From Auraticoccus cholistanensis (GTDB lineage: Bacteria > Actinomycetota > Actinomycetes > Propionibacteriales > Propionibacteriaceae): 64,000 nt of DNA. Where the stretch lies: the NCBI RefSeq assembly GCF_009742705.1, contig NZ_WPCU01000003.1, positions 137,262 to 201,261 of the forward strand, given 5' to 3'. Made by a program: the position numbers and the translations under genes. Below, piece after piece: positions 1 to 64,000 of the stretch. The number at the start of each line of letters is the position of its first letter. The first letter of the stretch is position 1. The notes below the pieces were generated by a model. The model was given only the letters and a program-made list of their open reading frames with translations. It did not search any database and had not been told where the DNA came from.

Positions 1-2
1 CC

Positions 3-152
3 GGCGACGCCTCGGTGGCGGCCTACATCGGCCGGCACGGCTGGAACCGGCTGGCCACCGGGGGCGCGATCGAGCTCGACGAGCTGCTCGAGGCGATCGA
101 CACCTCCTACGAGCTGGTCGTGGCCACCCTGCCGCGCTCGCAGCGGCCCTGA
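3..152 (+). CDS. MmcQ/YjbR family protein (3' fragment)
   Basis: Only the last 49 residues lie in the window; the frame is open from base 3 to the TGA at 150-152. The pattern of an aromatic/hydrophobic strand (GWNRL), an acidic helix start (ELDELLEAIDTSYELVV) and the tail LPRSQRP matches the C-terminus of the MmcQ/YjbR family, small CyaY-like-fold proteins often called DNA-binding. Function in this family is poorly defined. It converges on the downstream uracil glycosylase, with 13 nt between the stops. The family call rests on a short tail, so it is moderate. Confidence 0.6.
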   Translation, partial: GDASVAAYIGRHGWNRLATGGAIELDELLEAIDTSYELVVATLPRSQRP

Positions 153-165
153 CCGTCGACCCCGC

Positions 166-741
166 TCAGCCGGGACCGGGGAGCAGGCCCGCCTCCACCG
201 CCGGCTCGGCGTAGGCACGGGCCAGGGAGTCCAGCGTCTCGTGGGCGTTGAGCCCGCTGGGGTTGGGCACCAGCCACAGCGCCGCCCCGGCCAGCGTCTC
301 CTGCTGGCGGCCCAGCCGCGCCCGGCGGTCCCCGGTGGCGCTGCGCCAGGCCGTCACCCCGGCCACCGCCACCACCACCGGCCGGTGCTCGGCGACGAGG
401 GCGTGCAGCCGCTCGAGCCCCGTCCGCAGCTCCTCGCGGGTGAGCTCGTCGGCGCGGGCGGTGGCCCGGGGTGCCAGGTTGGTGATGCCGATGCCGCGAC
501 GGATCACCGCGGCGCGGTCGGCGTCGGTGAAGCCGCTGCCGCGGTCGACGTCCAGGTCGACCACCCCGGCCCGTCGCAGGGCCGGCCAGAAGCGGTTGCC
601 CGGGTGGGCGAAGTGGGTCTGGGTGGCGGCGGTCCACAGTCCCGGGTTGATCCCGACGAACAGCAGCCGCAGACCGGGACCGACCAGGTCGGGGACGCTC
701 GTGTCGCGGAAGGCGTCGAGCTCAGCCCGGGTGAACCCCAT
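166..741 (-). CDS. mug: Mismatch-specific uracil/thymine-DNA glycosylase (Mug family)
   Basis: A 191-residue enzyme of base excision repair that removes uracil or thymine from G:U and G:T mispairs. It carries both family signatures: GINPG near residue 38, followed by HFAHPGNRFWPALRRAG, and NPSGLNAH near the C-terminus, the loop that inserts into DNA at the flipped base. The motif GITNLAPRATARADELT is also typical. Start: ATG at 741, because the upstream extension of this frame is low-complexity and overlaps GH20 codons. The start overlaps the 3' end of the hexosaminidase gene by 20 nt, so the two are probably co-transcribed. The length fits the family. Confidence 0.93.
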   Translation of the reverse strand: MGFTRAELDAFRDTSVPDLVGPGLRLLFVGINPGLWTAATQTHFAHPGNRFWPALRRAGVVDLDVDRGSGFTDADRAAVIRRGIGITNLAPRATARADELTREELRTGLERLHALVAEHRPVVVAVAGVTAWRSATGDRRARLGRQQETLAGAALWLVPNPSGLNAHETLDSLARAYAEPAVEAGLLPGPG

Positions 742-2302
742 CGACCTCTCCGGCCGGCACGCGCCGCCAGACGCCCGTGCCGCCCTGCTGGTGGGGCAGC
801 GGGCCGCTCTCGGGTCGGTGGTTGATCCCCAGGGCGTCCAGCCGGGCGGTGTGCGCGGCCAGCCGTCCGGAGAACTCGGCGAAGCTGCGGCCCACGGGGG
901 AGGACCAGGCGACCTCGGCGTGGGCGCATGCGCGCGGCCACAGCATGTACTCCACCCGGCGCAGGTCGGGGAGGTACTCGGTCCACACCTGGCACTGGGT
1001 GCCGAGCACGCGGGTGGCACTGACCTCGTCCAGGCCCGCCAGCGGTTCGAAGGCGTAGGCGTCCTCGGTGGTGATCAGCCCGCCGATCGCCCGGCGCTCC
1101 TCCGGCGCGTTCGAGGGGTAGTAGTCGAAGTAGGTGGCCGTCACCGGGGCCATCACCACCTCCAGGCCGGCCGAGGCGGCGGCGACGCCGTGCTCGGGTC
1201 CGCGCCAGGCCATCGCCACCGCGCCGGGCAGCGGACCCTCCTCGCAGATCTCGTCCCAGCCCACCAGCCGGCGGCCGCGCTCGGCCAGCCAGTCGCGCAG
1301 CTGCTCCGTGAACCAGCGCTGCAGGTGCCCGGCGTCGGGGAGCCCGCGGGAGGCGGCCAGCGCCTGGCTCTCGGGGCTGGCCAGCCACTGCACCCGCGGG
1401 GCCTCGTCGCCGCCGACGTGGATGAACGGGGAGGGAAAAACCTCGAGCAGCTCGCTGAACACGTCGAGGACCAGGGCCATCGACGTCTCGTCGGTGCTGA
1501 TGACGTCGTCGTAGATGCCCGGGGCCACGCCCACGGCGTCGCGGTGGTGGCCGGGGACGGCCAGCTCGGGGTACGCGGTCAGGGCCGCGGCGACGTGGCC
1601 GGGGAACTCGATCTCGGGGACGACGGTGATGCCGCGCTGCGCGGCGTAGCCGACCAGGCCGCGGAGCTGGTCCTGGGTGTACCAGCCGCCGTGCGGGGTG
1701 CCGTCGACCGGGCCGTCCTTGCCGATCATCGTCTCCGCGCGGGTGCCGCCGACGGTGTGCAGCTCGGGGTGGCTGCGCACCTCGAAGCGCCAGCCCTGGT
1801 CGTCGGTCAGGTGCAGGTGCAGCACGTTGTACTTGTGCAGGGCCAGCTGGTCCACCAGGGCGTACAGGTCGCGCAGCGGCATGAAGTGGCGGCAGACGTC
1901 GATCATCACGCCGCGCCAGCCGAACCGGGGCTCGTCCTCCACCTCGACCGCCGGCAGCAGCAGGGGCTCGCTCGTCGGACCGGGGCCCAGCGCCGAGGGC
2001 GGCAGCAGCTGCCGCAGCGTCTGCACGGCCCAGCCGACGCCGGTCTCGCTGCCGGCGACCACCTGCACGCCGGTGCCGTCGACGCGGAGCCGGTAGGCCT
2101 CCGGCGCGAGCGCGGGGTCGAGGGCGACGTCGACGGTGCCCCGGGAGCCGGACGTCTCCAGCGCCAGCCCGGTGCCCGGACCCAGCAGCCGCCGGACCGC
2201 CGCCCGGCACCCCGGCGGACCGCTCAGCGTGGCCTCCGGAGTCAGCAGCAGCTCGCCGGCGAGCTGCTGCACGGACCTGGGCGCGGGGATCAGGGGACGC
2301 AC
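722..2302 (-). CDS. Beta-N-acetylhexosaminidase, glycoside hydrolase family 20
   Basis: A 526-residue GH20 enzyme releasing terminal GlcNAc/GalNAc by substrate-assisted catalysis. The N-terminal GH20b domain (about residues 1-120) is followed by the TIM barrel beginning PRFGWRGVMIDVCRHF. The catalytic Asp-Glu pair is D299-E300 in HVGGDEAP; HLHLTDDQGWR and PEIEFPGH are further conserved barrel motifs. No signal peptide is visible, so it probably acts in the cytoplasm on imported chitooligosaccharides or on peptidoglycan/glycan breakdown products. Start is GTG at 2302, preceded by CAGACT 8 nt upstream (leaderless arrangement). It is followed by mug with overlap. Confidence 0.93.
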   Translation of the reverse strand: MRPLIPAPRSVQQLAGELLLTPEATLSGPPGCRAAVRRLLGPGTGLALETSGSRGTVDVALDPALAPEAYRLRVDGTGVQVVAGSETGVGWAVQTLRQLLPPSALGPGPTSEPLLLPAVEVEDEPRFGWRGVMIDVCRHFMPLRDLYALVDQLALHKYNVLHLHLTDDQGWRFEVRSHPELHTVGGTRAETMIGKDGPVDGTPHGGWYTQDQLRGLVGYAAQRGITVVPEIEFPGHVAAALTAYPELAVPGHHRDAVGVAPGIYDDVISTDETSMALVLDVFSELLEVFPSPFIHVGGDEAPRVQWLASPESQALAASRGLPDAGHLQRWFTEQLRDWLAERGRRLVGWDEICEEGPLPGAVAMAWRGPEHGVAAASAGLEVVMAPVTATYFDYYPSNAPEERRAIGGLITTEDAYAFEPLAGLDEVSATRVLGTQCQVWTEYLPDLRRVEYMLWPRACAHAEVAWSSPVGRSFAEFSGRLAAHTARLDALGINHRPESGPLPHQQGGTGVWRRVPAGEVDGVHPG

Positions 2303-2310
2303 GAGGCGTC

Positions 2311-2316
2311 AGTCTG
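2311..2316 (-). promoter_or_regulatory. -10 element of the GH20 gene (leaderless)
   Basis: On the minus strand CAGACT sits 8 nt before the GTG start at 2302, so transcription would start at or next to the start codon. No Shine-Dalgarno sequence is visible. The same CAGACT hexamer precedes the amidohydrolase start at 11856. Confidence 0.45.
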
Positions 2317-2350
2317 GCACGCAGGACGCGGCGGGAGACAGACCCGGCCC

Positions 2351-2379
2351 TTGACTTCGCCGTGGCGCGGACGGATAAA
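2351..2379 (+). promoter_or_regulatory. Sigma-70-type promoter of the proline-rich-tail membrane protein
   Basis: TTGACT (2351-2356) and GATAAA (2374-2379) are separated by 17 bp, the optimal spacing for a primary sigma factor. It is one of the best-matched promoters in this window. The predicted start is about 2386, giving a leader of roughly 20 nt before the ATG at 2408. Confidence 0.65.
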
Positions 2380-2407
2380 GAAGGCAGGGCCTACTCGGGG
2401 GACGGTC

Positions 2408-3439
2408 ATGGCTGCTCACGCTGCACCGCGCACGGCGCCCGGCGGTGCGGCCGCCACGGGTGGAGCGGGTGCGGCCGCCACGGGGATCACCACGTCGGAC
2501 TCGGTGACCGTCCTGCTCGGCGTCCCGCTGCTGATGATCGCCACCGGTTTCGTCTGCCAGCTGCTGCGGCTCTCGGGCCCCGCGGTGGACCAGCTCCCCG
2601 CGCTGGTGGCGGCGGTGCCCGCCGTGGTCACCGTGGTGCGGAACAGGCGGCGGAGCCGGTCCCGGCCGGACCTGCCCGCGGTCAGCCGCGGGCAGCTGGC
2701 CCGTCCGGGCCCCTGGCTCGCCGGCGTCTTCGGCGTCGCCGTCCTCGTGGTCGACAGCCTGCTCGGAGCCGCCCTCGGGACGGTCGCCGGCGTCGCCATC
2801 TCCTCCTCCGGCGGCGACCCCGCCGCGCTGGGCGCCGCCATGTCCGGCAGCTGGGCCGTGGTCACCATGCCGGTGCTGGCGGTGCTCACCTTCCTGCTCG
2901 CGGCCCGCGCCGCGCACTACCTGCCCCGGCGGGCGGCCGGCTGGCTGCTGCTGGGGCTGGCCTTCTCGGGGCTGCTGCGCGGCTGCGTCATCGCGGTGGC
3001 CAGCGTGACCGGGATGATGGACGTCTTCGCGATGTCGGCGCTGCAGTGGCTGGGCGGCATCGTGATCATGCTGGTGCTGCTGGTCGTGCCGGTGCTGGCC
3101 GGCGTCTGGGTGTCGCGGCGGACGCACGACGTGTTCAGCGCCTCCGCCTTCTTCCGACGGCTCCCGCCCGAGCGCAGGCAGGAGGTCCTGGCCGCGCTGG
3201 GCGACTGGGTCGCCGGCCGCGCGCCCCAGGGGTGGCCGTTCCCGGCGCCGCCTCCGGGCCAGCCCGGACCGGTGACCCCGTCGTGGCCGTCACCGCAGCA
3301 GCCGCCCTGGTCGCCCCCGCAGCAGCCCTTCCCGCAGCAGGCCCGGCCGTGGCCACCCCCGCAGCAGCCCTCGCCCCAGCAGGCCCCGCAGTGGCCGCCA
3401 CCGCAGCAGCCCGGGCCGTGGCCGCCCCCTCGACCCTGA
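2408..3439 (+). CDS. Multi-pass membrane protein with Pro/Gln-rich C-terminal tail
   Basis: I do not recognise a named family. The 343-residue product has about five or six hydrophobic segments (around residues 38-60, 98-125, 152-175, 182-205 and 210-235), an ESXX-free short helix (FFRRLPPERRQEVLAAL), and then about 75 residues of Pro/Gln/Trp repeats with recurring WPPPQQP and PQQ units. Such tails are common on actinobacterial membrane proteins and suggest a disordered cytoplasmic or cell-wall-facing extension. Start: ATG at 2408, just behind a strong promoter; the frame is open far upstream, but that part reads as antisense of the GH20 gene. It lies directly upstream of rpsF with its own promoter. 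Confidence 0.75.
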   Translation: MAAHAAPRTAPGGAAATGGAGAAATGITTSDSVTVLLGVPLLMIATGFVCQLLRLSGPAVDQLPALVAAVPAVVTVVRNRRRSRSRPDLPAVSRGQLARPGPWLAGVFGVAVLVVDSLLGAALGTVAGVAISSSGGDPAALGAAMSGSWAVVTMPVLAVLTFLLAARAAHYLPRRAAGWLLLGLAFSGLLRGCVIAVASVTGMMDVFAMSALQWLGGIVIMLVLLVVPVLAGVWVSRRTHDVFSASAFFRRLPPERRQEVLAALGDWVAGRAPQGWPFPAPPPGQPGPVTPSWPSPQQPPWSPPQQPFPQQARPWPPPQQPSPQQAPQWPPPQQPGPWPPPRP

Positions 3440-3467
3440 CGATTTCGTCGCGCCCGGCCGGTCGGGG

Positions 3468-3473
3468 TAGAGT
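3468..3473 (+). promoter_or_regulatory. -10 element of the rpsF-ssb-rpsR-rplI operon
   Basis: TAGAGT matches TANNNT and is identical to the -10 of the tRNA-Leu gene (57660-57665). The -35 region (about 3444-3449, TTCGTC) is weak. It would create an untranslated leader of about 110 nt. Confidence 0.45.
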
Positions 3474-3481
3474 TCGTCGCT

Positions 3482-3563
3482 GGTCGACCCGTCGACCGTG
3501 TCCGCCCACCCGTGTGGGAACGGACGAAGCAATCGCCCTCCTGCCATGGGGACGTCCCATGGC
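3482..3563 (+). promoter_or_regulatory. Structured 5' leader of rpsF (candidate S6:S18 autoregulatory element)
   Basis: Three inverted repeats follow each other between the promoter and the rpsF ribosome binding site: GGTCGAC-CC-GTCGACC at 3482-3497, GTCCG/CGGAC enclosing CCCAC/GTGGG at 3500-3525, and GCCATGGG-GACGT-CCCATGGC at 3543-3563. In many bacteria the rpsF leader carries an RNA structure bound by the S6:S18 complex for feedback control. Whether these hairpins fit that consensus cannot be decided by eye. Confidence 0.35.
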
Positions 3564-3592
3564 CGCCGAGACCAGAGGAGGTGGAGTACGCG

Positions 3593-3898
3593 ATGCGCAA
3601 GTACGAAGTCATGGTGATCATCGATCCCGACACCGACGACCGCCAGGTGAACCCCATCCTGGAGCAGCACACCAAGGTGATCACCGACGCCGGTGGCACC
3701 ATCGAGAACCTGGATGTCTGGGGCAAGCGTCGGCTCGCCTACGAGATCAACAAGAAGTCCGAGGGCATCTACGCGGTCATCGAGCTGACCGCCGAGCCCG
3801 ACGCGGTCAAGGAGATGGACCGCCTCTTCACCATCAACGAGCGCATCATGCGCACGAAGGTGCTCCGCCCCGTGCCGGAGAAGAAGAAGAAGGACTGA
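3593..3898 (+). CDS. rpsF: 30S ribosomal protein S6
   Basis: A 101-residue S6 protein: MRKYEVMVIIDPDTD at the N-terminus, GKRRLAYEINKKSEGIYAVIEL in the centre and FTINERIMRTKVLR near the end are diagnostic. S6 binds 16S rRNA next to S18 in the platform of the small subunit. Start: ATG at 3593, with a near-perfect Shine-Dalgarno (AGAGGAGGTGG, 3574-3584) about 8 nt upstream; the in-frame extension upstream is leader sequence. The Lys-rich tail EKKKKD is typical of actinobacterial S6. First gene of rpsF-ssb-rpsR-rplI. Confidence 0.98.
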   Translation: MRKYEVMVIIDPDTDDRQVNPILEQHTKVITDAGGTIENLDVWGKRRLAYEINKKSEGIYAVIELTAEPDAVKEMDRLFTINERIMRTKVLRPVPEKKKKD

Positions 3899-3903
3899 TC
3901 GCG

Positions 3904-3938
3904 CGCCCGTCCGCCAGCACAGCTGGTGGGGACGGGCG
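3904..3938 (+). other. Hairpin between rpsF and ssb
   Basis: CGCCCGTCC...CCAGC pairs with GCTGG...GGACGGGCG around a short loop, just after the rpsF stop. It may be a processing site or partial attenuator setting the ratio of S6 to the downstream genes; there is no U-tract. Confidence 0.35.
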
Positions 3939-4040
3939 AGCAGGGGAGTTGTCCACCGGTCACGGCTGGGACGACCCGATCGGCCGAGCTGCGTGGCACA
4001 GTGACACCGACACCCATCCGAGACTGACACCGGAGACACC

Positions 4041-4607
4041 ATGGCAGGCGAAACCGTCATCACCCTGGTCGGCAACCTCACCGCCGACCCCGAGCTGCGG
4101 TTCACCCCGTCGGGGGCGGCCGTGGCCAACTTCACCGTGGCCTCGACGCCCCGCACCTTCGACCGCCAGAGCGGCGAGTGGAAGGACGGGGACGCGATGT
4201 TCCTCAACTGCGCCGTCTGGCGGCAGGCCGCCGAGAACGTGGCCGAGTCGCTGCAGAAGGGCATGCGGGTCATCGTCCAGGGCCGGCTGAAGTCGCGGAG
4301 CTACGAGACCCGCGAGGGTGAGCGGCGCACGGTGTTCGAGGTCGACGTCGACGAGGTCGGCCCCGCGCTGCGCTACGCGACCGCCAAGGTCACGCGCACC
4401 AGCAGCGGTGGCGGCCAGGGCGGTGGCGGCGGCTACGGCGGCGGCCAGGGCGGAGGCGGCGGCTACGGCGGCGGCCAGTCCGGCGGCGGTGACCGGGGCG
4501 GCTTCGGCGGCGGCGGCCAGGACTCCTGGTCCGGCGGCGGCAGCCGTGGCGGCTCGGCCGGGTCCGACCCGTGGGCCCAGGCCCAGAGCGACGAACCCCC
4601 CTTCTGA
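4041..4607 (+). CDS. ssb: Single-stranded DNA-binding protein
   Basis: The 188-residue SSB coats ssDNA during replication, recombination and repair. The OB fold fills about residues 1-110 (start [38 protein letters not shown]). It is followed by a Gly-rich linker with several [11 protein letters not shown] repeats (about 118-170) and the acidic tip DEPPF, the docking site for partner proteins such as RecQ, RecO and PriA. The ATG at 4041 is the natural start. The linker repeats are strongly GGC-biased and could vary in length between strains. Confidence 0.98.
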
Positions 4608-4706
4608 TCCACGTCCGGGTCCGCACCCGGTCCCCAGCACATCCGCCGGCTCCGTCCGGCAGGCACATTCCGGCGAGAGCCGGGCTCGAACACGAGGAGC
4701 ACCACA

Positions 4707-4949
4707 ATGGCCGCACAGCGCAAGCCACCGATGAAGAACAAGAAGGCCGCAGGGCCGGTGAAGACCGCCCGCGTGGGCAAGGTCGACTACAAGGACACCG
4801 CCACCCTGCGCAAGTTCATCTCCGAGCGCGGGAAGATCCGGGCCCGCCGGGTCACCGGGCTCTCCGTCCAGGACCAGCGCAAGGTCGCCACCGCGATCAA
4901 GAACGCGCGTGAGATGGCCCTGCTGCCCTACGCCTCCACGGCTCGCTGA
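4707..4949 (+). CDS. rpsR: 30S ribosomal protein S18 (cysteine-free form)
   Basis: An 80-residue S18: [28 protein letters not shown] and [11 protein letters not shown] are the conserved core. The protein contains no cysteine at all; the CxxC-type metal ligands seen in the zinc form near residues 18-22 are replaced by [10 protein letters not shown]. It is therefore a C-minus (zinc-independent) S18. S18 pairs with S6 in the 30S platform. It lies 99 nt after ssb and 17 nt before rplI in the standard operon. The ATG follows a GAGGAGCACC ribosome binding site. Confidence 0.97.
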
Positions 4950-4966
4950 GAAGGGACGGGACACAG

Positions 4967-5413
4967 ATGAAGCTCATCCTGACCGCCGAGGTCGCGAACC
5001 TCGGCATCCCCGGCGACGTCGTCGAGGTCAAGGACGGCTACGGCCGCAACTACCTGCTGCCGCAGGGCCAGGCGATCCGCTGGAGCCGTGGCGCGGAGAA
5101 GCAGATCGAGGGCATCAAGCGGGCGCGTGACGCCCGCGAGATCCGCGGCATCGAGCACGCCCAGGAGGTCCGCACCCAGCTCGAGGGCCTGTCGGTCCAG
5201 CTGAGCGCGCGGGTCCACCAGGACCGGCTGTTCGGCGCCGTCACGGCCGCCGACATCGCCGGCGCCATCAAGAAGGCCGGCGGCCCGTCGGTGGACAAGC
5301 GCTCGGTCCAGATCGCCAAGCCGATCAAGACGCTGGGGCGTCACACCGTGGGTGTGAAGCTGCACGAGGCGGTCACCGCCCACCTGCCGGTGGAGGTCGT
5401 CCCCGCCGCCTGA
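4967..5413 (+). CDS. rplI: 50S ribosomal protein L9
   Basis: A 148-residue L9. The N-terminal 23S rRNA-binding domain starts MKLILTAEVANLGIPGDVVEVKDGYGRNYLLPQG, followed by the long connecting helix (about 45-80) and the C-terminal domain with AAGGPSVDKR-like and LGRHTVGVKLH sequences. L9 stabilises the L1 stalk base and helps frame maintenance. Last gene of the operon; a strong terminator hairpin starts 14 nt after the stop. Confidence 0.98.
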   Translation: MKLILTAEVANLGIPGDVVEVKDGYGRNYLLPQGQAIRWSRGAEKQIEGIKRARDAREIRGIEHAQEVRTQLEGLSVQLSARVHQDRLFGAVTAADIAGAIKKAGGPSVDKRSVQIAKPIKTLGRHTVGVKLHEAVTAHLPVEVVPAA

Positions 5414-5426
5414 GCGGGACCCTCTC

Positions 5427-5458
5427 GAGGCCCGTCGGACACCCGTCCGGCGGGCCTC
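5427..5458 (+). terminator. Terminator after rplI
   Basis: A 14-bp stem (one G-U pair) with an ACCC loop: GAGGCCCGTCGGAC pairs with GTCCGGCGGGCCTC. No U-tract follows, as is usual in high-GC actinobacteria. Its 3' edge touches the first unit of the tandem repeats. Confidence 0.75.
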
Positions 5459-5550
5459 GTGGCGTCCACGGCTGGTCGAGGGCGTGGCGTCCACGGCTGG
5501 TCTACGCGTGGCGTCCACGGCCGTGGCCCGGCGTGGCGTCCACGGCTGTG
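5458..5550 (+). repeat. Four direct repeats (24-25 bp period) with internal palindromes
   Basis: The core CGTGGCGTCCACGGC begins at 5458, 5483, 5507 and 5532, giving periods of 25, 24 and 25 bp. Each core contains the inverted repeat CGTGG-CGT-CCACG, able to form a 5-bp mini-hairpin or a dimeric protein site. The array fills the gap between the rplI terminator and the NUDIX start codon, with spacers of 7-10 bp that vary more than the cores. It is too short and lacks unique spacers of CRISPR size. Confidence 0.85.
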
Positions 5551-5563
5551 GCAGGGTTGGCGC

Positions 5564-6031
5564 GTGCCGGTTCCCGAGTTCATCACCGAGCTGCGGACGA
5601 TGGTGGGCACCCACCGGCTGTGGCTGCCCGGTGTCTCCGCCGTGGTCACCGACGACGACGGCCGGGTGCTGCTGGGCCGGCGCAGCGACGACGGCCAGTG
5701 GGCCGTCCCCAGCGGCATCCTCGAACCCGGTGAGCAGCCCGGCGACGGCATCCTGCGCGAGATCGCGGAGGAGACCGGGGTGACCGCGCGCATCGAGCGG
5801 CTGGTCGCCGTGACCAGCGACGAGCCGGTCCACTACGGCAACGGCGACGTGGCCCAGTACCTCACCGTGCTGTTCCACTGCCGCTACGTCTCCGGGCGCG
5901 CGCAGGTGGCCGACGACGAGTCGACCGAGGTCGGCTGGTTCGCCCCCGACGAGCTGCCCCCGCTGCCGGCGGGTCAGCGGGCCCGGATCGACCGGGTGCT
6001 CGGGCCGCCGCTCGACCCCTGGCTGCCCTGA
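5564..6031 (+). CDS. NUDIX hydrolase
   Basis: A 155-residue pyrophosphohydrolase with the Nudix box GILEPGEQPGDGILREIAEETG (written here only to show GX5EX7REXXEEXG spacing), where the RE and EE acids bind the catalytic metal. The substrate cannot be told from sequence; the core GVSAVVTDDDGRVLLGRRSDDGQWAVPSG suggests nucleotide or sugar-nucleotide clean-up. Start: GTG at 5564 (VPVPEFITEL). The frame is also open through the upstream direct repeats, but that stretch would be a repetitive peptide of no family likeness. The ribosome binding site is weak. Ends 13 nt from the convergent phosphatase gene. Confidence 0.9.
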   Translation: MPVPEFITELRTMVGTHRLWLPGVSAVVTDDDGRVLLGRRSDDGQWAVPSGILEPGEQPGDGILREIAEETGVTARIERLVAVTSDEPVHYGNGDVAQYLTVLFHCRYVSGRAQVADDESTEVGWFAPDELPPLPAGQRARIDRVLGPPLDPWLP

Positions 6032-6044
6032 GAGGCCGCTGCGC

Positions 6045-6782
6045 TCAGCTGGTCAGCCTTTCACGCAGCACGCGACAGGTGGCCGCATCCAGACCGATGG
6101 TCGGGAGCCCGTGCTCGGCGGGGTCCCTGCCAGGCTCCAGCTCCTCGAGGAAGCGCAGCAGCCAGCTCCGGCTGGTACGCACCCACTCCTCCAGACCCGC
6201 ACCGCGGGGCGCCTCGCGCGAACGGCCGGCAACGGCTTCGGCCTCCACCGCCCGTACGCCGAGTTCGTAGTCGTCGGCCACGGTGCCGCTAGCCACGCCA
6301 GCCACCACCAGCAGCAGGCTGGTGAGCAGACCGGTGCGGTCGCGCCCGGCGGCGCAGTGCACCAGGACGCCGCCCGGCCCGGCTGCGGCCACGGCGCGCA
6401 GGGCGTCCGACACGAGCTGCGGCAGCAGCCGCAGGTTGTGGGGGTAGTACTCGGGCGAGTCCAGGATCGCCCCGCACGACCGCATGAACTCCTCGTGGTC
6501 GTGGTCCTCGAGAGGACGGTGCAGCACGGTCAGCGACGACGGAGGTCCCTCGAGCACGGGGTCGTCGGACCGCCGTCCGCGCTCGTCGGCATTGCGCAGG
6601 TCGACCAGGGTGCGCACGCCTGCGCGTTGCAGGGCTGCCCAGCCCTCCTGGGTGAGCAGCTCCGGCCGGGGGCCGCGGAACACCCTTCCGAAGGTCGTCC
6701 ACCCGTTCCGCGCGTGCGGCGTGGGCAGTCCGCCGAGGTCCCGGACGTTGGGGTAGCCGTCCCATTCCTGCTCGCGCTGCAC
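6045..6782 (-). CDS. Tyrosine/serine protein phosphatase (DSP-like, Y_phosphatase3 type)
   Basis: A 245-residue phosphatase of the bacterial Tyr/Ser family (MptpB/IphP-like). The P-loop CX5R is C143-AAGRD-R149 in VHCAAGRDRTG. The N-terminal hallmark NVRDLGGLPT (about 12-21) and VFRGPRPELLTQEGWAAL are typical of this family, as is VDLRNADERGR. Start: GTG at 6782, preceded by GGCGAGGG; the long upstream extension overlaps the next gene and is not conserved-looking. It lies 23 nt after the DUF1851-type gene, on the same strand. Substrate unknown. Confidence 0.9.
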   Translation of the reverse strand: MQREQEWDGYPNVRDLGGLPTPHARNGWTTFGRVFRGPRPELLTQEGWAALQRAGVRTLVDLRNADERGRRSDDPVLEGPPSSLTVLHRPLEDHDHEEFMRSCGAILDSPEYYPHNLRLLPQLVSDALRAVAAAGPGGVLVHCAAGRDRTGLLTSLLLVVAGVASGTVADDYELGVRAVEAEAVAGRSREAPRGAGLEEWVRTSRSWLLRFLEELEPGRDPAEHGLPTIGLDAATCRVLRERLTS

Positions 6783-6805
6783 CCGTGTGCCCTCGCCGTC
6801 TGCCG

Positions 6806-7459
6806 TCAGTAGTCGTCGCGGGGCTCGACCTGGCTGGGTCGGTAGCAGCGCAGCGCCGGGGTGTCGGCCTGCAGCAGGATCGACTGGGTGACCAGGGAGC
6901 TGCCGAGCGTGAGCTCGCTGGCGCGGTGCCGCCCGCCCATGGCCAGCGGCAGCCGGTAGGCGAAGCCCTCGGTGATGTCTGGGACCCCCAGCCGTTCCAC
7001 GGCCTCGGTGTAGTGGCGGCTCTCCAGCACCCGCAGCTGGTACTCCGGGTCGCCGAAGCGGCGCAGCGCCAGCTCGAAGTCCTCGCCCCGCTCCGAGACG
7101 ATGTCCATGGCCCCCCAGCGCAGCTTCATCGCGGTGAAGGTGCCCGACTCCGGGATCCACACGATGGTGTCGTTCAGGGCCGTGAGGAACAGCGGCACGC
7201 CGGAGCGCAGGGTCACGCCGCCGTCGGCCTGGAAGGCGACCGGGTCGACGACGCGGACGAACCCGTCGCCCACCAGGCCGATCCCGTGCTCGCGCCACAT
7301 CCGCAGCACCGGCTCGGGCAGCTCGCCCTCGTACCTCTCGATGGTCGACGCGGGCATCTCCGACACGGTGCGGAAGACCGGGAAGATCGGTCCTGTGTGC
7401 TGGACCGGTGCGGCCTGCTCGGGCTCGGGTCGACGGGTCCAGCGTGAGAACAGCCCCAC
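6806..7459 (-). CDS. GAD-like/DUF1851 domain protein (Tdi1-immunity-like)
   Basis: The 217-residue product has an N-terminal GAD-like part (PVLRMWREHGIGLVGDGFVRVVDP) and a C-terminal DUF1851 part (ITEGFAYRLPLAMGG). The same arrangement occurs in Tdi1-type immunity proteins that neutralise Tde-like DNase toxins, and in many orphan proteins. Start: GTG at 7459, with the strong ribosome binding site GAAGGAGGAGG 5-6 nt upstream. No toxin gene is adjacent; its neighbours are a MATE exporter and a phosphatase, so an immunity role is only a hypothesis (orphan immunity gene or domesticated regulator). Confidence 0.75.
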   Translation of the reverse strand: MGLFSRWTRRPEPEQAAPVQHTGPIFPVFRTVSEMPASTIERYEGELPEPVLRMWREHGIGLVGDGFVRVVDPVAFQADGGVTLRSGVPLFLTALNDTIVWIPESGTFTAMKLRWGAMDIVSERGEDFELALRRFGDPEYQLRVLESRHYTEAVERLGVPDITEGFAYRLPLAMGGRHRASELTLGSSLVTQSILLQADTPALRCYRPSQVEPRDDY

Positions 7460-7525
7460 GGTGCCTCCTCCTTCGTCAGCGGGTCGGCGCCAGGGTGGCA
7501 CACGCCGGGGTCCCGGACCCACCGC

Positions 7526-8851
7526 TCAGACCCCCAGCCGCATCCAGCGCGTCCCGCGGGCCCGCGCCACCAGGGCCACCGCCCGCGCCAGCATCCACAC
7601 GCAGTACGCCGCCCACAGCCACGCCAGCCCCGCACCGCTCCAGCCGACCAGCGCCGCCAGCGGCACGTACACCACCGTGGTGGCCACGCTGGCCAGGGCG
7701 AGGTAGCGGGCGTCCCCGGCGCCGATCAGCACGCCGTCGAGGACGAACACCACGCCGCTGAGCGGTGTCACCACGGCGACCACCACCAGCACCTGCCGCA
7801 CCAGCGACTGGACCGCAGGGTCGGGGGAGAACAGCGGCACGTACAGCGGGCTGGCCGCCCACACCACCACCCCGAAGACCACCCCGGCCACGACGCCCCA
7901 GCCGACCATCCGCCGCATCAGGCTGCGGACCACGCCCGCCTCACCGGCCCCGAGGTAGCGGCCGACGATGGCCTGGGCGGCGATGGCGATCGCGTCCAGG
8001 GCGAAGGCCAGGAACACCCACAGGCTGTTGACCACCTGGTGGGAGGCCAGGGTCACCGCCCCCAGCCCGGCGGCCACCGCGGTGGTGGTGAGGATGGTGC
8101 CCTGCATCGCCGCCGTCCGCAGCACCAGCCACACGCCGGTGCGCACCGCCGCCAGCACCCCGCCCGGGTTCCAGCGCCAGTGCACGCCCTCACGCCGCGC
8201 CCCGCGCAGCACCGTCCTGGCCAGGAACACCGCTCCGGCGCTCTGGGCCAGCACCGTCCCGGTGGCGGCGCCGGCGATGCCCATCCCGGCGCCGTAGACC
8301 AGCACGACCGACAGCACCATGTTGACCACGTTGGTGCCGATGGCCACGTAGAGCGGGGTCCGGGTGTCCTGCAGCCCGCGCAGCACGCCGGTGGCCGCCA
8401 GCACCACGAGCACCGACGGCAGCCCCAGGGCCACGATGCCCAGGTAGCGGCGGCCCTGCTCGACCACCACCGGGTCGTCGGAGTAGAGGTCGACCAGCGG
8501 ACCGGCCCCCAGGCCCACCACGGCGGCCGCGGCCACCCCGATGAGCAGGGCCAGCGTCATCCCGTCCAGACCACCGGCGAGCGCGCCCCGCAGGTCGCCC
8601 GCGCCGAGGCGCCGCGCCACCGTGGCGGTGGTGCCGTAGGCCAGGAAGATGCACAGCGAGACGACGACGCCGACCACGCTGGCCGCCGCACCGAGCCCGG
8701 CCAGGGACTGGGTGCCGAGGTGCCCGACCACGGCGGTGTCGACCATGATCAGCACCGGCTCCGAGAGCAGGGTGGCGAAGGCGGGCAGGGCCAGGGCGAA
8801 GATCTCCCGGTCCAGGCCCCGCCGCTGCTGGGAGGTGGTCTCGGCAGGCAC
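7526..8851 (-). CDS. MATE family efflux transporter (DinF-like)
   Basis: A 441-residue, roughly 12-helix antiporter of the MATE/DinF group. The N-terminal segment REIFALALPAFATLLSEPVLIMVDTAVVGHLG is the classic MATE start, and the two half-repeats are visible (second half begins near GVWLVLRTAAMQGTILTT). It probably exports cationic or hydrophobic compounds using Na+ or H+. Start: GTG at 8851 with TACGGT 6 nt upstream (leaderless). It is divergent from the Zn-alcohol dehydrogenase, with only 40 bp between the starts. Confidence 0.93.
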   Translation of the reverse strand: MPAETTSQQRRGLDREIFALALPAFATLLSEPVLIMVDTAVVGHLGTQSLAGLGAAASVVGVVVSLCIFLAYGTTATVARRLGAGDLRGALAGGLDGMTLALLIGVAAAAVVGLGAGPLVDLYSDDPVVVEQGRRYLGIVALGLPSVLVVLAATGVLRGLQDTRTPLYVAIGTNVVNMVLSVVLVYGAGMGIAGAATGTVLAQSAGAVFLARTVLRGARREGVHWRWNPGGVLAAVRTGVWLVLRTAAMQGTILTTTAVAAGLGAVTLASHQVVNSLWVFLAFALDAIAIAAQAIVGRYLGAGEAGVVRSLMRRMVGWGVVAGVVFGVVVWAASPLYVPLFSPDPAVQSLVRQVLVVVAVVTPLSGVVFVLDGVLIGAGDARYLALASVATTVVYVPLAALVGWSGAGLAWLWAAYCVWMLARAVALVARARGTRWMRLGV

Positions 8852-8857
8852 CGGACC

Positions 8858-8885
8858 ACCGTAGGTGCTGCCGCGCCCCTAGGGT
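8858..8885. promoter_or_regulatory. Divergent leaderless promoters of the MATE and alcohol dehydrogenase genes
   Basis: Minus strand: TACGGT (8858-8863) is 6 nt from the GTG at 8851. Plus strand: TAGGGT (8880-8885) is 6 nt from the GTG at 8892. Both genes would be transcribed without a 5' UTR from a 40-bp shared region. Confidence 0.5.
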
Positions 8886-8891
8886 GGTTCG

Positions 8892-9923
8892 GTGCGCGCA
8901 GTGAGCTACTCCCGGTACGGGGAGCACCCGCAGCTGGTCGAGCGGCCGGCGCCGCGGTGCCCCGCCGACGGGGTCGTGGTGCGGGTGGAGGCGACCGGCG
9001 TCTGCCGCTCGGACTGGCACGCCTGGCGCGGCCACGACCCGGTGCCGCTGCCGATGGTCCCCGGTCACGAGTTCGCCGGCACGGTGCACGAGGTGGGCGC
9101 GGACGTCCGGGGCTGGCGGGTGGGGCAGCGGGTCACCGCCCCGTTCGTGCAGGGCTGCGGGCGCTGCAGCTGGTGCGCGGCCGGCGAGGCGCAGGTGTGC
9201 CCCGACCAGCAGCAGCCGGGGTTCACCCGCGACGGCAGCTTCGCCGAGCTGGTCGTGGTGACCGCGGCCGAGCTCAACCTGGTGGCGCTGCCGGACGCGG
9301 TGGACCCCGTCTCGGCCGCCGCCCTCGGCTGCCGGGTGGCCACCGCCCACCGGGCCCTGACGGTCCACGGCCGCCTCGCCGCCGGGCAGTGGCTGGCCGT
9401 CCACGGCGCCGGCGGCGTCGGCTTGTCGGCGGTGATGATCGGACGCGCGCTGGGCGCCCGGGTGCTCGCGGTGGACGTCAGCGCGGCGGCCCGGCAGCGG
9501 GCGTCCGAGCTGGGGGCCGAGGTCGTGCTGGAGCCGGGGGAGCGGCTGGCCGAGCAGGTGCGCGAGGTGACCGGGGGCGGGGCGCACGTGTCGGTGGACG
9601 CGGTGGGTGCCCCGGCCACCGTGGCCGCCTCGGTGCACTGCCTGCGTCCCCGCGGCCGGCACGTGCAGGTGGGTCTGCTGCTCGGCGCCGACGCGCTGCC
9701 GCCCGTGCCGATGGGGCCGGTGGTGGCCTCCGAGCTGTCCCTGCACGGCTCCCACGGCATGGCCGCGGTCGACTACCCGGCGCTGCTGGAGCTGGTCACC
9801 ACCGGTGCGCTGCGGCCCGCGGAGCTGGTCGGCCGGGTGGTGGGGCTCGCCGAGGCCGGGGACGTGCTGGCCACCCTCGACGCCCCGCAGCCGGTGCCGG
9901 GGATCACCGTCGTCCGCCTCTGA
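8892..9923 (+). CDS. Zinc-dependent alcohol dehydrogenase (MDR superfamily)
   Basis: A 343-residue medium-chain dehydrogenase. Catalytic zinc ligands are C38 (GVCRSDWH) and H58-E59 (PGHEFAG); the structural zinc site is C88, C91, C94 and C102. The Rossmann motif GAGGVG lies near residue 173, followed by VLAVDVS, whose Asp at the end of beta-2 suggests NAD(H) preference. The substrate is unknown. The GTG start at 8892 has a -10 box 6 nt upstream and no ribosome binding site. It converges on the MFS gene; a very long hairpin separates them. Confidence 0.93.
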   Translation: MRAVSYSRYGEHPQLVERPAPRCPADGVVVRVEATGVCRSDWHAWRGHDPVPLPMVPGHEFAGTVHEVGADVRGWRVGQRVTAPFVQGCGRCSWCAAGEAQVCPDQQQPGFTRDGSFAELVVVTAAELNLVALPDAVDPVSAAALGCRVATAHRALTVHGRLAAGQWLAVHGAGGVGLSAVMIGRALGARVLAVDVSAAARQRASELGAEVVLEPGERLAEQVREVTGGGAHVSVDAVGAPATVAASVHCLRPRGRHVQVGLLLGADALPPVPMGPVVASELSLHGSHGMAAVDYPALLELVTTGALRPAELVGRVVGLAEAGDVLATLDAPQPVPGITVVRL

Positions 9924-9962
9924 GGCGGGCGGCCCCTGGGCGCTCCTGGCAGCCAGGAGCAG

Positions 9963-9982
9963 GAACTACACCCGTGTAGTTC
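9963..9982. promoter_or_regulatory. Perfect inverted repeat, operator-like
   Basis: GAACTACAC-CC-GTGTAGTTC is a 20-bp palindrome with 9-bp arms, 40 bp after the alcohol dehydrogenase stop. It is AT-richer than its surroundings. It could be a TetR/MarR-type operator or a small terminator, but no promoter or regulator gene adjoins it. Confidence 0.45.
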
Positions 9983-10017
9983 TCCCCAGCTGTGGACGCG
10001 GCTGTGGATGCACGCAG

Positions 10018-10076
10018 GCTGTGGATGTACGGAGGGCCCGGGACGAGTCGTCCCGGGCCCCCCGTGCATCCACAGC
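10018..10076. terminator. 59-nt hairpin, bidirectional terminator
   Basis: A near-perfect palindrome with 29-nt arms: the inner 27 bp (10034-10060, GGGCCCGGGACGA-G-TCGTCCCGGGCCC) is perfect, and GCTGTGGATGTACGG pairs with CCGTGCATCCACAGC outside it. It lies between the convergent dehydrogenase and MFS genes. A second CTGTGGATGCAC copy at 10002-10013 matches the 3' arm even better, so an alternative fold exists. Confidence 0.8.
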
Positions 10077-10094
10077 CCCCGTGCGCGTCAGGCG

Positions 10095-11627
10095 TCAGGC
10101 GTGGGCGGTGACCTCGGCGCCGCCGACCAGCTCGGGGCCGTCGGCGCGCTCCAGGTCGTCGCTGCGGTCGTCCTGGGCCGCGGGCGGGCGTCCGGGCAGC
10201 ATCACCGCCAGGGCGACGGCGGCCAGGGCCAGCACCGCCGCGACGGTGAACGCCAGCTCGATGCCGCCCATGTGCGCCTGGACGCTCGGCGTCCCGGACT
10301 CCTCCAGGGCGGCCCAGCGCACCGACATGACCGTCACCAGCAGCGCGGTCCCGGCACCGCCGGCCACCTGCTGCAGCGTGCCCACGAGCGCGGAGCCGTG
10401 GGAGTACTGCCGCGGCGGCAGGCTGTTGAGGGCGGCCGTCATGGTCGGGGTGAAGGTGAGACCCAGGGTCAGCATCATCACGGTGTAGAGGACCACCAGC
10501 AGCACCATCGGGGTCTCCAGGTCGGCGCGGCCGAACAGCAGCAGCAGCGCCGCCAGCGCGGCCACCCCCGGCAGCACCAGCACCCGCGGGCCGACCCGGT
10601 CGTAGAGCCGGCCGACGAGCGGACCCATCAGGCCCATCATCACCCCGCCCGGCATCACGAACAGGCCGGTCTGGGCCGGGCTGAGCCCCCGCAGGTCCTG
10701 CAGGTAGATCGGGATCAGGATGCCGGAGCCGAGCAGGGCGCCGAAGGCCACCATCATGATCCCCAGGCCGATGGTGAAGGTGCGGCTGCGGAAGGTCCGC
10801 AGGTCGAGCAACGGGCGGTCCTGCTTCTGCAGCCCCAGCTGGCGCAGCACGAACAGGGCGAGCGCGAGCACGCCCACGCCGAGCGGCACGAGCATGGTGG
10901 CGATGTTGCCGCCGAAGCTCTCACCGAGCTGCGTGAGGCCGTACACCAGGCCGCCGAAGCCGAAGGCCGACAGCACCACCGAGAGCACGTCGACCGGCGC
11001 CTTGGAGGTGGTGCCGAAGTTCTTCAGGCGGAACGCCCCGGCCACCAGCATGGCCAGCGCGATCGGCAGCACCAGCCCGAAGACCCAGCGCCAGCCGAAG
11101 GCGTCCTGAATCAGGCCGGATGCGGTCGGTCCGAGGGTGGGGGCGACCGCGATGACGATGGAGATGTTGCCCATCACGCGTCCCCGGCGGGCGATCGGCA
11201 CCAGGGTCAGCACGGTGGTCATCAGCAGCGGCATCATCACCGCGGTCCCGCTGGCCTGCACGATCCGGCCGACCAGCAGCACGGCGAAGGTGGGCGCCAG
11301 CGCGCAGGCCAGGGTGCCGGCGCTGAACAGCCCGAGGGACAGGAAGAAGACCGTGCGGGTGGTCAGCCGCTGCAGCAGGAAGCCGCTCAGCGGGATCACC
11401 ACGGCCATGGTCAGCAGGAAGGCGGTCGTCAGCCACTGGGCCACGGTGGCGTCGACGGAGAACGCCACCATCAGCCGGGGCACGGCGACCGACATCGTGG
11501 TCTCGTTGAGGATGAGCACGAAGGCCGACAGCAGCAGGATGGGGATGATCCCGCGGGTGTCCTGGCTGGGCGGCGCCTCGGGGCGGGGCAGGGTCTGGGG
11601 CACAGCGGGTCCTTCCAGGCGGGTCAT
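10095..11627 (-). CDS. MFS drug efflux transporter (DHA2 family)
   Basis: The 510-residue major facilitator has about 13-14 hydrophobic helices. The first, IIPILLLSAFVLILNETTMSVAVPRLMVAF, has the DHA2 pattern with an acidic residue in helix 1, and motif C-like GxxxGP sequence follows (APTLGPTASGLIQDAFGWRWVF). It is related to the LmrB/EmrB class of multidrug exporters. Start: ATG at 11627 (MTRLEGPAVP); upstream codons are charged and non-conserved. It is divergent from the amidohydrolase gene across 228 bp. No adjacent TetR gene was found. Confidence 0.92.
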   Translation of the reverse strand: MTRLEGPAVPQTLPRPEAPPSQDTRGIIPILLLSAFVLILNETTMSVAVPRLMVAFSVDATVAQWLTTAFLLTMAVVIPLSGFLLQRLTTRTVFFLSLGLFSAGTLACALAPTFAVLLVGRIVQASGTAVMMPLLMTTVLTLVPIARRGRVMGNISIVIAVAPTLGPTASGLIQDAFGWRWVFGLVLPIALAMLVAGAFRLKNFGTTSKAPVDVLSVVLSAFGFGGLVYGLTQLGESFGGNIATMLVPLGVGVLALALFVLRQLGLQKQDRPLLDLRTFRSRTFTIGLGIMMVAFGALLGSGILIPIYLQDLRGLSPAQTGLFVMPGGVMMGLMGPLVGRLYDRVGPRVLVLPGVAALAALLLLFGRADLETPMVLLVVLYTVMMLTLGLTFTPTMTAALNSLPPRQYSHGSALVGTLQQVAGGAGTALLVTVMSVRWAALEESGTPSVQAHMGGIELAFTVAAVLALAAVALAVMLPGRPPAAQDDRSDDLERADGPELVGGAEVTAHA

Positions 11628-11855
11628 GTCGGTGTCGACCCGGGTGAGCAGAGGAACTCGTCGTCGAGTATGAGAGGCCCGGGCGCGCGGCAACCGGGAC
11701 GCGCTCGAGCGTATCGAAGTCAAGCCGTCGGCACCGACAGTTATTCCCGCCCGCAGGGGAGCTTCCGGGCGGACCCGGGGACCTCCCCGGCGCGCCCGCG
11801 TTCACACCGGGGCGACCTGCTGCCGCGGGGCCGCCCGCGGTGGCAGACTGCGCGC
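11628..11855. promoter_or_regulatory. Divergent intergenic region, MFS / amidohydrolase
   Basis: The region holds a small palindrome GTCGG-CA-CCGAC (11727-11738) followed by an AT-richer stretch (ACAGTTATTCC), and CAGACT at 11844-11849, 6 nt before the GTG at 11856, as the amidohydrolase -10. I see no gene here. Confidence 0.4.
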
Positions 11856-13415
11856 GTGCCGCAGCCGTACGACCCCGTCGCCAGCCCCTTCCGACCCCTG
11901 CTGCTGCGCGGCGTGCGACGGGTGGCCGTGTCCGGCCGGCGGGACGAGGAGCCGGTCGACGTCCGGCTGGCCGACGGCCGGGTGGCCGAGGTGGGACGGC
12001 GGCTGGCCGCGGCCGGGGCGGAGGTCGTCGACGCCGGCGGCAGCTGGGCCCTGCCGGGGTTGTGGGACCAGCACGTGCACCTGGGCCAGTGGGGGATGAC
12101 CTTCAGCCGGCTCGACACCGCCGGCGCGGCACGTCCCTCCGACGTGCTCGACCAGGTCGCGGCCCGGGTCCGTGAGCTCGACGCCGCCGGCGCGCCCCGC
12201 CAGCAGGTGGTGACCGGGTTCGGGCACCGCACCGGCGCCTGGTGGGAGCCGGCCCGGGTGGACGAGCTGGACCGGGTCAGCGGCGGTCACCCGGTGGTGC
12301 TGATCAGCGGTGACGTCCACAGCTGCTGGATGAGCTCGGCGGCGCTGTCCCTGCTGGGGCTGCCGCCGCGCACGGGCCCGCTGGAGGAGCTGGAGTGGTT
12401 CCAGGTGCAGCCGCGGCTGCTCCAGCTGCCCGGTGCGGCCGAGCAGAACGAGGCCGGCGTGGCCCAGGCCGTGCGGGCCGCCGCCGCCCGCGGCGTGGTC
12501 GGCGTCACCGACTTCGAGTTCGCCGCCAACCACCGGCTCTGGCCCCGGCGGCTCGCCTCGGCGGCGCTGCCGCTGCGCGTCCGGGCCGGCGTCTACCCCG
12601 AGCTGCTGGAGGAGGTGGTGGCCCTCGGGCTGCGCACCGGGTCGCCGCTGGCGCCCGAGCACGACCCCGCCGGGCTGCTGCGGATGGGACCGCTCAAGAT
12701 CATCTCCGACGGCTCCCTCAACACCCGTACCGCCTGGTGCTGCGAGCCCTACGCCACCAGCTCGGCGCAGCTGGCCGGGCAGCCCACCACCGGCACGGTG
12801 AACTACCCCGCCGAGCAGCTGGCCGACCTGCTGCGACGGGCCACCGCCGCCGGGCTCGAGGTGGCCGTGCACGCGATCGGGGACGCCGCCGTCGGAGCGG
12901 CGGCGGACGTGTTCGCCGCCACCGGCGCCCGCGGCAGCGTGGAGCACGTGCAGCTCGCCCGGGTCGAGGACCTCGCCCGGCTCGCCTCGCTGGGGGTGCG
13001 GGCCAGCGTCCAACCGGTGCACCTGCTCGACGACCGCGACGTCACCGAGCTCAACTGGCCGGGCCGGGCGGACCGCTGCTTCATGTTCCGCACCATGCTC
13101 GACCTGGGCGTCGAGCTGCGGTTCGGCTCCGACGCGCCGGTCGCCCCGCTCGACCCGTGGCAGGCGATGGCCGCCGCGGTGCACCGCTCGGGCGACGACC
13201 GCGAGCCCTGGCACGCCGAGCAGGCCGTCACCGCCGCCGAGGCGCTCGCCGCCTCCACCGACGGCGTCCCCGCGCTCGTCCCCGGGGCGCCGGCCGACGT
13301 CGTCCTGGTCGACCGGGACCCGCTGGCCGAGCAGCCCGGCAGCGCGGCCGTGGCCGCCCACCTGCGCTCGGTGCAGGTGCTGGCCACCGTGGTGGCCGGC
13401 CGGCGCACCGTCTGA
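11856..13415 (+). CDS. Amidohydrolase family 3 (YtcJ-like) metal-dependent hydrolase
   Basis: The 519-residue product belongs to the YtcJ/DUF1446-free branch of amidohydrolases (PF07969-like). It has an N-terminal beta sandwich, the metal-binding HxH in WDQHVHLGQWG (about residues 70-80), the segment GPLKIISDGSLNTRTAWC, H in VAVHAIGDAA, SVEHVQL, and the Asp in FGSDAPVAPLDPW, in the expected order. Substrate unknown; relatives act on N-substituted formamides, cyclic amides or exoenzyme regulators. The start GTG at 11856 is leaderless (CAGACT 6 nt upstream). It converges on the YibE/F gene with a 25-bp gap. Confidence 0.9.
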   Translation: MPQPYDPVASPFRPLLLRGVRRVAVSGRRDEEPVDVRLADGRVAEVGRRLAAAGAEVVDAGGSWALPGLWDQHVHLGQWGMTFSRLDTAGAARPSDVLDQVAARVRELDAAGAPRQQVVTGFGHRTGAWWEPARVDELDRVSGGHPVVLISGDVHSCWMSSAALSLLGLPPRTGPLEELEWFQVQPRLLQLPGAAEQNEAGVAQAVRAAAARGVVGVTDFEFAANHRLWPRRLASAALPLRVRAGVYPELLEEVVALGLRTGSPLAPEHDPAGLLRMGPLKIISDGSLNTRTAWCCEPYATSSAQLAGQPTTGTVNYPAEQLADLLRRATAAGLEVAVHAIGDAAVGAAADVFAATGARGSVEHVQLARVEDLARLASLGVRASVQPVHLLDDRDVTELNWPGRADRCFMFRTMLDLGVELRFGSDAPVAPLDPWQAMAAAVHRSGDDREPWHAEQAVTAAEALAASTDGVPALVPGAPADVVLVDRDPLAEQPGSAAVAAHLRSVQVLATVVAGRRTV

Positions 13416-13440
13416 TCCTTCCCCTCGGAAGAGGCCGGGG

Positions 13441-14715
13441 TCACTGGATGTCGAGCAGCTCGTCGCCCTCGTTGCGGGGGCGGCTCTGGTCGGGGGAGAG
13501 CTCGGGCTCGCCCTCGCGGCGGGTCAGGCTGACCAGGGCCGCACCGACCGCGGTGGTGAGCGGCAGCGCCGCCACCAGGCCGATCGAGCCCACCATGGTC
13601 CGCAGCACCTCGCCGGCGAACTGCTCCTGCTGCACGACCTCCAGCAGCGGGCGGCCGTAGATGGTGATGAGCAGCAGCACGCCGAGGGTGGCGCCGGCGG
13701 TGGCGAAGGCGATGGTGTAGACGGTGGAGGCGATGTGGTCGCGGCCGATCCGCATCGCCCGGCTGAAGATCTTGCCGGCGTCCTTCTCGGTCTCGGCCAG
13801 CTCCCAGACCGCGGAGGCCTGGGTGATCGTGACGTCGTTGAGCGCGCCCAGGCTGGCCACGATGATCCCGCAGATGACCACGGAGGTGAGCTGGAGGTCC
13901 GGCGCGGAGTTGGACAGCAGGAAGTCGTCCTCGGCCGCCACCCCGGTCAGGTGGGCCCACTTCACCGCCGCGAACGACAGCGCCGCCGAGATCACCAGCC
14001 CGAACAGCGTCCCGATCAGGGCCGTGGACGTCCGCGCGCTGAACCCGTGGGTGGCATACAGGACGACGAACATGATCGCGGCGCTGCCGATCAGCCCCAC
14101 CATCACCGGGTTCGATCCGCTGACCAGGGCCGGGAACATGAACTGGATCATCACGAACCCGGCGAAGCCCAGCCCGAGCATCGCGATCAGCCCGCGCAGC
14201 CGCGCCACCGCCACGATGGAGCCGATGAACAGCAGCCCGAAGACGGTCAGCGGCAGCTGGCGGGAGAAGTCGGAGAACTGGTAGCCGGCGGGGGCGTCGG
14301 GGATCGGCACCCGGATCAGCCGCACCCGCTGCCCCGGCTCGACCCCGGAGGCGTAGACGGCGGCGGTCAGCGTGACGTTGACGGTCTGGCCGCGCTCGGG
14401 ACCCTGCAGCATCTCCACCGACAGGTCGGCGCAGGTGCTCTCGAAGCTCGGGTTGGACCCCTCCAGGCCGTCGCAGTTGATCTCGTTGACCGCCGTCACA
14501 CGTCCCTCGGGGGTGGTGACGCCCTCCACGGAGTAGGTGGAGGCGTCGGAGCGGATGTGCTGCTGCACGTCCGTCGGCCACATCGCGATCAGCCCGACCA
14601 GCGTCCAGACCGCCAGCGGCACGAGGACCACGACCATGATCCGCATGGCCCGCCGCTGCCGCTCGGCCGACTCCGGGCTGCCGGGCCCGCTGTGGTGGAG
14701 GTGGGTGTGAGACAC
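13441..14715 (-). CDS. YibE/F family membrane protein
   Basis: The 424-residue product has one N-terminal helix (about 24-45), an extracytoplasmic domain (about 50-155) and then a block of about seven helices typical of YibE/F: QLPLTVFGLLFIGSIVAVARLRGL, SARTSTALIGTLFGL, LGALNDVTITQASAVWEL, MRIGRDHIASTVYTIAFATAG. The acidic/Asn motif GALNDVT is the family signature. Function is unknown; some members have been linked to transport. It begins with a His-rich N-terminus (MSHTHLHH), start GTG at 14715. Divergent from the DUF3152 gene. Confidence 0.92.
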   Translation of the reverse strand: MSHTHLHHSGPGSPESAERQRRAMRIMVVVLVPLAVWTLVGLIAMWPTDVQQHIRSDASTYSVEGVTTPEGRVTAVNEINCDGLEGSNPSFESTCADLSVEMLQGPERGQTVNVTLTAAVYASGVEPGQRVRLIRVPIPDAPAGYQFSDFSRQLPLTVFGLLFIGSIVAVARLRGLIAMLGLGFAGFVMIQFMFPALVSGSNPVMVGLIGSAAIMFVVLYATHGFSARTSTALIGTLFGLVISAALSFAAVKWAHLTGVAAEDDFLLSNSAPDLQLTSVVICGIIVASLGALNDVTITQASAVWELAETEKDAGKIFSRAMRIGRDHIASTVYTIAFATAGATLGVLLLITIYGRPLLEVVQQEQFAGEVLRTMVGSIGLVAALPLTTAVGAALVSLTRREGEPELSPDQSRPRNEGDELLDIQ

Positions 14716-14724
14716 GCTGTCGCC

Positions 14725-14730
14725 TAGTCT
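14725..14730 (+). promoter_or_regulatory. -10 element of the DUF3152 gene (leaderless)
   Basis: TAGTCT lies 8 nt before the GTG at 14739. It supports choosing that GTG over the TTG/GTG codons at 14730 and 14733, which overlap or abut the hexamer. Confidence 0.5.
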
Positions 14731-14738
14731 TGGTGGTC

Positions 14739-15614
14739 GTGACTGAGCCGACGGACACTCCGCCCGCCGTCGCCGAGCACCCTACCCGAGCGCGCTCGGG
14801 TGCTCCGGGTCGTGCGCGGCCCCGGCGGAGCGTCCCGCGGGAGTCCAACTTCCGGCTCTGGGTGCTGGTCGCCGTGCTGCTGCTGGTGCTCCCGCTGGCC
14901 ATCCTCGGCGTCCGTGGCATCAGCGCCGCCCAGCAGGCCGGCCCGGCCCCCGCCCCCGACGGGCTGGCCGCGGCCGCGACGGCCAGCGCGGAGCCGACGC
15001 CGGGACCGGAGCCCACCCAGGAGCCGGCGAAGCCGAGGAGCAAGCCGAAGCCCGAGAAGACCCCCGAGCCCGAGGTGCCGGCCCGCGGCCCCCAGGAGTA
15101 CGTCACCGTCGACCTCTCCGCCGGTCCGACCAGCCGGGACGGTGAGCTGCTGCGCTACCGCGTCCGGATCGAGGAGAACCTTGCGCTGGACCCCGAGGAC
15201 ACCGCGACCGAGATCGCCGACGTGCTGGGCGACGAGCGCAGCTGGCGCGGCGACGGCTCGGTGCGCTTCCAGCTGGTCGGTCCCGGGGAGGACGTGGACT
15301 TCACCATCTACGTGGTGACGCCGGGCACCACCGACGCCCTCTGCGCACCGCTGCGGACCAACGGCGAGGTCTCCTGCCGCAACGGCGACAACGTCGTCCT
15401 CAACGCCAAGCGGTGGGTGCTCGGGGCCAAGCCCTTCGGCGACGACCTGACCGGCTACCGGCAGTACCTGGTCAACCACGAGGTCGGGCACCGGCTGGGC
15501 TACGACCACGTCGACTGCCCGGCGGCCGGGGAGCCGGCGCCGATCATGATGCAGCAGACCAAGTCGGTGGGCGACTGCGAGCCGCACCCGTGGGTGAAGC
15601 CGGGCGACCGGTGA
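14739..15614 (+). CDS. DUF3152 domain protein, membrane-anchored putative zinc metalloprotease
   Basis: A 291-residue protein with one transmembrane helix after a basic N-terminus (FRLWVLVAVLLLVLPLAILGV, about 42-62; here quoted only to show the segment), a Pro/Ala/Lys-rich linker (about 70-115), and a DUF3152 domain at the C-terminus. The sequence NHEVGHRLGYDH gives the HExxHxxxxxH zinc-protease pattern, and IMMQQTK follows like a Met-turn, so extracellular proteolysis is likely but unproven. Start GTG 14739 follows TAGTCT. Its stop overlaps the next gene's GTG (GTGA, 4 nt). Confidence 0.87.
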   Translation: MTEPTDTPPAVAEHPTRARSGAPGRARPRRSVPRESNFRLWVLVAVLLLVLPLAILGVRGISAAQQAGPAPAPDGLAAAATASAEPTPGPEPTQEPAKPRSKPKPEKTPEPEVPARGPQEYVTVDLSAGPTSRDGELLRYRVRIEENLALDPEDTATEIADVLGDERSWRGDGSVRFQLVGPGEDVDFTIYVVTPGTTDALCAPLRTNGEVSCRNGDNVVLNAKRWVLGAKPFGDDLTGYRQYLVNHEVGHRLGYDHVDCPAAGEPAPIMMQQTKSVGDCEPHPWVKPGDR

Positions 15615-16573
15615 CCCTGGTGACCGGCGGGACCGTCCGCACGGTCCGGCTGGACGGCGACCCGCGGCTCTGCGTGGACCACAACCTGGCCAAGCACCGC
15701 CACGGCCAGGGCGACCCCACCCACCGGCGGCTCGGGCCGGGGCGGTGGTGGCGGGCCAGCCGCACCCCCGAGGGTCCCGCGACCAGCTCCTGGGTCTCGC
15801 TGGCCGACGGCGTGCGGGTCGAGGCGTGGGGACCCGGCGCGGAGTGGACGCTGGCGCAGGCGCCGCGGCTGCTGGGCGCCGAGGACGACCTGGCCTCCTT
15901 CCGCCCCGCCCACCCGGTGCTCGCCGAGGCGGCGCGACGCCACCCGGGGCTGCGGATCGGGGCCAGCGACCGGGTGCACGAGGCCTACACCGCGGCCTGC
16001 CTGGAGCAGGTCGTGACCGGCAAGGAGGCCTTCCTGGCCTTCCGGCTGCTGGTGCAGGAGTTCGGCGAGCCGGCGCCCGGACCCGCGCTCGACCCGCACT
16101 CCAGCGCGGCCGGGCTGCGGCTGCCGCCCGCGCCGGCGGTCTGGGCCCGCATCCCCAGCTGGCGGTACCTGGCGGCCGGGGTGGAGCAGCGCCGCAGCGC
16201 CCCGCTGGTCCGCGGGTCGCTGCGGGCGGACGCCCTGGAGCGCACGCTCGGCCTGCCGCTGCCGGCCGCCGACCGTGCGCTGCGCTCGGTCCGGGGCGTC
16301 GGGCACTGGACCTCGGCCGAGGTGCGCCAGCGCGCCCACGGGGACACCGACGCCTGGAGCGTCGGCGACTACCACGTCGGCGGGGCCATCACCTGGGCGC
16401 TGCTGGGGGAGAAGCTGGACGACGCCGCCGCGACCGAGGTGCTGGAGCCCTACCGGGGCCACCGCTACCGGGTGCAGTGCCTGCTGGGCATGCACGCCGG
16501 ACGTCCGCCGCGTCGCGGCCCCCGGATGACCCTGCCCACCCACACCCCGCGGGCGACGCGGGGCCGGTCCTGA
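15611..16573 (+). CDS. AlkA-like DNA-3-methyladenine glycosylase (HhH-GPD)
   Basis: A 320-residue base-excision glycosylase. The helix-hairpin-helix is RSVRGVGHWTSAEV, followed by the Gly/Pro-rich loop and the catalytic Asp in DAWSVGDYHVGG (about residue 255). The N-terminal part resembles the AlkA N-terminal domain; an Arg/Trp-rich stretch (RLGPGRWWRASRTPEG) follows. It excises alkylated purines or similar damaged bases. Translationally coupled to the DUF3152 gene by a GTGA overlap, an unusual pairing of an envelope protease with a repair enzyme. A terminator hairpin follows directly. Confidence 0.9.
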   Translation: MTLVTGGTVRTVRLDGDPRLCVDHNLAKHRHGQGDPTHRRLGPGRWWRASRTPEGPATSSWVSLADGVRVEAWGPGAEWTLAQAPRLLGAEDDLASFRPAHPVLAEAARRHPGLRIGASDRVHEAYTAACLEQVVTGKEAFLAFRLLVQEFGEPAPGPALDPHSSAAGLRLPPAPAVWARIPSWRYLAAGVEQRRSAPLVRGSLRADALERTLGLPLPAADRALRSVRGVGHWTSAEVRQRAHGDTDAWSVGDYHVGGAITWALLGEKLDDAAATEVLEPYRGHRYRVQCLLGMHAGRPPRRGPRMTLPTHTPRATRGRS

Positions 16574-16611
16574 GCCCGCACCCGACGGCCGGAGCCGCCG
16601 GGTGCGCGGGC
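16574..16611. terminator. Bidirectional terminator hairpin
   Basis: GCCCG-CACCCG-CGGC pairs with GCCG-CGGGTG-CGGGC with small bulges, around a CGGA loop. It fills the 40 bp between the convergent AlkA-like and subtilase genes. Confidence 0.65.
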
Positions 16612-16613
16612 GG

Positions 16614-18437
16614 TCAGCGGGCGGTGGCGGCGGCGGAGGCCGGCGACTTGGCGCCGGCGCCCGCCGCGTTCACCCCGTACACCGAGACGATGTAGGAGCG
16701 GCCGCGGACGAGCCCGGGGACCGAGCCCCAGGTGACGTCGCCGTCGACCCGGCGGGTGGTGGTGCTGCCGCCGGAGGTGGGACGCGCGGTGATGACGTAG
16801 TGGTCCACCGCCCCTCCCGACGGCCTGTCCCAGTCCGCCCGCACCGACACCGAGCGGTCGTCGGTGTAGCCGGACTTCAGCACCGGCCTGGCGGGACGGC
16901 CGGGCTTCTGCACCACGGCGGCCTCCAGCCAGGCGCGCTTGGGACCGGTGCCGACGGCGTTGATGGCGGTGACGCTGAAGGTGTAGCGGTGCCCGGGCAC
17001 GAGGTCGGTGAAGGTGGAGGAGCGGCTGCCGGCCGAGACCACCTTGGTGACCGGGCCGCGGCCGGAGGCGTCCTCGTCGGAGCGGGTCACCCGGTAGCCG
17101 GTGATCGGCCTGCCGCCGTCGCGCACCGGCGGCGCCCAGCGGACGGTGGTCGAGCGCGCGGCGTGGTCGAGGTCGGCCCTGGTCGAGGTGGGCACGCCGG
17201 GCTTGCGGAAGTCCACGTCGGAGTAGACCAGCCGGTTCGGGGTGCCGGCCGGGTCGCGGACGACGTCGAGGGTGGCGTCGCTGCGGATCGCGGCCCAGAC
17301 CTGCTTCACCGAGGCCCTGGGCTGGCGCTCCAGGAAGCGGGCGACCACGCCGGTGACGTGCGGAGCGGCCATCGAGGTCCCGTCGAGCACCTGGGTGCTG
17401 GTGCGGGAGCTGATCCAGGCCGAGCGGATCCCGACGCCGGGGGCGAAGAGGTCGACGCAGCCGCCGCGGTCGGACCAGGCGGGACGCCGGTCGCTGCTGT
17501 CGGTGGCGGCCACGTTGATGACCCCGCCGAGCCGGCCCGGGCTGGAGGAGCAGCCGCTGACGCCCTCGTTGCCGGCGGCCGTGACCACGGGCACGCCCTG
17601 GTTGTAGAGGCTGCCGATGACGTCCTCGAGGTCCTCGATGATCTCCCGGCCCTCGGCGGGCAGCTCGCTCACGTACGCGCCGCCGGAGAAGTTGACCACC
17701 ACGCGCTCGTGCACCTGCCAGGCGAGCACGTCCTCGAAGGCGTAGAGGACGTCGCTGAGGTAGCCGTCGCCGCGGCAGTCGAAGACGCGCAGCGGCAGGA
17801 TCCACGCGCCGGGCGCCGCGCCCAGGGTGCGGCCGGCGGCGGTGCCCGCCACGTGCGTGCCGTGGCCGTTGCAGTCCTGCGGCGTCTCGTCGTAGTCGAA
17901 GTAGTCGTAGCCGTCGAGGACGCGGCCGCTGAACTGGTCGTGGGAGTCGTTGATCCCGGTGTCGACCACCACCACCACGGTGCCCTCGCCGGTGGTGGGG
18001 GTGGTGTACCGGCCGTTCCCGGTGCGGCTGCGCTGGTCGATGCGGTCCAGCCCCCACGGCACCGTGGAGGTGGCGCTGGTGGAGACGGTGGTCGGGGCGA
18101 GGCGGATCCTCACGTCACGCACCACGTCGGTCACCTGCGGGTGCGAGCGGAGCCGCGCCGCCTCGGTCCCGGTGAGCTCGGCGGTGAAGGCCTTGGAGGC
18201 GCCGGGGCTGAACCGGGCCACGGGGCCGACCTCGCCGTCGGTCCGCTCGGCCAGCTGCTCGGCGACCGGTGCGCTCTCGGTCTGCACGAGGTAGCGCTCG
18301 GCGTCCTCCTCGGCGTGCCCGGCGACGGGGCTGAGACCGAGCAGCAGGGTGGCGCCCAGGCCCAGCCGGAGCGTGGAGCGCAGCAGGCGGCGCAGGGACG
18401 GAGCCCGCTGCGGGGCCGGGGCGGGGGCGGGGGTCAC
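16614..18437 (-). CDS. Secreted subtilisin-like serine protease (S8) with FnIII repeats
   Basis: The 607-residue preproprotease has a signal peptide (basic RRLLRSTLR then LGLGATLLLGLSPVAGHA, cleavage about residue 42), an I9 propeptide (about 48-112) and an S8 domain with D159 (VVVDTGI), H192 (NGHGTHVAG), oxyanion N290 (AAGN) and S355 (DGTSMAAPH). Two fibronectin type III domains occupy about 420-607. Start: GTG at 18437, preceded by AGGAGG. It lies 136 nt downstream of the MprB-like kinase, with its own -10 (TATCTT at 18501-18506, minus), and could be a target of that system. It probably acts on extracellular or envelope proteins. Confidence 0.94.
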   Translation of the reverse strand: MTPAPAPAPQRAPSLRRLLRSTLRLGLGATLLLGLSPVAGHAEEDAERYLVQTESAPVAEQLAERTDGEVGPVARFSPGASKAFTAELTGTEAARLRSHPQVTDVVRDVRIRLAPTTVSTSATSTVPWGLDRIDQRSRTGNGRYTTPTTGEGTVVVVVDTGINDSHDQFSGRVLDGYDYFDYDETPQDCNGHGTHVAGTAAGRTLGAAPGAWILPLRVFDCRGDGYLSDVLYAFEDVLAWQVHERVVVNFSGGAYVSELPAEGREIIEDLEDVIGSLYNQGVPVVTAAGNEGVSGCSSSPGRLGGVINVAATDSSDRRPAWSDRGGCVDLFAPGVGIRSAWISSRTSTQVLDGTSMAAPHVTGVVARFLERQPRASVKQVWAAIRSDATLDVVRDPAGTPNRLVYSDVDFRKPGVPTSTRADLDHAARSTTVRWAPPVRDGGRPITGYRVTRSDEDASGRGPVTKVVSAGSRSSTFTDLVPGHRYTFSVTAINAVGTGPKRAWLEAAVVQKPGRPARPVLKSGYTDDRSVSVRADWDRPSGGAVDHYVITARPTSGGSTTTRRVDGDVTWGSVPGLVRGRSYIVSVYGVNAAGAGAKSPASAAATAR

Positions 18438-18500
18438 GGGTGCCTCCTGACGACCGGCTCTGGCAGCCGGCAACCGGTCCCGGTGCCCGGTCCCGCGAGG

Positions 18501-18506
18501 AAGATA
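18501..18506 (-). promoter_or_regulatory. -10 element in front of the subtilase gene
   Basis: TATCTT on the minus strand fits TANNNT and would give a leader of about 55-60 nt carrying the AGGAGG site. No clear -35 is seen, which could mean activator dependence. Confidence 0.4.
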
Positions 18507-18573
18507 GGGGTCCGGCGGCTGCGGCGGCCAGTAGCGGGTCGGGAATCGTTGTGGGGCCGTGACCAACCCGGGG

Positions 18574-20016
18574 TCAGTCGCTGACCCGGGTGAGGATCTG
18601 GGTCTGCTCGTCGGCGTCCTCGTCGAGCTCGGCCAGGGTGGTGCTGCCGGGCAGCTGGACGGTGAACTCGGCCCCGCCCTCGGCGGAGCGGCCGGCCCGC
18701 ACCCAGCCGCCGTGACGGGCCACCGTGGTGGCCACGATGGACAGCCCCAGCCCGGTGCCGGGGGTGTTGCGGGAGGAGTCTGCCCGGTAGAAGCGGTCGA
18801 AGATGTGCGGCAGGTCCTCGTCGGCGATGCCGGGGCCCTGGTCGGAGATCCGCAATCGGTCGCCCTCCAGCAGCACGTGGATGGTGCCGCCGGGCGGGGA
18901 GAACTTCACCGCGTTGTCGAGCAGGTTGGTGATGGCCCGCTCGAGGGTGTCCGGCTCGCCCACCAGGTACAGCGGGTTGAGCTCCACGTCGAAGGTGAGC
19001 CCGGGCCCGCGCCGGCGCGCCCGCTCGATGGCGTTGCGGGTCACCTCGCGCAGGTCGATCGGCTCGGGGGAGGGGTCCACCCGGTCCTCACGGGCCAGCT
19101 GCACCAGGTCGCCGACCAGGGTGGTGAACTCCGAGAGCTGGGCGGCGACGTCGCGCAGGATGTCGGCGCGGGCGCCCTCGGGCAGCATCCCGGTGCGGTC
19201 GTCGGCCACCAGCAGCTCGATGTTGGTGCGCAGGCTGGTCAGCGGGGTCCGCAGCTCGTGACCGGCGTCGGCGATCAGCCGCCGCTGCCGCTCCCGCGAC
19301 AGGCTGAGCGAGGAGAGCATGGTGTTGAAGGAGCGGGTCAGCTGGGAGAGCTCGTCGTCGCCGTGGACCTCGATCGGGTCCAGGTGGTCGGTGACGGTGA
19401 CCCGCGACACCGCGGCGCTGAGCTCGCGCAGCGGCTGCAGGCTGGAGCGCGCCACCGCGTAGCCGATGAAGGCCGAGCCGACGATGGCCAGCACCCCGAA
19501 GCTGCCCATCACCAGGGCCAGCGAGGACAGGATGGAGGTGTAGGGCTGCAGCGGCCGCCCGATCACCAGCGCGTAGTCGCCGTCGTCGTCCACCACCTCG
19601 GGCATCGGCACGGCCACGATCCGGTAGGAGCTGCCGTTGTCGGCGCGGCCCTCGCGGGCCGACGAGCCCTGCTGCAGCCGCGCGATGGCCATCTCCTCCG
19701 GGCCCCAGACCAGGGACGTCGGGGCGCCGGGGACGCGCATCACCGCCCCGTCGCTGCGCAGCACCAGCAGCGACACGTTCACCGTCCGCAGCGCCTCGGC
19801 GTCGAGCCCGCCCAGGGTGCTGATGTCGGCGGCCACCGACTCCGAGGTGACGGTGGCCACCTCGATCAGCTCGTCGTCCAGCTGCTGGTACAGCGACACC
19901 CGGGTGACCAGCCAGCCGCCCAGCCCGGTGATGAGGACCGTGCAGGCGACCGCCAGCGCGGTCAGCACGGAGATGCGGCGCCCCAGCGAGGGTGCGCCCA
20001 ACCACTTCCAGATCAC
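18574..20016 (-). CDS. Sensor histidine kinase, MprB-like
   Basis: The 480-residue membrane kinase has a first helix at about 14-38, an extracytoplasmic sensor (about 40-160), a second helix (about 163-188), HAMP, the phosphoacceptor H253 in IADAGHELRTPLTSLR, and an HATPase_c domain with N, G1 and G2 boxes (AITNLLDNAVKFSP; RISDQGPGI; GTGLGLSIV). The order and residues resemble mycobacterial MprB, which responds to envelope stress. Start: GTG at 20016, 13 nt after the regulator's stop; an ATG at 20067 would overlap the regulator by 38 nt and is less likely. Confidence 0.92.
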   Translation of the reverse strand: MIWKWLGAPSLGRRISVLTALAVACTVLITGLGGWLVTRVSLYQQLDDELIEVATVTSESVAADISTLGGLDAEALRTVNVSLLVLRSDGAVMRVPGAPTSLVWGPEEMAIARLQQGSSAREGRADNGSSYRIVAVPMPEVVDDDGDYALVIGRPLQPYTSILSSLALVMGSFGVLAIVGSAFIGYAVARSSLQPLRELSAAVSRVTVTDHLDPIEVHGDDELSQLTRSFNTMLSSLSLSRERQRRLIADAGHELRTPLTSLRTNIELLVADDRTGMLPEGARADILRDVAAQLSEFTTLVGDLVQLAREDRVDPSPEPIDLREVTRNAIERARRRGPGLTFDVELNPLYLVGEPDTLERAITNLLDNAVKFSPPGGTIHVLLEGDRLRISDQGPGIADEDLPHIFDRFYRADSSRNTPGTGLGLSIVATTVARHGGWVRAGRSAEGGAEFTVQLPGSTTLAELDEDADEQTQILTRVSD

Positions 20017-20029
20017 GGCGCCGTCCGGG

Positions 20030-20734
20030 TCACGGGGGCGTTTCGCGCAGCACGTAGCCCACGCCACGCACCGTGTGGATCAGCCGCGGCTCGTTCTCGG
20101 CCTCGGTCTTGCGCCGCAGGTAGCCGATGTAGACCTCGAGGGAGTTCGCGGTGGTGGGGAAGTCGAAGCCCCACACCTCGTTCAGCAGCCACCCCCGCTC
20201 GAGCACGCGGCGCGGGTTCTCCATGAAGGCCTGCAGCAGCGCGAACTCGGTGCGGGTGAGGCTGATCGGGCGCGAGCCCCGCAGCACCTCGCGGGTCTGG
20301 GTGTTGAGCGAGAGGTCGCTGAAGGTCAGGTGCTGGGCGGTCGGGTCCAGCGACTCGTTGACCGTGCCGGCGCGCCGCACCAGGGCGCGCAGCCGCGCCA
20401 GCAGCTCCTCGAGGGAGAACGGCTTGGCCATGTAGTCGTCGCCGCCGGCGTCGAGGCCGTCGACCCGGTCGCCCACCGCGTCGCGGGCGGTGAGCACCAG
20501 GATCGGCACGTCGTTGCCGGTCGAGCGCAGCATGCGGGTGGTCTCGAGCCCGTCGAGCCGGGGCATCATCACGTCCATCACGACGGCGTCGGGCCGGACC
20601 GCCGAGAGCCGTGCCAGGGCCTCCACGCCGTCGCTGGCGGTGCTCACCTCGTAGCCGCTGTACTGCAGGGAGCGGGCGAGGGAGTCGCGGACGCCCTGGT
20701 CGTCGTCCACCACCAGGATGTGCATGGCGCTCAC
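20030..20734 (-). CDS. Response regulator, OmpR/PhoB family, MprA-like
   Basis: The 234-residue regulator has a receiver domain ([20 protein letters not shown]; phosphorylation site D54 in VVMDVMMP; K in [14 protein letters not shown]) and a winged-helix DNA-binding domain ([35 protein letters not shown]). It is very like MprA of mycobacteria. Starts GTG 20734 and ATG 20725 are both possible. It follows the LMW-PTP gene by 1 nt and precedes the kinase, so the four or five genes from 21616 to 18574 look like one transcript. Confidence 0.94.
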
Positions 20735-20735
20735 T

Positions 20736-21227
20736 CTAGGCGCTGTGCTGCTCGAGGTGCCGGAACAGCCCCGGCAGGGCAGCCTCGATGCTGGCCAGCG
20801 TGTCGCCGAAGCCGTCCTCGTCGCCGTACCAGGGGTCCGGGACGCCCGTCCCGTCCGGGGCGGCGGGGTCGAAGTCGGTCAGCAGCCGCACGTTGGGGTT
20901 GCGCCGCCCGGTGATCTGCTCCATCCGGCGGACGTGGACGTCCTCCATCGCCACCACCAGGTCGGCCTGCTCGATCTCCTCGGCGGTGACCTGGTGGGCG
21001 GAGTGCCCGTCGGCGTCGTGGCCGGAGCGCTCCAGCCAGGCACGGGCCCGGGGGTCGATCGGGTTGCCGATCTCCTCGGTGCTGGTGGCGGCGCTGGTGA
21101 ACTCGACGTCGGTCAGGCCCTGGTCGGCGGCCCAGCTGCGGGCCACCCGCTCCGCCATCGGGGAGCGGCAGATGTTGCCCCAGCAGACGAAGACGACGCG
21201 GCGGGTGCGCCCCGGCCGCCCGCTCAC
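20736..21227 (-). CDS. Low-molecular-weight protein-tyrosine phosphatase
   Basis: A 163-residue LMW-PTP with the P-loop C15-WGNIC-R21-S and the general acid in DPWYG (about 137-141). Such enzymes dephosphorylate tyrosine kinases (capsule or wall regulation) or secreted targets in actinobacteria. The Trp after the nucleophile is uncommon among eukaryotic members but is seen in bacterial ones. Its start overlaps the stop of the holin-like gene by 4 nt (ATGA), and its stop abuts the response regulator start, so translational coupling is likely. Confidence 0.94.
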
Positions 21228-21616
21228 GCCCGGGCTCCCCGGCGCCGCCGCCTGCGGTCGGGCAGGAAGGCGTTGAGGACGAAGCTGACCACCGAGATGA
21301 TCAGCGCACCGAAGAGGGCGTTCCAGAAGCCGTCGACGTGCCAGCCGAGGTCGAGCAGGCCGCTCACCCAGGAGGTGAGCATCAGCATGAGGGCGTTGAT
21401 CACCAGCAGGAAGATCCCCAGCGAGAGGATCACCACCGGCAGCGTGACGGCGGTGAAGACCGGCTTCACCACGGCGTTGACCACACCGAAGACGAGGGCC
21501 ACGGCGAGCAGCACCAGCACCGTGCGCAGCAGGTCCCCCTCACCCAGCCGGATCCCGGGCAGCAGGAGGGTCGCGACACCCAGGGCCGCGGCGTTGGCGA
21601 GCAGTCGGAGCAGCAT
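21224..21616 (-). CDS. Phage holin family protein 4 (YvlD-like) membrane protein
   Basis: A 130-residue protein with four hydrophobic helices: LLRLLANAAALGVATLLLP, TVLVLLAVALVFGVVNAVV, LPVVILSLGIFLLVINALML and WNALFGALIISVVSFVLNAF. The KPVFTAVTLPVVILSLGIF block and the amphipathic stretch LDLGWHVDGF are typical of the YvlD/holin_4_2 family, which is chromosomal and not evidence of a prophage. First gene of the LMW-PTP/MprAB-like cluster. The start ATG 21616 has GACGAT 6 nt upstream. The Arg-rich tail [11 protein letters not shown] is cytosolic. Confidence 0.9.
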   Translation of the reverse strand: MLLRLLANAAALGVATLLLPGIRLGEGDLLRTVLVLLAVALVFGVVNAVVKPVFTAVTLPVVILSLGIFLLVINALMLMLTSWVSGLLDLGWHVDGFWNALFGALIISVVSFVLNAFLPDRRRRRRGARA

Positions 21617-21728
21617 GCCGCCATCGTCCCACGTGGCCGCGGACGGACCGGCCGCCTCCGGTGCCGTTCAGGGTCGCCCCCGGGCCGGCTCGGGGGCGTT
21701 CGGCGGCCCGGCGGGGCGCCCGGAGCAC

Positions 21729-21734
21729 TACGCT
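21729..21734 (+). promoter_or_regulatory. -10 element of the gene at 21742 (leaderless)
   Basis: TACGCT lies 7 nt before the ATG at 21742, with no ribosome binding site in between. Confidence 0.5.
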
Positions 21735-21741
21735 CCCGACC

Positions 21742-22152
21742 ATGGAGAGCATGCCCCCGGCGGAGCGTCACCGTCCCCGGTCGAGCGAGACCGCCCGTGA
21801 CGTCGAGGCCGCGCTGGCTGCGCGCCGGGAGCTGGGGCCGGACTACGAGGACGCGCTGGCCGCGGGGCTGGCCGAGCGGGTCGAGCAGCTCGCCGCGGCC
21901 CGCAGCGCCGAGCTGCGGCAGGCGGCCACGGCGGAGTCGTCGTGGGAGCGGATCGAGCGGACGTCCCGCACCCAGCGGTTCGTGCTCGGCATCATCTCCC
22001 TCGGCGTCGGGGTGCCGGTGACGGCCATCAGCGCCCTCAACGTCGAGCCCGGCCTGCTCGGTGTCGCGGTCTCCTGGGCCGGCATCGTCGGGGTCAACGC
22101 CGTCTTCGCCCTCGGCAACCGGGGGTCGCAGCGCCGCCCCGAGCGCCGCTGA
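21742..22152 (+). CDS. Small membrane protein with N-terminal coiled coil
   Basis: The 136-residue product is not assignable to a named family with confidence. Residues 12-75 are Ala/Glu/Arg-rich and helical (ARDVEAALAARRELGPDYEDALAAGLAERVEQL), followed by two hydrophobic helices at about 78-100 (FVLGIISLGVGVPVTAIS) and 105-125 (LLGVAVSWAGIVGVNAVFAL). Similar 1TM/2TM proteins with a DYEDAL... segment are common in Actinobacteria. Start: ATG 21742, positioned 7 nt behind TACGCT; an internal ATG at 21751 is possible. It is divergent from the holin-like gene and upstream of the ABC exporter leader. Confidence 0.75.
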   Translation: MESMPPAERHRPRSSETARDVEAALAARRELGPDYEDALAAGLAERVEQLAAARSAELRQAATAESSWERIERTSRTQRFVLGIISLGVGVPVTAISALNVEPGLLGVAVSWAGIVGVNAVFALGNRGSQRRPERR

Positions 22153-22190
22153 CCCCAGACCGGCGCCGCGGCGGGTCCGCAGCGCCGGGT

Positions 22191-22290
22191 CGGAAGAAAT
22201 TTCCGGAAACCGTGCACTGACTGCACAATGAGTTTGTTTCGGCCGCCGACATTGGGGTTGGATGAGAGGTACCTCCCCGCTCGTACCTCT
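22191..22290 (+). promoter_or_regulatory. Leader of the ABC exporter operon with three inverted repeats
   Basis: Within 100 bp lie CGGAA-GAAAT-TTCCG (22191-22205), GTGCA-CTGAC-TGCAC (22212-22226) and AGAGGTAC-n10-GTACCTCT (22265-22290, perfect 8-bp arms). The stretch is AT-richer than its surroundings, as expected for a regulated promoter. The last repeat lies 17 bp before the ATG and could block translation or bind a repressor. No regulator gene is adjacent. Confidence 0.5.
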
Positions 22291-22307
22291 GGTCAGGACG
22301 ACTTCTC

Positions 22308-24284
22308 ATGCCCGCGGTCTCCACCGTCCACCCGTCCACCTCACCCGTGTCCCCGGACGACGACGCCCGCGAGGTGCGTCCCCGGATCGCACCCCGCCCG
22401 GCGCGGGTGCGGCACAGCACCTCGCTCTGGCGCCTGCGCACCTACCTCTACCCCTACGGCAGCCGCTACCTGGTGATGGCCGTGGCGGCGATCGCCGGCG
22501 TGGCGCTGTCGATGGCCATCCCGCTGATGACCCAGCGGGTCATCGACGGCCCGATCGCCCGTGCCGACCAGCGCGGCCTGCTCGTCCTCGGCACCGTCGC
22601 CGTGGCCATCGGGATCACCGAGGCCGTGGTGCTGTTCCTGCGGCGCTGGATCGTGGCGCTGGCCAACAACGGCTCGGAGCGGCTGATCCGCACCGACCTC
22701 TACGCCAAGCTGCAGTCGCTGCCGATGTCCTTCCACGGCCGCTGGCAGTCCGGCCAGCTGCTGTCGCGGATGATGACCGACCTGTCGATCATCCGGCGCT
22801 TCCTCGGCTTCGGGATGCTGTTCCTGGTCGTCAACATCGTCCAGATCGCCGTCGTGGTGGTGCTGCTGCTCAACCTGTACTGGCCGCTGGGCATCGTGGT
22901 GGCCCTCTCCATCATCCCGGTGGCCTGGCTCTGCCTGGTCAACGAGAAGCGCTTCACCCGGCTGTCCCGCAAGATCCAGGACGAGCAGGGTGACGTCGCC
23001 TCCGCGGTGGAGGAGGGCGTCCACGGGCTGCGGGTGATCAAGTCCTTCGGCCGCTTCGCCCACCTCTACTCCGGGTTCGAGCGCCGCACCCAGCAGCTGT
23101 ACGAGACCTCGATGGACCGCGTGAAGCTGTCCTCGCGCTTCCTCACCTTCCTCGAGGTCATCCCCACCTGCACGATGATCATCGTGCTCGGCATGGGTGC
23201 CATCGCCACCGCGCGCGGCGACCTGACCATCGGCACCCTGGTCGCCTTCATCACCCTGCTGCTGTCGCTCATCTGGCCGGTGGCCGCGCTGGGCTTCCTG
23301 CTGGCGATGACCCAGGAGGCGATGACGGCCGCCGACCGGCTGGCCGAGATCCTCGACGCCGAGAGCCCGCTGGTCGACGGCACCAAGGTGCTCGAGGCCC
23401 CCCGCGGCCACCTCCGCTTCGAGCACGTGGGCTTCCGCTTCGACGACGCCGACCAGAACACGCTGACCGACGTCAACCTCGACATCGCCCCGGGCGAGAC
23501 CATCGCGCTCGTCGGCGGCACGGGAGCGGGCAAGACCACGATGACCGCGCTGGTGTCGCGGCTCGTCGACGTCACCGAGGGTCGCATCACCCTCGACGGG
23601 GTGGACATCCGCGAGCTGCGGATCCGGCACCTGCGCCGACTGGTGGCCACCGCCTTCGAGGACCCGACGCTGTTCTCCATGTCGGCGCGCGAGAACCTGG
23701 CGCTGGGTCGCTCTGACGCCAGCGACGCCGACATCGAGCAGGCGATCGACATCGCCCAGGCGCACTTCGTCCACGACCTGCCGTGGGGGCTGGACACCCG
23801 CATCGGCGAGCAGGGGATGAGCCTGTCCGGCGGTCAGCGCCAGCGGCTGGCGCTGGCCCGGGCCGTGCTGGTGAACCCGACGGTGCTCGTCCTCGACGAC
23901 ACGCTCAGCGCGCTCGACATCCACACCGAGGCCCTGGTGGAGGAGGCGCTCAAGCGGGTGCTGGCCGACGTCACCGGCATCGTGGTGGCGCACCGCGCGT
24001 CCACCGTGCTGCTGGCCGACCGGGTCGCGGTGCTCAGCCAGGGCACCATCGTCGCCGTCGGCACCCACTCCGAGCTGCTGGCCACCAGCCAGGAGTACCG
24101 CGAGCTGATGTCGGCCGACTTCGACGCCGAGGTCGAGCTCGAGGAGTGCGGGAGCCGTCCCCACGCCACCGACGGGCACCGCTCCGGCGCCCGGCCGGAG
24201 GTCGACGGTGAGCAGCCGCCGGACGGCCGCGCACCACGCCACCCGGACCGCTCCGGCGACGTGCGGGCGGAGGTGGCCCGGTGA
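22308..24284 (+). CDS. ABC exporter half-transporter, degenerate-site subunit
   Basis: The 658-residue fusion has a six-helix transmembrane domain (about 40-340) and an NBD. Walker A is GGTGAGKTT (about 402-410), the signature LSGGQRQRLALARA is canonical, and Walker B reads VLVLDDTLSALD, with Asp in place of the catalytic Glu (about residue 531). Together with the partner's LSAGQ signature this is the pattern of heterodimeric type IV exporters (TM287/288-, LmrCD-like) with one degenerate ATP site. The acidic/polar tail (about 605-658) is unusual. It overlaps the next gene by 4 nt. Likely drug or lipid export; substrate unknown. Confidence 0.93.
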   Translation: MPAVSTVHPSTSPVSPDDDAREVRPRIAPRPARVRHSTSLWRLRTYLYPYGSRYLVMAVAAIAGVALSMAIPLMTQRVIDGPIARADQRGLLVLGTVAVAIGITEAVVLFLRRWIVALANNGSERLIRTDLYAKLQSLPMSFHGRWQSGQLLSRMMTDLSIIRRFLGFGMLFLVVNIVQIAVVVVLLLNLYWPLGIVVALSIIPVAWLCLVNEKRFTRLSRKIQDEQGDVASAVEEGVHGLRVIKSFGRFAHLYSGFERRTQQLYETSMDRVKLSSRFLTFLEVIPTCTMIIVLGMGAIATARGDLTIGTLVAFITLLLSLIWPVAALGFLLAMTQEAMTAADRLAEILDAESPLVDGTKVLEAPRGHLRFEHVGFRFDDADQNTLTDVNLDIAPGETIALVGGTGAGKTTMTALVSRLVDVTEGRITLDGVDIRELRIRHLRRLVATAFEDPTLFSMSARENLALGRSDASDADIEQAIDIAQAHFVHDLPWGLDTRIGEQGMSLSGGQRQRLALARAVLVNPTVLVLDDTLSALDIHTEALVEEALKRVLADVTGIVVAHRASTVLLADRVAVLSQGTIVAVGTHSELLATSQEYRELMSADFDAEVELEECGSRPHATDGHRSGARPEVDGEQPPDGRAPRHPDRSGDVRAEVAR

Positions 24285-26173
24285 CGACCACCCGCCCCGA
24301 GCGACGGCTGTCCCGTCGCGAGGCCCGCAGCCGGACCAGCCCGGCCGAGGTCGACCACACCGTCGACGCCTGGCGCGGTGTCAAGGCCGAGGGCCAGGAC
24401 GACATCAGCGACAGCGGCTCGATCTTCCTGCGGCGACGCTCCTGGTCGCTGCTGCGCGACCTGGTCCGGCCCTACCACCGCACGCTGCTGGTGCTGCTGG
24501 TCGTGGTCGTGCTCGCCAACGCCGCCCGGCTGGCCCCGCCGACGCTGGTGCAGAAGGGCATCGACATCGGCATCCCGGCGCTGGTGGAGCGCGACTCCGC
24601 CACCCCGCTGCTGGTGGTGATGGGTGCGATGATCGCCGCCGTCCTCATCCAGGCCGCCGGCAACATCTACTTCGTCCGGGAGTCCGGTCGGGTGGGGCAG
24701 CGGATCCTGCTCGAGATCCGGCAGCGGCTCTACAAGCACTTCCACGTCCTCGACGTCGCCTTCCACGACCGCTACACCTCCGGGCGCGTGGTCTCGCGGA
24801 TGACCAGCGACGTCGACGCCATCGCCGAGATGGTGCAGACCGGGTTCTCCGGGCTGATGACCGCGGTGCTGACCATGCTCGGCGTCGGCGTGCTGATGCT
24901 CACCCTGGACTGGCACCTCGGTCTGGTCTGCCTGACCTCCTTCCCGGTGCTGATGCTGCTGGTGCGCTGGTTCTCCCGCCAGAGCGCGATCACCTACCGC
25001 AGCGTGCGGGAGGCCTCGGCGGCGGTCATCGTGCAGTTCGTCGAGTCGATGACCGGCATCCGGGCCGTCCAGGCCTACCGCCGCGAGGACCGCAACGGCG
25101 AGATCTTCGACGACCTGGCCGACCGCTACCGCGACGCCAACGTCAAGGCCTTCCGGCTGGTCGCGATCTTCATGCCGACGGTCAAGCTGGTCGGCAACAT
25201 CACCATCGGCCTGGTGCTGCTCTACGGCGGCTACCGGGTGCTGCACGGCGAGATGACGGTGGGTGTGCTGGCGGCCTTCCTGCTGTACCTGCGGATGTTC
25301 TTCGAGCCGATGCAGGAGATCAGCCAGTTCTACAACACCTTCCAGTCCGCCACCTCGGCGCTGGAGAAGCTCTCCGGCGTCCTGGAGGAGCAGCCCAAGG
25401 TGGCGCCGCCGGCCAAGCCGGTCCCGCTGCCCCGGGCCCGCGGTGCGGTGCGCTTCGAGGACGTGCACTTCGGCTACGGCGAGCGGCCGGTGCTGCCCGG
25501 GCTGGAGCTGGACATCCCCGCCGGCCAGACGGTGGCTCTGGTCGGCACCACCGGTGCGGGCAAGACCACCATCGCCAAGCTGATGGCCCGCTTCTACGAC
25601 CCCGGTCGGGGGCGGATCACCCTGGACGGGGTGGACCTGCGCGACCTCGCCGACGACGACCTGCGGCGTGCCGTCGTCATGGTCACCCAGGAGAACTTCA
25701 TGTTCGACGGGACGGTGGGGGACAACATCCGCTTCGGGCGTCCCGACGCCACCGAGGAGGAGGTCCGCGAGGCCGCCCGCGCGGTCGGGGCCGACACCTT
25801 CATCGACGAGCTGCCGCAGGGCTACGACACCGACGTGGCCAAGCGAGGCGGACGGCTGTCGGCGGGTCAGCGCCAGCTGGTCGCCTTCGCCCGGGCCTTC
25901 CTGGCCGACCCGGCCGTGCTGATCCTCGACGAGGCGACGTCCAGCCTGGACATCCCCAGCGAGCGGCTGGTGCAGCAGGCGCTGCAGACGATCCTGGCCA
26001 ACCGCACCGCGGTGATCATCGCCCACCGGCTGAGCACGGTCGAGATCGCCGACCGGGTCCTGGTGCTCGAGCACGGGCAGGTGCTGGAGGACGGCTCGCC
26101 GCAGCAGCTGATGGCCCAGCAGGGTGGCCGCTACGCCGCCCTGCACGACGCCTGGGTGGAGTCCCTGGCCTGA
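24281..26173 (+). CDS. ABC exporter half-transporter, catalytic-site subunit
   Basis: The 630-residue partner of the preceding gene. Transmembrane domain about 60-350 (LVRPYHRTLLVLLVVVVLANAARLAPP; RVVSRMTSDVDAIAEM), NBD with Walker A GTTGAGKTT, signature LSAGQRQLVAFARAFL (second Gly changed to Ala) and an intact Walker B ILILDEATSSLD plus H-loop IIAHRLSTV. The canonical ATP site is formed by this Walker B and the partner's LSGGQ. GTG start in a GTGA overlap with the upstream gene. A perfect 11-bp hairpin follows the stop. Confidence 0.94.
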   Translation: MTTTRPERRLSRREARSRTSPAEVDHTVDAWRGVKAEGQDDISDSGSIFLRRRSWSLLRDLVRPYHRTLLVLLVVVVLANAARLAPPTLVQKGIDIGIPALVERDSATPLLVVMGAMIAAVLIQAAGNIYFVRESGRVGQRILLEIRQRLYKHFHVLDVAFHDRYTSGRVVSRMTSDVDAIAEMVQTGFSGLMTAVLTMLGVGVLMLTLDWHLGLVCLTSFPVLMLLVRWFSRQSAITYRSVREASAAVIVQFVESMTGIRAVQAYRREDRNGEIFDDLADRYRDANVKAFRLVAIFMPTVKLVGNITIGLVLLYGGYRVLHGEMTVGVLAAFLLYLRMFFEPMQEISQFYNTFQSATSALEKLSGVLEEQPKVAPPAKPVPLPRARGAVRFEDVHFGYGERPVLPGLELDIPAGQTVALVGTTGAGKTTIAKLMARFYDPGRGRITLDGVDLRDLADDDLRRAVVMVTQENFMFDGTVGDNIRFGRPDATEEEVREAARAVGADTFIDELPQGYDTDVAKRGGRLSAGQRQLVAFARAFLADPAVLILDEATSSLDIPSERLVQQALQTILANRTAVIIAHRLSTVEIADRVLVLEHGQVLEDGSPQQLMAQQGGRYAALHDAWVESLA

Positions 26174-26184
26174 GTCGCGACGCG

Positions 26185-26214
26185 GGTGGCGGCGGCGCGC
26201 GTGCCGCCGCCACC
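26185..26214 (+). terminator. Terminator after the ABC exporter operon
   Basis: GTGGCGGCGGC-GCGCGT-GCCGCCGCCAC, a perfect stem (12 bp with the flanking G-C pair) 12 nt after the stop at 26173; no U-tract. Confidence 0.7.
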
Positions 26215-26288
26215 GGTGCGGCGTGAGGGACTCCGCAGCAGCTGCTGACAAAGATCACCGGACAGGGCCGCACCCCGCTGGTTGACTC

Positions 26289-27056
26289 GTGGCCGTGAAC
26301 CAGATCGCGCTGTCCCTGCAGGGGTTGCACAAGTCCTTCGGCGCCAAGCTGGCCGTCGACGACCTGACCCTCGAGGTCCCCGCCGGGTCGATGTTCGGCC
26401 TGGTCGGACCCAACGGCGCCGGCAAGACCACCACGCTGTCGATGGCCACCGGGCTGCTGCGCCCCGACGCCGGCCGGGCGGTCGTGCTGGGCGCCGACGT
26501 GTGGAGCGACCCCGCCGCCGCGAAGGCCCTGATGGGGGTGCTGCCCGACGGCCTGCGGCTCTTCGACCGGCTCAGCGGACGCGAGCTGCTGCGCTACGTC
26601 GGCCTGCTCCGCTCGGTGCCGGCCGAGCTGGTCACCGCCCGCAGCGGCGAGCTGCTGGAGGCGCTGGGGCTCACCGAGGACGCCGACAACCTCGTCGTCG
26701 ACTACTCCGCCGGCATGACGAAGAAGATCGGGCTGGCCTGCGCGCTGATCCACGCCCCGCGGCTGCTGCTGCTCGACGAGCCGCTGGAGGCGGTCGACCC
26801 CGTGTCCGGCGAGACGATCCGCGCCATCCTGCGCAGCTACGTCGCCGGCGGCGGCACGGTGGTGCTCTCCAGCCACGTGATGGAGCTGGTGGAGAGCCTC
26901 TGCGACACCGTCGCCGTGGTCGCCCAGGGACGGGTGCTGGCCACCGGCCCGCTGGACGAGGTCCGGGCGGGGGAGTCGCTGCAGCGCCGCTTCATCTCCC
27001 TCGTCGGCGGCCGTGAGCTCGACCAGGAGGCACTGGCGTGGTTGCGGTCCTCGTAA
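26289..27056 (+). CDS. ABC transporter ATP-binding protein (ABC-2 type exporter)
   Basis: The 255-residue ATPase: Walker A GPNGAGKTT (about 41-49), Q-loop near MGVLPDGLRLFDRLSG, signature-like YSAGMTKKIGLACALI (degenerate LSGGQ, written YSAGM), Walker B LLLLDEPLEAVDP and H-loop SSHVMEL. Such CcmA/NatA-type proteins with a loose signature drive ABC-2 exporters. Start: GTG 26289 or GTG 26295. It overlaps the permease gene by 19 nt, so the pair is co-translated. It lies upstream of the type III PKS locus on the same strand. Confidence 0.92.
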   Translation: MAVNQIALSLQGLHKSFGAKLAVDDLTLEVPAGSMFGLVGPNGAGKTTTLSMATGLLRPDAGRAVVLGADVWSDPAAAKALMGVLPDGLRLFDRLSGRELLRYVGLLRSVPAELVTARSGELLEALGLTEDADNLVVDYSAGMTKKIGLACALIHAPRLLLLDEPLEAVDPVSGETIRAILRSYVAGGGTVVLSSHVMELVESLCDTVAVVAQGRVLATGPLDEVRAGESLQRRFISLVGGRELDQEALAWLRSS

Positions 27057-28627
27057 GGCTCAAGCTCGCGCTGCTGCGCAACACGCTGACCCGCAGCGTG
27101 TGGGCGCTGGTCGGCCTGGTGCTGGGCGGCCTCTACGCCCTCGGGCTGGTCGCGGCCGCCTACGCCGGCTTCGTGGCGCTGCGGCTCAGCGGCTCCCCGG
27201 AGCTGGTCAGCGGCGTCACGGTGATCGGCTTCTCCGCCGTCACGCTGGGCTGGGTGCTGTTCTCGGTGCTGGTCTCCGGGATCGACGAGACCCTCAGCCC
27301 CGCCCGGTTCGCGCTGCTGCCGCTGAGCGCCCGACGGCTCCAGCCCGGCCTGTTCGCGGCGGGTCTGCTCGGGCTGCCGGGGCTGGCCACCACCGTGGTG
27401 GCCCTGGGGCTGGTGGTGGTGTGGAGCCGTTCGGTCGGCACCGCGGTCGCCGCGCTGGTCGCCGTCGTGCTCGGCGTCGCCACCTGCTTCCTGCTGTCCC
27501 GGCTGGTCACCGCCGCGCTGGCCGAGCTGCTCTCCACCCGCCGCTTCCGCGACATCGCCGTGGTCGTTCTCGCGCTGTCGGGGGCCGGCATCGGCATCGG
27601 CGTCAACGTGGTCGCCGACTCCTTCGCCACCGGCACCAGCTGGACCGGGCTGCTGGGCCGGGTGACCGACGTGGTCGGCTGGACCCCGCTGGGCTGGGCG
27701 TGGGCGCTGCCGGCCGCGGTGGCCGAGGGCGCCTGGCTGGGCGCCGCGGCCCGGCTGCTGCTGGCCGTCGGGCTCGTGGTGCTGGCCTGGATCGGCTGGG
27801 GCCACTTCCTGCAGGTGCGGCTGACCAGCCCGCTGGAGGGCCAGAGCGGCTCGGGCAAGGTCCGCGGCGGGGCGGCGGTCGACCGCTGGTTCGGCGCCAC
27901 CCCCAGGGGCGCGGTCGCCGCCCGCTCGCTGCGCTACTGGCGCCGCGACCCCCGCCACCTGGCCAACCTGGCGGCCCTGGTGGTGCTGCCGGTGCTCGTC
28001 GTGGTCATGCAGCTCACCCAGGACGCGCCGAACGAGCTGGTGGTGGTCTTCTCGCCGCTGCTGGTGGCCTTCCTGCTCGGCTCGGTGCTGGCCATGGAGC
28101 TGGCCTACGACGGCTCGGCGCTGGCCCTGCACATCCACACCGGGCTGCGGGGCTCCGACGACCGGCTGGGACGGCTGATGGCCGCCGGCACGCTGGTGGT
28201 GCCCGCGCTGGTGGTCATCAGCGTGGCCTGCGTGGCCATCGCCGGCCGCTGGGACCTGCTGCTGGCCGTGCTCTCGATGACCCTCGGCGCCGCGGTCGTC
28301 ATCGCCGGCGTCTCCAGCTGGATCAGCGTGTTCTGGCCCGGGCACGCGCCGCCGCCCGGGGCCAACCCGTTCGGCAAGGGCTCCAGCGGCGGCTTCGAGG
28401 CCCTGCTCTCCTTCACCGTGGTCACCGGCATCTCCTTCGTGGCCTCGCTGCCGGTGCTCGCCGCCGGGATCGGCTCGCTGTGGATCGGCTGGCTGCAGTG
28501 GGTGGCCCTGCTGCTGGCCGTCGGGATCGGCGGGGTGGCGCTGTGGCTCGGCGTGCGGGTCGGCGGCCGGGCCCTGGACCGGCGCTGGCCCGAGGTGCTG
28601 CGCAGCGTCACCGCCCTGGACGCCTGA
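27038..28627 (+). CDS. ABC transporter permease, multi-pass
   Basis: The 529-residue partner of the ATPase has about 12 hydrophobic segments, e.g. WALVGLVLGGLYALGLVAA, AALVAVVLGVATCFLLSRLV, LVVLPVLVVVMQLT and VALLLAVGIGGVALWLGVRV. No extracytoplasmic domain is evident. It resembles large actinobacterial ABC-2-like permeases of unknown substrate. The GTG at 27038 lies behind a good ribosome binding site (CCAGGAGG), inside the 3' end of the ATPase gene. The gap to the PKS gene is 121 bp. Confidence 0.85.
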   Translation: MVAVLVRLKLALLRNTLTRSVWALVGLVLGGLYALGLVAAAYAGFVALRLSGSPELVSGVTVIGFSAVTLGWVLFSVLVSGIDETLSPARFALLPLSARRLQPGLFAAGLLGLPGLATTVVALGLVVVWSRSVGTAVAALVAVVLGVATCFLLSRLVTAALAELLSTRRFRDIAVVVLALSGAGIGIGVNVVADSFATGTSWTGLLGRVTDVVGWTPLGWAWALPAAVAEGAWLGAAARLLLAVGLVVLAWIGWGHFLQVRLTSPLEGQSGSGKVRGGAAVDRWFGATPRGAVAARSLRYWRRDPRHLANLAALVVLPVLVVVMQLTQDAPNELVVVFSPLLVAFLLGSVLAMELAYDGSALALHIHTGLRGSDDRLGRLMAAGTLVVPALVVISVACVAIAGRWDLLLAVLSMTLGAAVVIAGVSSWISVFWPGHAPPPGANPFGKGSSGGFEALLSFTVVTGISFVASLPVLAAGIGSLWIGWLQWVALLLAVGIGGVALWLGVRVGGRALDRRWPEVLRSVTALDA

Positions 28628-28728
28628 GCCGACCCGCTCCGGCAGGCTGGGGTCCGCGTGGCAGCATGACCGTGGGCGGCGGCCGGGTCGCCCACCGGGA
28701 GGACGTCCCCGCCCGGAGAGAGGCGTCG

Positions 28729-28752
28729 ATGCGAGCAGCGGAGCAGCGGTGA
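28729..28752 (+). CDS. Seven-codon upstream ORF overlapping the PKS start
   Basis: ATG CGA GCA GCG GAG CAG CGG TGA encodes MRAAEQR and has a better ribosome binding site (GGAGAGAGG, about 7 nt upstream) than the PKS itself. Its stop overlaps the PKS GTG (GTGA). It may couple or modulate PKS translation; it could also be coincidence. Confidence 0.3.
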   Translation: MRAAEQR

Positions 28753-29870
28753 CCGCGGCCGTCCACGCCATCGCCACGGCCGTCCCGCCGACGGTCCTCG
28801 CCCAGGACCGCGCCCGCGACGTGCTCGCGGGCCAGCCCGGACGCAGCCGGCTCGGCGAGCGCCGGCTGCGGGCCGCCTTCGACGCCTCCGGCATCGACAC
28901 CCGCCACACCGTGCTGGCCGAGCTGGTCGACACGGGGGCGGGCACCGGCACGGCGTTCGTGGGCCCGGACGGCACCCTGCTGCGGCCCTCCACCGGTGTC
29001 CGCAACGCCCGCTACGTCGAGCACGTCCCCGACCTGGTGCTGCAGGCGGCGCGCCGGGCCCTGGAGCAGGCCCCGGGTCTGGCGGCGTCCGACGTCACCC
29101 ACGTGGTCACCGCCTCCTGCACCGGCTTCTTCGCCCCCGGCCCCGACCACGTCCTCGTCCGCGACCTCGGCCTGCCACCCGCCACCGAGCGCTTCCACCT
29201 GGGCTTCATGGGCTGCTACGCCGCCTTCCCCGCGCTCCGGACGGCGCGGGCGCTGTGCGCCGCCGACCCGTCGGCGGTGGTGCTGGTGGTCTGCGTCGAG
29301 CTCTGCACCCTGCACGTGCACGCCGGTGACGACGTCGACACCGTGGTCGCCGCCTCGGTCTTCGGCGACGGCGCCGCCGCCGCGGTGGTGACCGCCCGCC
29401 CGCCGGCGCCCGGGGCGACCGTCCTGGAGCTGACCGGGTTCGCCTCCACGGTGGTCACCACCGGCGAGGACGAGATGGCCTGGACCATCGGCGACCAGGG
29501 CTTCGACATGGTGCTGACCGGGGCGGTGCCCCGGCTGGTCGAGCGGCACGTCGCCGCGGCCCTGGAACCGCTGCGGACCCGGCTGCCCGGCATGGCCGGG
29601 CCCTGGTCCGACGTGCCCGGGTGGGCCGTGCACCCCGGTGGGCGCAGCGTGCTGGACCGGGTGCAGCACGCCCTCGGTCTCGACGAGCACCAGCTCGCGC
29701 CGTCGCGGCGGGTGCTGCGCGAGCACGGCAACATGTCCAGCGCCACCGTGCTCTTCGTGCTGGCCGAGCTGCTGGCCGACGCCGACCAGCCGGGGCCGGT
29801 CTGCGCGATGGCCTTCGGTCCTGGGCTGACCGTGGAGACCGCCCTGCTGACCCGTCGGGTGGTCCGGTGA
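28749..29870 (+). CDS. Type III polyketide synthase (chalcone/alkylresorcinol synthase family)
   Basis: The 373-residue homodimeric ketosynthase condenses malonyl-CoA units onto a CoA starter. The catalytic triad is C156 (FMGCYAAF), H295 (WAVHPGG) and N328 (EHGNMSS); the GFGPG-like loop reads AFGPGLTVE. The sequence is closer to bacterial alkylpyrone/alkylresorcinol synthases than to plant CHS by its short, Ala-rich loops, but the product cannot be read off. Start GTG 28749, coupled to a 7-codon ORF. It overlaps the methyltransferase gene by 4 nt (GTGA), and four genes run on as one operon. Confidence 0.94.
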   Translation: MTAAVHAIATAVPPTVLAQDRARDVLAGQPGRSRLGERRLRAAFDASGIDTRHTVLAELVDTGAGTGTAFVGPDGTLLRPSTGVRNARYVEHVPDLVLQAARRALEQAPGLAASDVTHVVTASCTGFFAPGPDHVLVRDLGLPPATERFHLGFMGCYAAFPALRTARALCAADPSAVVLVVCVELCTLHVHAGDDVDTVVAASVFGDGAAAAVVTARPPAPGATVLELTGFASTVVTTGEDEMAWTIGDQGFDMVLTGAVPRLVERHVAAALEPLRTRLPGMAGPWSDVPGWAVHPGGRSVLDRVQHALGLDEHQLAPSRRVLREHGNMSSATVLFVLAELLADADQPGPVCAMAFGPGLTVETALLTRRVVR

Positions 29871-30580
29871 GCTGGGGCAGCGGCCGCGCCACCGGCCTGT
29901 CGGAGGTGATGGACGACCCCGGCGCCGACCTGGTGCTGCTGGAACGCACCTACGGCCACTTCCGGGTGGTCAACGCCCTGCTGGCCGGGTGGCGGCGGGT
30001 GTACCGGCGGGAGATCCGGCCGCGGCTGAGCCCGGGGCGGACCAGCACGCTGCTCGACGTCGGCTGCGGCGGCGGCGACCTGGCCCGCCGGCTCGCCGGC
30101 TGGGCCCGCGCGGACGGCCTGCTGCTGGAGGTCACCGGCGTCGACCCCGACCCCCGCGCGCACGCCTGGGCGACCCGGCTGCCGCCCGTGCCGGGGGTCC
30201 GGTTCGAGCGGGCCGACAGCGCCTCGCTGGTCCGGCAGGGTCGTCGCTTCGACCTGGTGATGAGCAACCACCTGCTGCACCACCTGGACGACGAGCAGGT
30301 CCGCGACCTGCTGGCCGACAGCGAGCGGCTGGCCCGGCGGGCCGTGCTCCACGGCGACCTCGAGCGCAGCCGGCTGGCCTGGCTGGTGTGGACCGTGCTC
30401 GCGCTGCCGTTCGCGCGGCGCTCGCTCGTCCACCACGACGGGCGGATCTCGATCCGGCGCAGCTTCCGAGCCGCCGAGCTGGCCCGGCTCGCCCCCGCCG
30501 GCTGGTCGGTGCGTCGCGGCGTCCCCTTCCGGCTGCTGCTGGTCCGCGACCTCGGGGCGGAGGACGACGATGAGCGCTGA
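29867..30580 (+). CDS. SAM-dependent class I methyltransferase
   Basis: The 237-residue enzyme has the SAM motif LLDVGCGGGDLARRLA (about 50-65), the acidic end of beta-2 in VTGVDPDPRA and the post-motif FDLVMSNHLLHHLDD. It probably methylates the type III PKS product, as in actinobacterial loci that couple a type III PKS with an O- or C-methyltransferase. The GTG start overlaps the PKS stop by 4 nt and its 3' end overlaps the next ORF by 11 nt. A UbiE-like role in quinone synthesis is the main alternative. Confidence 0.9.
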   Translation: MSWGSGRATGLSEVMDDPGADLVLLERTYGHFRVVNALLAGWRRVYRREIRPRLSPGRTSTLLDVGCGGGDLARRLAGWARADGLLLEVTGVDPDPRAHAWATRLPPVPGVRFERADSASLVRQGRRFDLVMSNHLLHHLDDEQVRDLLADSERLARRAVLHGDLERSRLAWLVWTVLALPFARRSLVHHDGRISIRRSFRAAELARLAPAGWSVRRGVPFRLLLVRDLGAEDDDER

Positions 30581-30952
30581 GCTGCCGGACGGCGGACGCC
30601 GGCTGGCGCGGCTGGTGGCCGTGGCTGCCACGTCCTACACCGTCAGCTGCCTGCTCGGGGTGGGGCTGCGCACCGGCCTGCTCCGCGACCCGCGGCTGCG
30701 CTGGATCCACCACGCCGGCTACATCAGCACGGTGTCCACCACCGGGGCCGCGGCCACCGCGGCGCTGGCGACCCGCAGCCCGACCGGCTGGCCGCTGCTG
30801 CCGGCCCTGGCCGGGCTGGCCGCGCTGTCCCGGGTGAGCACCCGGAGCCGGCGCCACCCCCTGGTGGCGCTCAGCCTGCTGCCCTGCTACCTGGCCAGCG
30901 CAGGTCTGGCCGCCCGGACCCGCCGTCGCGCGGGGCGAACCGAAGGAGTGAC

Positions 30953-30962
<10 letters not shown>
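30570..30962 (+). CDS. Small hydrophobic membrane protein of the PKS operon
   Basis: I do not recognise a family. The 130-residue product has four likely helices: [54 protein letters not shown] and [20 protein letters not shown], with basic loops (RRLARL, TRSRRH, RRRAGR). Overlaps on both sides (11 nt with the methyltransferase, 10 nt with the nitroreductase) tie it to the operon. It may anchor the pathway enzymes or handle a lipophilic product. In comparable loci this position often holds an oxidoreductase. Confidence 0.7.
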
Positions 30963-31744
<782 letters not shown>

Positions 31745-31759
31745 CCGACCACTTCCCGA

Positions 31760-31939
31760 TCAGGGTCGGGGGCGGGGCGGCGGGGTCCAGCTGGGGTCGC
31801 GGCCGGACAGGGCGAGGGTGCGGGCCAGCAGGCCGGCCACGTCGTAGTCCGGGCACGGTGTCGGGGCGGTCAGCGCCTCGTCGCCGACCCCGGCGAGCAG
31901 CCGGGTGAGCTCTCGGGTCTGGGCGGTCAGGTCGGGCAC
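31760..31939 (-). CDS. Truncated maleylpyruvate-isomerase N-terminal domain-like ORF
   Basis: The 59-residue product LTAQTRELTRLLAGVGDEALTAPTPCPDYDVAGLLARTLALSG matches only the first helical pair of TIGR03086/mycothiol-dependent maleylpyruvate isomerase-like proteins, including the APTPCPDYDV motif. Family members are about 180-250 residues, so this one stops after the first quarter and ends in PPPRPRP. A strong ribosome binding site (GAGGAGGAG) precedes the GTG at 31939. It could be a remnant whose 3' part was lost when the convergent PKS operon arrived, or a genuine short protein. Confidence 0.55.
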   Translation of the reverse strand: MPDLTAQTRELTRLLAGVGDEALTAPTPCPDYDVAGLLARTLALSGRDPSWTPPPRPRP

Positions 31940-31994
31940 AGCTCCTCCTCGGACGCGGGTCTCCACAGGGGTGGACCCGCCACCGCGGCAGAAC

Positions 31995-33551
31995 TCATCG
32001 CCCAGCGGCCAGCGCGCGGACCGTGTCGACGGTGTCGGCCTCGTCGGCGGTCTTGTCGTCGCGGTAGCGCAGCACCCGCGCGAACCGCAGCGCCATCCCG
32101 GCGGGGTAGCGGGTCGAGCGCTGGACGCCGTCGAAGGCGATCTCGACCACCTGCTCGGGCCGCAACGGCACCACCCACGGCCCCCGCTCCACCACCCACG
32201 GGCTGTCCTCGACCGCCAGCGAGCGGAACCGCTCGGTCTGCCAGGCCAGCATCTCGTCGGTCATCCCCTTGAAGGTCTTGCCCAGCATCACGAACCCGCC
32301 CGTCCGGGGGTCGCGGGCGCCCAGGTGGATGTTGGACAGCAACCCGCTGCGCCGCCCGCTGCCGTGCTCCACGGCGAGCACCACCAGGTCCACGGTGTGG
32401 CGGGGCTTGACCTTGACCCACGCCCCGCCGCGCCGGCCCGCCTCCCAGCGGCCGGTGCTGGCCTTGACCACCACGCCCTCGTGCCCGGCGGCCAGCGCGT
32501 CGGCGGAGAACCGGGCGGCCTCCTCGGCGTCGGCGGTGACGAGCCGTGGCACCACCAGGTCCCCGGCCACCTCGGCCAGCTGGGCGGCCCGCTCGGTGGC
32601 GGGGGCGTCGAGCAGGTCGGTGCCGTCGCGGTGCAGCAGGTCGAAGAACCAGCAGCCGAGCCCCTGGCCCTGGCCGGCGGTCTGCTCGCGCTGGTGCCGG
32701 GCGGCCAGCGAGGCGCTGTCCTGGAAGGCGACGGCCCGGCCGTGCTCGTCGACGGCGAGGGCCTCGCCGTCCAGCACCAGCCGCTCGCCCGGGAGCTGGC
32801 GGACCGTGGCCACCACCTCCGGCACCCGGGCGGTGATCTCGTCCAGGCTGCGGCTCCACACCCGCACCTCGTCGCCGGCGCGGTGCACCTGGATGCGGAT
32901 GCCGTCCAGCTTGGCGTCCACCAGCCACGGGGGGTCGAGCCCCGCCAGCGCGGACTCCAGGTCGGGTGCGGAGGCGGCCAGCATCGGGCGGAGCGGACGC
33001 ATCAGCTCCAGCCCGAAGGCCTGCAGCGCGGCGGCGCCGCCGGTGTGCGCCGCCACCGCGACCGAGGCCAGCGAGCCGCCCAGCATCGCCGCCCGCCGGA
33101 CCAGGTCCAGCGGCAGCTGGTGGGCTGCCGCGACGGCGTCGAGCACGACCCCGTCGAGGGCGCCCTGGCGCAGCTCGCCGGTCAGCAGCCGCCGCAGGAA
33201 GGACTGCTCCTCGGCGGTGGCCGCCCGCATCAGCGCGTGCAGCCGGTCCCGGCGGCGCCCCGCCGAGCCGGGGCCGGAGTCCTGCTCGAGGGCGTCCAGC
33301 GCCCGGTCGACGTCGAGGACGCCCAGCGAGGGCTGGTCGGCGGGGGCGGGCAGGTCGGTCAGCGAGCGCCAGCCCACCCCGGTCCGCCGCTGCCGCGGGG
33401 TGCCGGCCAGCCACGCCGCGACCAGTCCGACCTCGTCCTCCCCGGCCCGGGTCAGCAGGCCGGCGATGGCGTCGCGCTTGGCCGTCCGCGAGCGGGTGGC
33501 GGCGACCGCCGCCGTGGTCGTGACGACGTCGTCGAGGGTGAGGGCGGCCAC
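31995..33551 (-). CDS. ATP-dependent DNA ligase (LigB/LigC-like, non-essential type)
   Basis: The 518-residue ligase seals nicks with ATP. It has an N-terminal DNA-binding domain (about 1-185), the nucleotidyltransferase motif I with adenylated K214 (DAKLDGIRIQVH), motif III/IIIa (WFFDLLHRDG), motif IV (EGVVVKAS), motif V (WVKVKP) and an OB fold (IAFDGVQRSTRYPAGMALRFARVL). The three-domain layout matches mycobacterial LigB rather than the primary NAD ligase LigA. Start GTG 33551, 3 nt after the stop of the DUF1905 gene, so the two are coupled. Confidence 0.92.
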   Translation of the reverse strand: MAALTLDDVVTTTAAVAATRSRTAKRDAIAGLLTRAGEDEVGLVAAWLAGTPRQRRTGVGWRSLTDLPAPADQPSLGVLDVDRALDALEQDSGPGSAGRRRDRLHALMRAATAEEQSFLRRLLTGELRQGALDGVVLDAVAAAHQLPLDLVRRAAMLGGSLASVAVAAHTGGAAALQAFGLELMRPLRPMLAASAPDLESALAGLDPPWLVDAKLDGIRIQVHRAGDEVRVWSRSLDEITARVPEVVATVRQLPGERLVLDGEALAVDEHGRAVAFQDSASLAARHQREQTAGQGQGLGCWFFDLLHRDGTDLLDAPATERAAQLAEVAGDLVVPRLVTADAEEAARFSADALAAGHEGVVVKASTGRWEAGRRGGAWVKVKPRHTVDLVVLAVEHGSGRRSGLLSNIHLGARDPRTGGFVMLGKTFKGMTDEMLAWQTERFRSLAVEDSPWVVERGPWVVPLRPEQVVEIAFDGVQRSTRYPAGMALRFARVLRYRDDKTADEADTVDTVRALAAGR

Positions 33552-33554
33552 GGC

Positions 33555-33992
33555 TCAACCGGCCAGCGCGGCGACGACGGCCTCGACCCGTCGCAGCCGG
33601 GTGGCCTCGGTCCTGGCGCCCTCGACCTGCAGGACGTGGCGTCGCTGGTGGCTGTAGGAGAGCGCCGAGAACGCCTCGGTGAGGCCGGCGCGCTGCAGCG
33701 CCCGCGCCAGGTCGTCGGGCACCTCGACCTCGCGTGGGGCGGTGTCCAGCTCGAGCTCCACCTCGACCGTGTCCCCGGCAGCCACCCCGGCCGCGGTCCG
33801 GTTCTCCGCACTCAGCGGCAGCATGAAGCGTCCGCCCATCACGGCCACGGTGCTGCGGTAGCGGTGCCCCCCGACGGCGACCGTGACCGCCGGGCGACGG
33901 CCGCTCCCCAGCGCCTCGACCGCCTCGGCGGGCACCTCGAGACCCGTGGCCGTCCGGCCGCTCAGCTCCACCACCGTCGTGAAGGTCACCAC
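33555..33992 (-). CDS. DUF1905 / YdeI-OmdA family protein
   Basis: The 145-residue product has an N-terminal DUF1905 beta-barrel-like domain (TFTTVVELSGRTATGLEVPAEAVEALG...VAVGGHRYRSTVAVMGGRFMLPLSAENRTAAGV) and the C-terminal OmdA helix pair (VPDDLARALQRAGLTEAFSALSYSHQRRHV), typical of bacteriocin-protection YdeI/OmdA proteins. Function is not established. Start: tandem GTGs at 33992/33989; CATGAT lies 6 nt before the first, as in the other leaderless genes here. Co-transcribed with the ligase. Confidence 0.85.
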   Translation of the reverse strand: MVTFTTVVELSGRTATGLEVPAEAVEALGSGRRPAVTVAVGGHRYRSTVAVMGGRFMLPLSAENRTAAGVAAGDTVEVELELDTAPREVEVPDDLARALQRAGLTEAFSALSYSHQRRHVLQVEGARTEATRLRRVEAVVAALAG

Positions 33993-34069
33993 GCCGTGAT
34001 CATGCCACTGCGCCGCCCCGCCAAGTCCTCGGGCGTCCTGCTTTTCTGGCCACCAGCCGGAGCCGGGGC

Positions 34070-34075
34070 TACCGT
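34070..34075 (+). promoter_or_regulatory. -10 element of the 2-oxoacid dehydrogenase operon
   Basis: TACCGT fits TANNNT and would give a leader of about 85 nt that carries a GGCAC/GTGCC hairpin (about 34122-34141) and an AAAGGACAG ribosome binding site before the TTG start. Confidence 0.35.
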
Positions 34076-34165
34076 GACCTGACGGCGACGCAGCCACCCT
34101 GCGCCGACGCGGCACCGCGACCGGCACACCTCCCGGGGTGCCCCACCCAGGCGAAAGGACAGTCG

Positions 34166-35305
34166 TTGAGCCCCACCACCGCCGACGAGACCGATCTCGT
34201 CCAGCTCCTCACCCCGGAGGGCGAGCGGGTCCAGCACCCCGACTACCAGTTCGACGGCGACGACGCCGAGATCGCGGGCTACCTGCGCGACATGGTCCTG
34301 GGTCGCCGCCTCGACACCGAGGCCACCGCCCTGCAGCGGCAGGGCGAGCTGGGCCTGTGGGCCTCGCTGCTCGGCCAGGAGGCCGCCCAGGTGGGTTCCG
34401 CCCGCGCCCTCGGACCCAACGACGTCGTCTTCCCCAGCTACCGCGAGCACGCGGTGGCGCTGTGCATGGGTGTCGACCCGGTCGACCTGCTGGGGCTGTT
34501 CCGCGGCGTCGACCTCGGCGACTGGGACGCCGAGGGCACCCGGTTCCGCAACTACACCCTGGTGATCGGCTCCCAGACGCTGCACGCCACCGGCTACGCG
34601 ATGGCGCTGGAGCGCGACGGCATGGTCGGCAACGGCAGCGCGGAGCAGGACGCGGCGGTGGTGGCCTACTTCGGCGACGGGGCCACCAGCCAGGGCGACG
34701 TCAACGAGTCCTTCGTCTTCGCCAGCTCCTACAACGCCCCGGTGGTCTTCTTCTGCCAGAACAACCAGTGGGCGATCTCGGAGCCGATGAGCCGGCAGTC
34801 CCGCATCCCGCTCTACCGGCGGGCCAGCGGCTTCGGCTTCCCCGGGGTGCGGGTCGACGGCAACGACGTGCTGGCGGTCCGGGCGGTCACCGAGCGGGCG
34901 CTGGACCGGGCCCGCAACGGCGGCGGCCCCACCCTGGTCGAGGCCTACACCTACCGGATGGGCGCCCACACCACCTCCGACGACCCCAGCAAGTACCGGC
35001 TCGCCGACGAGCTGGAGACCTGGCGGCTGCGCGACCCGATCGAGCGGGTCAAGGCGCTGCTGCGGACGTCCGGGGCGGCCGACGAGCGGTTCTTCGCCGA
35101 CCTCGCCCAGGAGGCCGACGACCTGGCCGCGGACCTGCGCCGGCGCTGCCTGCAGCTGCAGGCCCCCGACCTGCACGCGATGTTCGCCGACGTCTACGCC
35201 GAGCAGACCGACTACCTGACCGCCCAGCAGCAGACCTTCCGCGAGTACGTCGACAGCTTCGAGACCGGGGCGGACCAGCAGAGCACGACGGAGGTGTCGC
35301 GATGA
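34166..35305 (+). CDS. pdhA: 2-oxoacid dehydrogenase E1 alpha (pyruvate or branched-chain)
   Basis: The 379-residue thiamine-diphosphate subunit decarboxylates a 2-oxo acid and passes the acyl group to E2. TPP/Mg motif: GDGATSQGDVNES...NNQWA (about 172-211). RRLDTEATALQRQGEL and FPSYREHAVAL are conserved substrate-channel sequences. The TTG start at 34166 follows AAAGGACAG by about 6 nt; no closer ATG/GTG fits. It overlaps the E1 beta gene by 4 nt. Whether the substrate is pyruvate or a branched-chain 2-oxo acid cannot be decided from sequence. Confidence 0.92.
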   Translation: MSPTTADETDLVQLLTPEGERVQHPDYQFDGDDAEIAGYLRDMVLGRRLDTEATALQRQGELGLWASLLGQEAAQVGSARALGPNDVVFPSYREHAVALCMGVDPVDLLGLFRGVDLGDWDAEGTRFRNYTLVIGSQTLHATGYAMALERDGMVGNGSAEQDAAVVAYFGDGATSQGDVNESFVFASSYNAPVVFFCQNNQWAISEPMSRQSRIPLYRRASGFGFPGVRVDGNDVLAVRAVTERALDRARNGGGPTLVEAYTYRMGAHTTSDDPSKYRLADELETWRLRDPIERVKALLRTSGAADERFFADLAQEADDLAADLRRRCLQLQAPDLHAMFADVYAEQTDYLTAQQQTFREYVDSFETGADQQSTTEVSR

Positions 35306-36276
35306 CGCGGATGACGCTGGGCAAGGCCCTCAACGCCGGGCTGCGCCGGGCCCTGGAGGCCGACCCCAAGGTGCTGCTGGCCGGTGAGGACATCGGCAAG
35401 CTCGGCGGGGTCTTCCGCATCACCGAGGGGCTGCAGAAGGACTTCGGCGAGCACCGGGTGATCGACTCCCCGCTGGCCGAGTCCGGCATCGTCGGCACCG
35501 CGGTCGGCATGGCCATGCGCGGCTACCGGCCGGTGGTCGAGATCCAGTTCGACGGCTTCGTCTACCCCGCCTACGACCAGATCGTCACCCAGCTCGCCAA
35601 GTTCCACTTCCGCACCCGCGGCCGGCAGCGGCTGCCCGTGGTGATCCGGATCCCCTACGCCGGCGGCATCGGCGCGATCGAGCACCACAGCGAGTCGCCC
35701 GAGGCGTACTTCGCCCACACCCCCGGGCTGAAGGTGGTCACCTGCGCCACCCCGCACGACGCCTACTGGATGATCCAGCAGGCCATCGCCTCCGACGACC
35801 CGGTCGTCTTCCTCGAGCCCAAGCGCCGCTACCACGACAAGGGCGAGGTGGACGAGTCCGCCTCACCGCTGCCGCTGCACCAGGCGCAGGTGGTGCGCCC
35901 GGGCCGTGACGTCACCCTGCTCGCCTACGGACCGATGGTGCGCACCTGCCTGGACGCGGCCGCCGCCGCGGAGGAGGAGGGCCGCGACCTCGAGGTCGTC
36001 GACCTGCGGACGCTGTCCCCGCTGGACACCGCCACGGTGGTGGCCTCGGTGCAGCGGACCGGGCGCGCCGTGGTGGTGCACGAGGCCCAGCAGAACCTCG
36101 GTCTGGGCGCGGAGCTCGCCGCCCGGATCAGCGAGCACTGCTTCTACAACCTCGAGGCCCCGGTGCTGCGGGTGGCCGGCTACGACATGCCCTACCCGCC
36201 CAGCCGGGTGGAGCACCAGTACCTGCCCGACCTCGACCGGGTGCTCGACGCGGTCGACCGCTCGATGGCCTACTGA
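35302..36276 (+). CDS. pdhB: 2-oxoacid dehydrogenase E1 beta
   Basis: The 324-residue beta subunit forms the alpha2beta2 E1 with the upstream gene. Conserved: LLAGEDIGKLGGVFRITEGL, RVIDSPLAESGIVGTAVGMAMRG, PVVEIQFDGFVYPAYDQIV and the C-terminal RVEHQYLPDLDRVLDAVD. The start ATG 35302 overlaps the alpha-subunit stop by 4 nt. E2 begins 17 nt downstream. It shows the transketolase pyrimidine and C-terminal domains at expected length, with nothing odd. Confidence 0.94.
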   Translation: MTRMTLGKALNAGLRRALEADPKVLLAGEDIGKLGGVFRITEGLQKDFGEHRVIDSPLAESGIVGTAVGMAMRGYRPVVEIQFDGFVYPAYDQIVTQLAKFHFRTRGRQRLPVVIRIPYAGGIGAIEHHSESPEAYFAHTPGLKVVTCATPHDAYWMIQQAIASDDPVVFLEPKRRYHDKGEVDESASPLPLHQAQVVRPGRDVTLLAYGPMVRTCLDAAAAAEEEGRDLEVVDLRTLSPLDTATVVASVQRTGRAVVVHEAQQNLGLGAELAARISEHCFYNLEAPVLRVAGYDMPYPPSRVEHQYLPDLDRVLDAVDRSMAY

Positions 36277-36292
36277 GGGCGAGGAGGACGAC

Positions 36293-37771
36293 ATGCAGGT
36301 GTTCAAGCTGCCCGACCCCGGCGAGGGACTGGTCGAGGCCGAGATCGTGACCTGGCGGGTGGCCGTCGGTGACGAGGTGAAGATCAACGACGTGGTGGTC
36401 GAGATCGAGACCAGCAAGTCGCTGGTCGAGCTGCCCAGCCCGTTCGCGGGCCGGGTGGCCGAGCTGATGGTGCCCGAGGGTGCCACGGTCGACGTCGGCT
36501 CGCCCATCCTGGCCGTCGACGACGGCACCGGACCCGCGGGTGGCGGGTCCGGCTCCGCGGCGGGCGGGTCGGCCGGCCCGGCCGAGGCAGCGGAGGCCGA
36601 CGAGGCCGCCGCCCCCAACCTGGTGGGCTACGGCGTGCGGGCGGCCGGGACGTCGCGGCGGCCCCGCCGCACCGCCTCCCCCGAGCCGGTGACCGCCTCG
36701 GCCGAGCGGGCGCAGGCCCGGGTCGACGAGTCCCTCGACCCGGTCGTCACGTCGGCCCCGTCCCCGGTGGACGAGCGGGTACCGCTGGCCGGCGGCGCCG
36801 CGGAGCCCACCGGTGCACCGCTGCCCGCCCCCGGCCCCGCGCCGACCGAGCCGCGCGAGCAGCGCGGCCCCGTGCTGGCCAAGCCGCCGACCCGGCTGCT
36901 GGCCCGCCAGCTCGGCGTCGACCTGACCACCCTCACCGGCACGGGCCACGGCGGCATCATCACCCGCGACGACGTCGAGACCGCCGCCCGCACCGGTGCT
37001 CCCGTCCCCGACGCCGCGGTCGACGCGCCCCCGGCCGCCGTCGCGGCGGCCGAGCCGGTCGGTGAGCGGATCCCGGTCCGCGGGGTGCGCAAGGCGACCG
37101 CCGAGGCCGTCGTCGCCTCGGCGTTCACCGCCCCCCACGTCACCGAGTGGGTCGAGGTGGACGTCACCGCCTCGATGGAGCTGCTCGACCGGGTCCGCGC
37201 CCGCCGGGACATGGCCGGCGTCCGGCTCACCCCGCTGGTGCTGGTCGCCACCGCGGTCTGCCAGGCGCTGCGACGCACCCCCGAGCTGAACTCCCGCTGG
37301 GTGGACGGCCCGGACGGTCCCGAGATCGTCCGCTCGTCCGAGGTCAACCTCGGCATCGCGGCCGCCACCCCGCGAGGGCTGATGGTGCCCAACGTCAAGG
37401 GCGCCCAGCGGCTGCGGCTGCGCGAGCTGGCCGAGGCGCTCAACGAGCTGGTCGCGGTGGCGAAGGAGGGCCGCACCCAGCCCGCAGCGCTGTCGGGCGG
37501 CACCTTCACCATCACCAACGTCGGGGTCTTCGGCGTCGACGCGGGCACCCCCATCCTCAACCGCGGCGAGGCCGGCATCCTGTGCCTCGGCGCGATCTCG
37601 CGGCGGCCCTGGGTGGTCGGCGAGGGAGCGGAGGAGCGCATCGAGCCGCGCTGGGTGACCACGCTGTCGGTCTCCTTCGACCACCGGGTGGCCGACGGCG
37701 CCGAGGGGTCACGGTTCCTCGCCGACGTGGCGCTCATGCTGCACGACCCGGCCATGGGAGCGCTCATCTAG
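36293..37771 (+). CDS. pdhC: Dihydrolipoamide acyltransferase E2
   Basis: The 492-residue core enzyme has one lipoyl domain (lipoylated K42 in EIETSKSLVELP), a long Ala/Pro/Gly/Glu linker (about 80-190), a peripheral subunit-binding domain (PPTRLLARQLGVDLTTLTGTGHGGIITRDDV, about 197-228) and a catalytic domain ending in VSFDHRVADGAEGSRFL (HxxxDG active site). There is only one lipoyl domain, as in branched-chain E2s; the actinobacterial PDH/ODH E2 often has two or three. No E3 gene follows. A 30-bp palindrome after the stop probably terminates the transcript. Confidence 0.94.
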   Translation: MQVFKLPDPGEGLVEAEIVTWRVAVGDEVKINDVVVEIETSKSLVELPSPFAGRVAELMVPEGATVDVGSPILAVDDGTGPAGGGSGSAAGGSAGPAEAAEADEAAAPNLVGYGVRAAGTSRRPRRTASPEPVTASAERAQARVDESLDPVVTSAPSPVDERVPLAGGAAEPTGAPLPAPGPAPTEPREQRGPVLAKPPTRLLARQLGVDLTTLTGTGHGGIITRDDVETAARTGAPVPDAAVDAPPAAVAAAEPVGERIPVRGVRKATAEAVVASAFTAPHVTEWVEVDVTASMELLDRVRARRDMAGVRLTPLVLVATAVCQALRRTPELNSRWVDGPDGPEIVRSSEVNLGIAAATPRGLMVPNVKGAQRLRLRELAEALNELVAVAKEGRTQPAALSGGTFTITNVGVFGVDAGTPILNRGEAGILCLGAISRRPWVVGEGAEERIEPRWVTTLSVSFDHRVADGAEGSRFLADVALMLHDPAMGALI

Positions 37772-37802
37772 AGCGGCTGGACCCAGCGGTTCGGTTCCGA
37801 TG

Positions 37803-37842
37803 CGACGTCCGGCCGGGTACTCCCGGCCGGACGTCGTACTGG
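37803..37842 (+). repeat. Left 40-bp repeat bounding the RM island (hairpin, terminator)
   Basis: Begins CGACGTCCGGCCGGGTACT and contains a perfect 15-bp inverted repeat with a TACT loop (37803-37836). It lies 31 bp after the E2 stop and recurs in the same orientation at 44307-44346 with 35 of 40 positions identical. It can serve as bidirectional terminator for the convergent E2 and hsdR genes. Confidence 0.85.
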
Positions 37843-37897
37843 CGCTGCACGAGATTTCCTGTACGGGCATCGACCTCTCGAGCTGGATCAACCGTCG

Positions 37898-40882
37898 TCA
37901 ACTGGCCTCGGCGCGGAACTCGTCGTAGGTCGTGGTCAAGTGGTCAAGGAACCGCTCCTGAAAGTCCTGGTTGGAGAAGAACAGGTCGAACAGCAGCCCG
38001 TTCTTCTCGTGCCGCTGCACCAAGAGCTCTTTGACCCGATTCTCCAACACCAAGCGGTACTGCTGCCGGTCATTGTTCTCCGCGACGGTGCGCATGCCGT
38101 GGTCGGACTTGAGCTCGACCCGCTGCTGCTCCATCCAGATCTTGTCTGCCTCGCCAAGTTCTGCGCCGTACTTGTCGTTGAGCACCGCGATGAGCGCGGA
38201 CAGGCGGTCGAGCACTGGTTCGGCCTGCTTGCCCTTGCCCTGACCGGGCAGCGCCTCCCCGGGCTCGTCGGACGCCTCCAGTGCGATGGCGCTCTCCCCG
38301 GTTACGGCAATCCGCAGGTGGGTGAGCTGGACGGTCGAGCTGAGCTGCGGCATGGGGTCGGACTCGCCGGCCGGCAGGTCGGTGAGCAGCAGCCGTCCGT
38401 AGAGAAACAGCTCCTCCAGCTCGGGGTCGGTGAAGGGCATCACCTGAGCGACAAAGGCGTAGGCGCGGCAGAAGTGCTGCAGGGTGGCACGAAACAACTC
38501 CTGTGCCTCCTCCTCGAGGGAGACGAACCGTCCGACGGCGGGATCGAGGTTCGCGTAGATCACCGGCTGCTGGGCCGGGTCGTCCGACAGAAGGGCGCGC
38601 ACCGCGGCGTGCATCTCGTCGCTCGAAAGCACGCCAGCGGTCCGCAGCTCGTGCTCCATCGTGTACAGCACGTTCGGGTCGGTCGGGTTGGCGAAGGACT
38701 CCTCGTAGAAGTCGGCGAAGCTGTCGCGGATCTCCTCGGCGCTGTTGGCGAAGTCGAGGACGAAGGTGTCCTGCTTGCCCGGGTGGGTCCGGTTCAGCCG
38801 CGAGAGCGTCTGCACCGCCTTCACCCCAGCCAGCTTCTTGTCGACGTACATGGTGTGCAGCAGTGGTTCGTCGAAGCCGGTCTGGTACTTCTCGGCGACC
38901 ACCAACACCTGGTACTCCTCGCAGAACCTCTGGGGCAGCTGGCTCTCGCTGAAGCCGTTCATACCGGCTTCGGTGTGACGCAGGTCGGGCGCGTCGGGGT
39001 CGGTCACCTCGCCGGAGAACGCCACCAGGGCACGGATCGGTGACGGGCCGCTGTCATAGCCCTTGCGCTTGAGGTAGCCGTCGATGGCCTGCTTCATGCG
39101 GACGGCGTGCAGGCGGGACCGGGTGACCACCATCGCCTTGGCCCGGCCGTCGATCTTGCTGGCGGTCTTCTGCCGGAAGTGTTCGACGATCACCTCGGCC
39201 TTCTGCTCGAGCTGGTAGGGGTGCAGAGAGACAAAGCGGGCGAGCGCCGCCCGCGCCTTCGCCTTGTCGAGCTCGGGGTCGTGGCGGGGTTCGCTGTTGG
39301 CGAGCTTGTAGTAGGTGGCATAGGTCGTGTAGCTGGCGAGGACGTCGAGAATGAAACCCTCGTCGATGGCCTGGCGCATCGAGTACGTGTGGAACGGACG
39401 CCGGTGGCCGTCGGCGTCCAGCTGACCGAAGGTCTCCAGCGTCCGCGGCTTCGGGGTGGCTGTGAAGGCGAAGAACGACAGGTTCCGCTGCTTGCCGCGG
39501 TTCCGGGCGCTGGCAACCAAGACGTCATCGGGCTCGGCGGACGCCTCTGCCGCGGCCTCGGCCTGCTCGGCCTGGTCGAGGGCCTTCTCGCCAGTGCCGA
39601 GTACCTTCTTCAACTTGCTGACCGCGTCGCCAGTGGTGGAGGAATGCGCCTCGTCGACGATGACAGCGAACCGGCTGCCGACCACGTCGTTGGCGGTCTG
39701 GGCGATCACCGGGAACTTTTGCAGCGTAGTGACGATGATGCGAGCGGCGTTGCCCTCCAGGGCCTCGCGGAGCTGACGGGAGTGCTGGTCGACGCGGACG
39801 ATGGTGCCCGGCGTGTGGTCGAGGCCGGCGACGGTCTCCTGCAGTTGCCGGTCGAGCACCTTGCGGTCGGTGATGACGACGACCTTGTCGAAAACCGGAC
39901 GGTCGTTGGCGCCGTGCAGGCGGCTGAGTGAGTGGGCGGTCCAGGCGATGGTGTTGGACTTGCCGGAGCCGGCGGAGTGCTGGATGAGCCGGTCGGTGCC
40001 TGCGCCGTCACGCAGCGTGGCCTCGAGGATCGAGCGGACTGCGTGCCACTGGTGGAACCGGGGGAAGAGCACGCTGCCGTCCTGCTCGTGGACGAAGGTG
40101 CCCAGCAGCTCGAGGAACGCGTCGCGTTGCCACACCTGCTCCCACAGGTAGGCCGTCTGGTACCCACTCCCTGAGCCCGTCGAAGGACCAGCTGGGGGAT
40201 TCCCCGCCGCACCCGGACGCCCTGGCCCGGCTGACCCGGAGTTGAACGGCAGGAACCGGGTCGCGTCACCGGCCAGCCGGGTAGTCATCGCAACGCGGTG
40301 CGGGTCGACAGCGAAGTGGACCAGGGTGCGCTTGGCGAAGATGAGGTCGTTCGGGTGCCGGTCGGTGCGGTACTGCGCCATCGCGTGCTCGATCGTCTGC
40401 TTGGTGAGCGGGTTCTTCAGCTCGGCGGTGGCCACCGGGATGCCGTTCACCACGAGTACCAGGTCGAGCGAGTCCTGCGGGTGCGACTCCGAGTGGTGCA
40501 GTTGGCGCACCACGCCGAGCCGGTTGGCGGCGTAGCGCTCCCCCAGCTCGGCAGTGAGCGAGTTGGCCGGCTTGAACCAGCAGAGCCGCAGCGTGACGCC
40601 GGAGTCCTTGATGACGCCGCGGAGGACGCTGACCGTGCCGCGGTGGTCAATTTCGGCGGCGAGGCGCTGCAGCACCTTCCTGCGGGCGTCTGACTCGCCA
40701 CCGTGGCGGTGGACCAACTGCTGCCACGCCTTCGGCTGCGTGGTCTGGAGGAAGGCGACGACCTCGTCGGGGAAGAGGCCGAGCTTGGTGTCGTAGGACG
40801 CCGGGGCGATGCTGAGCCAGTCGTGAGCGAGGAGGTGGGCCTCGATGTTGGCCTCGAACGCGGACTCGGCGTGGACGCTCAT
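37898..40882 (-). CDS. hsdR: Type I restriction enzyme R subunit
   Basis: The 994-residue motor/nuclease has an N-terminal PD-(D/E)XK domain (D140, E154-L-K156 in VATAELKN), SF2 helicase domains with Walker A AGSGKS (304-309) and DEAH at 410-413 (VIVDEAHSS), motif III FFAFTATP and motif VI-like QTLSRLNRTHPGKQ. It cleaves DNA after ATP-driven translocation when sites are unmethylated. Residues about 217-241 (GSAGPGRPGAAGNPPAGPSTGSGSGY) are longer than the usual AGNPP-x-Y loop; the segment around 233-239 is encoded by a repeat-like sequence at 40169-40186. The start overlaps hsdS by 4 nt. Lower GC than the flanks. Confidence 0.95.
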   Translation of the reverse strand: MSVHAESAFEANIEAHLLAHDWLSIAPASYDTKLGLFPDEVVAFLQTTQPKAWQQLVHRHGGESDARRKVLQRLAAEIDHRGTVSVLRGVIKDSGVTLRLCWFKPANSLTAELGERYAANRLGVVRQLHHSESHPQDSLDLVLVVNGIPVATAELKNPLTKQTIEHAMAQYRTDRHPNDLIFAKRTLVHFAVDPHRVAMTTRLAGDATRFLPFNSGSAGPGRPGAAGNPPAGPSTGSGSGYQTAYLWEQVWQRDAFLELLGTFVHEQDGSVLFPRFHQWHAVRSILEATLRDGAGTDRLIQHSAGSGKSNTIAWTAHSLSRLHGANDRPVFDKVVVITDRKVLDRQLQETVAGLDHTPGTIVRVDQHSRQLREALEGNAARIIVTTLQKFPVIAQTANDVVGSRFAVIVDEAHSSTTGDAVSKLKKVLGTGEKALDQAEQAEAAAEASAEPDDVLVASARNRGKQRNLSFFAFTATPKPRTLETFGQLDADGHRRPFHTYSMRQAIDEGFILDVLASYTTYATYYKLANSEPRHDPELDKAKARAALARFVSLHPYQLEQKAEVIVEHFRQKTASKIDGRAKAMVVTRSRLHAVRMKQAIDGYLKRKGYDSGPSPIRALVAFSGEVTDPDAPDLRHTEAGMNGFSESQLPQRFCEEYQVLVVAEKYQTGFDEPLLHTMYVDKKLAGVKAVQTLSRLNRTHPGKQDTFVLDFANSAEEIRDSFADFYEESFANPTDPNVLYTMEHELRTAGVLSSDEMHAAVRALLSDDPAQQPVIYANLDPAVGRFVSLEEEAQELFRATLQHFCRAYAFVAQVMPFTDPELEELFLYGRLLLTDLPAGESDPMPQLSSTVQLTHLRIAVTGESAIALEASDEPGEALPGQGKGKQAEPVLDRLSALIAVLNDKYGAELGEADKIWMEQQRVELKSDHGMRTVAENNDRQQYRLVLENRVKELLVQRHEKNGLLFDLFFSNQDFQERFLDHLTTTYDEFRAEAS
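40169..40186 (-). repeat. Repeat-like element inside hsdR, in frame
   Basis: CCCTGAGCCCGTCGAAGG (plus strand) resembles the short imperfect palindrome CCCTGAGC(C/T)TGTCGAAGG that is scattered in many high-GC genomes. It is in frame and adds a Gly/Ser/Thr-rich loop to HsdR between the nuclease and helicase domains. It is the only copy I found in this window. Confidence 0.45.
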
Positions 40883-42114
40883 CCTGGGATCCCGCTTCCT
40901 GCCGTGGTGACGTCCAACTCGCCGGTGACGGCGGCTGTGATGAGGGACGTCTTGTACTCAGCGAGGAGCTCGATCGATTTGGTCAGGGCGACTTCGGCTT
41001 GGTTGGCGTGGTCACGGTACCCGCGTACGGTTTCGATCGACTTGAGTTGGCGCTCACGAGGAGCGTTTGGCACTGGCAGCGAGAGCACATCATCGCCTCG
41101 GGCCTTCGCCGGACCGCTGCCCTGCCTGACTAGCGTTCCTAGTTCGGAGCGACCGCGAGCACTGGTGATGGACATAACCACGTAGTCAGGGATCAGCATG
41201 GGACGCACGAGTCGATATGTGAGGTCCGAAAGGTAAAGGCGACCCTGATAGGTACCGAGGCGTACCACCGCGGCGTCGCCTACTAGCGCAGCTGATCCGC
41301 TTCCGCGGGTGATGAGCACATCGCCATCAGCGACGACATGGCGATGGTCTGCAACTTCAGGCGGTATGCGCTTGTTTCTCGCCGGCTCGAATGCTCCGCC
41401 GATGATTGCACTCGTCTTGAGCACGCCAGCCTCCCCCGGACCAGCCGGCACATCCTCGCCGATCGGGGATGAGCCTTGTTCGATTCCACGACAGAAGCGG
41501 CGCAAGGCGGCTGTGCCGAACGCATTCGCATCCGCATCCATCTGTGCGCTCATCGCGGAGAAGGCAGCAGATCGCGCCATGGCCACCTGCTCGCGTCGCG
41601 CGGCGATGATCCGGTCGAGCCGGTCGATCCGGTCGTCGAGGAAGTCGGCGATACGCCGCTGCTCCTGCAACGAGCCAACCTTCACCGAGATGCCTAGCAA
41701 ATCCACGGCGTTGATGGCTGGGTAACTCACACCGACGCTCTTGGCTACGACCTCTTCGATGAACGGGTCGGACCGGCAGCAGTAGGAAAGGTATCGGGGG
41801 TCAATGTGTCGTGGGTGCAACACCGCGAAGCCAGTGCTGAAGACCAGTCGCTCCGAGCTGGTCGTTGCGGGAACTTTGCCGACCGCGCGGAGGTACGTGC
41901 GCACCGTGGACACGACGGTGTCTCCCTCGACCGCAAGCCTGCGTGCTCGGCTTGGTGCCTGGGCGAAGGTAGTCTTTTCGGCTGGCACGACAACACCAGC
42001 TGAGCGGGATACGTCGGATATCTCCACGTATTTGAACTCAGTCGTTGGATCAGTATCCTCAGGCAACACATGCTGGTTGAGCCCGACTAGATAGCGCAGC
42101 GGCACCGTTCTCAC
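40879..42114 (-). CDS. hsdS: Type I restriction-modification specificity subunit S
   Basis: The 411-residue target-recognition subunit has two target recognition domains (about 5-145 and 205-360), each followed by a conserved helical region: LQEQRRIADFLDDRIDRLDRIIAARREQV and PRERQLKSIETVRGYRDHANQAEVALTKSIELLAEYKTSLI. The two TRDs are dissimilar, so the recognised sequence should be bipartite and asymmetric. This gene is the least GC-rich stretch of the window, suggesting acquisition or TRD exchange. It overlaps hsdM and hsdR by 4 nt each. Confidence 0.94.
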   Translation of the reverse strand: MRTVPLRYLVGLNQHVLPEDTDPTTEFKYVEISDVSRSAGVVVPAEKTTFAQAPSRARRLAVEGDTVVSTVRTYLRAVGKVPATTSSERLVFSTGFAVLHPRHIDPRYLSYCCRSDPFIEEVVAKSVGVSYPAINAVDLLGISVKVGSLQEQRRIADFLDDRIDRLDRIIAARREQVAMARSAAFSAMSAQMDADANAFGTAALRRFCRGIEQGSSPIGEDVPAGPGEAGVLKTSAIIGGAFEPARNKRIPPEVADHRHVVADGDVLITRGSGSAALVGDAAVVRLGTYQGRLYLSDLTYRLVRPMLIPDYVVMSITSARGRSELGTLVRQGSGPAKARGDDVLSLPVPNAPRERQLKSIETVRGYRDHANQAEVALTKSIELLAEYKTSLITAAVTGELDVTTAGSGIPG

Positions 42115-44051
42115 AGTCCAAGCCCTGTCATCCAGTGTTGGATCTGCCCCTCCAACGCCCGGATCTCCTCAGCGATCTCCCCCGCCGGCCTAGGCGGCGT
42201 ATACACGTAGAACTGCCGCGTGAACGAAATCTCCACCCCCACGCGCGTCTTGGTGTGGTCGATCCACGCGTCCGGCACGTACGGGTGGATTTCCGCCACC
42301 AGGTGCTGTTCGGCCGCCTCCTGCAGCAACTTGGCCCGCACCGCATCTTCCAGCTCGAAGAAGCCCTCGGGCAGCGGCACGTTCTCCTGGTCCCGCAGGT
42401 CCGGGTCGGGCTCAGGCTTGCCCTTCTTCGTGATGACCGGCGCCTCCGGATCGGCGACCGCGCACGCCTTCGTGAAGGCCTTCTTCTGCGCCGGTGTCAG
42501 GCCGCTGGTCTCGCCCAGCAGCGCCGCCTCGGTGTCGAACCGGCGCCCGACCAAGCTCGCGAACTGGTCGAAGGGCTCGGCCGCCACCGCCTCAGGTGTC
42601 ACCTCCCACCGGCGCCGCAGCGGGCGCTCGACCGTGATCCGTTGAAACCCGAAGGTCTCCCGTGTCAGCACCTTCACCCGGGGATCCTCGGCGTACTCGT
42701 CCAGCGCGCCGCCGTACAGCCGGGCGATCTCGGCGATGGCGTCCGGGGTGAGCTCCTTGCGCTTGTCGCCGAGTGACTTGCGCATCTTGGTTCCGAGCTC
42801 GCGGGCGTCAACGAGCCGCACCAGACCGCGGTCGGCGTTGGCCTTGTCGTTGGTCAGCAGCCACACGTAGGTGGAGATGCCGGTGTTGTAGAACATCTGG
42901 TCCGGCAGGGCGACGATGCCCTCGAGCCAGTCGTTCTCGAGGATCCAGCGGCGGATCTCCGATTCACCAGACCCGGCCTGTCCGGAGAACAGCGGCGAGC
43001 CCGATAGCACGATCGCCACCCGGGACCCAGCCGGCTTCATCTTCGACAGCATGTGCTGCAAGAAGAGCAGCGACCCGTCAGACACCCTTGGCAGTCCGGC
43101 GCCGAAGCGTCCGTGGAAGCCGAGCGACTGGTGCTCGGCCTTGATCGGGGCAGCGTAGCCCTTCCAGTCGACGCCGTACGGCGGGTTGGCCAGGATGAAG
43201 TCGAAGGTCTGGTGGGCGTAGGCGTCCTGGGTGAGGGTGTTGCCCCGCTGCATGCGGTCCGCCGGCACGCCTTGGATCATCAGGTCCGACTGGGCGATGG
43301 CCCACGTCTCGTCGTTGATCTCCTGCCCGTACACCTGCACGTGGGCGGCGTCGTTGGCGTGCTGGATGCCGTGCAGCGCTCCCATCAGCATGCCGCCGGT
43401 CCCGGCCGCGGGGTCGTAGACGGTGCGCACCGGCCGTGGGTTCTCGGTCAGCTCAGCCAGTGTCTTCCCCGTGAGCAGGAGGTCGACCATCAGCGCGATC
43501 ACCTCGCGGGGGGTGTAGTGCTCACCCGCGGTTTCGTTGCTCATCTCGGAGAACTTCCGCAGCAGCTCCTCGAAGATGTAGCCCATCGCCTCGTTGCTGA
43601 CCACGACGGGCCGCAGGTCGAGGTCGGCGAAGTCAGCCACAACGCCGTAGAGAATCCCGGCGCGCTCCATCCGCACCACTTTGTCGTCGAAACTGTAGGC
43701 CTCGATCACCGCCTGGGCGTCTGGGGAGAGTCGCCGGATGTAGCCGGCGAGGTTCTCGGCCAAGTTCTTGTCGTCGTTGAGGAGCGTGGCGAAGGTGAGC
43801 GGGGAGGTGTTGTAGAAGCCGGTGCCGGTGAGCGCCTTGAGCATCGCGTCCTGACCCTGCGATGGGTTCGTGAGGCCCTGGAAGCTCTCCAGCACCACCT
43901 CCTTGGTGGGTGCCAGCACGGCGTCCATCCGGCGCAGCACCAGCAACGGCAGCATGACCGAGCCGTACTCGTGCTGCTTGAAGGTGCCGCGCAGCTTGTC
44001 CGCCACCTTCCAGATGAACGCGACCTTGTCGGCGAAGCCTTGCGGGGCCAT
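42111..44051 (-). CDS. hsdM: Type I restriction-modification DNA N6-adenine methyltransferase M
   Basis: The 646-residue methyltransferase has an HsdM_N helical domain (about 8-145), the SAM motif DPAAGTGG (213-220), catalytic NPPY (289-292) and GEHYTPREV (177-185). The C-terminal extension (about 480-646) is long for HsdM and ends in QIQHWMTGLGL. With HsdS it methylates adenines in the recognition site and protects host DNA. ATG 44051 has GAGAGGGAGAG just upstream. First gene of the minus-strand RM operon. Confidence 0.95.
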   Translation of the reverse strand: MAPQGFADKVAFIWKVADKLRGTFKQHEYGSVMLPLLVLRRMDAVLAPTKEVVLESFQGLTNPSQGQDAMLKALTGTGFYNTSPLTFATLLNDDKNLAENLAGYIRRLSPDAQAVIEAYSFDDKVVRMERAGILYGVVADFADLDLRPVVVSNEAMGYIFEELLRKFSEMSNETAGEHYTPREVIALMVDLLLTGKTLAELTENPRPVRTVYDPAAGTGGMLMGALHGIQHANDAAHVQVYGQEINDETWAIAQSDLMIQGVPADRMQRGNTLTQDAYAHQTFDFILANPPYGVDWKGYAAPIKAEHQSLGFHGRFGAGLPRVSDGSLLFLQHMLSKMKPAGSRVAIVLSGSPLFSGQAGSGESEIRRWILENDWLEGIVALPDQMFYNTGISTYVWLLTNDKANADRGLVRLVDARELGTKMRKSLGDKRKELTPDAIAEIARLYGGALDEYAEDPRVKVLTRETFGFQRITVERPLRRRWEVTPEAVAAEPFDQFASLVGRRFDTEAALLGETSGLTPAQKKAFTKACAVADPEAPVITKKGKPEPDPDLRDQENVPLPEGFFELEDAVRAKLLQEAAEQHLVAEIHPYVPDAWIDHTKTRVGVEISFTRQFYVYTPPRPAGEIAEEIRALEGQIQHWMTGLGL

Positions 44052-44306
44052 CTCTCCCTCTCATCGCATTGTGGTTCCGTCACTATCGCAGGAGGCTCAG
44101 GTCGGTGGCCACAACTCGCGGGCACTGGGTCGGGACCCCCGGCGTTCATGGCCCTCTCACAGGCACAGGGGTTGTGGCGGCTCTGCGCTCGTGAGCAAGT
44201 TGGCTCCCGGCGGTGCCGAACGGCGACCGACGGAGGGAACGAAAAGTTCTGCTCACCGGCTGACCGCCGAGCCCAGCGCCGGAGCGTCCGCGCGAGCGCC
44301 CCAGTA
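44052..44306. other. Gene-free stretch upstream of hsdM
   Basis: No plausible gene on either strand in 255 bp (369 bp to the decarboxylase start including the repeat). It must contain the hsdM promoter on the minus strand; GATAGT at about 44092-44097 (minus) is a possible -10 without a matching -35. The DNA is mixed in composition and shows no inverted repeats besides the flanking element. Confidence 0.5.
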
Positions 44307-44346
44307 CGACGTCCGGCCGGGTACTTCCGGCCAGATGTCATACCGG
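44307..44346 (+). repeat. Right 40-bp repeat bounding the RM island
   Basis: Same first 19 bases as the left copy (CGACGTCCGGCCGGGTACT) and same orientation; the five differences are all transitions in the 3' half, which break the perfect hairpin. It lies 74 bp before the decarboxylase start. The left and right copies are 6504 bp apart. Confidence 0.85.
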
Positions 44347-44420
44347 ACACTGCAGGCCGGCTGGATGCGCTGGTGACGGACGGGTGTGACCGGGTCGGGG
44401 TGCGCGGCTACGTTGCCCGG

Positions 44421-45944
44421 GTGAGCGAGCAGCAGCAGGCGCCGCACCTGAGCGCGGAGCAGTTCCGCACCGAGGCGCACAAGGTCATCGACTGGATCGC
44501 GGACTACTGGGCGACGGTGGGGGAGCGGCCGGTGCTCTCCACCGTCGAGCCGGGCAGCGTGGCGGAGGCGGTCGACGGTCCGATCCCCGACGACCCGGAG
44601 CCCCTGGAGCAGGTGCTCTCCGACGTCGACCGGCTCCTCGTCCCCGGGCTCACGCACTGGCAGCACCCGCGGTTCTTCGCGTACTTCCCGGCCAACTCGT
44701 CACCGGCCGCCGTGCTGGGTGACCTGCTCAGCAGCGGCATCGGCGCCCAAGGGATGCTGTGGGCGACCAGCCCGTCGGTCTCCGAGCTCGAGCAGGTGGT
44801 GCTGGACCAGCTGGCCCGCGCCCTCGGCCTGTCCGAGGCCTTCTGCCACCGCCGCGAGGACGGCAGCCCGGGCGCCGGAGGCGGCGTCATCCAAGACACC
44901 GCCTCCACCGCCACCTTCACCGCGCTGCTGGCCGCCCTGCACCGGGCCACCGGCGGACGCGCCCGCACCGAGGGCGTCGAGTCCGGCCGCTACACGGTCT
45001 ACGCCTCCAGCCAGGCCCACTCCTCGCTGCAGAAGGCCGCGATGATGAGCGGGCTGGGCGAGCGAGCCGTGCGGACCATCGACGTCGATGCCTGGACCCA
45101 GCAGCTGGACGTCGCCGCCCTGGCCGAGGCGCTCAAGGCCGACGTGGCCGCCGGTCGCGTCCCGGTGATGGTGCAGGCCTGCGTGGGCACCACCGGCACC
45201 GGTGCGGTCGACCCGGTGACCGAGATGGGGGCGCTGGCCCACCGCCACGGTGCCTGGCTGCACGTCGACGCCGCCTGGGCCGGGGTGGCCGCGCTCTGCC
45301 CCGAGCACGCCTGGGTCAACGCCGGTGTGGCCGAGCACGCCGACTCCTACGTCACCAACCCGCACAAGTGGCTGCTGACCACCTTCGACTGCAGCAGCTT
45401 CTGGGTCCGCGACCGCAGCGCCCTGGTCGGGGCCCTGTCGATCCTGCCGGAGTACCTGCGCAACCCGGCCAGCGAGTCTGGTGCCGTGGTCGACTACCGC
45501 GACTGGCACCCGCAGCTCGGACGCCGGTTCCGCGCGGTCAAGCTGTGGACGGTGCTGCGCAGCTACGGGCTGTCCGGGCTCCGTGCCCACCTCCGCGCCG
45601 GTGTCGCCCAGGCGGCCCGGGTCACCGGGCTGGTGGACGCCGACCCCCGCTTCACACCCGCCGCACCGCCCTGCCTCGGGCTGGTCGCCTTCCGGCTGGC
45701 GGCCGACGCCTCCGGTGCCCGGCTCCCCGACGCCGAGGCCGACCGGCTGACCGCTGCGCTGATGACGGCGGTCAACACCTCCGGGGAGGCCTACCTGAGT
45801 CACACCCAGCTGTCGGGTCGGACGGTGCTGCGCTGGGCCGTCGGCGGCTGGCAGACCACCGCGGCCGACGTGGAACGCACCTGGCAGGTGCTCAGCGATG
45901 CCGCCGACGAGCTGCTGGGACACGCCGCCGCGACCCCGGGCTGA
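44421..45944 (+). CDS. PLP-dependent aromatic L-amino acid decarboxylase (group II)
   Basis: The 507-residue enzyme of the DDC/GAD group decarboxylates Trp, Tyr, Phe or Dopa. PLP is bound at K316 (NPHKWLLTTFDCS); the phosphate and ring contacts are in VQDTASTATFTALL-like sequence (about 157-171) and HVDAAWAG (281-288). N-terminal LTHWQHPRFFAYFPANSS is the family signature. Products would be aromatic monoamines. Start: GTG 44421 (MSEQQQAPHLS); upstream open frame is flanking repeat and island sequence. It sits just outside the right boundary of the RM island. Confidence 0.94.
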   Translation: MSEQQQAPHLSAEQFRTEAHKVIDWIADYWATVGERPVLSTVEPGSVAEAVDGPIPDDPEPLEQVLSDVDRLLVPGLTHWQHPRFFAYFPANSSPAAVLGDLLSSGIGAQGMLWATSPSVSELEQVVLDQLARALGLSEAFCHRREDGSPGAGGGVIQDTASTATFTALLAALHRATGGRARTEGVESGRYTVYASSQAHSSLQKAAMMSGLGERAVRTIDVDAWTQQLDVAALAEALKADVAAGRVPVMVQACVGTTGTGAVDPVTEMGALAHRHGAWLHVDAAWAGVAALCPEHAWVNAGVAEHADSYVTNPHKWLLTTFDCSSFWVRDRSALVGALSILPEYLRNPASESGAVVDYRDWHPQLGRRFRAVKLWTVLRSYGLSGLRAHLRAGVAQAARVTGLVDADPRFTPAAPPCLGLVAFRLAADASGARLPDAEADRLTAALMTAVNTSGEAYLSHTQLSGRTVLRWAVGGWQTTAADVERTWQVLSDAADELLGHAAATPG

Positions 45945-45979
45945 CGTTTCCCGCCCCCGGGCCCGGGTAGGTCACGACC

Positions 45980-47107
45980 ATGCTCACAGTCGACCCAATC
46001 ACCCAAGAGGACCTCGACCAGCTGCTCGACGCCCGCCACCCGGCCAGCGTCACGATCTACCTCGAGTCCTCACCCATCCCCGCCGACCACGAAGCCATCC
46101 GCATCGCGCTGCGCAACGCGGCCGGGCAGGCCGAGCGCGAGCTGGAGTCCGGTGGCGCCTCGGCGCGCGAGGCCCGCGAGGCCGTCGCCCCGATCCGCGA
46201 GCTCGTCGACGACCACGGCTTCTGGGAGCACCAGGCCAACTCGCTGGCCATCTTCGCCTCCGACGGGAGGGCCCGCACCTTCCGGCTGGCCAACCGGCTC
46301 ACCCCGCACGTGTCCGTGGGCGACCGCTTCGACGTCGGGGCCCTGCTGCGTGCCAACGCGTTCCGCCACGGGGCCTACGTGCTCGCGCTGGCCACCCACG
46401 ACGTCACCCTCTACGGCCTGGGCGCCGACCACCGCGCCCGGCAGATCCCGCTCGAGCTGGACCAGGACGAGCTGAGCGCCGCGCTGGCCGTCACCGACAA
46501 CGACGGCCGCGCCGACCAGCGCGCCACCCCCAGCGACCGGCACCAGCGGGAGGGGTTCGCCCGGATCGTCCAGCGGGCCGTGCTGCCCCGGCTGCGGGCC
46601 AGCGGCGGGCTGCCGCTGATCCTGGCCGCCACGCCCGAGCTGGACGCCGCCTACCGCGCCGTCAACGAGTACGAGCACCTGCTGCCGGCCCGCATCGACG
46701 TCCACCCCTCCTCCCTCGACCCGGACTCCGTCGACGCCCGCGCCCGGGAGATCCTGCACGAGCAGCACCGCGCCGAGGTGGAGGCCTGGCGCGAGCTGTT
46801 CGGCACCCGTCGCAGCGCCGGCCGCGCCACCAGCTCGCTGGCCGACGTGGCCCGGGCCACCGTCGCCGCGGCGGTCGAGGAGCTCTGGTTCGACATGGAC
46901 GCCGTCCAGGAGGGCGAGGTCGGCGACGACGGCGAGATCCGTCCGGCCCCCGAGCCCGGTCCGGCCACCCACAACCTGGTCGACGACATCGTGGTGCGGG
47001 TGCTGCGCAGCGGCGGCAGGGTGCGGGCCGTGCGCCAGAAGGACCTCGTCGACGGCTCGCCGGTCGCGGCGGTGCTCCGCTTCCCCCGTGAGGCGGCCGG
47101 GATCTGA
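45980..47107 (+). CDS. baeRF-like (archaeo-eukaryotic release factor-related) protein
   Basis: The 375-residue product resembles the bacterial eRF1-like families (baeRF family 10/11): an N-terminal domain with VTIYLESSPIP, then DHGFWEHQANSLAIFASDG, a middle YVLALATHDVTLYGL domain and a C-terminal domain with LVDDIVVRVLRSGGRVRAV (L7Ae-like fold). The family is predicted to act on stalled or specialised ribosomes; this is computational only. Gln residues in a GGQ-type loop are not seen. It lies between the decarboxylase and pabA; ATG 45980 follows GGTCACGACC. Confidence 0.75.
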   Translation: MLTVDPITQEDLDQLLDARHPASVTIYLESSPIPADHEAIRIALRNAAGQAERELESGGASAREAREAVAPIRELVDDHGFWEHQANSLAIFASDGRARTFRLANRLTPHVSVGDRFDVGALLRANAFRHGAYVLALATHDVTLYGLGADHRARQIPLELDQDELSAALAVTDNDGRADQRATPSDRHQREGFARIVQRAVLPRLRASGGLPLILAATPELDAAYRAVNEYEHLLPARIDVHPSSLDPDSVDARAREILHEQHRAEVEAWRELFGTRRSAGRATSSLADVARATVAAAVEELWFDMDAVQEGEVGDDGEIRPAPEPGPATHNLVDDIVVRVLRSGGRVRAVRQKDLVDGSPVAAVLRFPREAAGI

Positions 47108-47147
47108 CCCGGCTGCACGGGCTGGTCCGGTGGGGGAGAATGGTCCC

Positions 47148-47777
47148 ATGAGCAGGATCCTCGTCGTCGACAACTACGACTCCTTCGTCTACAACCTCGT
47201 GCACTACCTGTCCCAGATCGGGGCCGAGGTGGACGTCTGGCGCAACGACGACGAGCGGTTCGCCGACCCGGACTGGGCCGACGGCTACGACGGCGTGCTG
47301 CTGTCACCCGGTCCGGGCACCCCCGAGTCCGCCGGCGTCTGCGTCGACGTGGTCCGCAGCCACGGCGGCCGGCTGCCGGTCTTCGGGGTGTGCCTGGGCC
47401 TGCAGTCGATCGCCGTGGCCTACGGCGGCGTGGTCGACCGGGCCGCCGAGCTGCTGCACGGCAAGACCTCGCCGGTGCTGCACGAGGGCCGCGGCGTGCT
47501 GGCCGGCCTGCCCAGCCCCTTCACCGCCACCCGCTACCACTCGCTGGCCATCGCGCCCGACACCCTGCCCGACGTCCTCGAGGTCACCGCGCGGACCGAG
47601 ACCGGGGTGATCATGGCCGTGCGGCACCGCGAGCTCCCCGTCGAGGCGGTGCAGTTCCACCCCGAGTCCGTGCTCACCGAGGGCGGCTACCAGATGCTGG
47701 CCAACTGGCTGGCCACCTGCGGGGACACCGACGCGCCGGCCCGGGCCGCCGGGCTGAGCCCGCTCATGGCCCTCTAG
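47148..47777 (+). CDS. pabA: Anthranilate/aminodeoxychorismate synthase glutamine amidotransferase
   Basis: The 209-residue class I amidotransferase supplies ammonia to TrpE or PabB for tryptophan or folate. Catalytic triad: C82 (FGVCLGLQS), and His-Glu in QFHPESVLT; the N-terminal DNYDSFVYNLVHYL is the family signature. In mycobacteria the corresponding gene next to pknB is annotated trpG/pabA and may serve both pathways. No synthase large subunit is nearby. The ATG 47148 has GAGAAT 6 nt upstream. The stop TAG overlaps the next start GTG by one base (TAGTG). Confidence 0.93.
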   Translation: MSRILVVDNYDSFVYNLVHYLSQIGAEVDVWRNDDERFADPDWADGYDGVLLSPGPGTPESAGVCVDVVRSHGGRLPVFGVCLGLQSIAVAYGGVVDRAAELLHGKTSPVLHEGRGVLAGLPSPFTATRYHSLAIAPDTLPDVLEVTARTETGVIMAVRHRELPVEAVQFHPESVLTEGGYQMLANWLATCGDTDAPARAAGLSPLMAL

Positions 47778-48610
47778 TGGTCCCGCTGGTGCGCTCCTCG
47801 CTCGGTCGGCTGATCCGCTCCCGGGTCGCCGGCGAGGACGCCGAGGAGCGCGCCGAGCAGATCTGGGGCACGCCGGGGGAGCGGTGGTTCACCCCCGCCG
47901 ACCCCATCTGGCGGGTGCACTCCGACGCGTCCATGTTCCCCGGCGGGCTGGCTGCGCTGCTGCTGCAGTCGCTCCACCCGCTGGCCATGGCCGGGGTGGC
48001 GGGGCACAGCGGCTACCGCGGGGATCCCTGGGGACGGCTGCAGCGCACCAGCGACTACGTGGCCACCACCACCTTCGGCACCGTGCCCGACGCCGAGGCG
48101 GCCGTGGCGCGCGTGCGTCGGGTGCACGAGCGCGTCCGGGGCCGCGACGAGCGGGGACGGCCCTACCGCGCGGGCGACCCCGAGCTGCTCGGCTGGGTGC
48201 ACCTGGCCGAGGTCGACAGCTTCCTGACCGCCTTCCAGGCCTACGCCACCACCCCGCTGACCGACGCCGAGGCCGACACCTACGTGAGCCAGACCGGGGT
48301 GGCCGCCCGGCTGCTGGGGGTGACCGACCCGCCCACCACCCGCGCCGAGCTCGACCAGCGGCTGGAGGCCTTCCGCCCCGAGCTGGAGGTCGGCGAGGCC
48401 GCCCGCGACGCCGCCCGGTTCCTGCTGCGCGAGGCACCCCTGCCCGCCCCGGCCCGACCCGGCTACGCCGGGCTGGCAGCGGGTGCGGTGGTGCTGCTGC
48501 CGTCCTGGGCCCGGGAGATGCTGGGGCTGACCTGGCCGGGCCGTCGGGTCGGCCGGGCGCTGGGGGTGGGCGCGACCGCGGCCGTCCGCTGGGCCATGGC
48601 CGCCGCCTGA
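47777..48610 (+). CDS. MpaB-family (DUF2236) oxygenase-like protein
   Basis: The 277-residue product has the DUF2236 core: IWRVHSDASMFPGGLAALLLQSLHPLAMAGVAGHS, GRLQRTSDYVATTTFG, and RRVHERVRGRDERGRPYRAGDPELLGWVHLAEVDSFL. These His and Arg residues form the heme pocket in the latex-clearing relatives (Lcp/MpaB). Whether this protein binds heme or acts on an unsaturated lipid is unknown. GTG 47777 overlaps the pabA stop by one base, so it is co-translated. It converges on the DUF881 gene with a 22-bp gap. Confidence 0.88.
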   Translation: MVPLVRSSLGRLIRSRVAGEDAEERAEQIWGTPGERWFTPADPIWRVHSDASMFPGGLAALLLQSLHPLAMAGVAGHSGYRGDPWGRLQRTSDYVATTTFGTVPDAEAAVARVRRVHERVRGRDERGRPYRAGDPELLGWVHLAEVDSFLTAFQAYATTPLTDAEADTYVSQTGVAARLLGVTDPPTTRAELDQRLEAFRPELEVGEAARDAARFLLREAPLPAPARPGYAGLAAGAVVLLPSWAREMLGLTWPGRRVGRALGVGATAAVRWAMAAA

Positions 48611-48632
48611 GCGAGCGGCGGCCCGGGCGCCC

Positions 48633-49406
48633 TCAGCTGTCGCGGCGGGGTCCGGCCCAGCTCAGCGTCGTCCCGCCGGTGAAGCCGGGCAGCTCCAGGC
48701 GGGACTCGGTCCGCTGGGCGTAGCCCAGGCCGTAGGCCTCGACGTACTGCCGGTAGATGCCGACCTGCGGGGAGCCGGCGAGGGCCGCCTCCAGCGCCCC
48801 CGGCTCACCCACCGCGGAGATGACGTACGGCGGGGCGTAGGGCACACCGTGCAGCACCACGGTGTTGCCGACGCACTTGATGCCGGTGGTGGGGATGACG
48901 CGCTGGCCCTGGATGGTCATGGCCTCCGCGCCGCCCTGCCACAGCACGTTGACCACGGCCTGGATGTCCTGCTGGTGCACCACGAGGAGGTCCCCGTCCA
49001 CGCCGACGGGGTCGATGCTGACCGGGGCGTCGGTCAGGGTCACCGTCACCCCCGGCCCGGCCACCGGCTCCAGCCCGACCTGGCGGGAGAGCTCGGAGGC
49101 CCGTTCCGTGTCGGCGGGCACGGTGCCCGAGGCGGCGGTCAGCCGGTCCACCTCGGCGCGCATCTCGGCCACCTCGGCGGCGAGGTCGGAGTTGCGGGCC
49201 GACTCGCTGCGGACGAGGTCGGCCAGGTCGGTGTTGCGGGCGGGTCGCAGGTCGGTGCCCCGCGCGTTGATCGCCGACACGGTGATCATCAGCCCGGCCG
49301 CGAAGCACACCGTGAGCGTCAGCAGCCGCCGCCGCAGGGTGGGCCGGTCGCCGCGGACCCGGGAGGTGAGGCGGCTCCGGGCCCGGCGCCACAGCGGCTC
49401 GCGCAC
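48633..49406 (-). CDS. DUF881 membrane-anchored envelope protein
   Basis: A 257-residue protein with one N-terminal transmembrane helix (RLLTLTVCFAAGLMITVSAINARG), a coiled coil (about 58-95, TDLADLVRSESARNSDLAAEVAEMRAEVDRL) and the DUF881 domain (GPGVTVTLTDAP, LLVVHQQDIQAVVNVLWQGGAEAMTIQGQRV, APPYVISAVG). DUF881 proteins sit beside crgA/pknB in many Actinobacteria (Rv0012-like in mycobacteria) and may act in the divisome or wall; role unproven. Start GTG 49406, five bases after an extended AGGAGG site; GTG 49412 is the alternative. Confidence 0.92.
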   Translation of the reverse strand: MREPLWRRARSRLTSRVRGDRPTLRRRLLTLTVCFAAGLMITVSAINARGTDLRPARNTDLADLVRSESARNSDLAAEVAEMRAEVDRLTAASGTVPADTERASELSRQVGLEPVAGPGVTVTLTDAPVSIDPVGVDGDLLVVHQQDIQAVVNVLWQGGAEAMTIQGQRVIPTTGIKCVGNTVVLHGVPYAPPYVISAVGEPGALEAALAGSPQVGIYRQYVEAYGLGYAQRTESRLELPGFTGGTTLSWAGPRRDS

Positions 49407-49539
49407 GCCCACCTCCTCCTCCCGCGCAGCCGGTGCCGGCGGGGCCGGTCACGCCCCGCCCCGGTGGCGACGTGCCAACTGGGAAACCAGTGACTACGCT
49501 ACCCACCGAACCCAGGCCCGCTGGGACCAAGGAGGACTG

Positions 49540-49806
49540 GTGCCCGAATCCAAGGCCCGCAAGAACGTCGCCACCCGGCGCAAGCGCGAGCGGGGCGCGG
49601 CCGCGGCCGCCGTCAAGGCCCCCGGCAGCCGTCGCTGGGTGCCTCCGGTCTTCATCACCGTCGGCCTGCTCGGCGTGGCGTGGCTGGTGGTCTACTACAT
49701 CGCCGGCTCGATGGTCCCGCTGATCAGCGACCTCGGCGACTGGAACATCCTCATCGGCATGGGTCTGATGGCCAGCGCCTTCGTCATCTCCACGCTCTGG
49801 CGCTGA
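49540..49806 (+). CDS. crgA: Cell division protein CrgA
   Basis: An 88-residue protein with a basic N-terminus (KARKNVATRRKRERG) and two transmembrane helices (WVPPVFITVGLLGVAWLVVYYIAG; WNILIGMGLMASAFVISTLWR). CrgA helps recruit PBPs and coordinates septation in actinomycetes. Start: GTG 49540, with AAGGAGGAC 5-6 nt upstream. It is divergent from DUF881 and convergent with pknB, as in mycobacteria. A 14-bp-arm hairpin follows. Confidence 0.95.
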   Translation: MPESKARKNVATRRKRERGAAAAAVKAPGSRRWVPPVFITVGLLGVAWLVVYYIAGSMVPLISDLGDWNILIGMGLMASAFVISTLWR

Positions 49807-49820
49807 CCCCGAGCACGGCA

Positions 49821-49849
49821 GCGGCCCCCGACCTCAGGTCGGGGGCCGC
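49821..49849. terminator. Bidirectional terminator between crgA and pknB
   Basis: GCGGCCCCCGACCT and AGGTCGGGGGCCGC form a perfect 14-bp-arm palindrome with a single central base (practically a TCA loop). It separates the convergent crgA and pknB genes. Confidence 0.8.
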
Positions 49850-49862
49850 GGTGCGTCCGGGC

Positions 49863-51734
49863 TCAGCGCGGTGACTGCGAGGCCGACGGCGAGGGGCTGT
49901 CCTCGTCCTCGTCGGGGGTGGCGCCCGGGGTGGCGCTGGGCGCCGGTGCCGACTGGCTGGGCTCGGGCTCCTCCGGCTCCGTGGCCAGGTAGACCACGAC
50001 CCGGTCGTCCCGGTCGATGGTGGTGCCGGCCTCGGGATCCGTGCCGACGACGAGCCCGGGGTCGACCTCGTCGCTCTCACGGTCCTCGAACTGCACGTCG
50101 GTGAAGCCCAGCTGCTCGGCGTTCTGCTGCACGCCGGCCCGGTTCAGGCCGCTCCAGTCCGGCAGCTCGCTCTCGCCGGTCGCCACCACCAGGGTCACCT
50201 CGGTCTCCAGCGGCGCCTCGCTGCCCTCGGCGGGGGTGACCTCGAGGACCTCCTCGGCCTGGGCGTCCGGGGGCTCGTTGGTCGCCTCCTCCACCTTGAC
50301 GTCCTCGAAGCCCGCCTCACGCAGGGCGTCGCGGGCCTCGTCCAGGCTCTGGCCGACGAGGTTGCTGGGGATCTGCGCCTCCGCCGGGCCCATGTTGACC
50401 TCGACCGTGACGGTGCTGTCGGGCTGGACCTGCTCGTTGGGGCTGGGGTCCTGGTTGGTCACCCGGCCGACGGTCTCGTCGTCCTCGCCGTTGACGCGGT
50501 CGACCTCCAGCTCCAGCCCGAGCGCCTCGACGGCCTCGCGGGCGTCGGCCTCGGTCCGGTCGAAGACGTCGGGGACGGTCACCAGCTGGACGCTCGGGGC
50601 GGCGCTGGGGTCGTCCTGGGCCCGGCCGCTGCCGTCCAGCAGCCAGATGGCCCCGGCGACCGCGCCGGCGATCACCAGCAGGGCGAGCACGGCGATCAGG
50701 ATCCACGGGCCCTTGCGGGTGGGCTCGTCCTCCTCCTCGCTCATCTGCCCGACCGGCAGCTGGTCGTCCGCCGACCCGGCGCTGCCCGGGGTGAGCCCGC
50801 CCACCGGGACGGGGGTGGGGGTGCCGCCGAGCAGCTGGGTGGCGGCGTTGTCGGCGGCCGGCATGGCCGCCGCCGCGGGGAGCACGGTGGTCAGCTCCTC
50901 GCCGGCCAGGAGACGGCCCAGGTCGTCGGAGAACTCCCGCGCGCTCTGGTAGCGGGCCTCGGGGTCCTTGGCCAGGGCGGTCAGCACCACGGCGTCGATG
51001 GCCGGGGTGATCACCGGGTCGAGCTGGCTGGGCGGGGTGGGCTGCTCACGGACGTGCTGGTAGGCCACGCTGACCGGGGAGTCGCCGATGAAGGGCGGGC
51101 GACCCACCAGCAGCTCGTACAGCAGGCAGCCGGCGGAGTAGATGTCGCTGCGGGCGTCCACCGTCTCGCCGCGGGCCTGCTCGGGCGAGAGGTACTGCGC
51201 GGTGCCGATGACCGCCGCCGTCTGGGTCATCGTCGCGGAGGTGTCGGCGACCGCGCGGGCGATGCCGAAGTCCATCACCTTGATGGTGCCGTTGGGGGTC
51301 AGCATCACGTTGGCGGGCTTGATGTCGCGGTGCACGATGCCCGCCCGGTGGCTGTAGCTGAGGGCCTCCAGCACGCCCTGCATGATCTCCAGCGCCCGCT
51401 CGGGCATGATCTTGCGGCCGTCGCGGAGCACGTCGCGCAGCGTCGAGCCCTCGACCAGCTCCATCACGATGTAGGGGACGGCCACGCCGGCCCGCTCGTC
51501 GAAGTCCTCGCCGGTGTCGTAGACGGCGACGATGTTGGGGTGGTTGAGCCCGGCCGCGGACTGCGCCTCCCGGCGGAACCGGGCCTGGAAGGTGGGGTCG
51601 GCGGCGAGGTCGGCCCGCAGCCGCTTGACCGCCACCTGGCGGTTCAGGCGGGTGTCGGTGGCGCGGCGCACGTCGGCCATCCCGCCGCGGCCCAGGGGGT
51701 CCCCGAGCTCGTAGCGATCTCCGAGCAGCGTCAT
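49863..51734 (-). CDS. pknB: Serine/threonine protein kinase with PASTA domains
   Basis: The 623-residue transmembrane kinase: ATP-binding loop LGRGGMADV, K37, HRD 135-137, DFG 155-157 and an activation loop with TMTQTAAVIGTAQYLSPEQ, matching the autophosphorylated Thr pair of PknB. One TM helix near 336-360 and three extracellular PASTA repeats (about 378-580), then an acidic/Ser/Pro tail. PASTA repeats sense muropeptides or lipid II. It is the last gene of the fhaA-fhaB-pstP-rodA-pbpA-pknB block. The 124-bp gap to pbpA holds no second kinase; mycobacteria have pknA there. Confidence 0.95.
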   Translation of the reverse strand: MTLLGDRYELGDPLGRGGMADVRRATDTRLNRQVAVKRLRADLAADPTFQARFRREAQSAAGLNHPNIVAVYDTGEDFDERAGVAVPYIVMELVEGSTLRDVLRDGRKIMPERALEIMQGVLEALSYSHRAGIVHRDIKPANVMLTPNGTIKVMDFGIARAVADTSATMTQTAAVIGTAQYLSPEQARGETVDARSDIYSAGCLLYELLVGRPPFIGDSPVSVAYQHVREQPTPPSQLDPVITPAIDAVVLTALAKDPEARYQSAREFSDDLGRLLAGEELTTVLPAAAAMPAADNAATQLLGGTPTPVPVGGLTPGSAGSADDQLPVGQMSEEEDEPTRKGPWILIAVLALLVIAGAVAGAIWLLDGSGRAQDDPSAAPSVQLVTVPDVFDRTEADAREAVEALGLELEVDRVNGEDDETVGRVTNQDPSPNEQVQPDSTVTVEVNMGPAEAQIPSNLVGQSLDEARDALREAGFEDVKVEEATNEPPDAQAEEVLEVTPAEGSEAPLETEVTLVVATGESELPDWSGLNRAGVQQNAEQLGFTDVQFEDRESDEVDPGLVVGTDPEAGTTIDRDDRVVVYLATEPEEPEPSQSAPAPSATPGATPDEDEDSPSPSASQSPR

Positions 51735-51858
51735 CGGGTGCGGTCCTTCCTCGCTGCGGGGGCAGCGGCCTGGCAGGCGGTTCGGTCGCCGGTGAGGCGG
51801 GGGATCAGGGGGCGGGCGCAGGGCCGGCGGATGCTGTGCTGGCGGGTGGTGGGGCGGC

Positions 51859-53295
51859 TCACTCGACCACCGCCTGGGTGACCGCGCGGGCGATCGGCGC
51901 GGCCAGCCGTCCGCCGGCGATGTCGTTGCGCGCGATGTCGGCGTCCTCGATGAACACCGCCACCGCCACCTGCGGGTCGTCCATCGGCGCGGCGGAGACG
52001 AACCAGGCGTAGGGGTTGCGCTCCAGGTCCGTCTGCGCGGTGCCCGTCTTGCCGCCGACCTCGACGCCGTCGAGCCGGGCGTTCGCGCCGGTGCCCTCCT
52101 CGACGACGTCGACCATCATCTGCTGCAGCTTCGCCGCGTTCTCCGCCGACATCGCCCGGCCGAGCTCCTGGGGACGGGTCTGCCGCAGCACCGAGAGGTT
52201 GGGGGCGCGCACCTGGTCGACCAGGTAGGGCTCCATCACCACGCCGTCGTTGGCGATCCCGGCGGCCACCATGGCCATCTGCAGCGGGGAGGCGGCCACC
52301 TCGAACTGGCCGATCGCGCTGAGCGCGGTCTGCGCGTCGTCGGGGTTCTCCGGGAAGCGGCTGGCCACCCCGTTGAGGTCGGCCAGGTGGCGGGTCTCGA
52401 ACCCGAACGCCTCGGCCTGCTCGCGCAGCGCGTCGGCGCCCAGCTCGACACCGAGGTTGGCGAAGGCGGTGTTGCAGGACACCTGCAGGGCCTGGTCCAG
52501 GGTGACCTCGTCCCCGCCGCAGTCGGTCTGGTTCGGCAGGTAGGTCTCGGTGCCCGGCAGCTGCAGCCGGTCGGGGCTGTCGGTCTCGGTGTCGGGCTCC
52601 CAGCCGGCCTCCAGCGCCGCCGCCGCGGTCACCAGCTTGAAGGTCGAGCCCGGGGGGTAGATCTCGCGGGCCGCCCGGTTGGCCAGCGGGCGGTCCTCGT
52701 CCTCGGCCAGCTGGGTGTAGGCCTGGTCGGCCTCGCCGATGTCGTGGCTGGCGATGGCGTTGGGGTCGTAGCTGGGGTGGCTCACCAGGGCCAGCACGGC
52801 GCCGGTGCGCGGGTCCAGCGCCACCACGGCGCCCTTGCGGTCGCCCAGCGCCTCGGCGGCGGCCCGCTGCGCCTCGGGGTTGATGGTGGTGGTGATGCTG
52901 GCGCCCTGCGGGGTGCGTCCGGTGACCAGGTCCACCAACCGGCGCACGAACAGCGAGTCGTCGGTGCCGGCCAGCTCGGTGTTGTAGGTCTCCTCCAGCC
53001 CGGAGCGGGCCCGGTCGTAGGAGTACCAGCCGGTCACGTGGGCGTAGGCCTCCGGGTCGGGGTAGACCCGCTGGTAGCGGAAGTCGCCGTCGGACTCGAC
53101 GGTCTCGGCGATCAGCGTGTTGGCCACCAGGATGCCCCCGCGGTCCTGGGCGAACTCGGCGTCGCGGACCCGCCGGTTGTTCGGGTGGGCGTTGAGGGCG
53201 TCCTGACGCACGACGATCAGGTAGGTGCCGTTGCCCAGCAGCAGCGCGAACAGCAGCATGCACACCACCGCCACCCGGCGGATCGGACGGTTCAC
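51859..53295 (-). CDS. pbpA: Class B penicillin-binding protein (PbpA)
   Basis: The 478-residue transpeptidase has an N-terminal membrane helix (VAVVCMLLFALLLGNGTYL), a pedestal domain, and a catalytic domain with STFK (S217-K220), SCN (S273-N275) and KTGT (K416-G418). It cross-links peptidoglycan together with the RodA/FtsW-type glycosyltransferase encoded just upstream (GTGA 4-nt overlap). Start: GTG 53295, with AGGAGG 5-6 nt upstream. Likely phosphorylated by PknB as in mycobacteria; phosphosites are not visible. Confidence 0.95.
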   Translation of the reverse strand: MNRPIRRVAVVCMLLFALLLGNGTYLIVVRQDALNAHPNNRRVRDAEFAQDRGGILVANTLIAETVESDGDFRYQRVYPDPEAYAHVTGWYSYDRARSGLEETYNTELAGTDDSLFVRRLVDLVTGRTPQGASITTTINPEAQRAAAEALGDRKGAVVALDPRTGAVLALVSHPSYDPNAIASHDIGEADQAYTQLAEDEDRPLANRAAREIYPPGSTFKLVTAAAALEAGWEPDTETDSPDRLQLPGTETYLPNQTDCGGDEVTLDQALQVSCNTAFANLGVELGADALREQAEAFGFETRHLADLNGVASRFPENPDDAQTALSAIGQFEVAASPLQMAMVAAGIANDGVVMEPYLVDQVRAPNLSVLRQTRPQELGRAMSAENAAKLQQMMVDVVEEGTGANARLDGVEVGGKTGTAQTDLERNPYAWFVSAAPMDDPQVAVAVFIEDADIARNDIAGGRLAAPIARAVTQAVVE

Positions 53296-54716
53296 CGACG
53301 ACCTCCTGCTCCGGCCCGGTCCCGGCCGATCACCTGCGTCTCCTCCGCGTCCGGCGAGGGCTCGAGCCGGGTGGCGGCGGGTTTGCGGGTCTGGTGGCTG
53401 ATCACCAGCAGCAGCGCGACGATCACCCAGTTGGCGATCATCGACGACCCTCCCTGGGACATGAACGGCGTGGTCAGGCCGGTCAGCGGCAGCAGCCGTG
53501 TCACGCCGCCGATGATGATGAAGACCTGCAGCGCCAGCACGAACGACAGACCGGTGGCGAGCAGGGTGCCGAACTGGTCCTTGGCGGCGAGTGCGGTGCG
53601 CAGCCCGCGGGCGACGACGATCCCGTACACGGTGATCACCGCCATCAGGCCGGCCATCCCCAGCTCCTCGCCGACCGCGGCGGCGATGAAGTCGCTGCGC
53701 GCCAGCGGGGTCAGCCCGGGTCGGCCCAGCCCGAGCCCGGTGCCCAGCAGGCCGCCCCAGGCCAGCCCGAACTGGGCGGCGATGATCTGCCCGTTCTGGT
53801 CGATGTCGTCGAAGGGGTGCAGCCAGGAGTCGATCCGCACGCTGACGTGCGCCAGCTGCCCGACCCGGTCGGCGAGAAGCACGGCCGCCCCCGCGCCGAG
53901 GGCGAACATGGCCGTCCCCAGCACCGCCCAGCCGGGCCGCTCGGTCGAGACGTAGAGCATCATCACGAACAGCCCGAAGAACAGCAGGGACGTCCCCAGG
54001 TCGCGCTGGTAGACCAGCACCAGCAGGCTGGCCAGCCAGACCAGCAGGATCGGGCCGAGGTCGCGGGCGCGGGGCAGGTCGAGGCCGAGCACCCGCCACC
54101 CCGCCAGCGCCAGCACGTCGCGCTTCTCCACCAGGTAGGAGGAGAAGGCGATGGCCAGCACCACCTTGGCCACCTCGGCCGGCTGGAAGGAGAAACCGGC
54201 CACGGTGATCCAGATCCGGGCGCCGAACTGCGAGGTGCCGATCACCGGCAGCAGCGGCAGCAGCAGCAGCGCGATGCCGGCCAGCCCGAGGGTGTAGGTG
54301 AAGCGGATCAGCGGACGGTGGTCGCGCAGCACGAGCGCCGTCAGCACCAGCAGCGCCACCCCGAGCGCGGTCCACATCAGCTGCTGGGTGGCGCCGGACG
54401 TCGGCGGCTCGTTGATCAGGTCGATGCGGTGGATCATGGCCAGGCCGAGGCCGTTGAGCAGCAGCACGCAGGGCAGCAGCAGCGGGTCGGCGTAGGGCAG
54501 CCGGAGCCGCACCACCAGGTGCGCCACCAGGCCGAGCCCGAACCACAGGCCCGCCACCACCGGCAGCTCGTCGGGCAGCCGGGCGGACTGGTTGAGGTGG
54601 ATCAGCGCGTAGGCGCCCAGACCGACCGCCTGCGCGAACAGGATCATCACCAGCTCGACGTTGCGGCGCTTGCGGTGCACCATCACGACGCTGGGGACCT
54701 CGCTGAGCAACGCCAT
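53292..54716 (-). CDS. rodA: SEDS peptidoglycan glycosyltransferase (RodA/FtsW family)
   Basis: The 474-residue polytopic enzyme has about 10-12 helices. SEDS signatures: WITVAGFSFQPAEVAKVVLAIAFSSYL, DLGTSLLFFGLFVMMLYV, SWLHPFDD.. and AAVGEELGMAGLMAVI, TPFMSQGGSSMIANWVIVALLL. It polymerises lipid II and partners with PbpA. Start: ATG 54716, sharing a base with the PP2C stop (TGATG). The C-terminal tail (EPSPDAEETQVIGRDRAGAGGRR) is cytoplasmic and could carry a phosphosite (TQV). Confidence 0.94.
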   Translation of the reverse strand: MALLSEVPSVVMVHRKRRNVELVMILFAQAVGLGAYALIHLNQSARLPDELPVVAGLWFGLGLVAHLVVRLRLPYADPLLLPCVLLLNGLGLAMIHRIDLINEPPTSGATQQLMWTALGVALLVLTALVLRDHRPLIRFTYTLGLAGIALLLLPLLPVIGTSQFGARIWITVAGFSFQPAEVAKVVLAIAFSSYLVEKRDVLALAGWRVLGLDLPRARDLGPILLVWLASLLVLVYQRDLGTSLLFFGLFVMMLYVSTERPGWAVLGTAMFALGAGAAVLLADRVGQLAHVSVRIDSWLHPFDDIDQNGQIIAAQFGLAWGGLLGTGLGLGRPGLTPLARSDFIAAAVGEELGMAGLMAVITVYGIVVARGLRTALAAKDQFGTLLATGLSFVLALQVFIIIGGVTRLLPLTGLTTPFMSQGGSSMIANWVIVALLLVISHQTRKPAATRLEPSPDAEETQVIGRDRAGAGGRR

Positions 54717-56302
54717 CAGCAGGTCCCGTCCTCGGGCGGCGGCGGGGTGCTCCCGGTCGGGCCGGGGGAGGGCGGCTCGGTCTCGTCGGGTGCGGGGGTC
54801 GAGGGCCGTGGGGTGGGCTCGGTGGTGGCCTCGGCCCGCTCCTCGCGCTGGCGGATGCACTCCTGCGAGACCTCGGCCAGCTCGGCGACGGTGGTCCGGG
54901 CCGCGGCCAGGCTGTTCACCTCGATGGTGGCGCGGACCTGCTCCTGGTACAGCAGCGGCAGGTCGGCGATGGCGGTCTGCTGGATCTCGTAGACCTGGTT
55001 CAGGGCCAGCCCGCCGATCTCGTCGGGCAGCCCCCGGTAGATGGCGATGCGGTCGTCGGCCGGACCGACGAAGTACTGGGTCCGGCCCCACAGCACGGCC
55101 CCGGTGGCCGCCCCGCCCAGCAGCACCACGACCAGCAGCAGGGTCAGCACGACGCGGAGCACGCGGCGGCGGGCGGGCGGCGGGGCCTGCAGGGCGTAGC
55201 GGTCGGACTCGGGGTCGGGGGAGGTCGCGCTGACGGGGGTGCTCACGGTCCGCGGGGTGGCCGGCAGCGGGGCGCTGGGGGCGTCGAGGTCGTCCTCGCC
55301 GTCGTCGTCGCCGTCGCCCAGGTCGATGGTCTGGGGGCGGACCGAGACGTCGGGGATGTCGGTGGAGCCGGCCGCGCCGAGCACCATCACGTCGGCCAGC
55401 TCGGGGTCGTCGCCGGCCTCGACCAGGTCGGCGATCAGGATGGTGATGTTGTCGATGCCGCCCTCGGCGTGGGCCTCGGCCAGCAGCAGCCGCAGCGCCT
55501 CCTCGGGGTCGGGGACGGCGAGCAGCGGCTCCATCACCGCGTCGTCGACCAGACCGCAGAGGCCGTCGGAGCAGAACAGCAGCCGGTCGCCGGCGCGCAG
55601 CCGGTGGGTGCTCAGGTCGGGGTCGTTGGCGGGCTGGCCGTTGAGCACCTTGAGCAGCAGCGAGCGGTGCGGGTGGTAGGCCGCCTCCTCGGGGCTGATC
55701 CGGCCGTCGTCGACCAGGCTCTGCACCCACGAGTGGTCGTGGGTGAGGCGCTGCAGCACGCCGTCGCGCAGCAGGTACACCCGCGAGTCGCCGATGTGGG
55801 CCAGCGCCAGGTGCTCGCCGTCGAACATGCCGGCGTCGAGGGTGGTGCCCATCCCCTCCAGGGAGTGGTCGGCGGCCACCAGGTCGGCGATCCGGTCGTT
55901 GGCGCGGGCCACGATCCCGGCCAGCGAACCGAGCATCTCGTCGACCGCCAGCGGCACCTCGTTGGGGTCGACCGGCTCGGGCTCGCCCTCGGCCCCGCCC
56001 GTGCCAGTCCCGCCCGTGCCAGTCCCGTCCGTGCCAGTCCCGTCTGGCCCGGCGACGGGCGGCTCCGGGTCGCGGGGCGGTTCGTCGGTGCCCTCCCGGG
56101 CGGCCTCGGCGGCCTGCCGCAGCTCGGCGTCGGCGGCCTTGACCTCGGCGATCGCGACCGCGGAGGCCAGGTCGCCGGCGGCGGCGCCGCCCATCCCGTC
56201 GGCCACCACCAGCAGGGTCGGGCTGGCGTAGCCGGAGTCCTGGTTGTTCTTGCGGACCAGACCGACCTCGGAGTGGGCTACGTAGCGCAGCTGCAGGCTC
56301 AT
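54716..56302 (-). CDS. pstP: PP2C-family Ser/Thr phosphatase (PstP)
   Basis: The 528-residue phosphatase reverses PknB phosphorylation. Catalytic domain about 1-300: metal-binding D in NNQDSGY, DGMGG, GDSRVYLLRDG, CSDGL and GGIDNITI. A DG/GT/PE-rich insert of about 40 residues (VAGPDGTGTDGTGTGGTG...) interrupts the fold and is encoded partly by three 15-bp repeats. One TM helix (RVVLTLLLVVVLLGGAATGAVLWG) and an extracellular part end in a Thr/Pro-rich tail. Start ATG 56302 in a TGATG overlap with fhaB. Longer than mycobacterial PstP mainly because of the insert and tail. Confidence 0.94.
   Translation of the reverse strand: MSLQLRYVAHSEVGLVRKNNQDSGYASPTLLVVADGMGGAAAGDLASAVAIAEVKAADAELRQAAEAAREGTDEPPRDPEPPVAGPDGTGTDGTGTGGTGTGGAEGEPEPVDPNEVPLAVDEMLGSLAGIVARANDRIADLVAADHSLEGMGTTLDAGMFDGEHLALAHIGDSRVYLLRDGVLQRLTHDHSWVQSLVDDGRISPEEAAYHPHRSLLLKVLNGQPANDPDLSTHRLRAGDRLLFCSDGLCGLVDDAVMEPLLAVPDPEEALRLLLAEAHAEGGIDNITILIADLVEAGDDPELADVMVLGAAGSTDIPDVSVRPQTIDLGDGDDDGEDDLDAPSAPLPATPRTVSTPVSATSPDPESDRYALQAPPPARRRVLRVVLTLLLVVVLLGGAATGAVLWGRTQYFVGPADDRIAIYRGLPDEIGGLALNQVYEIQQTAIADLPLLYQEQVRATIEVNSLAAARTTVAELAEVSQECIRQREERAEATTEPTPRPSTPAPDETEPPSPGPTGSTPPPPEDGTC
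56001..56045. repeat. Three 15-bp tandem repeats within pstP
   Basis: GTGCCAGTCCCGYCY at 56001, 56016 and 56031 (plus strand), coding for the DGTGTGG-like insert on the minus strand. As a multiple of 3 bp it can expand or contract without a frameshift. Confidence 0.8.
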
Positions 56303-56775
56303 CAGCTCACCAGCTTCAGCACCGTGCGACCGATCCTCACGCTGTCGACCAGGGTGATGGTGGTGGGGGCGGTGATCCGCTGGCCGTTGACGTAGGTGCC
56401 GTTGGTGGAGCCGAGGTCCTCGACGTAGTACCCGCCGGAGCTGTCGGCGTCGATGCGGGCGTGACGGGTCGAGACGTAGTCGTCGTCGAGCAGGATGGCG
56501 CAGTCGGAGCTGCGCCCGATCAGCACCGGTCCGGAGAACAGGTCGGCCCGCAGGCCCTGCTTGTTGCCGTTGGTGACCTCCACCGCCCTGGGGGTCTGCT
56601 TGGCCCGGCGCCGCCCGCGGGGCCGGTGCGGCTGCTCCAGCTGCTGGGGGAGCTCGCTGGCCTGCACGGTGCGGCCGAAGAGGTCGGTGCGGATGACGGA
56701 GGCGGCGGAGAGGATGAAGACCCACAGCAGCGCCAGGAAGAGCACCTTGAGCAAGGTGACGACGAGTTCGGACAC
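56302..56775 (-). CDS. fhaB: FHA domain membrane protein FhaB
   Basis: The 157-residue protein has an N-terminal transmembrane helix (ELVVTLLKVLFLALLWVFILSAAS), a basic linker (HRPRGRRRAKQ) and a C-terminal FHA domain (LIGRSSDCAILLDDDYVSTRHARI; GSTNGTYVNGQRI). FHA domains bind phosphothreonine made by PknB. In mycobacteria the equivalent (FhaB/FipA) links PknB to FtsZ and FtsQ. Start ATG 56775, 2 nt from the fhaA stop; it overlaps pstP by one base. Confidence 0.94.
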   Translation of the reverse strand: MSELVVTLLKVLFLALLWVFILSAASVIRTDLFGRTVQASELPQQLEQPHRPRGRRRAKQTPRAVEVTNGNKQGLRADLFSGPVLIGRSSDCAILLDDDYVSTRHARIDADSSGGYYVEDLGSTNGTYVNGQRITAPTTITLVDSVRIGRTVLKLVS

Positions 56776-56777
56776 GC

Positions 56778-57488
56778 TCAGCTCCCCGCAGGGGCGTGCA
56801 CGAGCATCCGGGTCGACCCGATCTCGATCCGTGAGCCCGCGTCCAGCCGCGCGGAGCGCACCCGCTGGCCGTTCACCACGATGCCGTTCGTGCTGCCGAG
56901 GTCGTTGATCTCGATGAACAGGTCCGCCCCGCTGCCGCGCACGTCGATCTTGGCGTGGCGCCGCGAGATGCCGGGGTCGCTGATCCGCAGGTCGGCCTCG
57001 GTGCCGCGCCCGATCACCAGGCCGGGCGGCACCAGCGGGTGGCGCATGCCGTTGACCTCGAGGACCAGCTGCGCGCGGTTGATCTGGGTGGTGGTGGCGG
57101 GCCGGTCGGCGTCCACCCCGGCGACGGCCTCCGAGGCCACGGTGAAGCGGCCGGTGGGCAGGGAGTCGTCCAGCTCGTAGTGGATCATGATGGGCCCGTT
57201 GAAGACGTAGCCCTGCTCCTGGGCGTGGCGGCGCAGCTCGGGGATCAGCTCACCGGTGAGGGTCTTGCCGTAGGGGGTCAGCCGCTCGTAGTCGTGCTCG
57301 CTGAGCCCGATGATGAACTCGTTGGGCACCAGCCGGCGGTCGCGCGACATCAGCTTGGCCTCGGAGTCGAGCTCGCGCTGCAGCCGCGCGGCGATCTCCA
57401 CCGGCTGGACGTCACCCTTGAAGGCGCGCGCGAAGACGCCGTTGACCGCTCCCTCGATCCGCTTCTCGAACCGGTCGAAAACGCCCAT
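56778..57488 (-). CDS. fhaA: DUF3662 and FHA domain protein FhaA
   Basis: The 236-residue cytosolic protein has an N-terminal DUF3662 (about 1-125: MGVFDRFEKRIEGAVNGVFARAFKGDVQPVEIA, VPNEFIIGLSEHDYERL) and an FHA domain (about 150-225: LVIGRGTEADLRISDPGISRRHAKI, LGSTNGIVVNGQRV). Mycobacterial FhaA recruits the MurJ pseudokinase region and controls lipid II export. Here it lacks the long disordered linker of the mycobacterial protein. Start: ATG 57488, with GAGAGGAGGG 4-5 nt upstream and TAGGAT (57520-57525, minus) as likely -10 of the operon. Confidence 0.95.
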   Translation of the reverse strand: MGVFDRFEKRIEGAVNGVFARAFKGDVQPVEIAARLQRELDSEAKLMSRDRRLVPNEFIIGLSEHDYERLTPYGKTLTGELIPELRRHAQEQGYVFNGPIMIHYELDDSLPTGRFTVASEAVAGVDADRPATTTQINRAQLVLEVNGMRHPLVPPGLVIGRGTEADLRISDPGISRRHAKIDVRGSGADLFIEINDLGSTNGIVVNGQRVRSARLDAGSRIEIGSTRMLVHAPAGS

Positions 57489-57519
57489 GACCCTCCTCTC
57501 GCACGCCGGACCAGCCCTG

Positions 57520-57525
57520 ATCCTA
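57520..57525 (-). promoter_or_regulatory. -10 element of the fhaA-pknB operon
   Basis: TAGGAT on the minus strand, about 32 nt before the ATG at 57488. No clear -35. Confidence 0.4.
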
Positions 57526-57659
57526 TGCGGGGGCCGCGTCGTGCGGCGACCCGAGCGCAGGCGTGCGCCCGGGTTCGGACCCCGGTGCGACGGTAGCGGG
57601 CCAGCCGGTCCGACCGTGGGAGGACGAGGCCCGAATCGTCTTCCCGGCCCGAGCCGTGC

Positions 57660-57665
57660 TAGAGT
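57660..57665 (+). promoter_or_regulatory. -10 element of tRNA-Leu
   Basis: TAGAGT, 33 nt before the first tRNA base and identical to the rpsF operon -10. Confidence 0.5.
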
Positions 57666-57698
57666 TCCACGGCCGGTTCACGCAGGGCTGTGGATCGA

Positions 57699-57781
57699 GC
57701 GCGAGTGGCGGAACGGCAGACGCGCTGGCTTCAGGTGCCAGTGTCCTTAGGGACGTGGAGGTTCAAATCCTCTCTCGCGCA
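57699..57781 (+). tRNA. tRNA-Leu, anticodon CAG
   Basis: Acceptor stem GCGCGAG/CTCGCGC with discriminator A; D arm with GGAACGGCAGA; anticodon stem CTGGC/GCCAG with the loop TTCAGGT, anticodon CAG (decodes CUG); long class II variable arm GTCC-TTA-GGAC; T arm GGAGG-TTCAAAT-CCTCT. The CCA end is not fully encoded. Its position after fhaA matches leuT of mycobacteria. No repeat of its 3' end was noticed in the window, so it does not appear to be used as an attachment site here. Confidence 0.97.
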
Positions 57782-57808
57782 CCCCACGGGGTGCCTGTTC
57801 GGCAGCCC

Positions 57809-57846
57809 GAAGACCCCCGTCCGGAGCGATCCGGGCGGGGGTCTTC
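57809..57846 (+). terminator. Terminator after tRNA-Leu
   Basis: A 17-bp stem with one G-U pair: GAAGACCCCCGTCCGGA and TCCGGGCGGGGGTCTTC around a GCGA loop; it lies 27 nt after the tRNA and is followed by GCAT, without a U-tract. Confidence 0.8.
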
Positions 57847-57954
57847 GCATGCCGCCGGTGCTGCGCCCGGCGGTGTCCACGTGGGGCCCGGCGGTGTCCG
57901 GAGGTGGCAGCCTGGGTCGGCACGTCCCACCGCGGGGCGCAGGCAGGAGAACCG

Positions 57955-59358
57955 ATGGCCACCGAGCACACCACACCGACGAGCGAGACCGTCGGCCCCA
58001 CGAACCCGCGGGGCCGGGTGATCGTGGCCAGCCTGATCGGCACCTCGATCGAGTTCTTCGACTTCTACGCCTACGCCACCGCGGCCGTCCTGGTCTTCCC
58101 CTCGCTCTTCTTCACCGGCGCCGACGAGACCTCCCGGCTGCTCGCCTCCCTCGCCGTGTTCGGGGTGGCGTTCGTGGCCCGTCCGGTCGGCTCCATCCTG
58201 TTCGGCCACTTCGGGGACCGCATCGGGCGCAAGGGGACGCTGGTCGGCTCGCTGCTGCTGATGGGCATCGCCACCTTCCTGATCGGCTGCCTGCCCACCG
58301 CCCACACCCCCGGCTGGGAGTTCTGGGCCCCGGCGCTGCTGGTGGTGATGCGCTTCTGCCAGGGCCTGGGTCTGGGCGGGGAGTGGTCGGGGGCGGCGCT
58401 GCTGGCCACCGAGAACGCCCCCGCCGGCCGACGGGCCGTCTACGGCACCTTCCCCCAGCTCGGTGCGCCCATCGGCTTCATCCTCGCCAACGGGGTCTTC
58501 GTGGTGCTCAGCCTCGCGCTGAGCCCCGCGCAGTTCCAGCAGTGGGGCTGGCGGGTGCCGTTCCTGATCAGCATCGTGCTGGTGGCGATCGGGCTCTACG
58601 TGCGGTTCAAGCTGATCGAGAGCCCCGCCTTCCAGAAGGTCCTCGACGCCGGGGAGGTGGCCCAGGTTCCGCTCGTCCGCGCCTTCCGCACCGCCTGGCG
58701 GCCGATGCTGCTGGGGACCTTCATCATGCTGGCCACCTACGTGCTCTTCTACATGATGACCACCTTCACCATGACCTACGGCACCACGCCGGCCACGGTC
58801 GACGCCGCCCGCGCGGCGGCGGAGGCGGCGGGACGTCCCTTCGACCCCGCCGGCTTCCTGCCCGGTCTGGGCTACAGCCGGACCGACTTCCTCACCATGC
58901 TCATCATCGGCGTGGTGTTCTTCGGCGTCTTCACCCTGGTCGCCGGCCCGCTGGCGGAGCGGCTCGGCCGCCGGCGGCTGCTGATCGGGGTCACCGCGGC
59001 CATCGCCGTCTTCGGCCTGGTGTTCTCGACCCTCTTCGACGCCGGCACCGTCGGCGTGATGGCCGGGCTGGTGGTCGGGCTGTCGCTGATGGGTCTGACC
59101 TTCGGCCCGATGGGCGCCGTGCTGCCGGAGCTGTTCGCCACCAGCGTGCGCTACACCGGCAGCGCGATCAGCTACAACGTGGCCAGCATCCTGGGTGCGG
59201 CGGTGGCCCCGACCATCTTCGTCGCGCTGTGGGCGGCGGCCGACGGCAGCGTCTTCTGGGTGGGCGCCTACCTCACCGCGACCGCGCTGATCACGCTGGT
59301 GGCGCTGCTGCTGAGCCGCGACACCGGCGACGTGGACTACACCAGCCGGACGCGGTGA
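57955..59358 (+). CDS. MHS-type MFS transporter (ProP/ShiA-like)
   Basis: The 467-residue, 12-helix symporter: GTSIEFFDFYAYATAAVLVFPSLFF is the metabolite:H+ symporter start, HFGDRIGRKGTL is MFS motif A between helices 2 and 3, and GLGLGGEWSGAALLATENAP is typical. Substrates in this family include proline/betaine, citrate, shikimate and alpha-ketoglutarate; the specificity cannot be told. An unusual insert of about 25 residues (TPATVDAARAAAEAAGRPFDP) lies after helix 7. Start: ATG 57955 with GCAGGAGAA upstream. Confidence 0.92.
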   Translation: MATEHTTPTSETVGPTNPRGRVIVASLIGTSIEFFDFYAYATAAVLVFPSLFFTGADETSRLLASLAVFGVAFVARPVGSILFGHFGDRIGRKGTLVGSLLLMGIATFLIGCLPTAHTPGWEFWAPALLVVMRFCQGLGLGGEWSGAALLATENAPAGRRAVYGTFPQLGAPIGFILANGVFVVLSLALSPAQFQQWGWRVPFLISIVLVAIGLYVRFKLIESPAFQKVLDAGEVAQVPLVRAFRTAWRPMLLGTFIMLATYVLFYMMTTFTMTYGTTPATVDAARAAAEAAGRPFDPAGFLPGLGYSRTDFLTMLIIGVVFFGVFTLVAGPLAERLGRRRLLIGVTAAIAVFGLVFSTLFDAGTVGVMAGLVVGLSLMGLTFGPMGAVLPELFATSVRYTGSAISYNVASILGAAVAPTIFVALWAAADGSVFWVGAYLTATALITLVALLLSRDTGDVDYTSRTR

Positions 59359-59451
59359 AAACCCTGGTGGGCCCCACCCGCCCCCGCTAGCGTTCGAGCA
59401 GGACCCTCGAAAACGCCGGGGCCAGACCCTCAGAACCGCCGGGAGCGCACC

Positions 59452-59883
59452 ATGGCCGTCCGACTCAACCCGTACCTCAGCTTCGCCGGCGACGCCCGGG
59501 CGGCGATGGAGTTCTACCAGGGGGTGTTCGGCGGCGAGCTCAGCGTCAGCACCTTCGGCGAGTTCGGCGAACCCGACGCGCCCGGCGCCGACGGCGTCAT
59601 GCACGCCCAGCTGGAGGCCGGGGACACCCTCGTGCTGATGGCCGCCGACACCCCGCCGGGGATGGAGCACCAGCCGGGCACGAACGTGGCCCTCAGCCTC
59701 AGCGGTGACGATGCCGAGACGCTGCGCGGCTACTGGACGGCGCTGTCGGCCGACGGCGAGATCCAGGTGCCGCTGGAGATGCAGATGTGGGGCGACGAGT
59801 TCGGCCAGTGCGTCGACCGGTTCGGCATCGTCTGGATGGTCAACATCGCCGGCGAGCAGGCCGAGTCCACCGAGCAGCCCTGA
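59452..59883 (+). CDS. VOC superfamily protein (PhnB/3-demethylubiquinone-like)
   Basis: A 143-residue metal- or antibiotic-binding-fold protein. The PhnB-type N-terminus NPYLSFAGDARAAMEFYQGVFGGEL is followed by MHAQLEAGDTLVLMAAD and WGDEFGQCVDRFGIVWMVNIAG. These domains bind metal via His/Glu/Gln in paired beta-alpha-beta-beta-beta units; catalysis is not shown. It is close behind the symporter, with a 93-bp gap, and may be transcribed with it. ATG 59452. Confidence 0.9.
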   Translation: MAVRLNPYLSFAGDARAAMEFYQGVFGGELSVSTFGEFGEPDAPGADGVMHAQLEAGDTLVLMAADTPPGMEHQPGTNVALSLSGDDAETLRGYWTALSADGEIQVPLEMQMWGDEFGQCVDRFGIVWMVNIAGEQAESTEQP

Positions 59884-59935
59884 GCGGCGACGTGCGCGCT
59901 GCCCCGAGCGGCCGGGCGCGCGCCGCCGACCGGGG

Positions 59936-60319
59936 TCAGTGCAGGATCCGCACCTGCTTGGGGTAGGTGTAGAGCACGCCGTTGCTCGCCCGGACCGCGC
60001 CGAGGACGTGGCACACCACCGTCATCACCGCCGCCACCACCCACAGCACCACGGCGACCGGGAACGCGATCACCGTGATGGCGCAGATCCAGCCCAGCAC
60101 CGACAGCAGCCACGCCCACAGGTTGAAGTTGAAGGCGCCGGCGGCGGAGCGCCGGACGAAGTCGCTGCGGTGGCGGTACACCAGCCAGACCAGCAGCGGG
60201 CCGACGAAGCTGAGCCAGCCCGCGCTCACCACCATGGCGATGATGGCCGAGAGGTGGGCGAGGACCGCCGGGGTGCGCTCGTCGGCGCGCACCGTCGCGG
60301 GCGGGTAGCTGGTGGTCAT
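59936..60319 (-). CDS. DUF4870 membrane protein
   Basis: The 127-residue product has three to four hydrophobic segments (AVLAHLSAIIAMVVSAGWLSFVGPLLVWLVY; AAGAFNFNLWAWLLSVLGWICAITV; VALLWVVAAVMTVVCHVLGAV, approximate) with the DUF4870 motif R.DFVRRSAAGAFNF.LW. Function unknown; many such proteins are Tic20-like. The ATG at 60319 has GGAGGGAC upstream. It is convergent with the VOC gene. Confidence 0.9.
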   Translation of the reverse strand: MTTSYPPATVRADERTPAVLAHLSAIIAMVVSAGWLSFVGPLLVWLVYRHRSDFVRRSAAGAFNFNLWAWLLSVLGWICAITVIAFPVAVVLWVVAAVMTVVCHVLGAVRASNGVLYTYPKQVRILH

Positions 60320-60468
60320 GGGTCCCTCCGTGTGGGTTCGTGGTGCTCCCAGTGAAGCGCCCCTCGGGTCCTCGCCGGCGCCGGCTGGGGGTCGCGTCAG
60401 GGCCGGCCGCGCCGCGGATCAGGACCGCCCCCGAGCCGACGCCGGACGGCCACGCCGCCGGCCGGCGC

Positions 60469-62667
60469 TCAGCCCGCCTGGGCGAGGGTGAAGGGGAGCA
60501 CCGCGGGAGCCCCGTGCTGGCGCAGCAGCCGGGCGGCGGCGGTCAGCGTCCAGCGTGAGTCGCAGAGGTCGTCCACCAGCAGCACCGGGCCGGCCAGCTG
60601 CTGGAGCCGTCCGGCCAGCTCCTCGCCGACGGCGAAGCGGCGCAGCACCTCCGCCGCCCGGTAGGCGCTGTTGCCGCCCCGCCCGCTGACCGGCTCCCCG
60701 ACGAGGTCCAGGGACCCCAGCTGCTCCAGCCGCCCCACCGTGGCCAGACCCTGCGCCAGCGAGGCCACCAGCCGGGGTCGTGAGAGCGAGGGGACCGAGA
60801 CCACGGCCACCGGCCGCTGCTCCCACCCCCACTGCCGCAGCACCTCCACGCAGGCGCCCGCCAGCGATGCGGGCACCTCCGCGTCGACCGGACGACCCTG
60901 CTCGTCGCTGCGGAACAGTCCCCGCAGCGCCTGGCCCCAGCCCAGGTCCGTCAACCGGGCCACCGCCCGTCCCGGCTCGGCCTGCTCGCCGGCAGCGATC
61001 CGGCCCGACAGCTGCAGACCCAGCCGTGACATCCCCGACGGCCACTGGGCTCGCGGCTCGATCACCACACCGACCCGGCTCAGCCCCGACTCCGCCCGCT
61101 GCACCCAGTCCGTCGGCACCTCGGTCGGGTACCAGGGCGGCTGACCGGCGGCCCGCAGGCAGGAGTCGCAGCGGCCGCAGGGCTCGGCGTCGCGGTCGTC
61201 GAGCTGCTCGACCAGGAACTGCATCCGGCAGCGGTCCGTCTGCTGGTACTCCCGCATGGCCTGCTGCTCGGCCCGGCGCGCCTCGGCGATGCGGCGGTAG
61301 CGCTCCTCGTCGTAGTGCCAGCCCTGCCCGGTGCTGACCCAGCCGCCCCGCACGTTGCTGACCGCCCCGTCGACCGAGAGCACCTTCAGCAGCAGCTCCA
61401 GCGGGGTGCGGCGCAGGTCGACCCGGGCCTCCAGCGCCGGCACCGACAGCGGCCCGCCGGCCTCCTCCAGCGCGGCCAGCACCGCGTCGGCCTTGCTGCG
61501 GCTCGGCATGGTGGCGGTGGCGAAGTGGTGCCAGATGTCGGCGTCCTCGGGACCGGGCAGCAGCAGCACGTCCGCCCGCTCGGTGGCCCGCCCGGCACGG
61601 CCCACCTGCTGGTAGTAGGCCACCGGCGACGAGGGCGCTCCGAGGTGGACCACGAAGCCGAGGTCGGGCTTGTCGAAGCCCATGCCGAGCGCGGTGGTGG
61701 CCACCAGCGCCTTGATCTCGTTGCGCTTCAGCTCGCCCTCGGCCTGCTCGCGCTCGGCGGCGTCCGTCCGGCCGGTGTAGGCGCGGACCGCGTGGCCGGC
61801 CTCGGCCAGCACGCGGGCGGTGTCCTCGGCGGCGGAGACGGTGAGGGTGTAGACGATCCCGCTGCCGGGCAGCGACTCCAGGTGGGTGAGCAGCCACCCC
61901 AGCCGCTGCCGCGCGCTCTGCAGCTGCAGCACCCCCAGCCGCAGCGAGGAGCGGGTCAGCGGCCCCCGCAGGGTGAACACCCCGTCCGACCCCGGCCGGG
62001 GAGCGCCACCGGGCCCGGGCAGGGCGCCGAGCTGCTCGGCCACGTCGGCGATCACCCGCTCGTTGGCCGTGGCCGTCGTCGCCAGCACCGGCGTCCCCTC
62101 CGGCAGGAGCGCGATGATCCCGGCGATCCGGCGGTAGTCGGGGCGGAAGTCGTGACCCCAGTCGGAGATGCAGTGGGCCTCGTCGACCACCAGCAGGCCC
62201 AGCCGCTCGAGCAGGGTGGGCAGCACCGACTCGCGGAAGCGGGGGTTGGTCAGCCGCTCCGGGCTGATCAGCAGCACGTCGACGGCGTCCCCGCGCAGCT
62301 GCTGCTCGACGTCCTCCCACTCGGTCTGGTTGGCGGAGTTGATCGCCACCGCCCGCACCCCGGCCCGTTCGGCGGCAGCGATCTGGTCGCGCATCAGCGC
62401 CAGCAGCGGGGAGACGATGACCGTCGGGCCGGCTCCTCGGGCCCGCAGCAGCATGCTGGCCACGAAGTAGACCGCCGACTTGCCCCAGCCGGTGCGCTGG
62501 ACCACCAGTGCCCGGCGCCGCCCCTGCACCAGCGCCTCGACCGCCTCGAACTGACCCGGGTGGAAGTCGACCTCGACCCCGGGGCGCGACGCCGAGGTCA
62601 GGGCGCGCAGCCGGGCCAGGGCCTCCTCGCGCACGGTGGACGTCGCCTCGGACTGGTCGGTGCTCAC
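60469..62667 (-). CDS. recQ: RecQ-family DNA helicase with C-terminal phosphoribosyltransferase-like domain
   Basis: The 732-residue protein has SF2 helicase motifs: Walker A RTGWGKS (58-64), DEAH 162-165, SATTATANERV, motif VI YYQQVGRAGRA, and a zinc-binding cluster CRMQF...CGRCDSC, then a winged-helix-like part. No HRDC domain. The last ~130 residues contain PVLLVDDLCDSRWTLTAAARLLRQHGA, the PRPP-loop pattern DDxxDSxxT of phosphoribosyltransferases, with Arg replacing the usual Gly. RecQ unwinds DNA at stalled forks and gaps. Start: GTG 62667, preceded by CATACT at 7 nt (leaderless); the upstream ATG 62691 overlaps this -10. Confidence 0.92.
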   Translation of the reverse strand: MSTDQSEATSTVREEALARLRALTSASRPGVEVDFHPGQFEAVEALVQGRRRALVVQRTGWGKSAVYFVASMLLRARGAGPTVIVSPLLALMRDQIAAAERAGVRAVAINSANQTEWEDVEQQLRGDAVDVLLISPERLTNPRFRESVLPTLLERLGLLVVDEAHCISDWGHDFRPDYRRIAGIIALLPEGTPVLATTATANERVIADVAEQLGALPGPGGAPRPGSDGVFTLRGPLTRSSLRLGVLQLQSARQRLGWLLTHLESLPGSGIVYTLTVSAAEDTARVLAEAGHAVRAYTGRTDAAEREQAEGELKRNEIKALVATTALGMGFDKPDLGFVVHLGAPSSPVAYYQQVGRAGRATERADVLLLPGPEDADIWHHFATATMPSRSKADAVLAALEEAGGPLSVPALEARVDLRRTPLELLLKVLSVDGAVSNVRGGWVSTGQGWHYDEERYRRIAEARRAEQQAMREYQQTDRCRMQFLVEQLDDRDAEPCGRCDSCLRAAGQPPWYPTEVPTDWVQRAESGLSRVGVVIEPRAQWPSGMSRLGLQLSGRIAAGEQAEPGRAVARLTDLGWGQALRGLFRSDEQGRPVDAEVPASLAGACVEVLRQWGWEQRPVAVVSVPSLSRPRLVASLAQGLATVGRLEQLGSLDLVGEPVSGRGGNSAYRAAEVLRRFAVGEELAGRLQQLAGPVLLVDDLCDSRWTLTAAARLLRQHGAPAVLPFTLAQAG

Positions 62668-62674
62668 GCTGTGC

Positions 62675-62680
62675 AGTATG
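62675..62680 (-). promoter_or_regulatory. -10 element of recQ (leaderless)
   Basis: CATACT on the minus strand, 7 nt from the GTG at 62667, supports that start over the ATG at 62691. Confidence 0.45.
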
Positions 62681-62829
62681 TCTGCTGCCACCGACCAGAC
62701 CCGTGCCGGCGGTGGCCCTGGGGACGGCGCCCCGCCCCTGTGGACGGCGCCGACGGCGCGCCCCGGCCCCGGACCTGTTCAGCGGCTGCGGGCTGTGGTC
62801 GACTGGTCCGACACCGGAGGAGGAGCGAG

Positions 62830-64000
62830 ATGGCCGACAACGTGGGGGCGAGGCCCGCCCAGCCGAACACCCCGTCGCACACGGGGGAGGAGCCCACCGA
62901 GCTCAGGCGGGTGATCGGCCCCGGGCTGCTGCTGCTGTTCATCGTCGGCGACATCCTCGGCACGGGCATCTACTCCCTCACCGGCCGGGTGGCCGCGGAG
63001 GTGGGGGGTGCGGTGTGGCTGCCCTTCCTGGCCGCCTTCGTGGTGGCCTTCCTCACCGCCTTCAGCTACCTGGAGCTGGTCACCAAGTACCCGCGGGCCG
63101 GCGGTGCGGCGATCTACACGCACCGGGCCTTCAAGATCCACTTCCTCACCTTCCTGGTCACCTTCGCGGTGATGTGCTCGGGGCTCACCTCGGCCTCGAG
63201 CGCGGCGAAGTCCTTCGCCGGCAACCTGTTCGCCGCGATCGGGGTGGACGAGCCGGGGGAGTGGGTGCTGCTGATCGCCGCGCTGGCCTTCATGACGGGG
63301 GTGGCGCTGATCAACCTGCGCGGTGTGGGCGAGAGCGTGAAGGCCAACGTGGTGCTCACCTGCATCGAGCTCAGCGGTCTGCTGATCGTCATCGCGGTGG
63401 GCGCCTGGGCGCTGCTGCGCGGCGTGGGCGAGACGGCCCGGCTGACCGAGTTCAACGTGCCCGAGGGTGAGACCGCCTTCGGCGCGGTCACCGCGGCCAC
63501 GGCGCTGGCCTTCTTCGCCATGGTCGGCTTCGAGGACTCGGTCAACATGGCCGAGGAGACGAAGAACCCCAGCCGGGTCTTCCCGAAGTACATGATCCTC
63601 GCCCTGGTCATCACGGGCGTGATCTACGTGCTGGTGGCGATCTCGTCCGTGGCCCTGGTCTCCCCGGCGGAGCTGGGTGAGGGCACCACCCCGCTGCTGA
63701 AGGTGGTGGAGGCCGGCGCCCCCGGGTTCCCGATCGCGCTGTTCGCCTGGATCTCCATGTTCGCGGTGGCGAACTCGGCCCTGATCAACATGCTGATGGC
63801 CAGCCGGCTGCTCTACGGCATGGCGCGCGAGAACGTGCTGCCGCGCGGGCTGGGCCGCGTGCTGCCGGGCCGGCGCACCCCGGTGGTGGCCATCGTGTTC
63901 ACCACCGTGCTGGCCTTCGCGCTGATCTCGCTGGCCGACCTGACCGCCCTGGGTGGCACCACCTCGCTGATCCTGCTGTGCGTGTTCACGGTGGTGAACA
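62830..64000 (+). CDS. APC family amino acid permease (5' part)
   Basis: The visible 390 residues hold about ten helices of an amino acid-polyamine-organocation permease: RRVIGPGLLLLFIVGDILGTGIYSL (helix 1 with the GxG substrate loop), YLELVTKYPRAGGAAIYTHRAF (motif between helices 2 and 3), and FFAMVGFEDSVNMAEETKNPSRVFPKYM. The substrate is unknown; YhdG/CAT-like. ATG 62830 follows GGAGGAGCGAG. The frame runs off the window edge. Confidence 0.94.
   Translation, partial: MADNVGARPAQPNTPSHTGEEPTELRRVIGPGLLLLFIVGDILGTGIYSLTGRVAAEVGGAVWLPFLAAFVVAFLTAFSYLELVTKYPRAGGAAIYTHRAFKIHFLTFLVTFAVMCSGLTSASSAAKSFAGNLFAAIGVDEPGEWVLLIAALAFMTGVALINLRGVGESVKANVVLTCIELSGLLIVIAVGAWALLRGVGETARLTEFNVPEGETAFGAVTAATALAFFAMVGFEDSVNMAEETKNPSRVFPKYMILALVITGVIYVLVAISSVALVSPAELGEGTTPLLKVVEAGAPGFPIALFAWISMFAVANSALINMLMASRLLYGMARENVLPRGLGRVLPGRRTPVVAIVFTTVLAFALISLADLTALGGTTSLILLCVFTVVN

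Follow-up and report, generated by a model that had tools for sequence, protein, structure and literature searches.

A type I restriction-modification operon bracketed by two palindromes of the build that usually flanks genes predicted to encode AbiEi-DUF559 nucleases

How can defence genes with no integrase beside them come to lie exactly between two palindromes of the same orientation? This question is raised by an hsdM-hsdS-hsdR operon in a 64-kb window (the whole stretch of Auraticoccus cholistanensis DNA that was analysed), and it bears on the movement of integrase-less defence genes as well as on the spread of palindromic repeats without a RAYT. Pfam and PADLOC place HsdM, HsdS and HsdR in one operon, a predicted type I restriction-modification (RM) system, between the native E2 and decarboxylase genes (Table 1). 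As the preliminary description stated, the operon sits between two copies of a 40-bp sequence (37803-37842 and 44307-44346) that share orientation, are 35/40 identical and lie 6504 bp apart, and its interior is less GC-rich (65.9%) than the flanking genes (73.9-74.1%). The claim that integrase, transposase and tRNA are all absent holds between the hairpins, where nothing but the three hsd genes was found and no transposase gene is present; the window does contain a single tRNA, far from the island at 57699. A sigma-70 scan listed no promoter in the region of the candidate -10 element TACGTT.

Table 1. Features of the RM island and its native neighbours (positions within the window).
Feature	Position	Strand	Basis
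E2, 2-oxoacid dehydrogenase acyltransferase (left native neighbour)	36293..37771	+	Pfam 2-oxoacid_dh 6.7e-69; G001 orthologue adjoins decarboxylase
Left hairpin, 21-bp arms, loop TACT	37797..37842	+	Covariance model E 1.7e-14
hsdR, type I restriction subunit	37898..40882	-	Pfam HSDR_N, SWI2_SNF2; 68-76% homologues in 8 family genomes
hsdS, specificity subunit	40879..42114	-	Pfam Methylase_S 7.8e-05; PADLOC Specificity_I 4e-35
hsdM, methyltransferase subunit	42111..44051	-	Pfam N6_Mtase 7.9e-61; PADLOC MTase_I 3.2e-234
Right hairpin, orientation as left; another member of the dispersed family	44301..44346	+	Covariance model E 9.1e-12
Candidate -10 element TACGTT, shortly upstream of the GTG start of the decarboxylase	44409..44414	+	By eye; TAGGTT at the same place in G001
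PLP-dependent decarboxylase (right native neighbour)	44421..45944	+	Pfam Pyridoxal_deC 7.1e-98

The repeats extend to full 46-bp hairpins (21+4+21) that are 38/46 identical, and all eight differences are transitions, six of them from G/C in the left copy to A/T in the right. The upstream and downstream flanks match with a score of 57, compared with a maximum of 35 among 100 shuffled pairs. The left copy, described earlier as a perfect hairpin, pairs perfectly over 15 pairs but not over its full length, and the right copy, said to have lost pairing in its 3' half, in fact retains 16 Watson-Crick and two to three G-U pairs among 21, with a folding energy of -27.0 kcal/mol on one strand and -34.2 kcal/mol on the other. 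The genome-wide count proposed in the preliminary description located the 18-mer core without mismatch only at the two island hairpins in this 3.80-Mb genome, the next best sites carrying two mismatches. A covariance model built solely from 12 copies of the sister genome (G001) likewise recovered these two hairpins, and all remaining hits were no better than E 0.026. An Rfam search gave no match. Over 21 bp, the inner arm of one hairpin is the exact reverse complement of the inner arm of the other, and each is bordered on its outer side by TACT. This arrangement resembles transposon ends or attL/attR hybrids and could be read as terminal inverted repeats flanked by a duplicated 4-bp target. 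It is not special, as exact inner-arm matches recur among other members of the family (3 of 272 ordered pairs, the island pair being one), and this reading was dropped.

G001, the one other genome of the genus examined, lacks the hsd operon and has its E2 and decarboxylase genes joined by exactly one hairpin, as had been predicted for a relative without the operon. By position, the left island hairpin is the counterpart of this single copy; the two agree at 40/46 bases, and one dispersed G001 copy is nearer still (42/46). The hairpin family occupies 23 places in G001 at E<=1e-3, including the 12 model-building copies, and our own crude gene caller placed every one of 25 inspected copies, including two with E slightly below 0.002, in intergenic DNA. 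The island hairpins are members of a dispersed, intergenic, REP-like family of palindromes of about 46 bp, although such dispersal is seen in G001 and only two strong copies occur in the island's own genome. The three best outside DNA matches of the right hairpin are dispersed G001 copies, ahead of the left copy: it differs from dispersed copies at 6, 6, 7 and 8 of 46 positions and from the left copy at 8, although 46 bp give too little signal for a firm tree. G015, considered as an additional empty site, bears neither way: its E2 and decarboxylase genes are separated by 3.5 kb containing other genes, and no hairpin of this type was found there. Among 80 named contigs with the decarboxylase, no E2 match was obtained at E 1e-20 in the flank examined.

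Palindromes of the same build accompany a gene family, here called X, for which an AbiEi-like DNA-binding domain and a DUF559-like nuclease domain are predicted from sequence. The AbiEi_4 domain was detected in 20 of 25 X proteins, the N-terminal part resembles abortive-infection proteins of solved structure (E about 2e-4), and the C-terminal part has a weak match to an endonuclease-like protein (E 0.005). X occurs in 112 of 198 genomes of the bacterial family, and a search of plasmids gave no match at E 1e-12. Upstream and downstream flanks matched above the 99% level of mismatched pairs at 68 of 89 X loci (23/30 and 45/59) and fell below it at 21, compared with 0/29 matches at hsdR control loci. 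At 56 of the 68 loci one or both copies of the matched stretch are palindromic (both at 43), while a strict hairpin cut was passed by only 29 of 70 matched segments. The match is better in direct orientation at 46 loci and inverted at 19, with three ties; thus, direct order is no fixed rule. In G001 the X gene is bracketed by the RM-type hairpin itself (37/46 identical, 1052 bp apart). In the island's own genome a single X gene was found; it is broken across two reading frames, and a matching pair of hairpins other than the RM type flanks it. No intact X with an RM-type hairpin was found in that genome, and no X-like match in the window was better than E 0.02. That X is usually bracketed by hairpins of the RM-type build is a new observation. 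A second pair of empty and filled sites was also identified, with a hairpin-X-hairpin unit in G096 and one hairpin at the same place in G086. The outer arms of the G086 hairpin match the two G096 hairpins at 26/30 and 24/30, compared with at most 17/30 for 32 other X-unit hairpins. Where G152 has an X unit, G019 likewise has a lone hairpin, judged by eye to be of the G019 type, in a region too diverged to count.

Close homologues of the RM operon are scattered over other genera of the bacterial family. Both flanks were compared in seven of them (L133-L136, L139, L140 and L142, the last on a Gordonia plasmid), and none has a matching palindrome pair; for L137 and L138 the comparison covered one flank, and the L141 operon is partial. 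The sole direct flank match above its own shuffles, at L133 (31 versus 26), is a 24-nt stretch with no hairpin, and scans of L133-L140 and L142 gave one-sided hairpins 3' of hsdR in L136 and L137 with no matching partner. Given these flanks, we rejected the idea that the homologous operons form one mobile element.

The RM operon is thus laid out like an X unit that carries other genes, and we consider the chances about even that it entered a lone ancestral hairpin by a break or recombination at the palindromes. The ancestral spacer would have held one hairpin, as in G001, and palindromes of the 46-bp build would be sites that X binds and cuts, each X usually sitting between a matching pair of its own. 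The hsd genes, acquired elsewhere, would have come to lie as hairpin-cargo-hairpin, and most likely a break at the palindromes, or homologous pairing between them, would have let this hairpin-bounded segment settle at the lone hairpin; the X protein may have taken part. Both strong copies in the island's own genome lie at the operon, which argues for such a course, as does the build of AbiEi sites in the portion of PMC7319586 that describes them (two 23-bp inverted repeats, 3 bp apart), nearly that of the RM hairpin. However, the RM operon is the sole imported-looking non-X cargo seen (n=1), the homologous operons tested are not hairpin-bounded, not all X loci have matched flanks, the own genome lacks an intact X bearing the RM-type hairpin, and G001 copies tend to be locally paired anyway.

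More tentatively, it is possible that in this actinobacterial family the AbiEi-DUF559 nuclease drives a homing-like cycle at these palindromes. X would bind the palindrome as a pair of monomers and cut lone copies, whereupon repair from a hairpin-cargo-hairpin copy would convert the lone hairpin to a bracketed unit; each nuclease would have one palindrome of its own, and other cargo could be carried, here a complete type I RM operon. If this cycle is real, lone palindromes would be landing pads for defence genes with no integrase on the island. With X widespread and usually accompanied by its own palindromes, and an RM operon in the same type of bracket, the layout hints at a poorly known route by which genes may come to reside at hairpins. 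The defined 46-bp site makes binding and cleavage directly testable.

A rather unlikely alternative is that a pair of dispersed palindromes already stood in the spacer and that the RM genes entered by unrelated illegitimate recombination, the bracketing being incidental. G001 copies often lie in local pairs (four neighbouring pairs within 7 kb against 0.9 expected, a number reached in 1.1% of random draws; three after removal of the X unit, 5.8%), and thus the hairpin pair may predate the operon. The right copy is not recognisable as a copy of the left, and the hsdM start lies 249 bp from the right hairpin, with the hairpin-adjacent 120 bp at 72% GC, near the host level. Moreover, a hairpin pair 4.3 kb apart in G019 brackets a native-looking ribonucleotide reductase operon, and therefore not every hairpin pair marks imported cargo. 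Set against this are the single hairpin at the G001 site, the same bracketing at most X loci, and the lack of any other strong copy in the own genome, which makes a chance pair around the operon unlikely. Quite improbable, in our judgement, is insertion with long target duplication as described for RM systems, in which the operon would have entered a single terminator hairpin and doubled it, the superfluous right copy then decaying. The lone copy in G001, which has no operon, agrees with it, as does the bias of six of eight differences from G/C to A/T, and long duplications are reported for RM genes in parts of PMC3031569 and PMC3874152. However, at positions 3 and 33 the left copy and its G001 counterpart have a base in common while the right copy has the consensus base of the family, and the right copy is nearer to three dispersed G001 copies than to the left one. 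The interpretation in the preliminary description is supported for the empty site and the hsd-only interior and not supported for a terminator duplicated by the insertion, given a repeat that belongs to a dispersed family and seven homologous operons that lack the pair; recombination between dispersed hairpins, which it also named, fits better.

It is very improbable that the hairpins are mere transcription terminators or AbiEi-type operators unrelated to the arrival of the operon. Their intergenic position is compatible with such roles, as is their placement in G001 (8 of 25 between convergent and 2 between divergent genes, versus 23 and 30 of 117 background gaps), and AbiEi antitoxins autoregulate through inverted repeats according to a section of PMC7319586. 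Yet the terminator scan listed no T-run site at either hairpin, the right island copy lies between divergent genes, and neither role requires matched copies flanking a single gene family on each side. An ancestral operon, lost from G001 by recombination between the hairpins with one remaining, is barely plausible. Loss between direct repeats would give the exact G001 arrangement, and the left copy differs from the G001 copy at 6/46 positions and from the right at 8/46, which would allow the pair to date from the divergence of the two species; with only two genomes, gain and loss of the operon are indistinguishable. Against this are the foreign GC content of the operon and the scatter of its homologues over other genera, and entry at the hairpin is the reading that we infer.

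Known systems resemble the locus in part. In the portion of PMC3733652 concerned with REPtrons (REP plus RAYT), short dispersed palindromes are intergenic and mostly downstream of genes, and one gene family is flanked by palindrome copies in repeat-specific units, as with X. However, the REPtron gene is a Y1 tyrosine transposase instead of an AbiEi-DUF559 protein, and REPs measure 20-40 bp with a GTAG/CGTC tag, whereas the palindromes here are 46 bp and untagged; the six bases that border the stem at each end contain no conserved unpaired tetranucleotide in 12 G001 and two island copies. The absence of PF01797 (Y1_Tnp) matches from G000, G001, G019, G025 and G045 (5 of 14 control genomes were positive) led us to reject a RAYT as mobiliser. 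RM insertions with long target duplication, described by the Kobayashi group in parts of PMC3031569 and PMC3874152, likewise place RM genes between direct repeats, with one copy in the RM-less allele (here in one relative, G001) and no recombinase between the repeats; they differ in that our repeat is a dispersed palindrome family and descent of one copy from the other is uncertain. DNA and composite transposons carry a transposase, in contrast to the three hsd genes here. AbiEi, the antitoxin of a type IV toxin-antitoxin system, shares the N-terminal DNA-binding domain of X, and its inverted-repeat sites are close to the 21+4+21 build. Unlike AbiE, X ends in a nuclease-like domain, and no room is left for an AbiEii toxin gene in the three units read gene by gene (G001, G025 and G127), where X alone fits between the hairpins; its sites flank the gene at each end and are dispersed in G001. 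At position 303953 of G001, a hairpin and an extra gene are found where G000 has a 78-bp gap, a one-sided arrangement.

A single gene held between two matching hairpins, with a putative nuclease as its product, forms a unit whose layout is shared by the restriction-modification (RM) island. The two 40-bp repeats that the preliminary description placed on either side of hsdM-hsdS-hsdR are real and were recovered in the window sequence, the genes between them do encode a type I RM system, and the GC content of the operon is below that of the neighbouring genes, as had been stated. In full, each repeat forms a hairpin of 46 bp, its 21-bp arms joined by the loop TACT; the left and right copies are identical at 38 of 46 positions, and the hairpin core occurs without mismatch only at these two places in the genome (G000; 3.80 Mb, 17 contigs). 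The decarboxylase gene to the right of the island has its nearest named matches in Nocardioides.

An operon-less site with a single repeat had been predicted, and it was found in one relative, the one further genome of the genus that was compared (G001). Here, the E2 and decarboxylase genes (62% and 82% protein identity to those of the window) adjoin with no hsd genes, and a single hairpin of the type seen in the window lies in the gap of 134 bp (E2 stop codon included). In G015, which is of a related genus and is the one further close genome that has the decarboxylase, no such hairpin was found in this gap, which holds different genes (about 3.5 kb), one of them resembling a DUF222/HNH protein, and several copies of a short repeat. 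Judging from the G015 content, this is possibly a hot spot for insertions.

The hairpins belong to a wider population. With up to 3 mismatches, the arm 21-mer gave 21 matches in G001 versus 4 for a reversed control, and 6 in G000 (control 3), three of the latter being the window arms themselves. Twelve G001 copies aligned without gaps, and the covariance model built from them found 23 places in G001 at E<=1e-3, those 12 included, and only the two window copies in G000 (next match E 0.026). We examined 25 places in G001, including two with E just under 0.002, and none lay inside a called gene; according to our own crude gene caller, 15 lay in tandem, 8 in convergent and 2 in divergent gaps, compared with 64, 23 and 30 of 117 background gaps. 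Four pairs of neighbouring copies were less than 7 kb apart (0.9 expected). The left window copy matches its positional counterpart in G001 at 40/46 positions and one dispersed G001 copy, its closest relative there, at 42/46; three dispersed G001 copies are nearer to the right window copy than the left one is. Because dispersed copies match them as well or better, the window copies are, judged by sequence, members of a dispersed family and not demonstrably a duplicated target. The repeats and their bracketing of the operon are sound, the target-duplication reading is weakened by the affinities of the right copy, and recombination between dispersed hairpins is strengthened. Among 198 genomes of the bacterial family, 23 have matches to the model at E<=1e-4, and the hairpins read in other genera are alike in build with different arms.

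G001, G025 and G127 each have two hairpins spaced by about 1.05 kb with one gene between them; the three genes belong to one family (hereafter X), which joins an AbiEi-like DNA-binding N-terminus to a DUF559-like nuclease C-terminus. AbiEi_4 matched 20 and DUF559 8 of 25 members; the solved structures matched were the abortive-infection proteins 9hlo and 6y8q (E about 2e-4) and, weakly, the endonuclease-like protein 3hrl (E 0.005). A profile from these three genes places X in 112 of the 198 genomes at E<=1e-20. The one X gene found in G000 at E<=1e-8 is divided between two reading frames and lies between two hairpins that match each other but are unlike the RM-flanking hairpins in sequence. 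The G000 genome yielded no intact X to go with the RM-type hairpin; an X gene bracketed by that hairpin is present in G001.

At 23 of the 30 X loci returned by the profile search, the match between the upstream and downstream 300-bp flanks exceeded the 99% level for 870 mismatched pairs, and at 21 it exceeded their maximum. The hsdR control from the same bacterial family (0 of 29 above the 99% level) is not like for like, because hsdS coding sequence usually lies upstream of hsdR. A further 60 loci were taken from lower in the list, leaving out genes with in-frame stops, G147 C4 (contig end) and G135 C75 (overlooked); one of the 60, L320, was dropped because its contig ended. Judged against 3422 mismatched pairs, 45 of the resulting 59 lay above the 99% level, 35 above the 99.9% level and only 4 above the maximum, which was set by a pair of related elements. 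Across the 68 loci of both sets that passed the 99% level, the matched stretch was palindromic (1% of shuffles) in at least one copy at 56 and in both at 43, and the better orientation was direct at 46, inverted at 19 and tied at 3. A strict hairpin cut passed 29 of 70 segments from the stronger loci, with a mean half-length of 21.3 nt and a CG-4 nt-CG centre in 12. In the units compared side by side, hairpins are alike within one X unit and unlike between units.

Flank comparison within another genus set an X unit of G096 (L316) against a 77-bp gap in G086 that lies between matching flanks and contains a single hairpin. Compared with the two G096 hairpins, the outer arms of this hairpin agree at 26/30 and 24/30 positions, and the highest value among 32 hairpins from other X units was 17/30; the inner parts differ and whole-hairpin local alignment is weak (score 23). 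A further stretch of about 210 bp next to the left G096 hairpin is also unmatched. Because this repeats the relation of G001 to the window, one-hairpin and two-hairpin alleles have been seen twice, with X as cargo once and RM genes once.

AbiEi antitoxins are described as binding a pair of 23-bp inverted repeats with a 3-bp spacing (PMC7319586). It is possible that two X proteins sit on the 21+4+21 bp hairpin with their nuclease domains near its centre, which X may cut or nick, and repair from a hairpin-bounded copy would then convert a lone hairpin to the hairpin-cargo-hairpin form. The same outcome would follow from homologous recombination between palindromes, with no need for X, and a G001 lineage that had lost the operon would likewise be left with one hairpin. 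The Kobayashi group described RM genes accompanied by long target duplications, and also RM units in which the duplications are short and the ends are imperfect inverted repeats (PMC3031569, PMC3874152). The nearest kind of element to a hairpin with X is REP palindromes with RAYT transposases (PMC3733652). The pairing of an AbiEi-DUF559 gene with palindromes was not found among the best-ranked titles and abstracts, which cover few subscription journals, and we do not claim that it is absent from print.

Coordinates of hairpins, genes and gaps
Feature	Genome	Locus or contig	Position
Left RM-flanking hairpin	G000	window	37797-37842
Right RM-flanking hairpin	G000	window	44301-44346
tRNA-Leu	G000	window	57699-57783
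17-pair hairpin	G000	window	57808-57847
Split X gene	G000	C9 (L286, L287)	489287-490251
78-bp gap	G000	C8	277691-277768
Hairpin and 241-aa gene	G001	L173 3915-4807	303915-304807
X gene with RM-type hairpins	G001		1898368-1899366
E2-decarboxylase gap	G015	L102	4308-7777
Hairpin pair	G019	L242	7035-7080 and 11315-11360
Empty-site counterpart of X	G086	L137	about 11835-13153

Several further hairpins were seen. The G086 empty-site counterpart lies several kb from a homologue of the window hsdR on the same contig. G001 has a hairpin and a 241-aa gene, with no Pfam match over its cut-off, between the same neighbours that in G000 are separated only by the 78-bp gap. Two G019-type hairpins stand on either side of a ribonucleotide reductase operon (glutaredoxin, NrdI, large and small subunits), and hairpin pairs therefore enclose native-looking operons too. 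In the window, a strong hairpin of unrelated sequence stands directly after tRNA-Leu.
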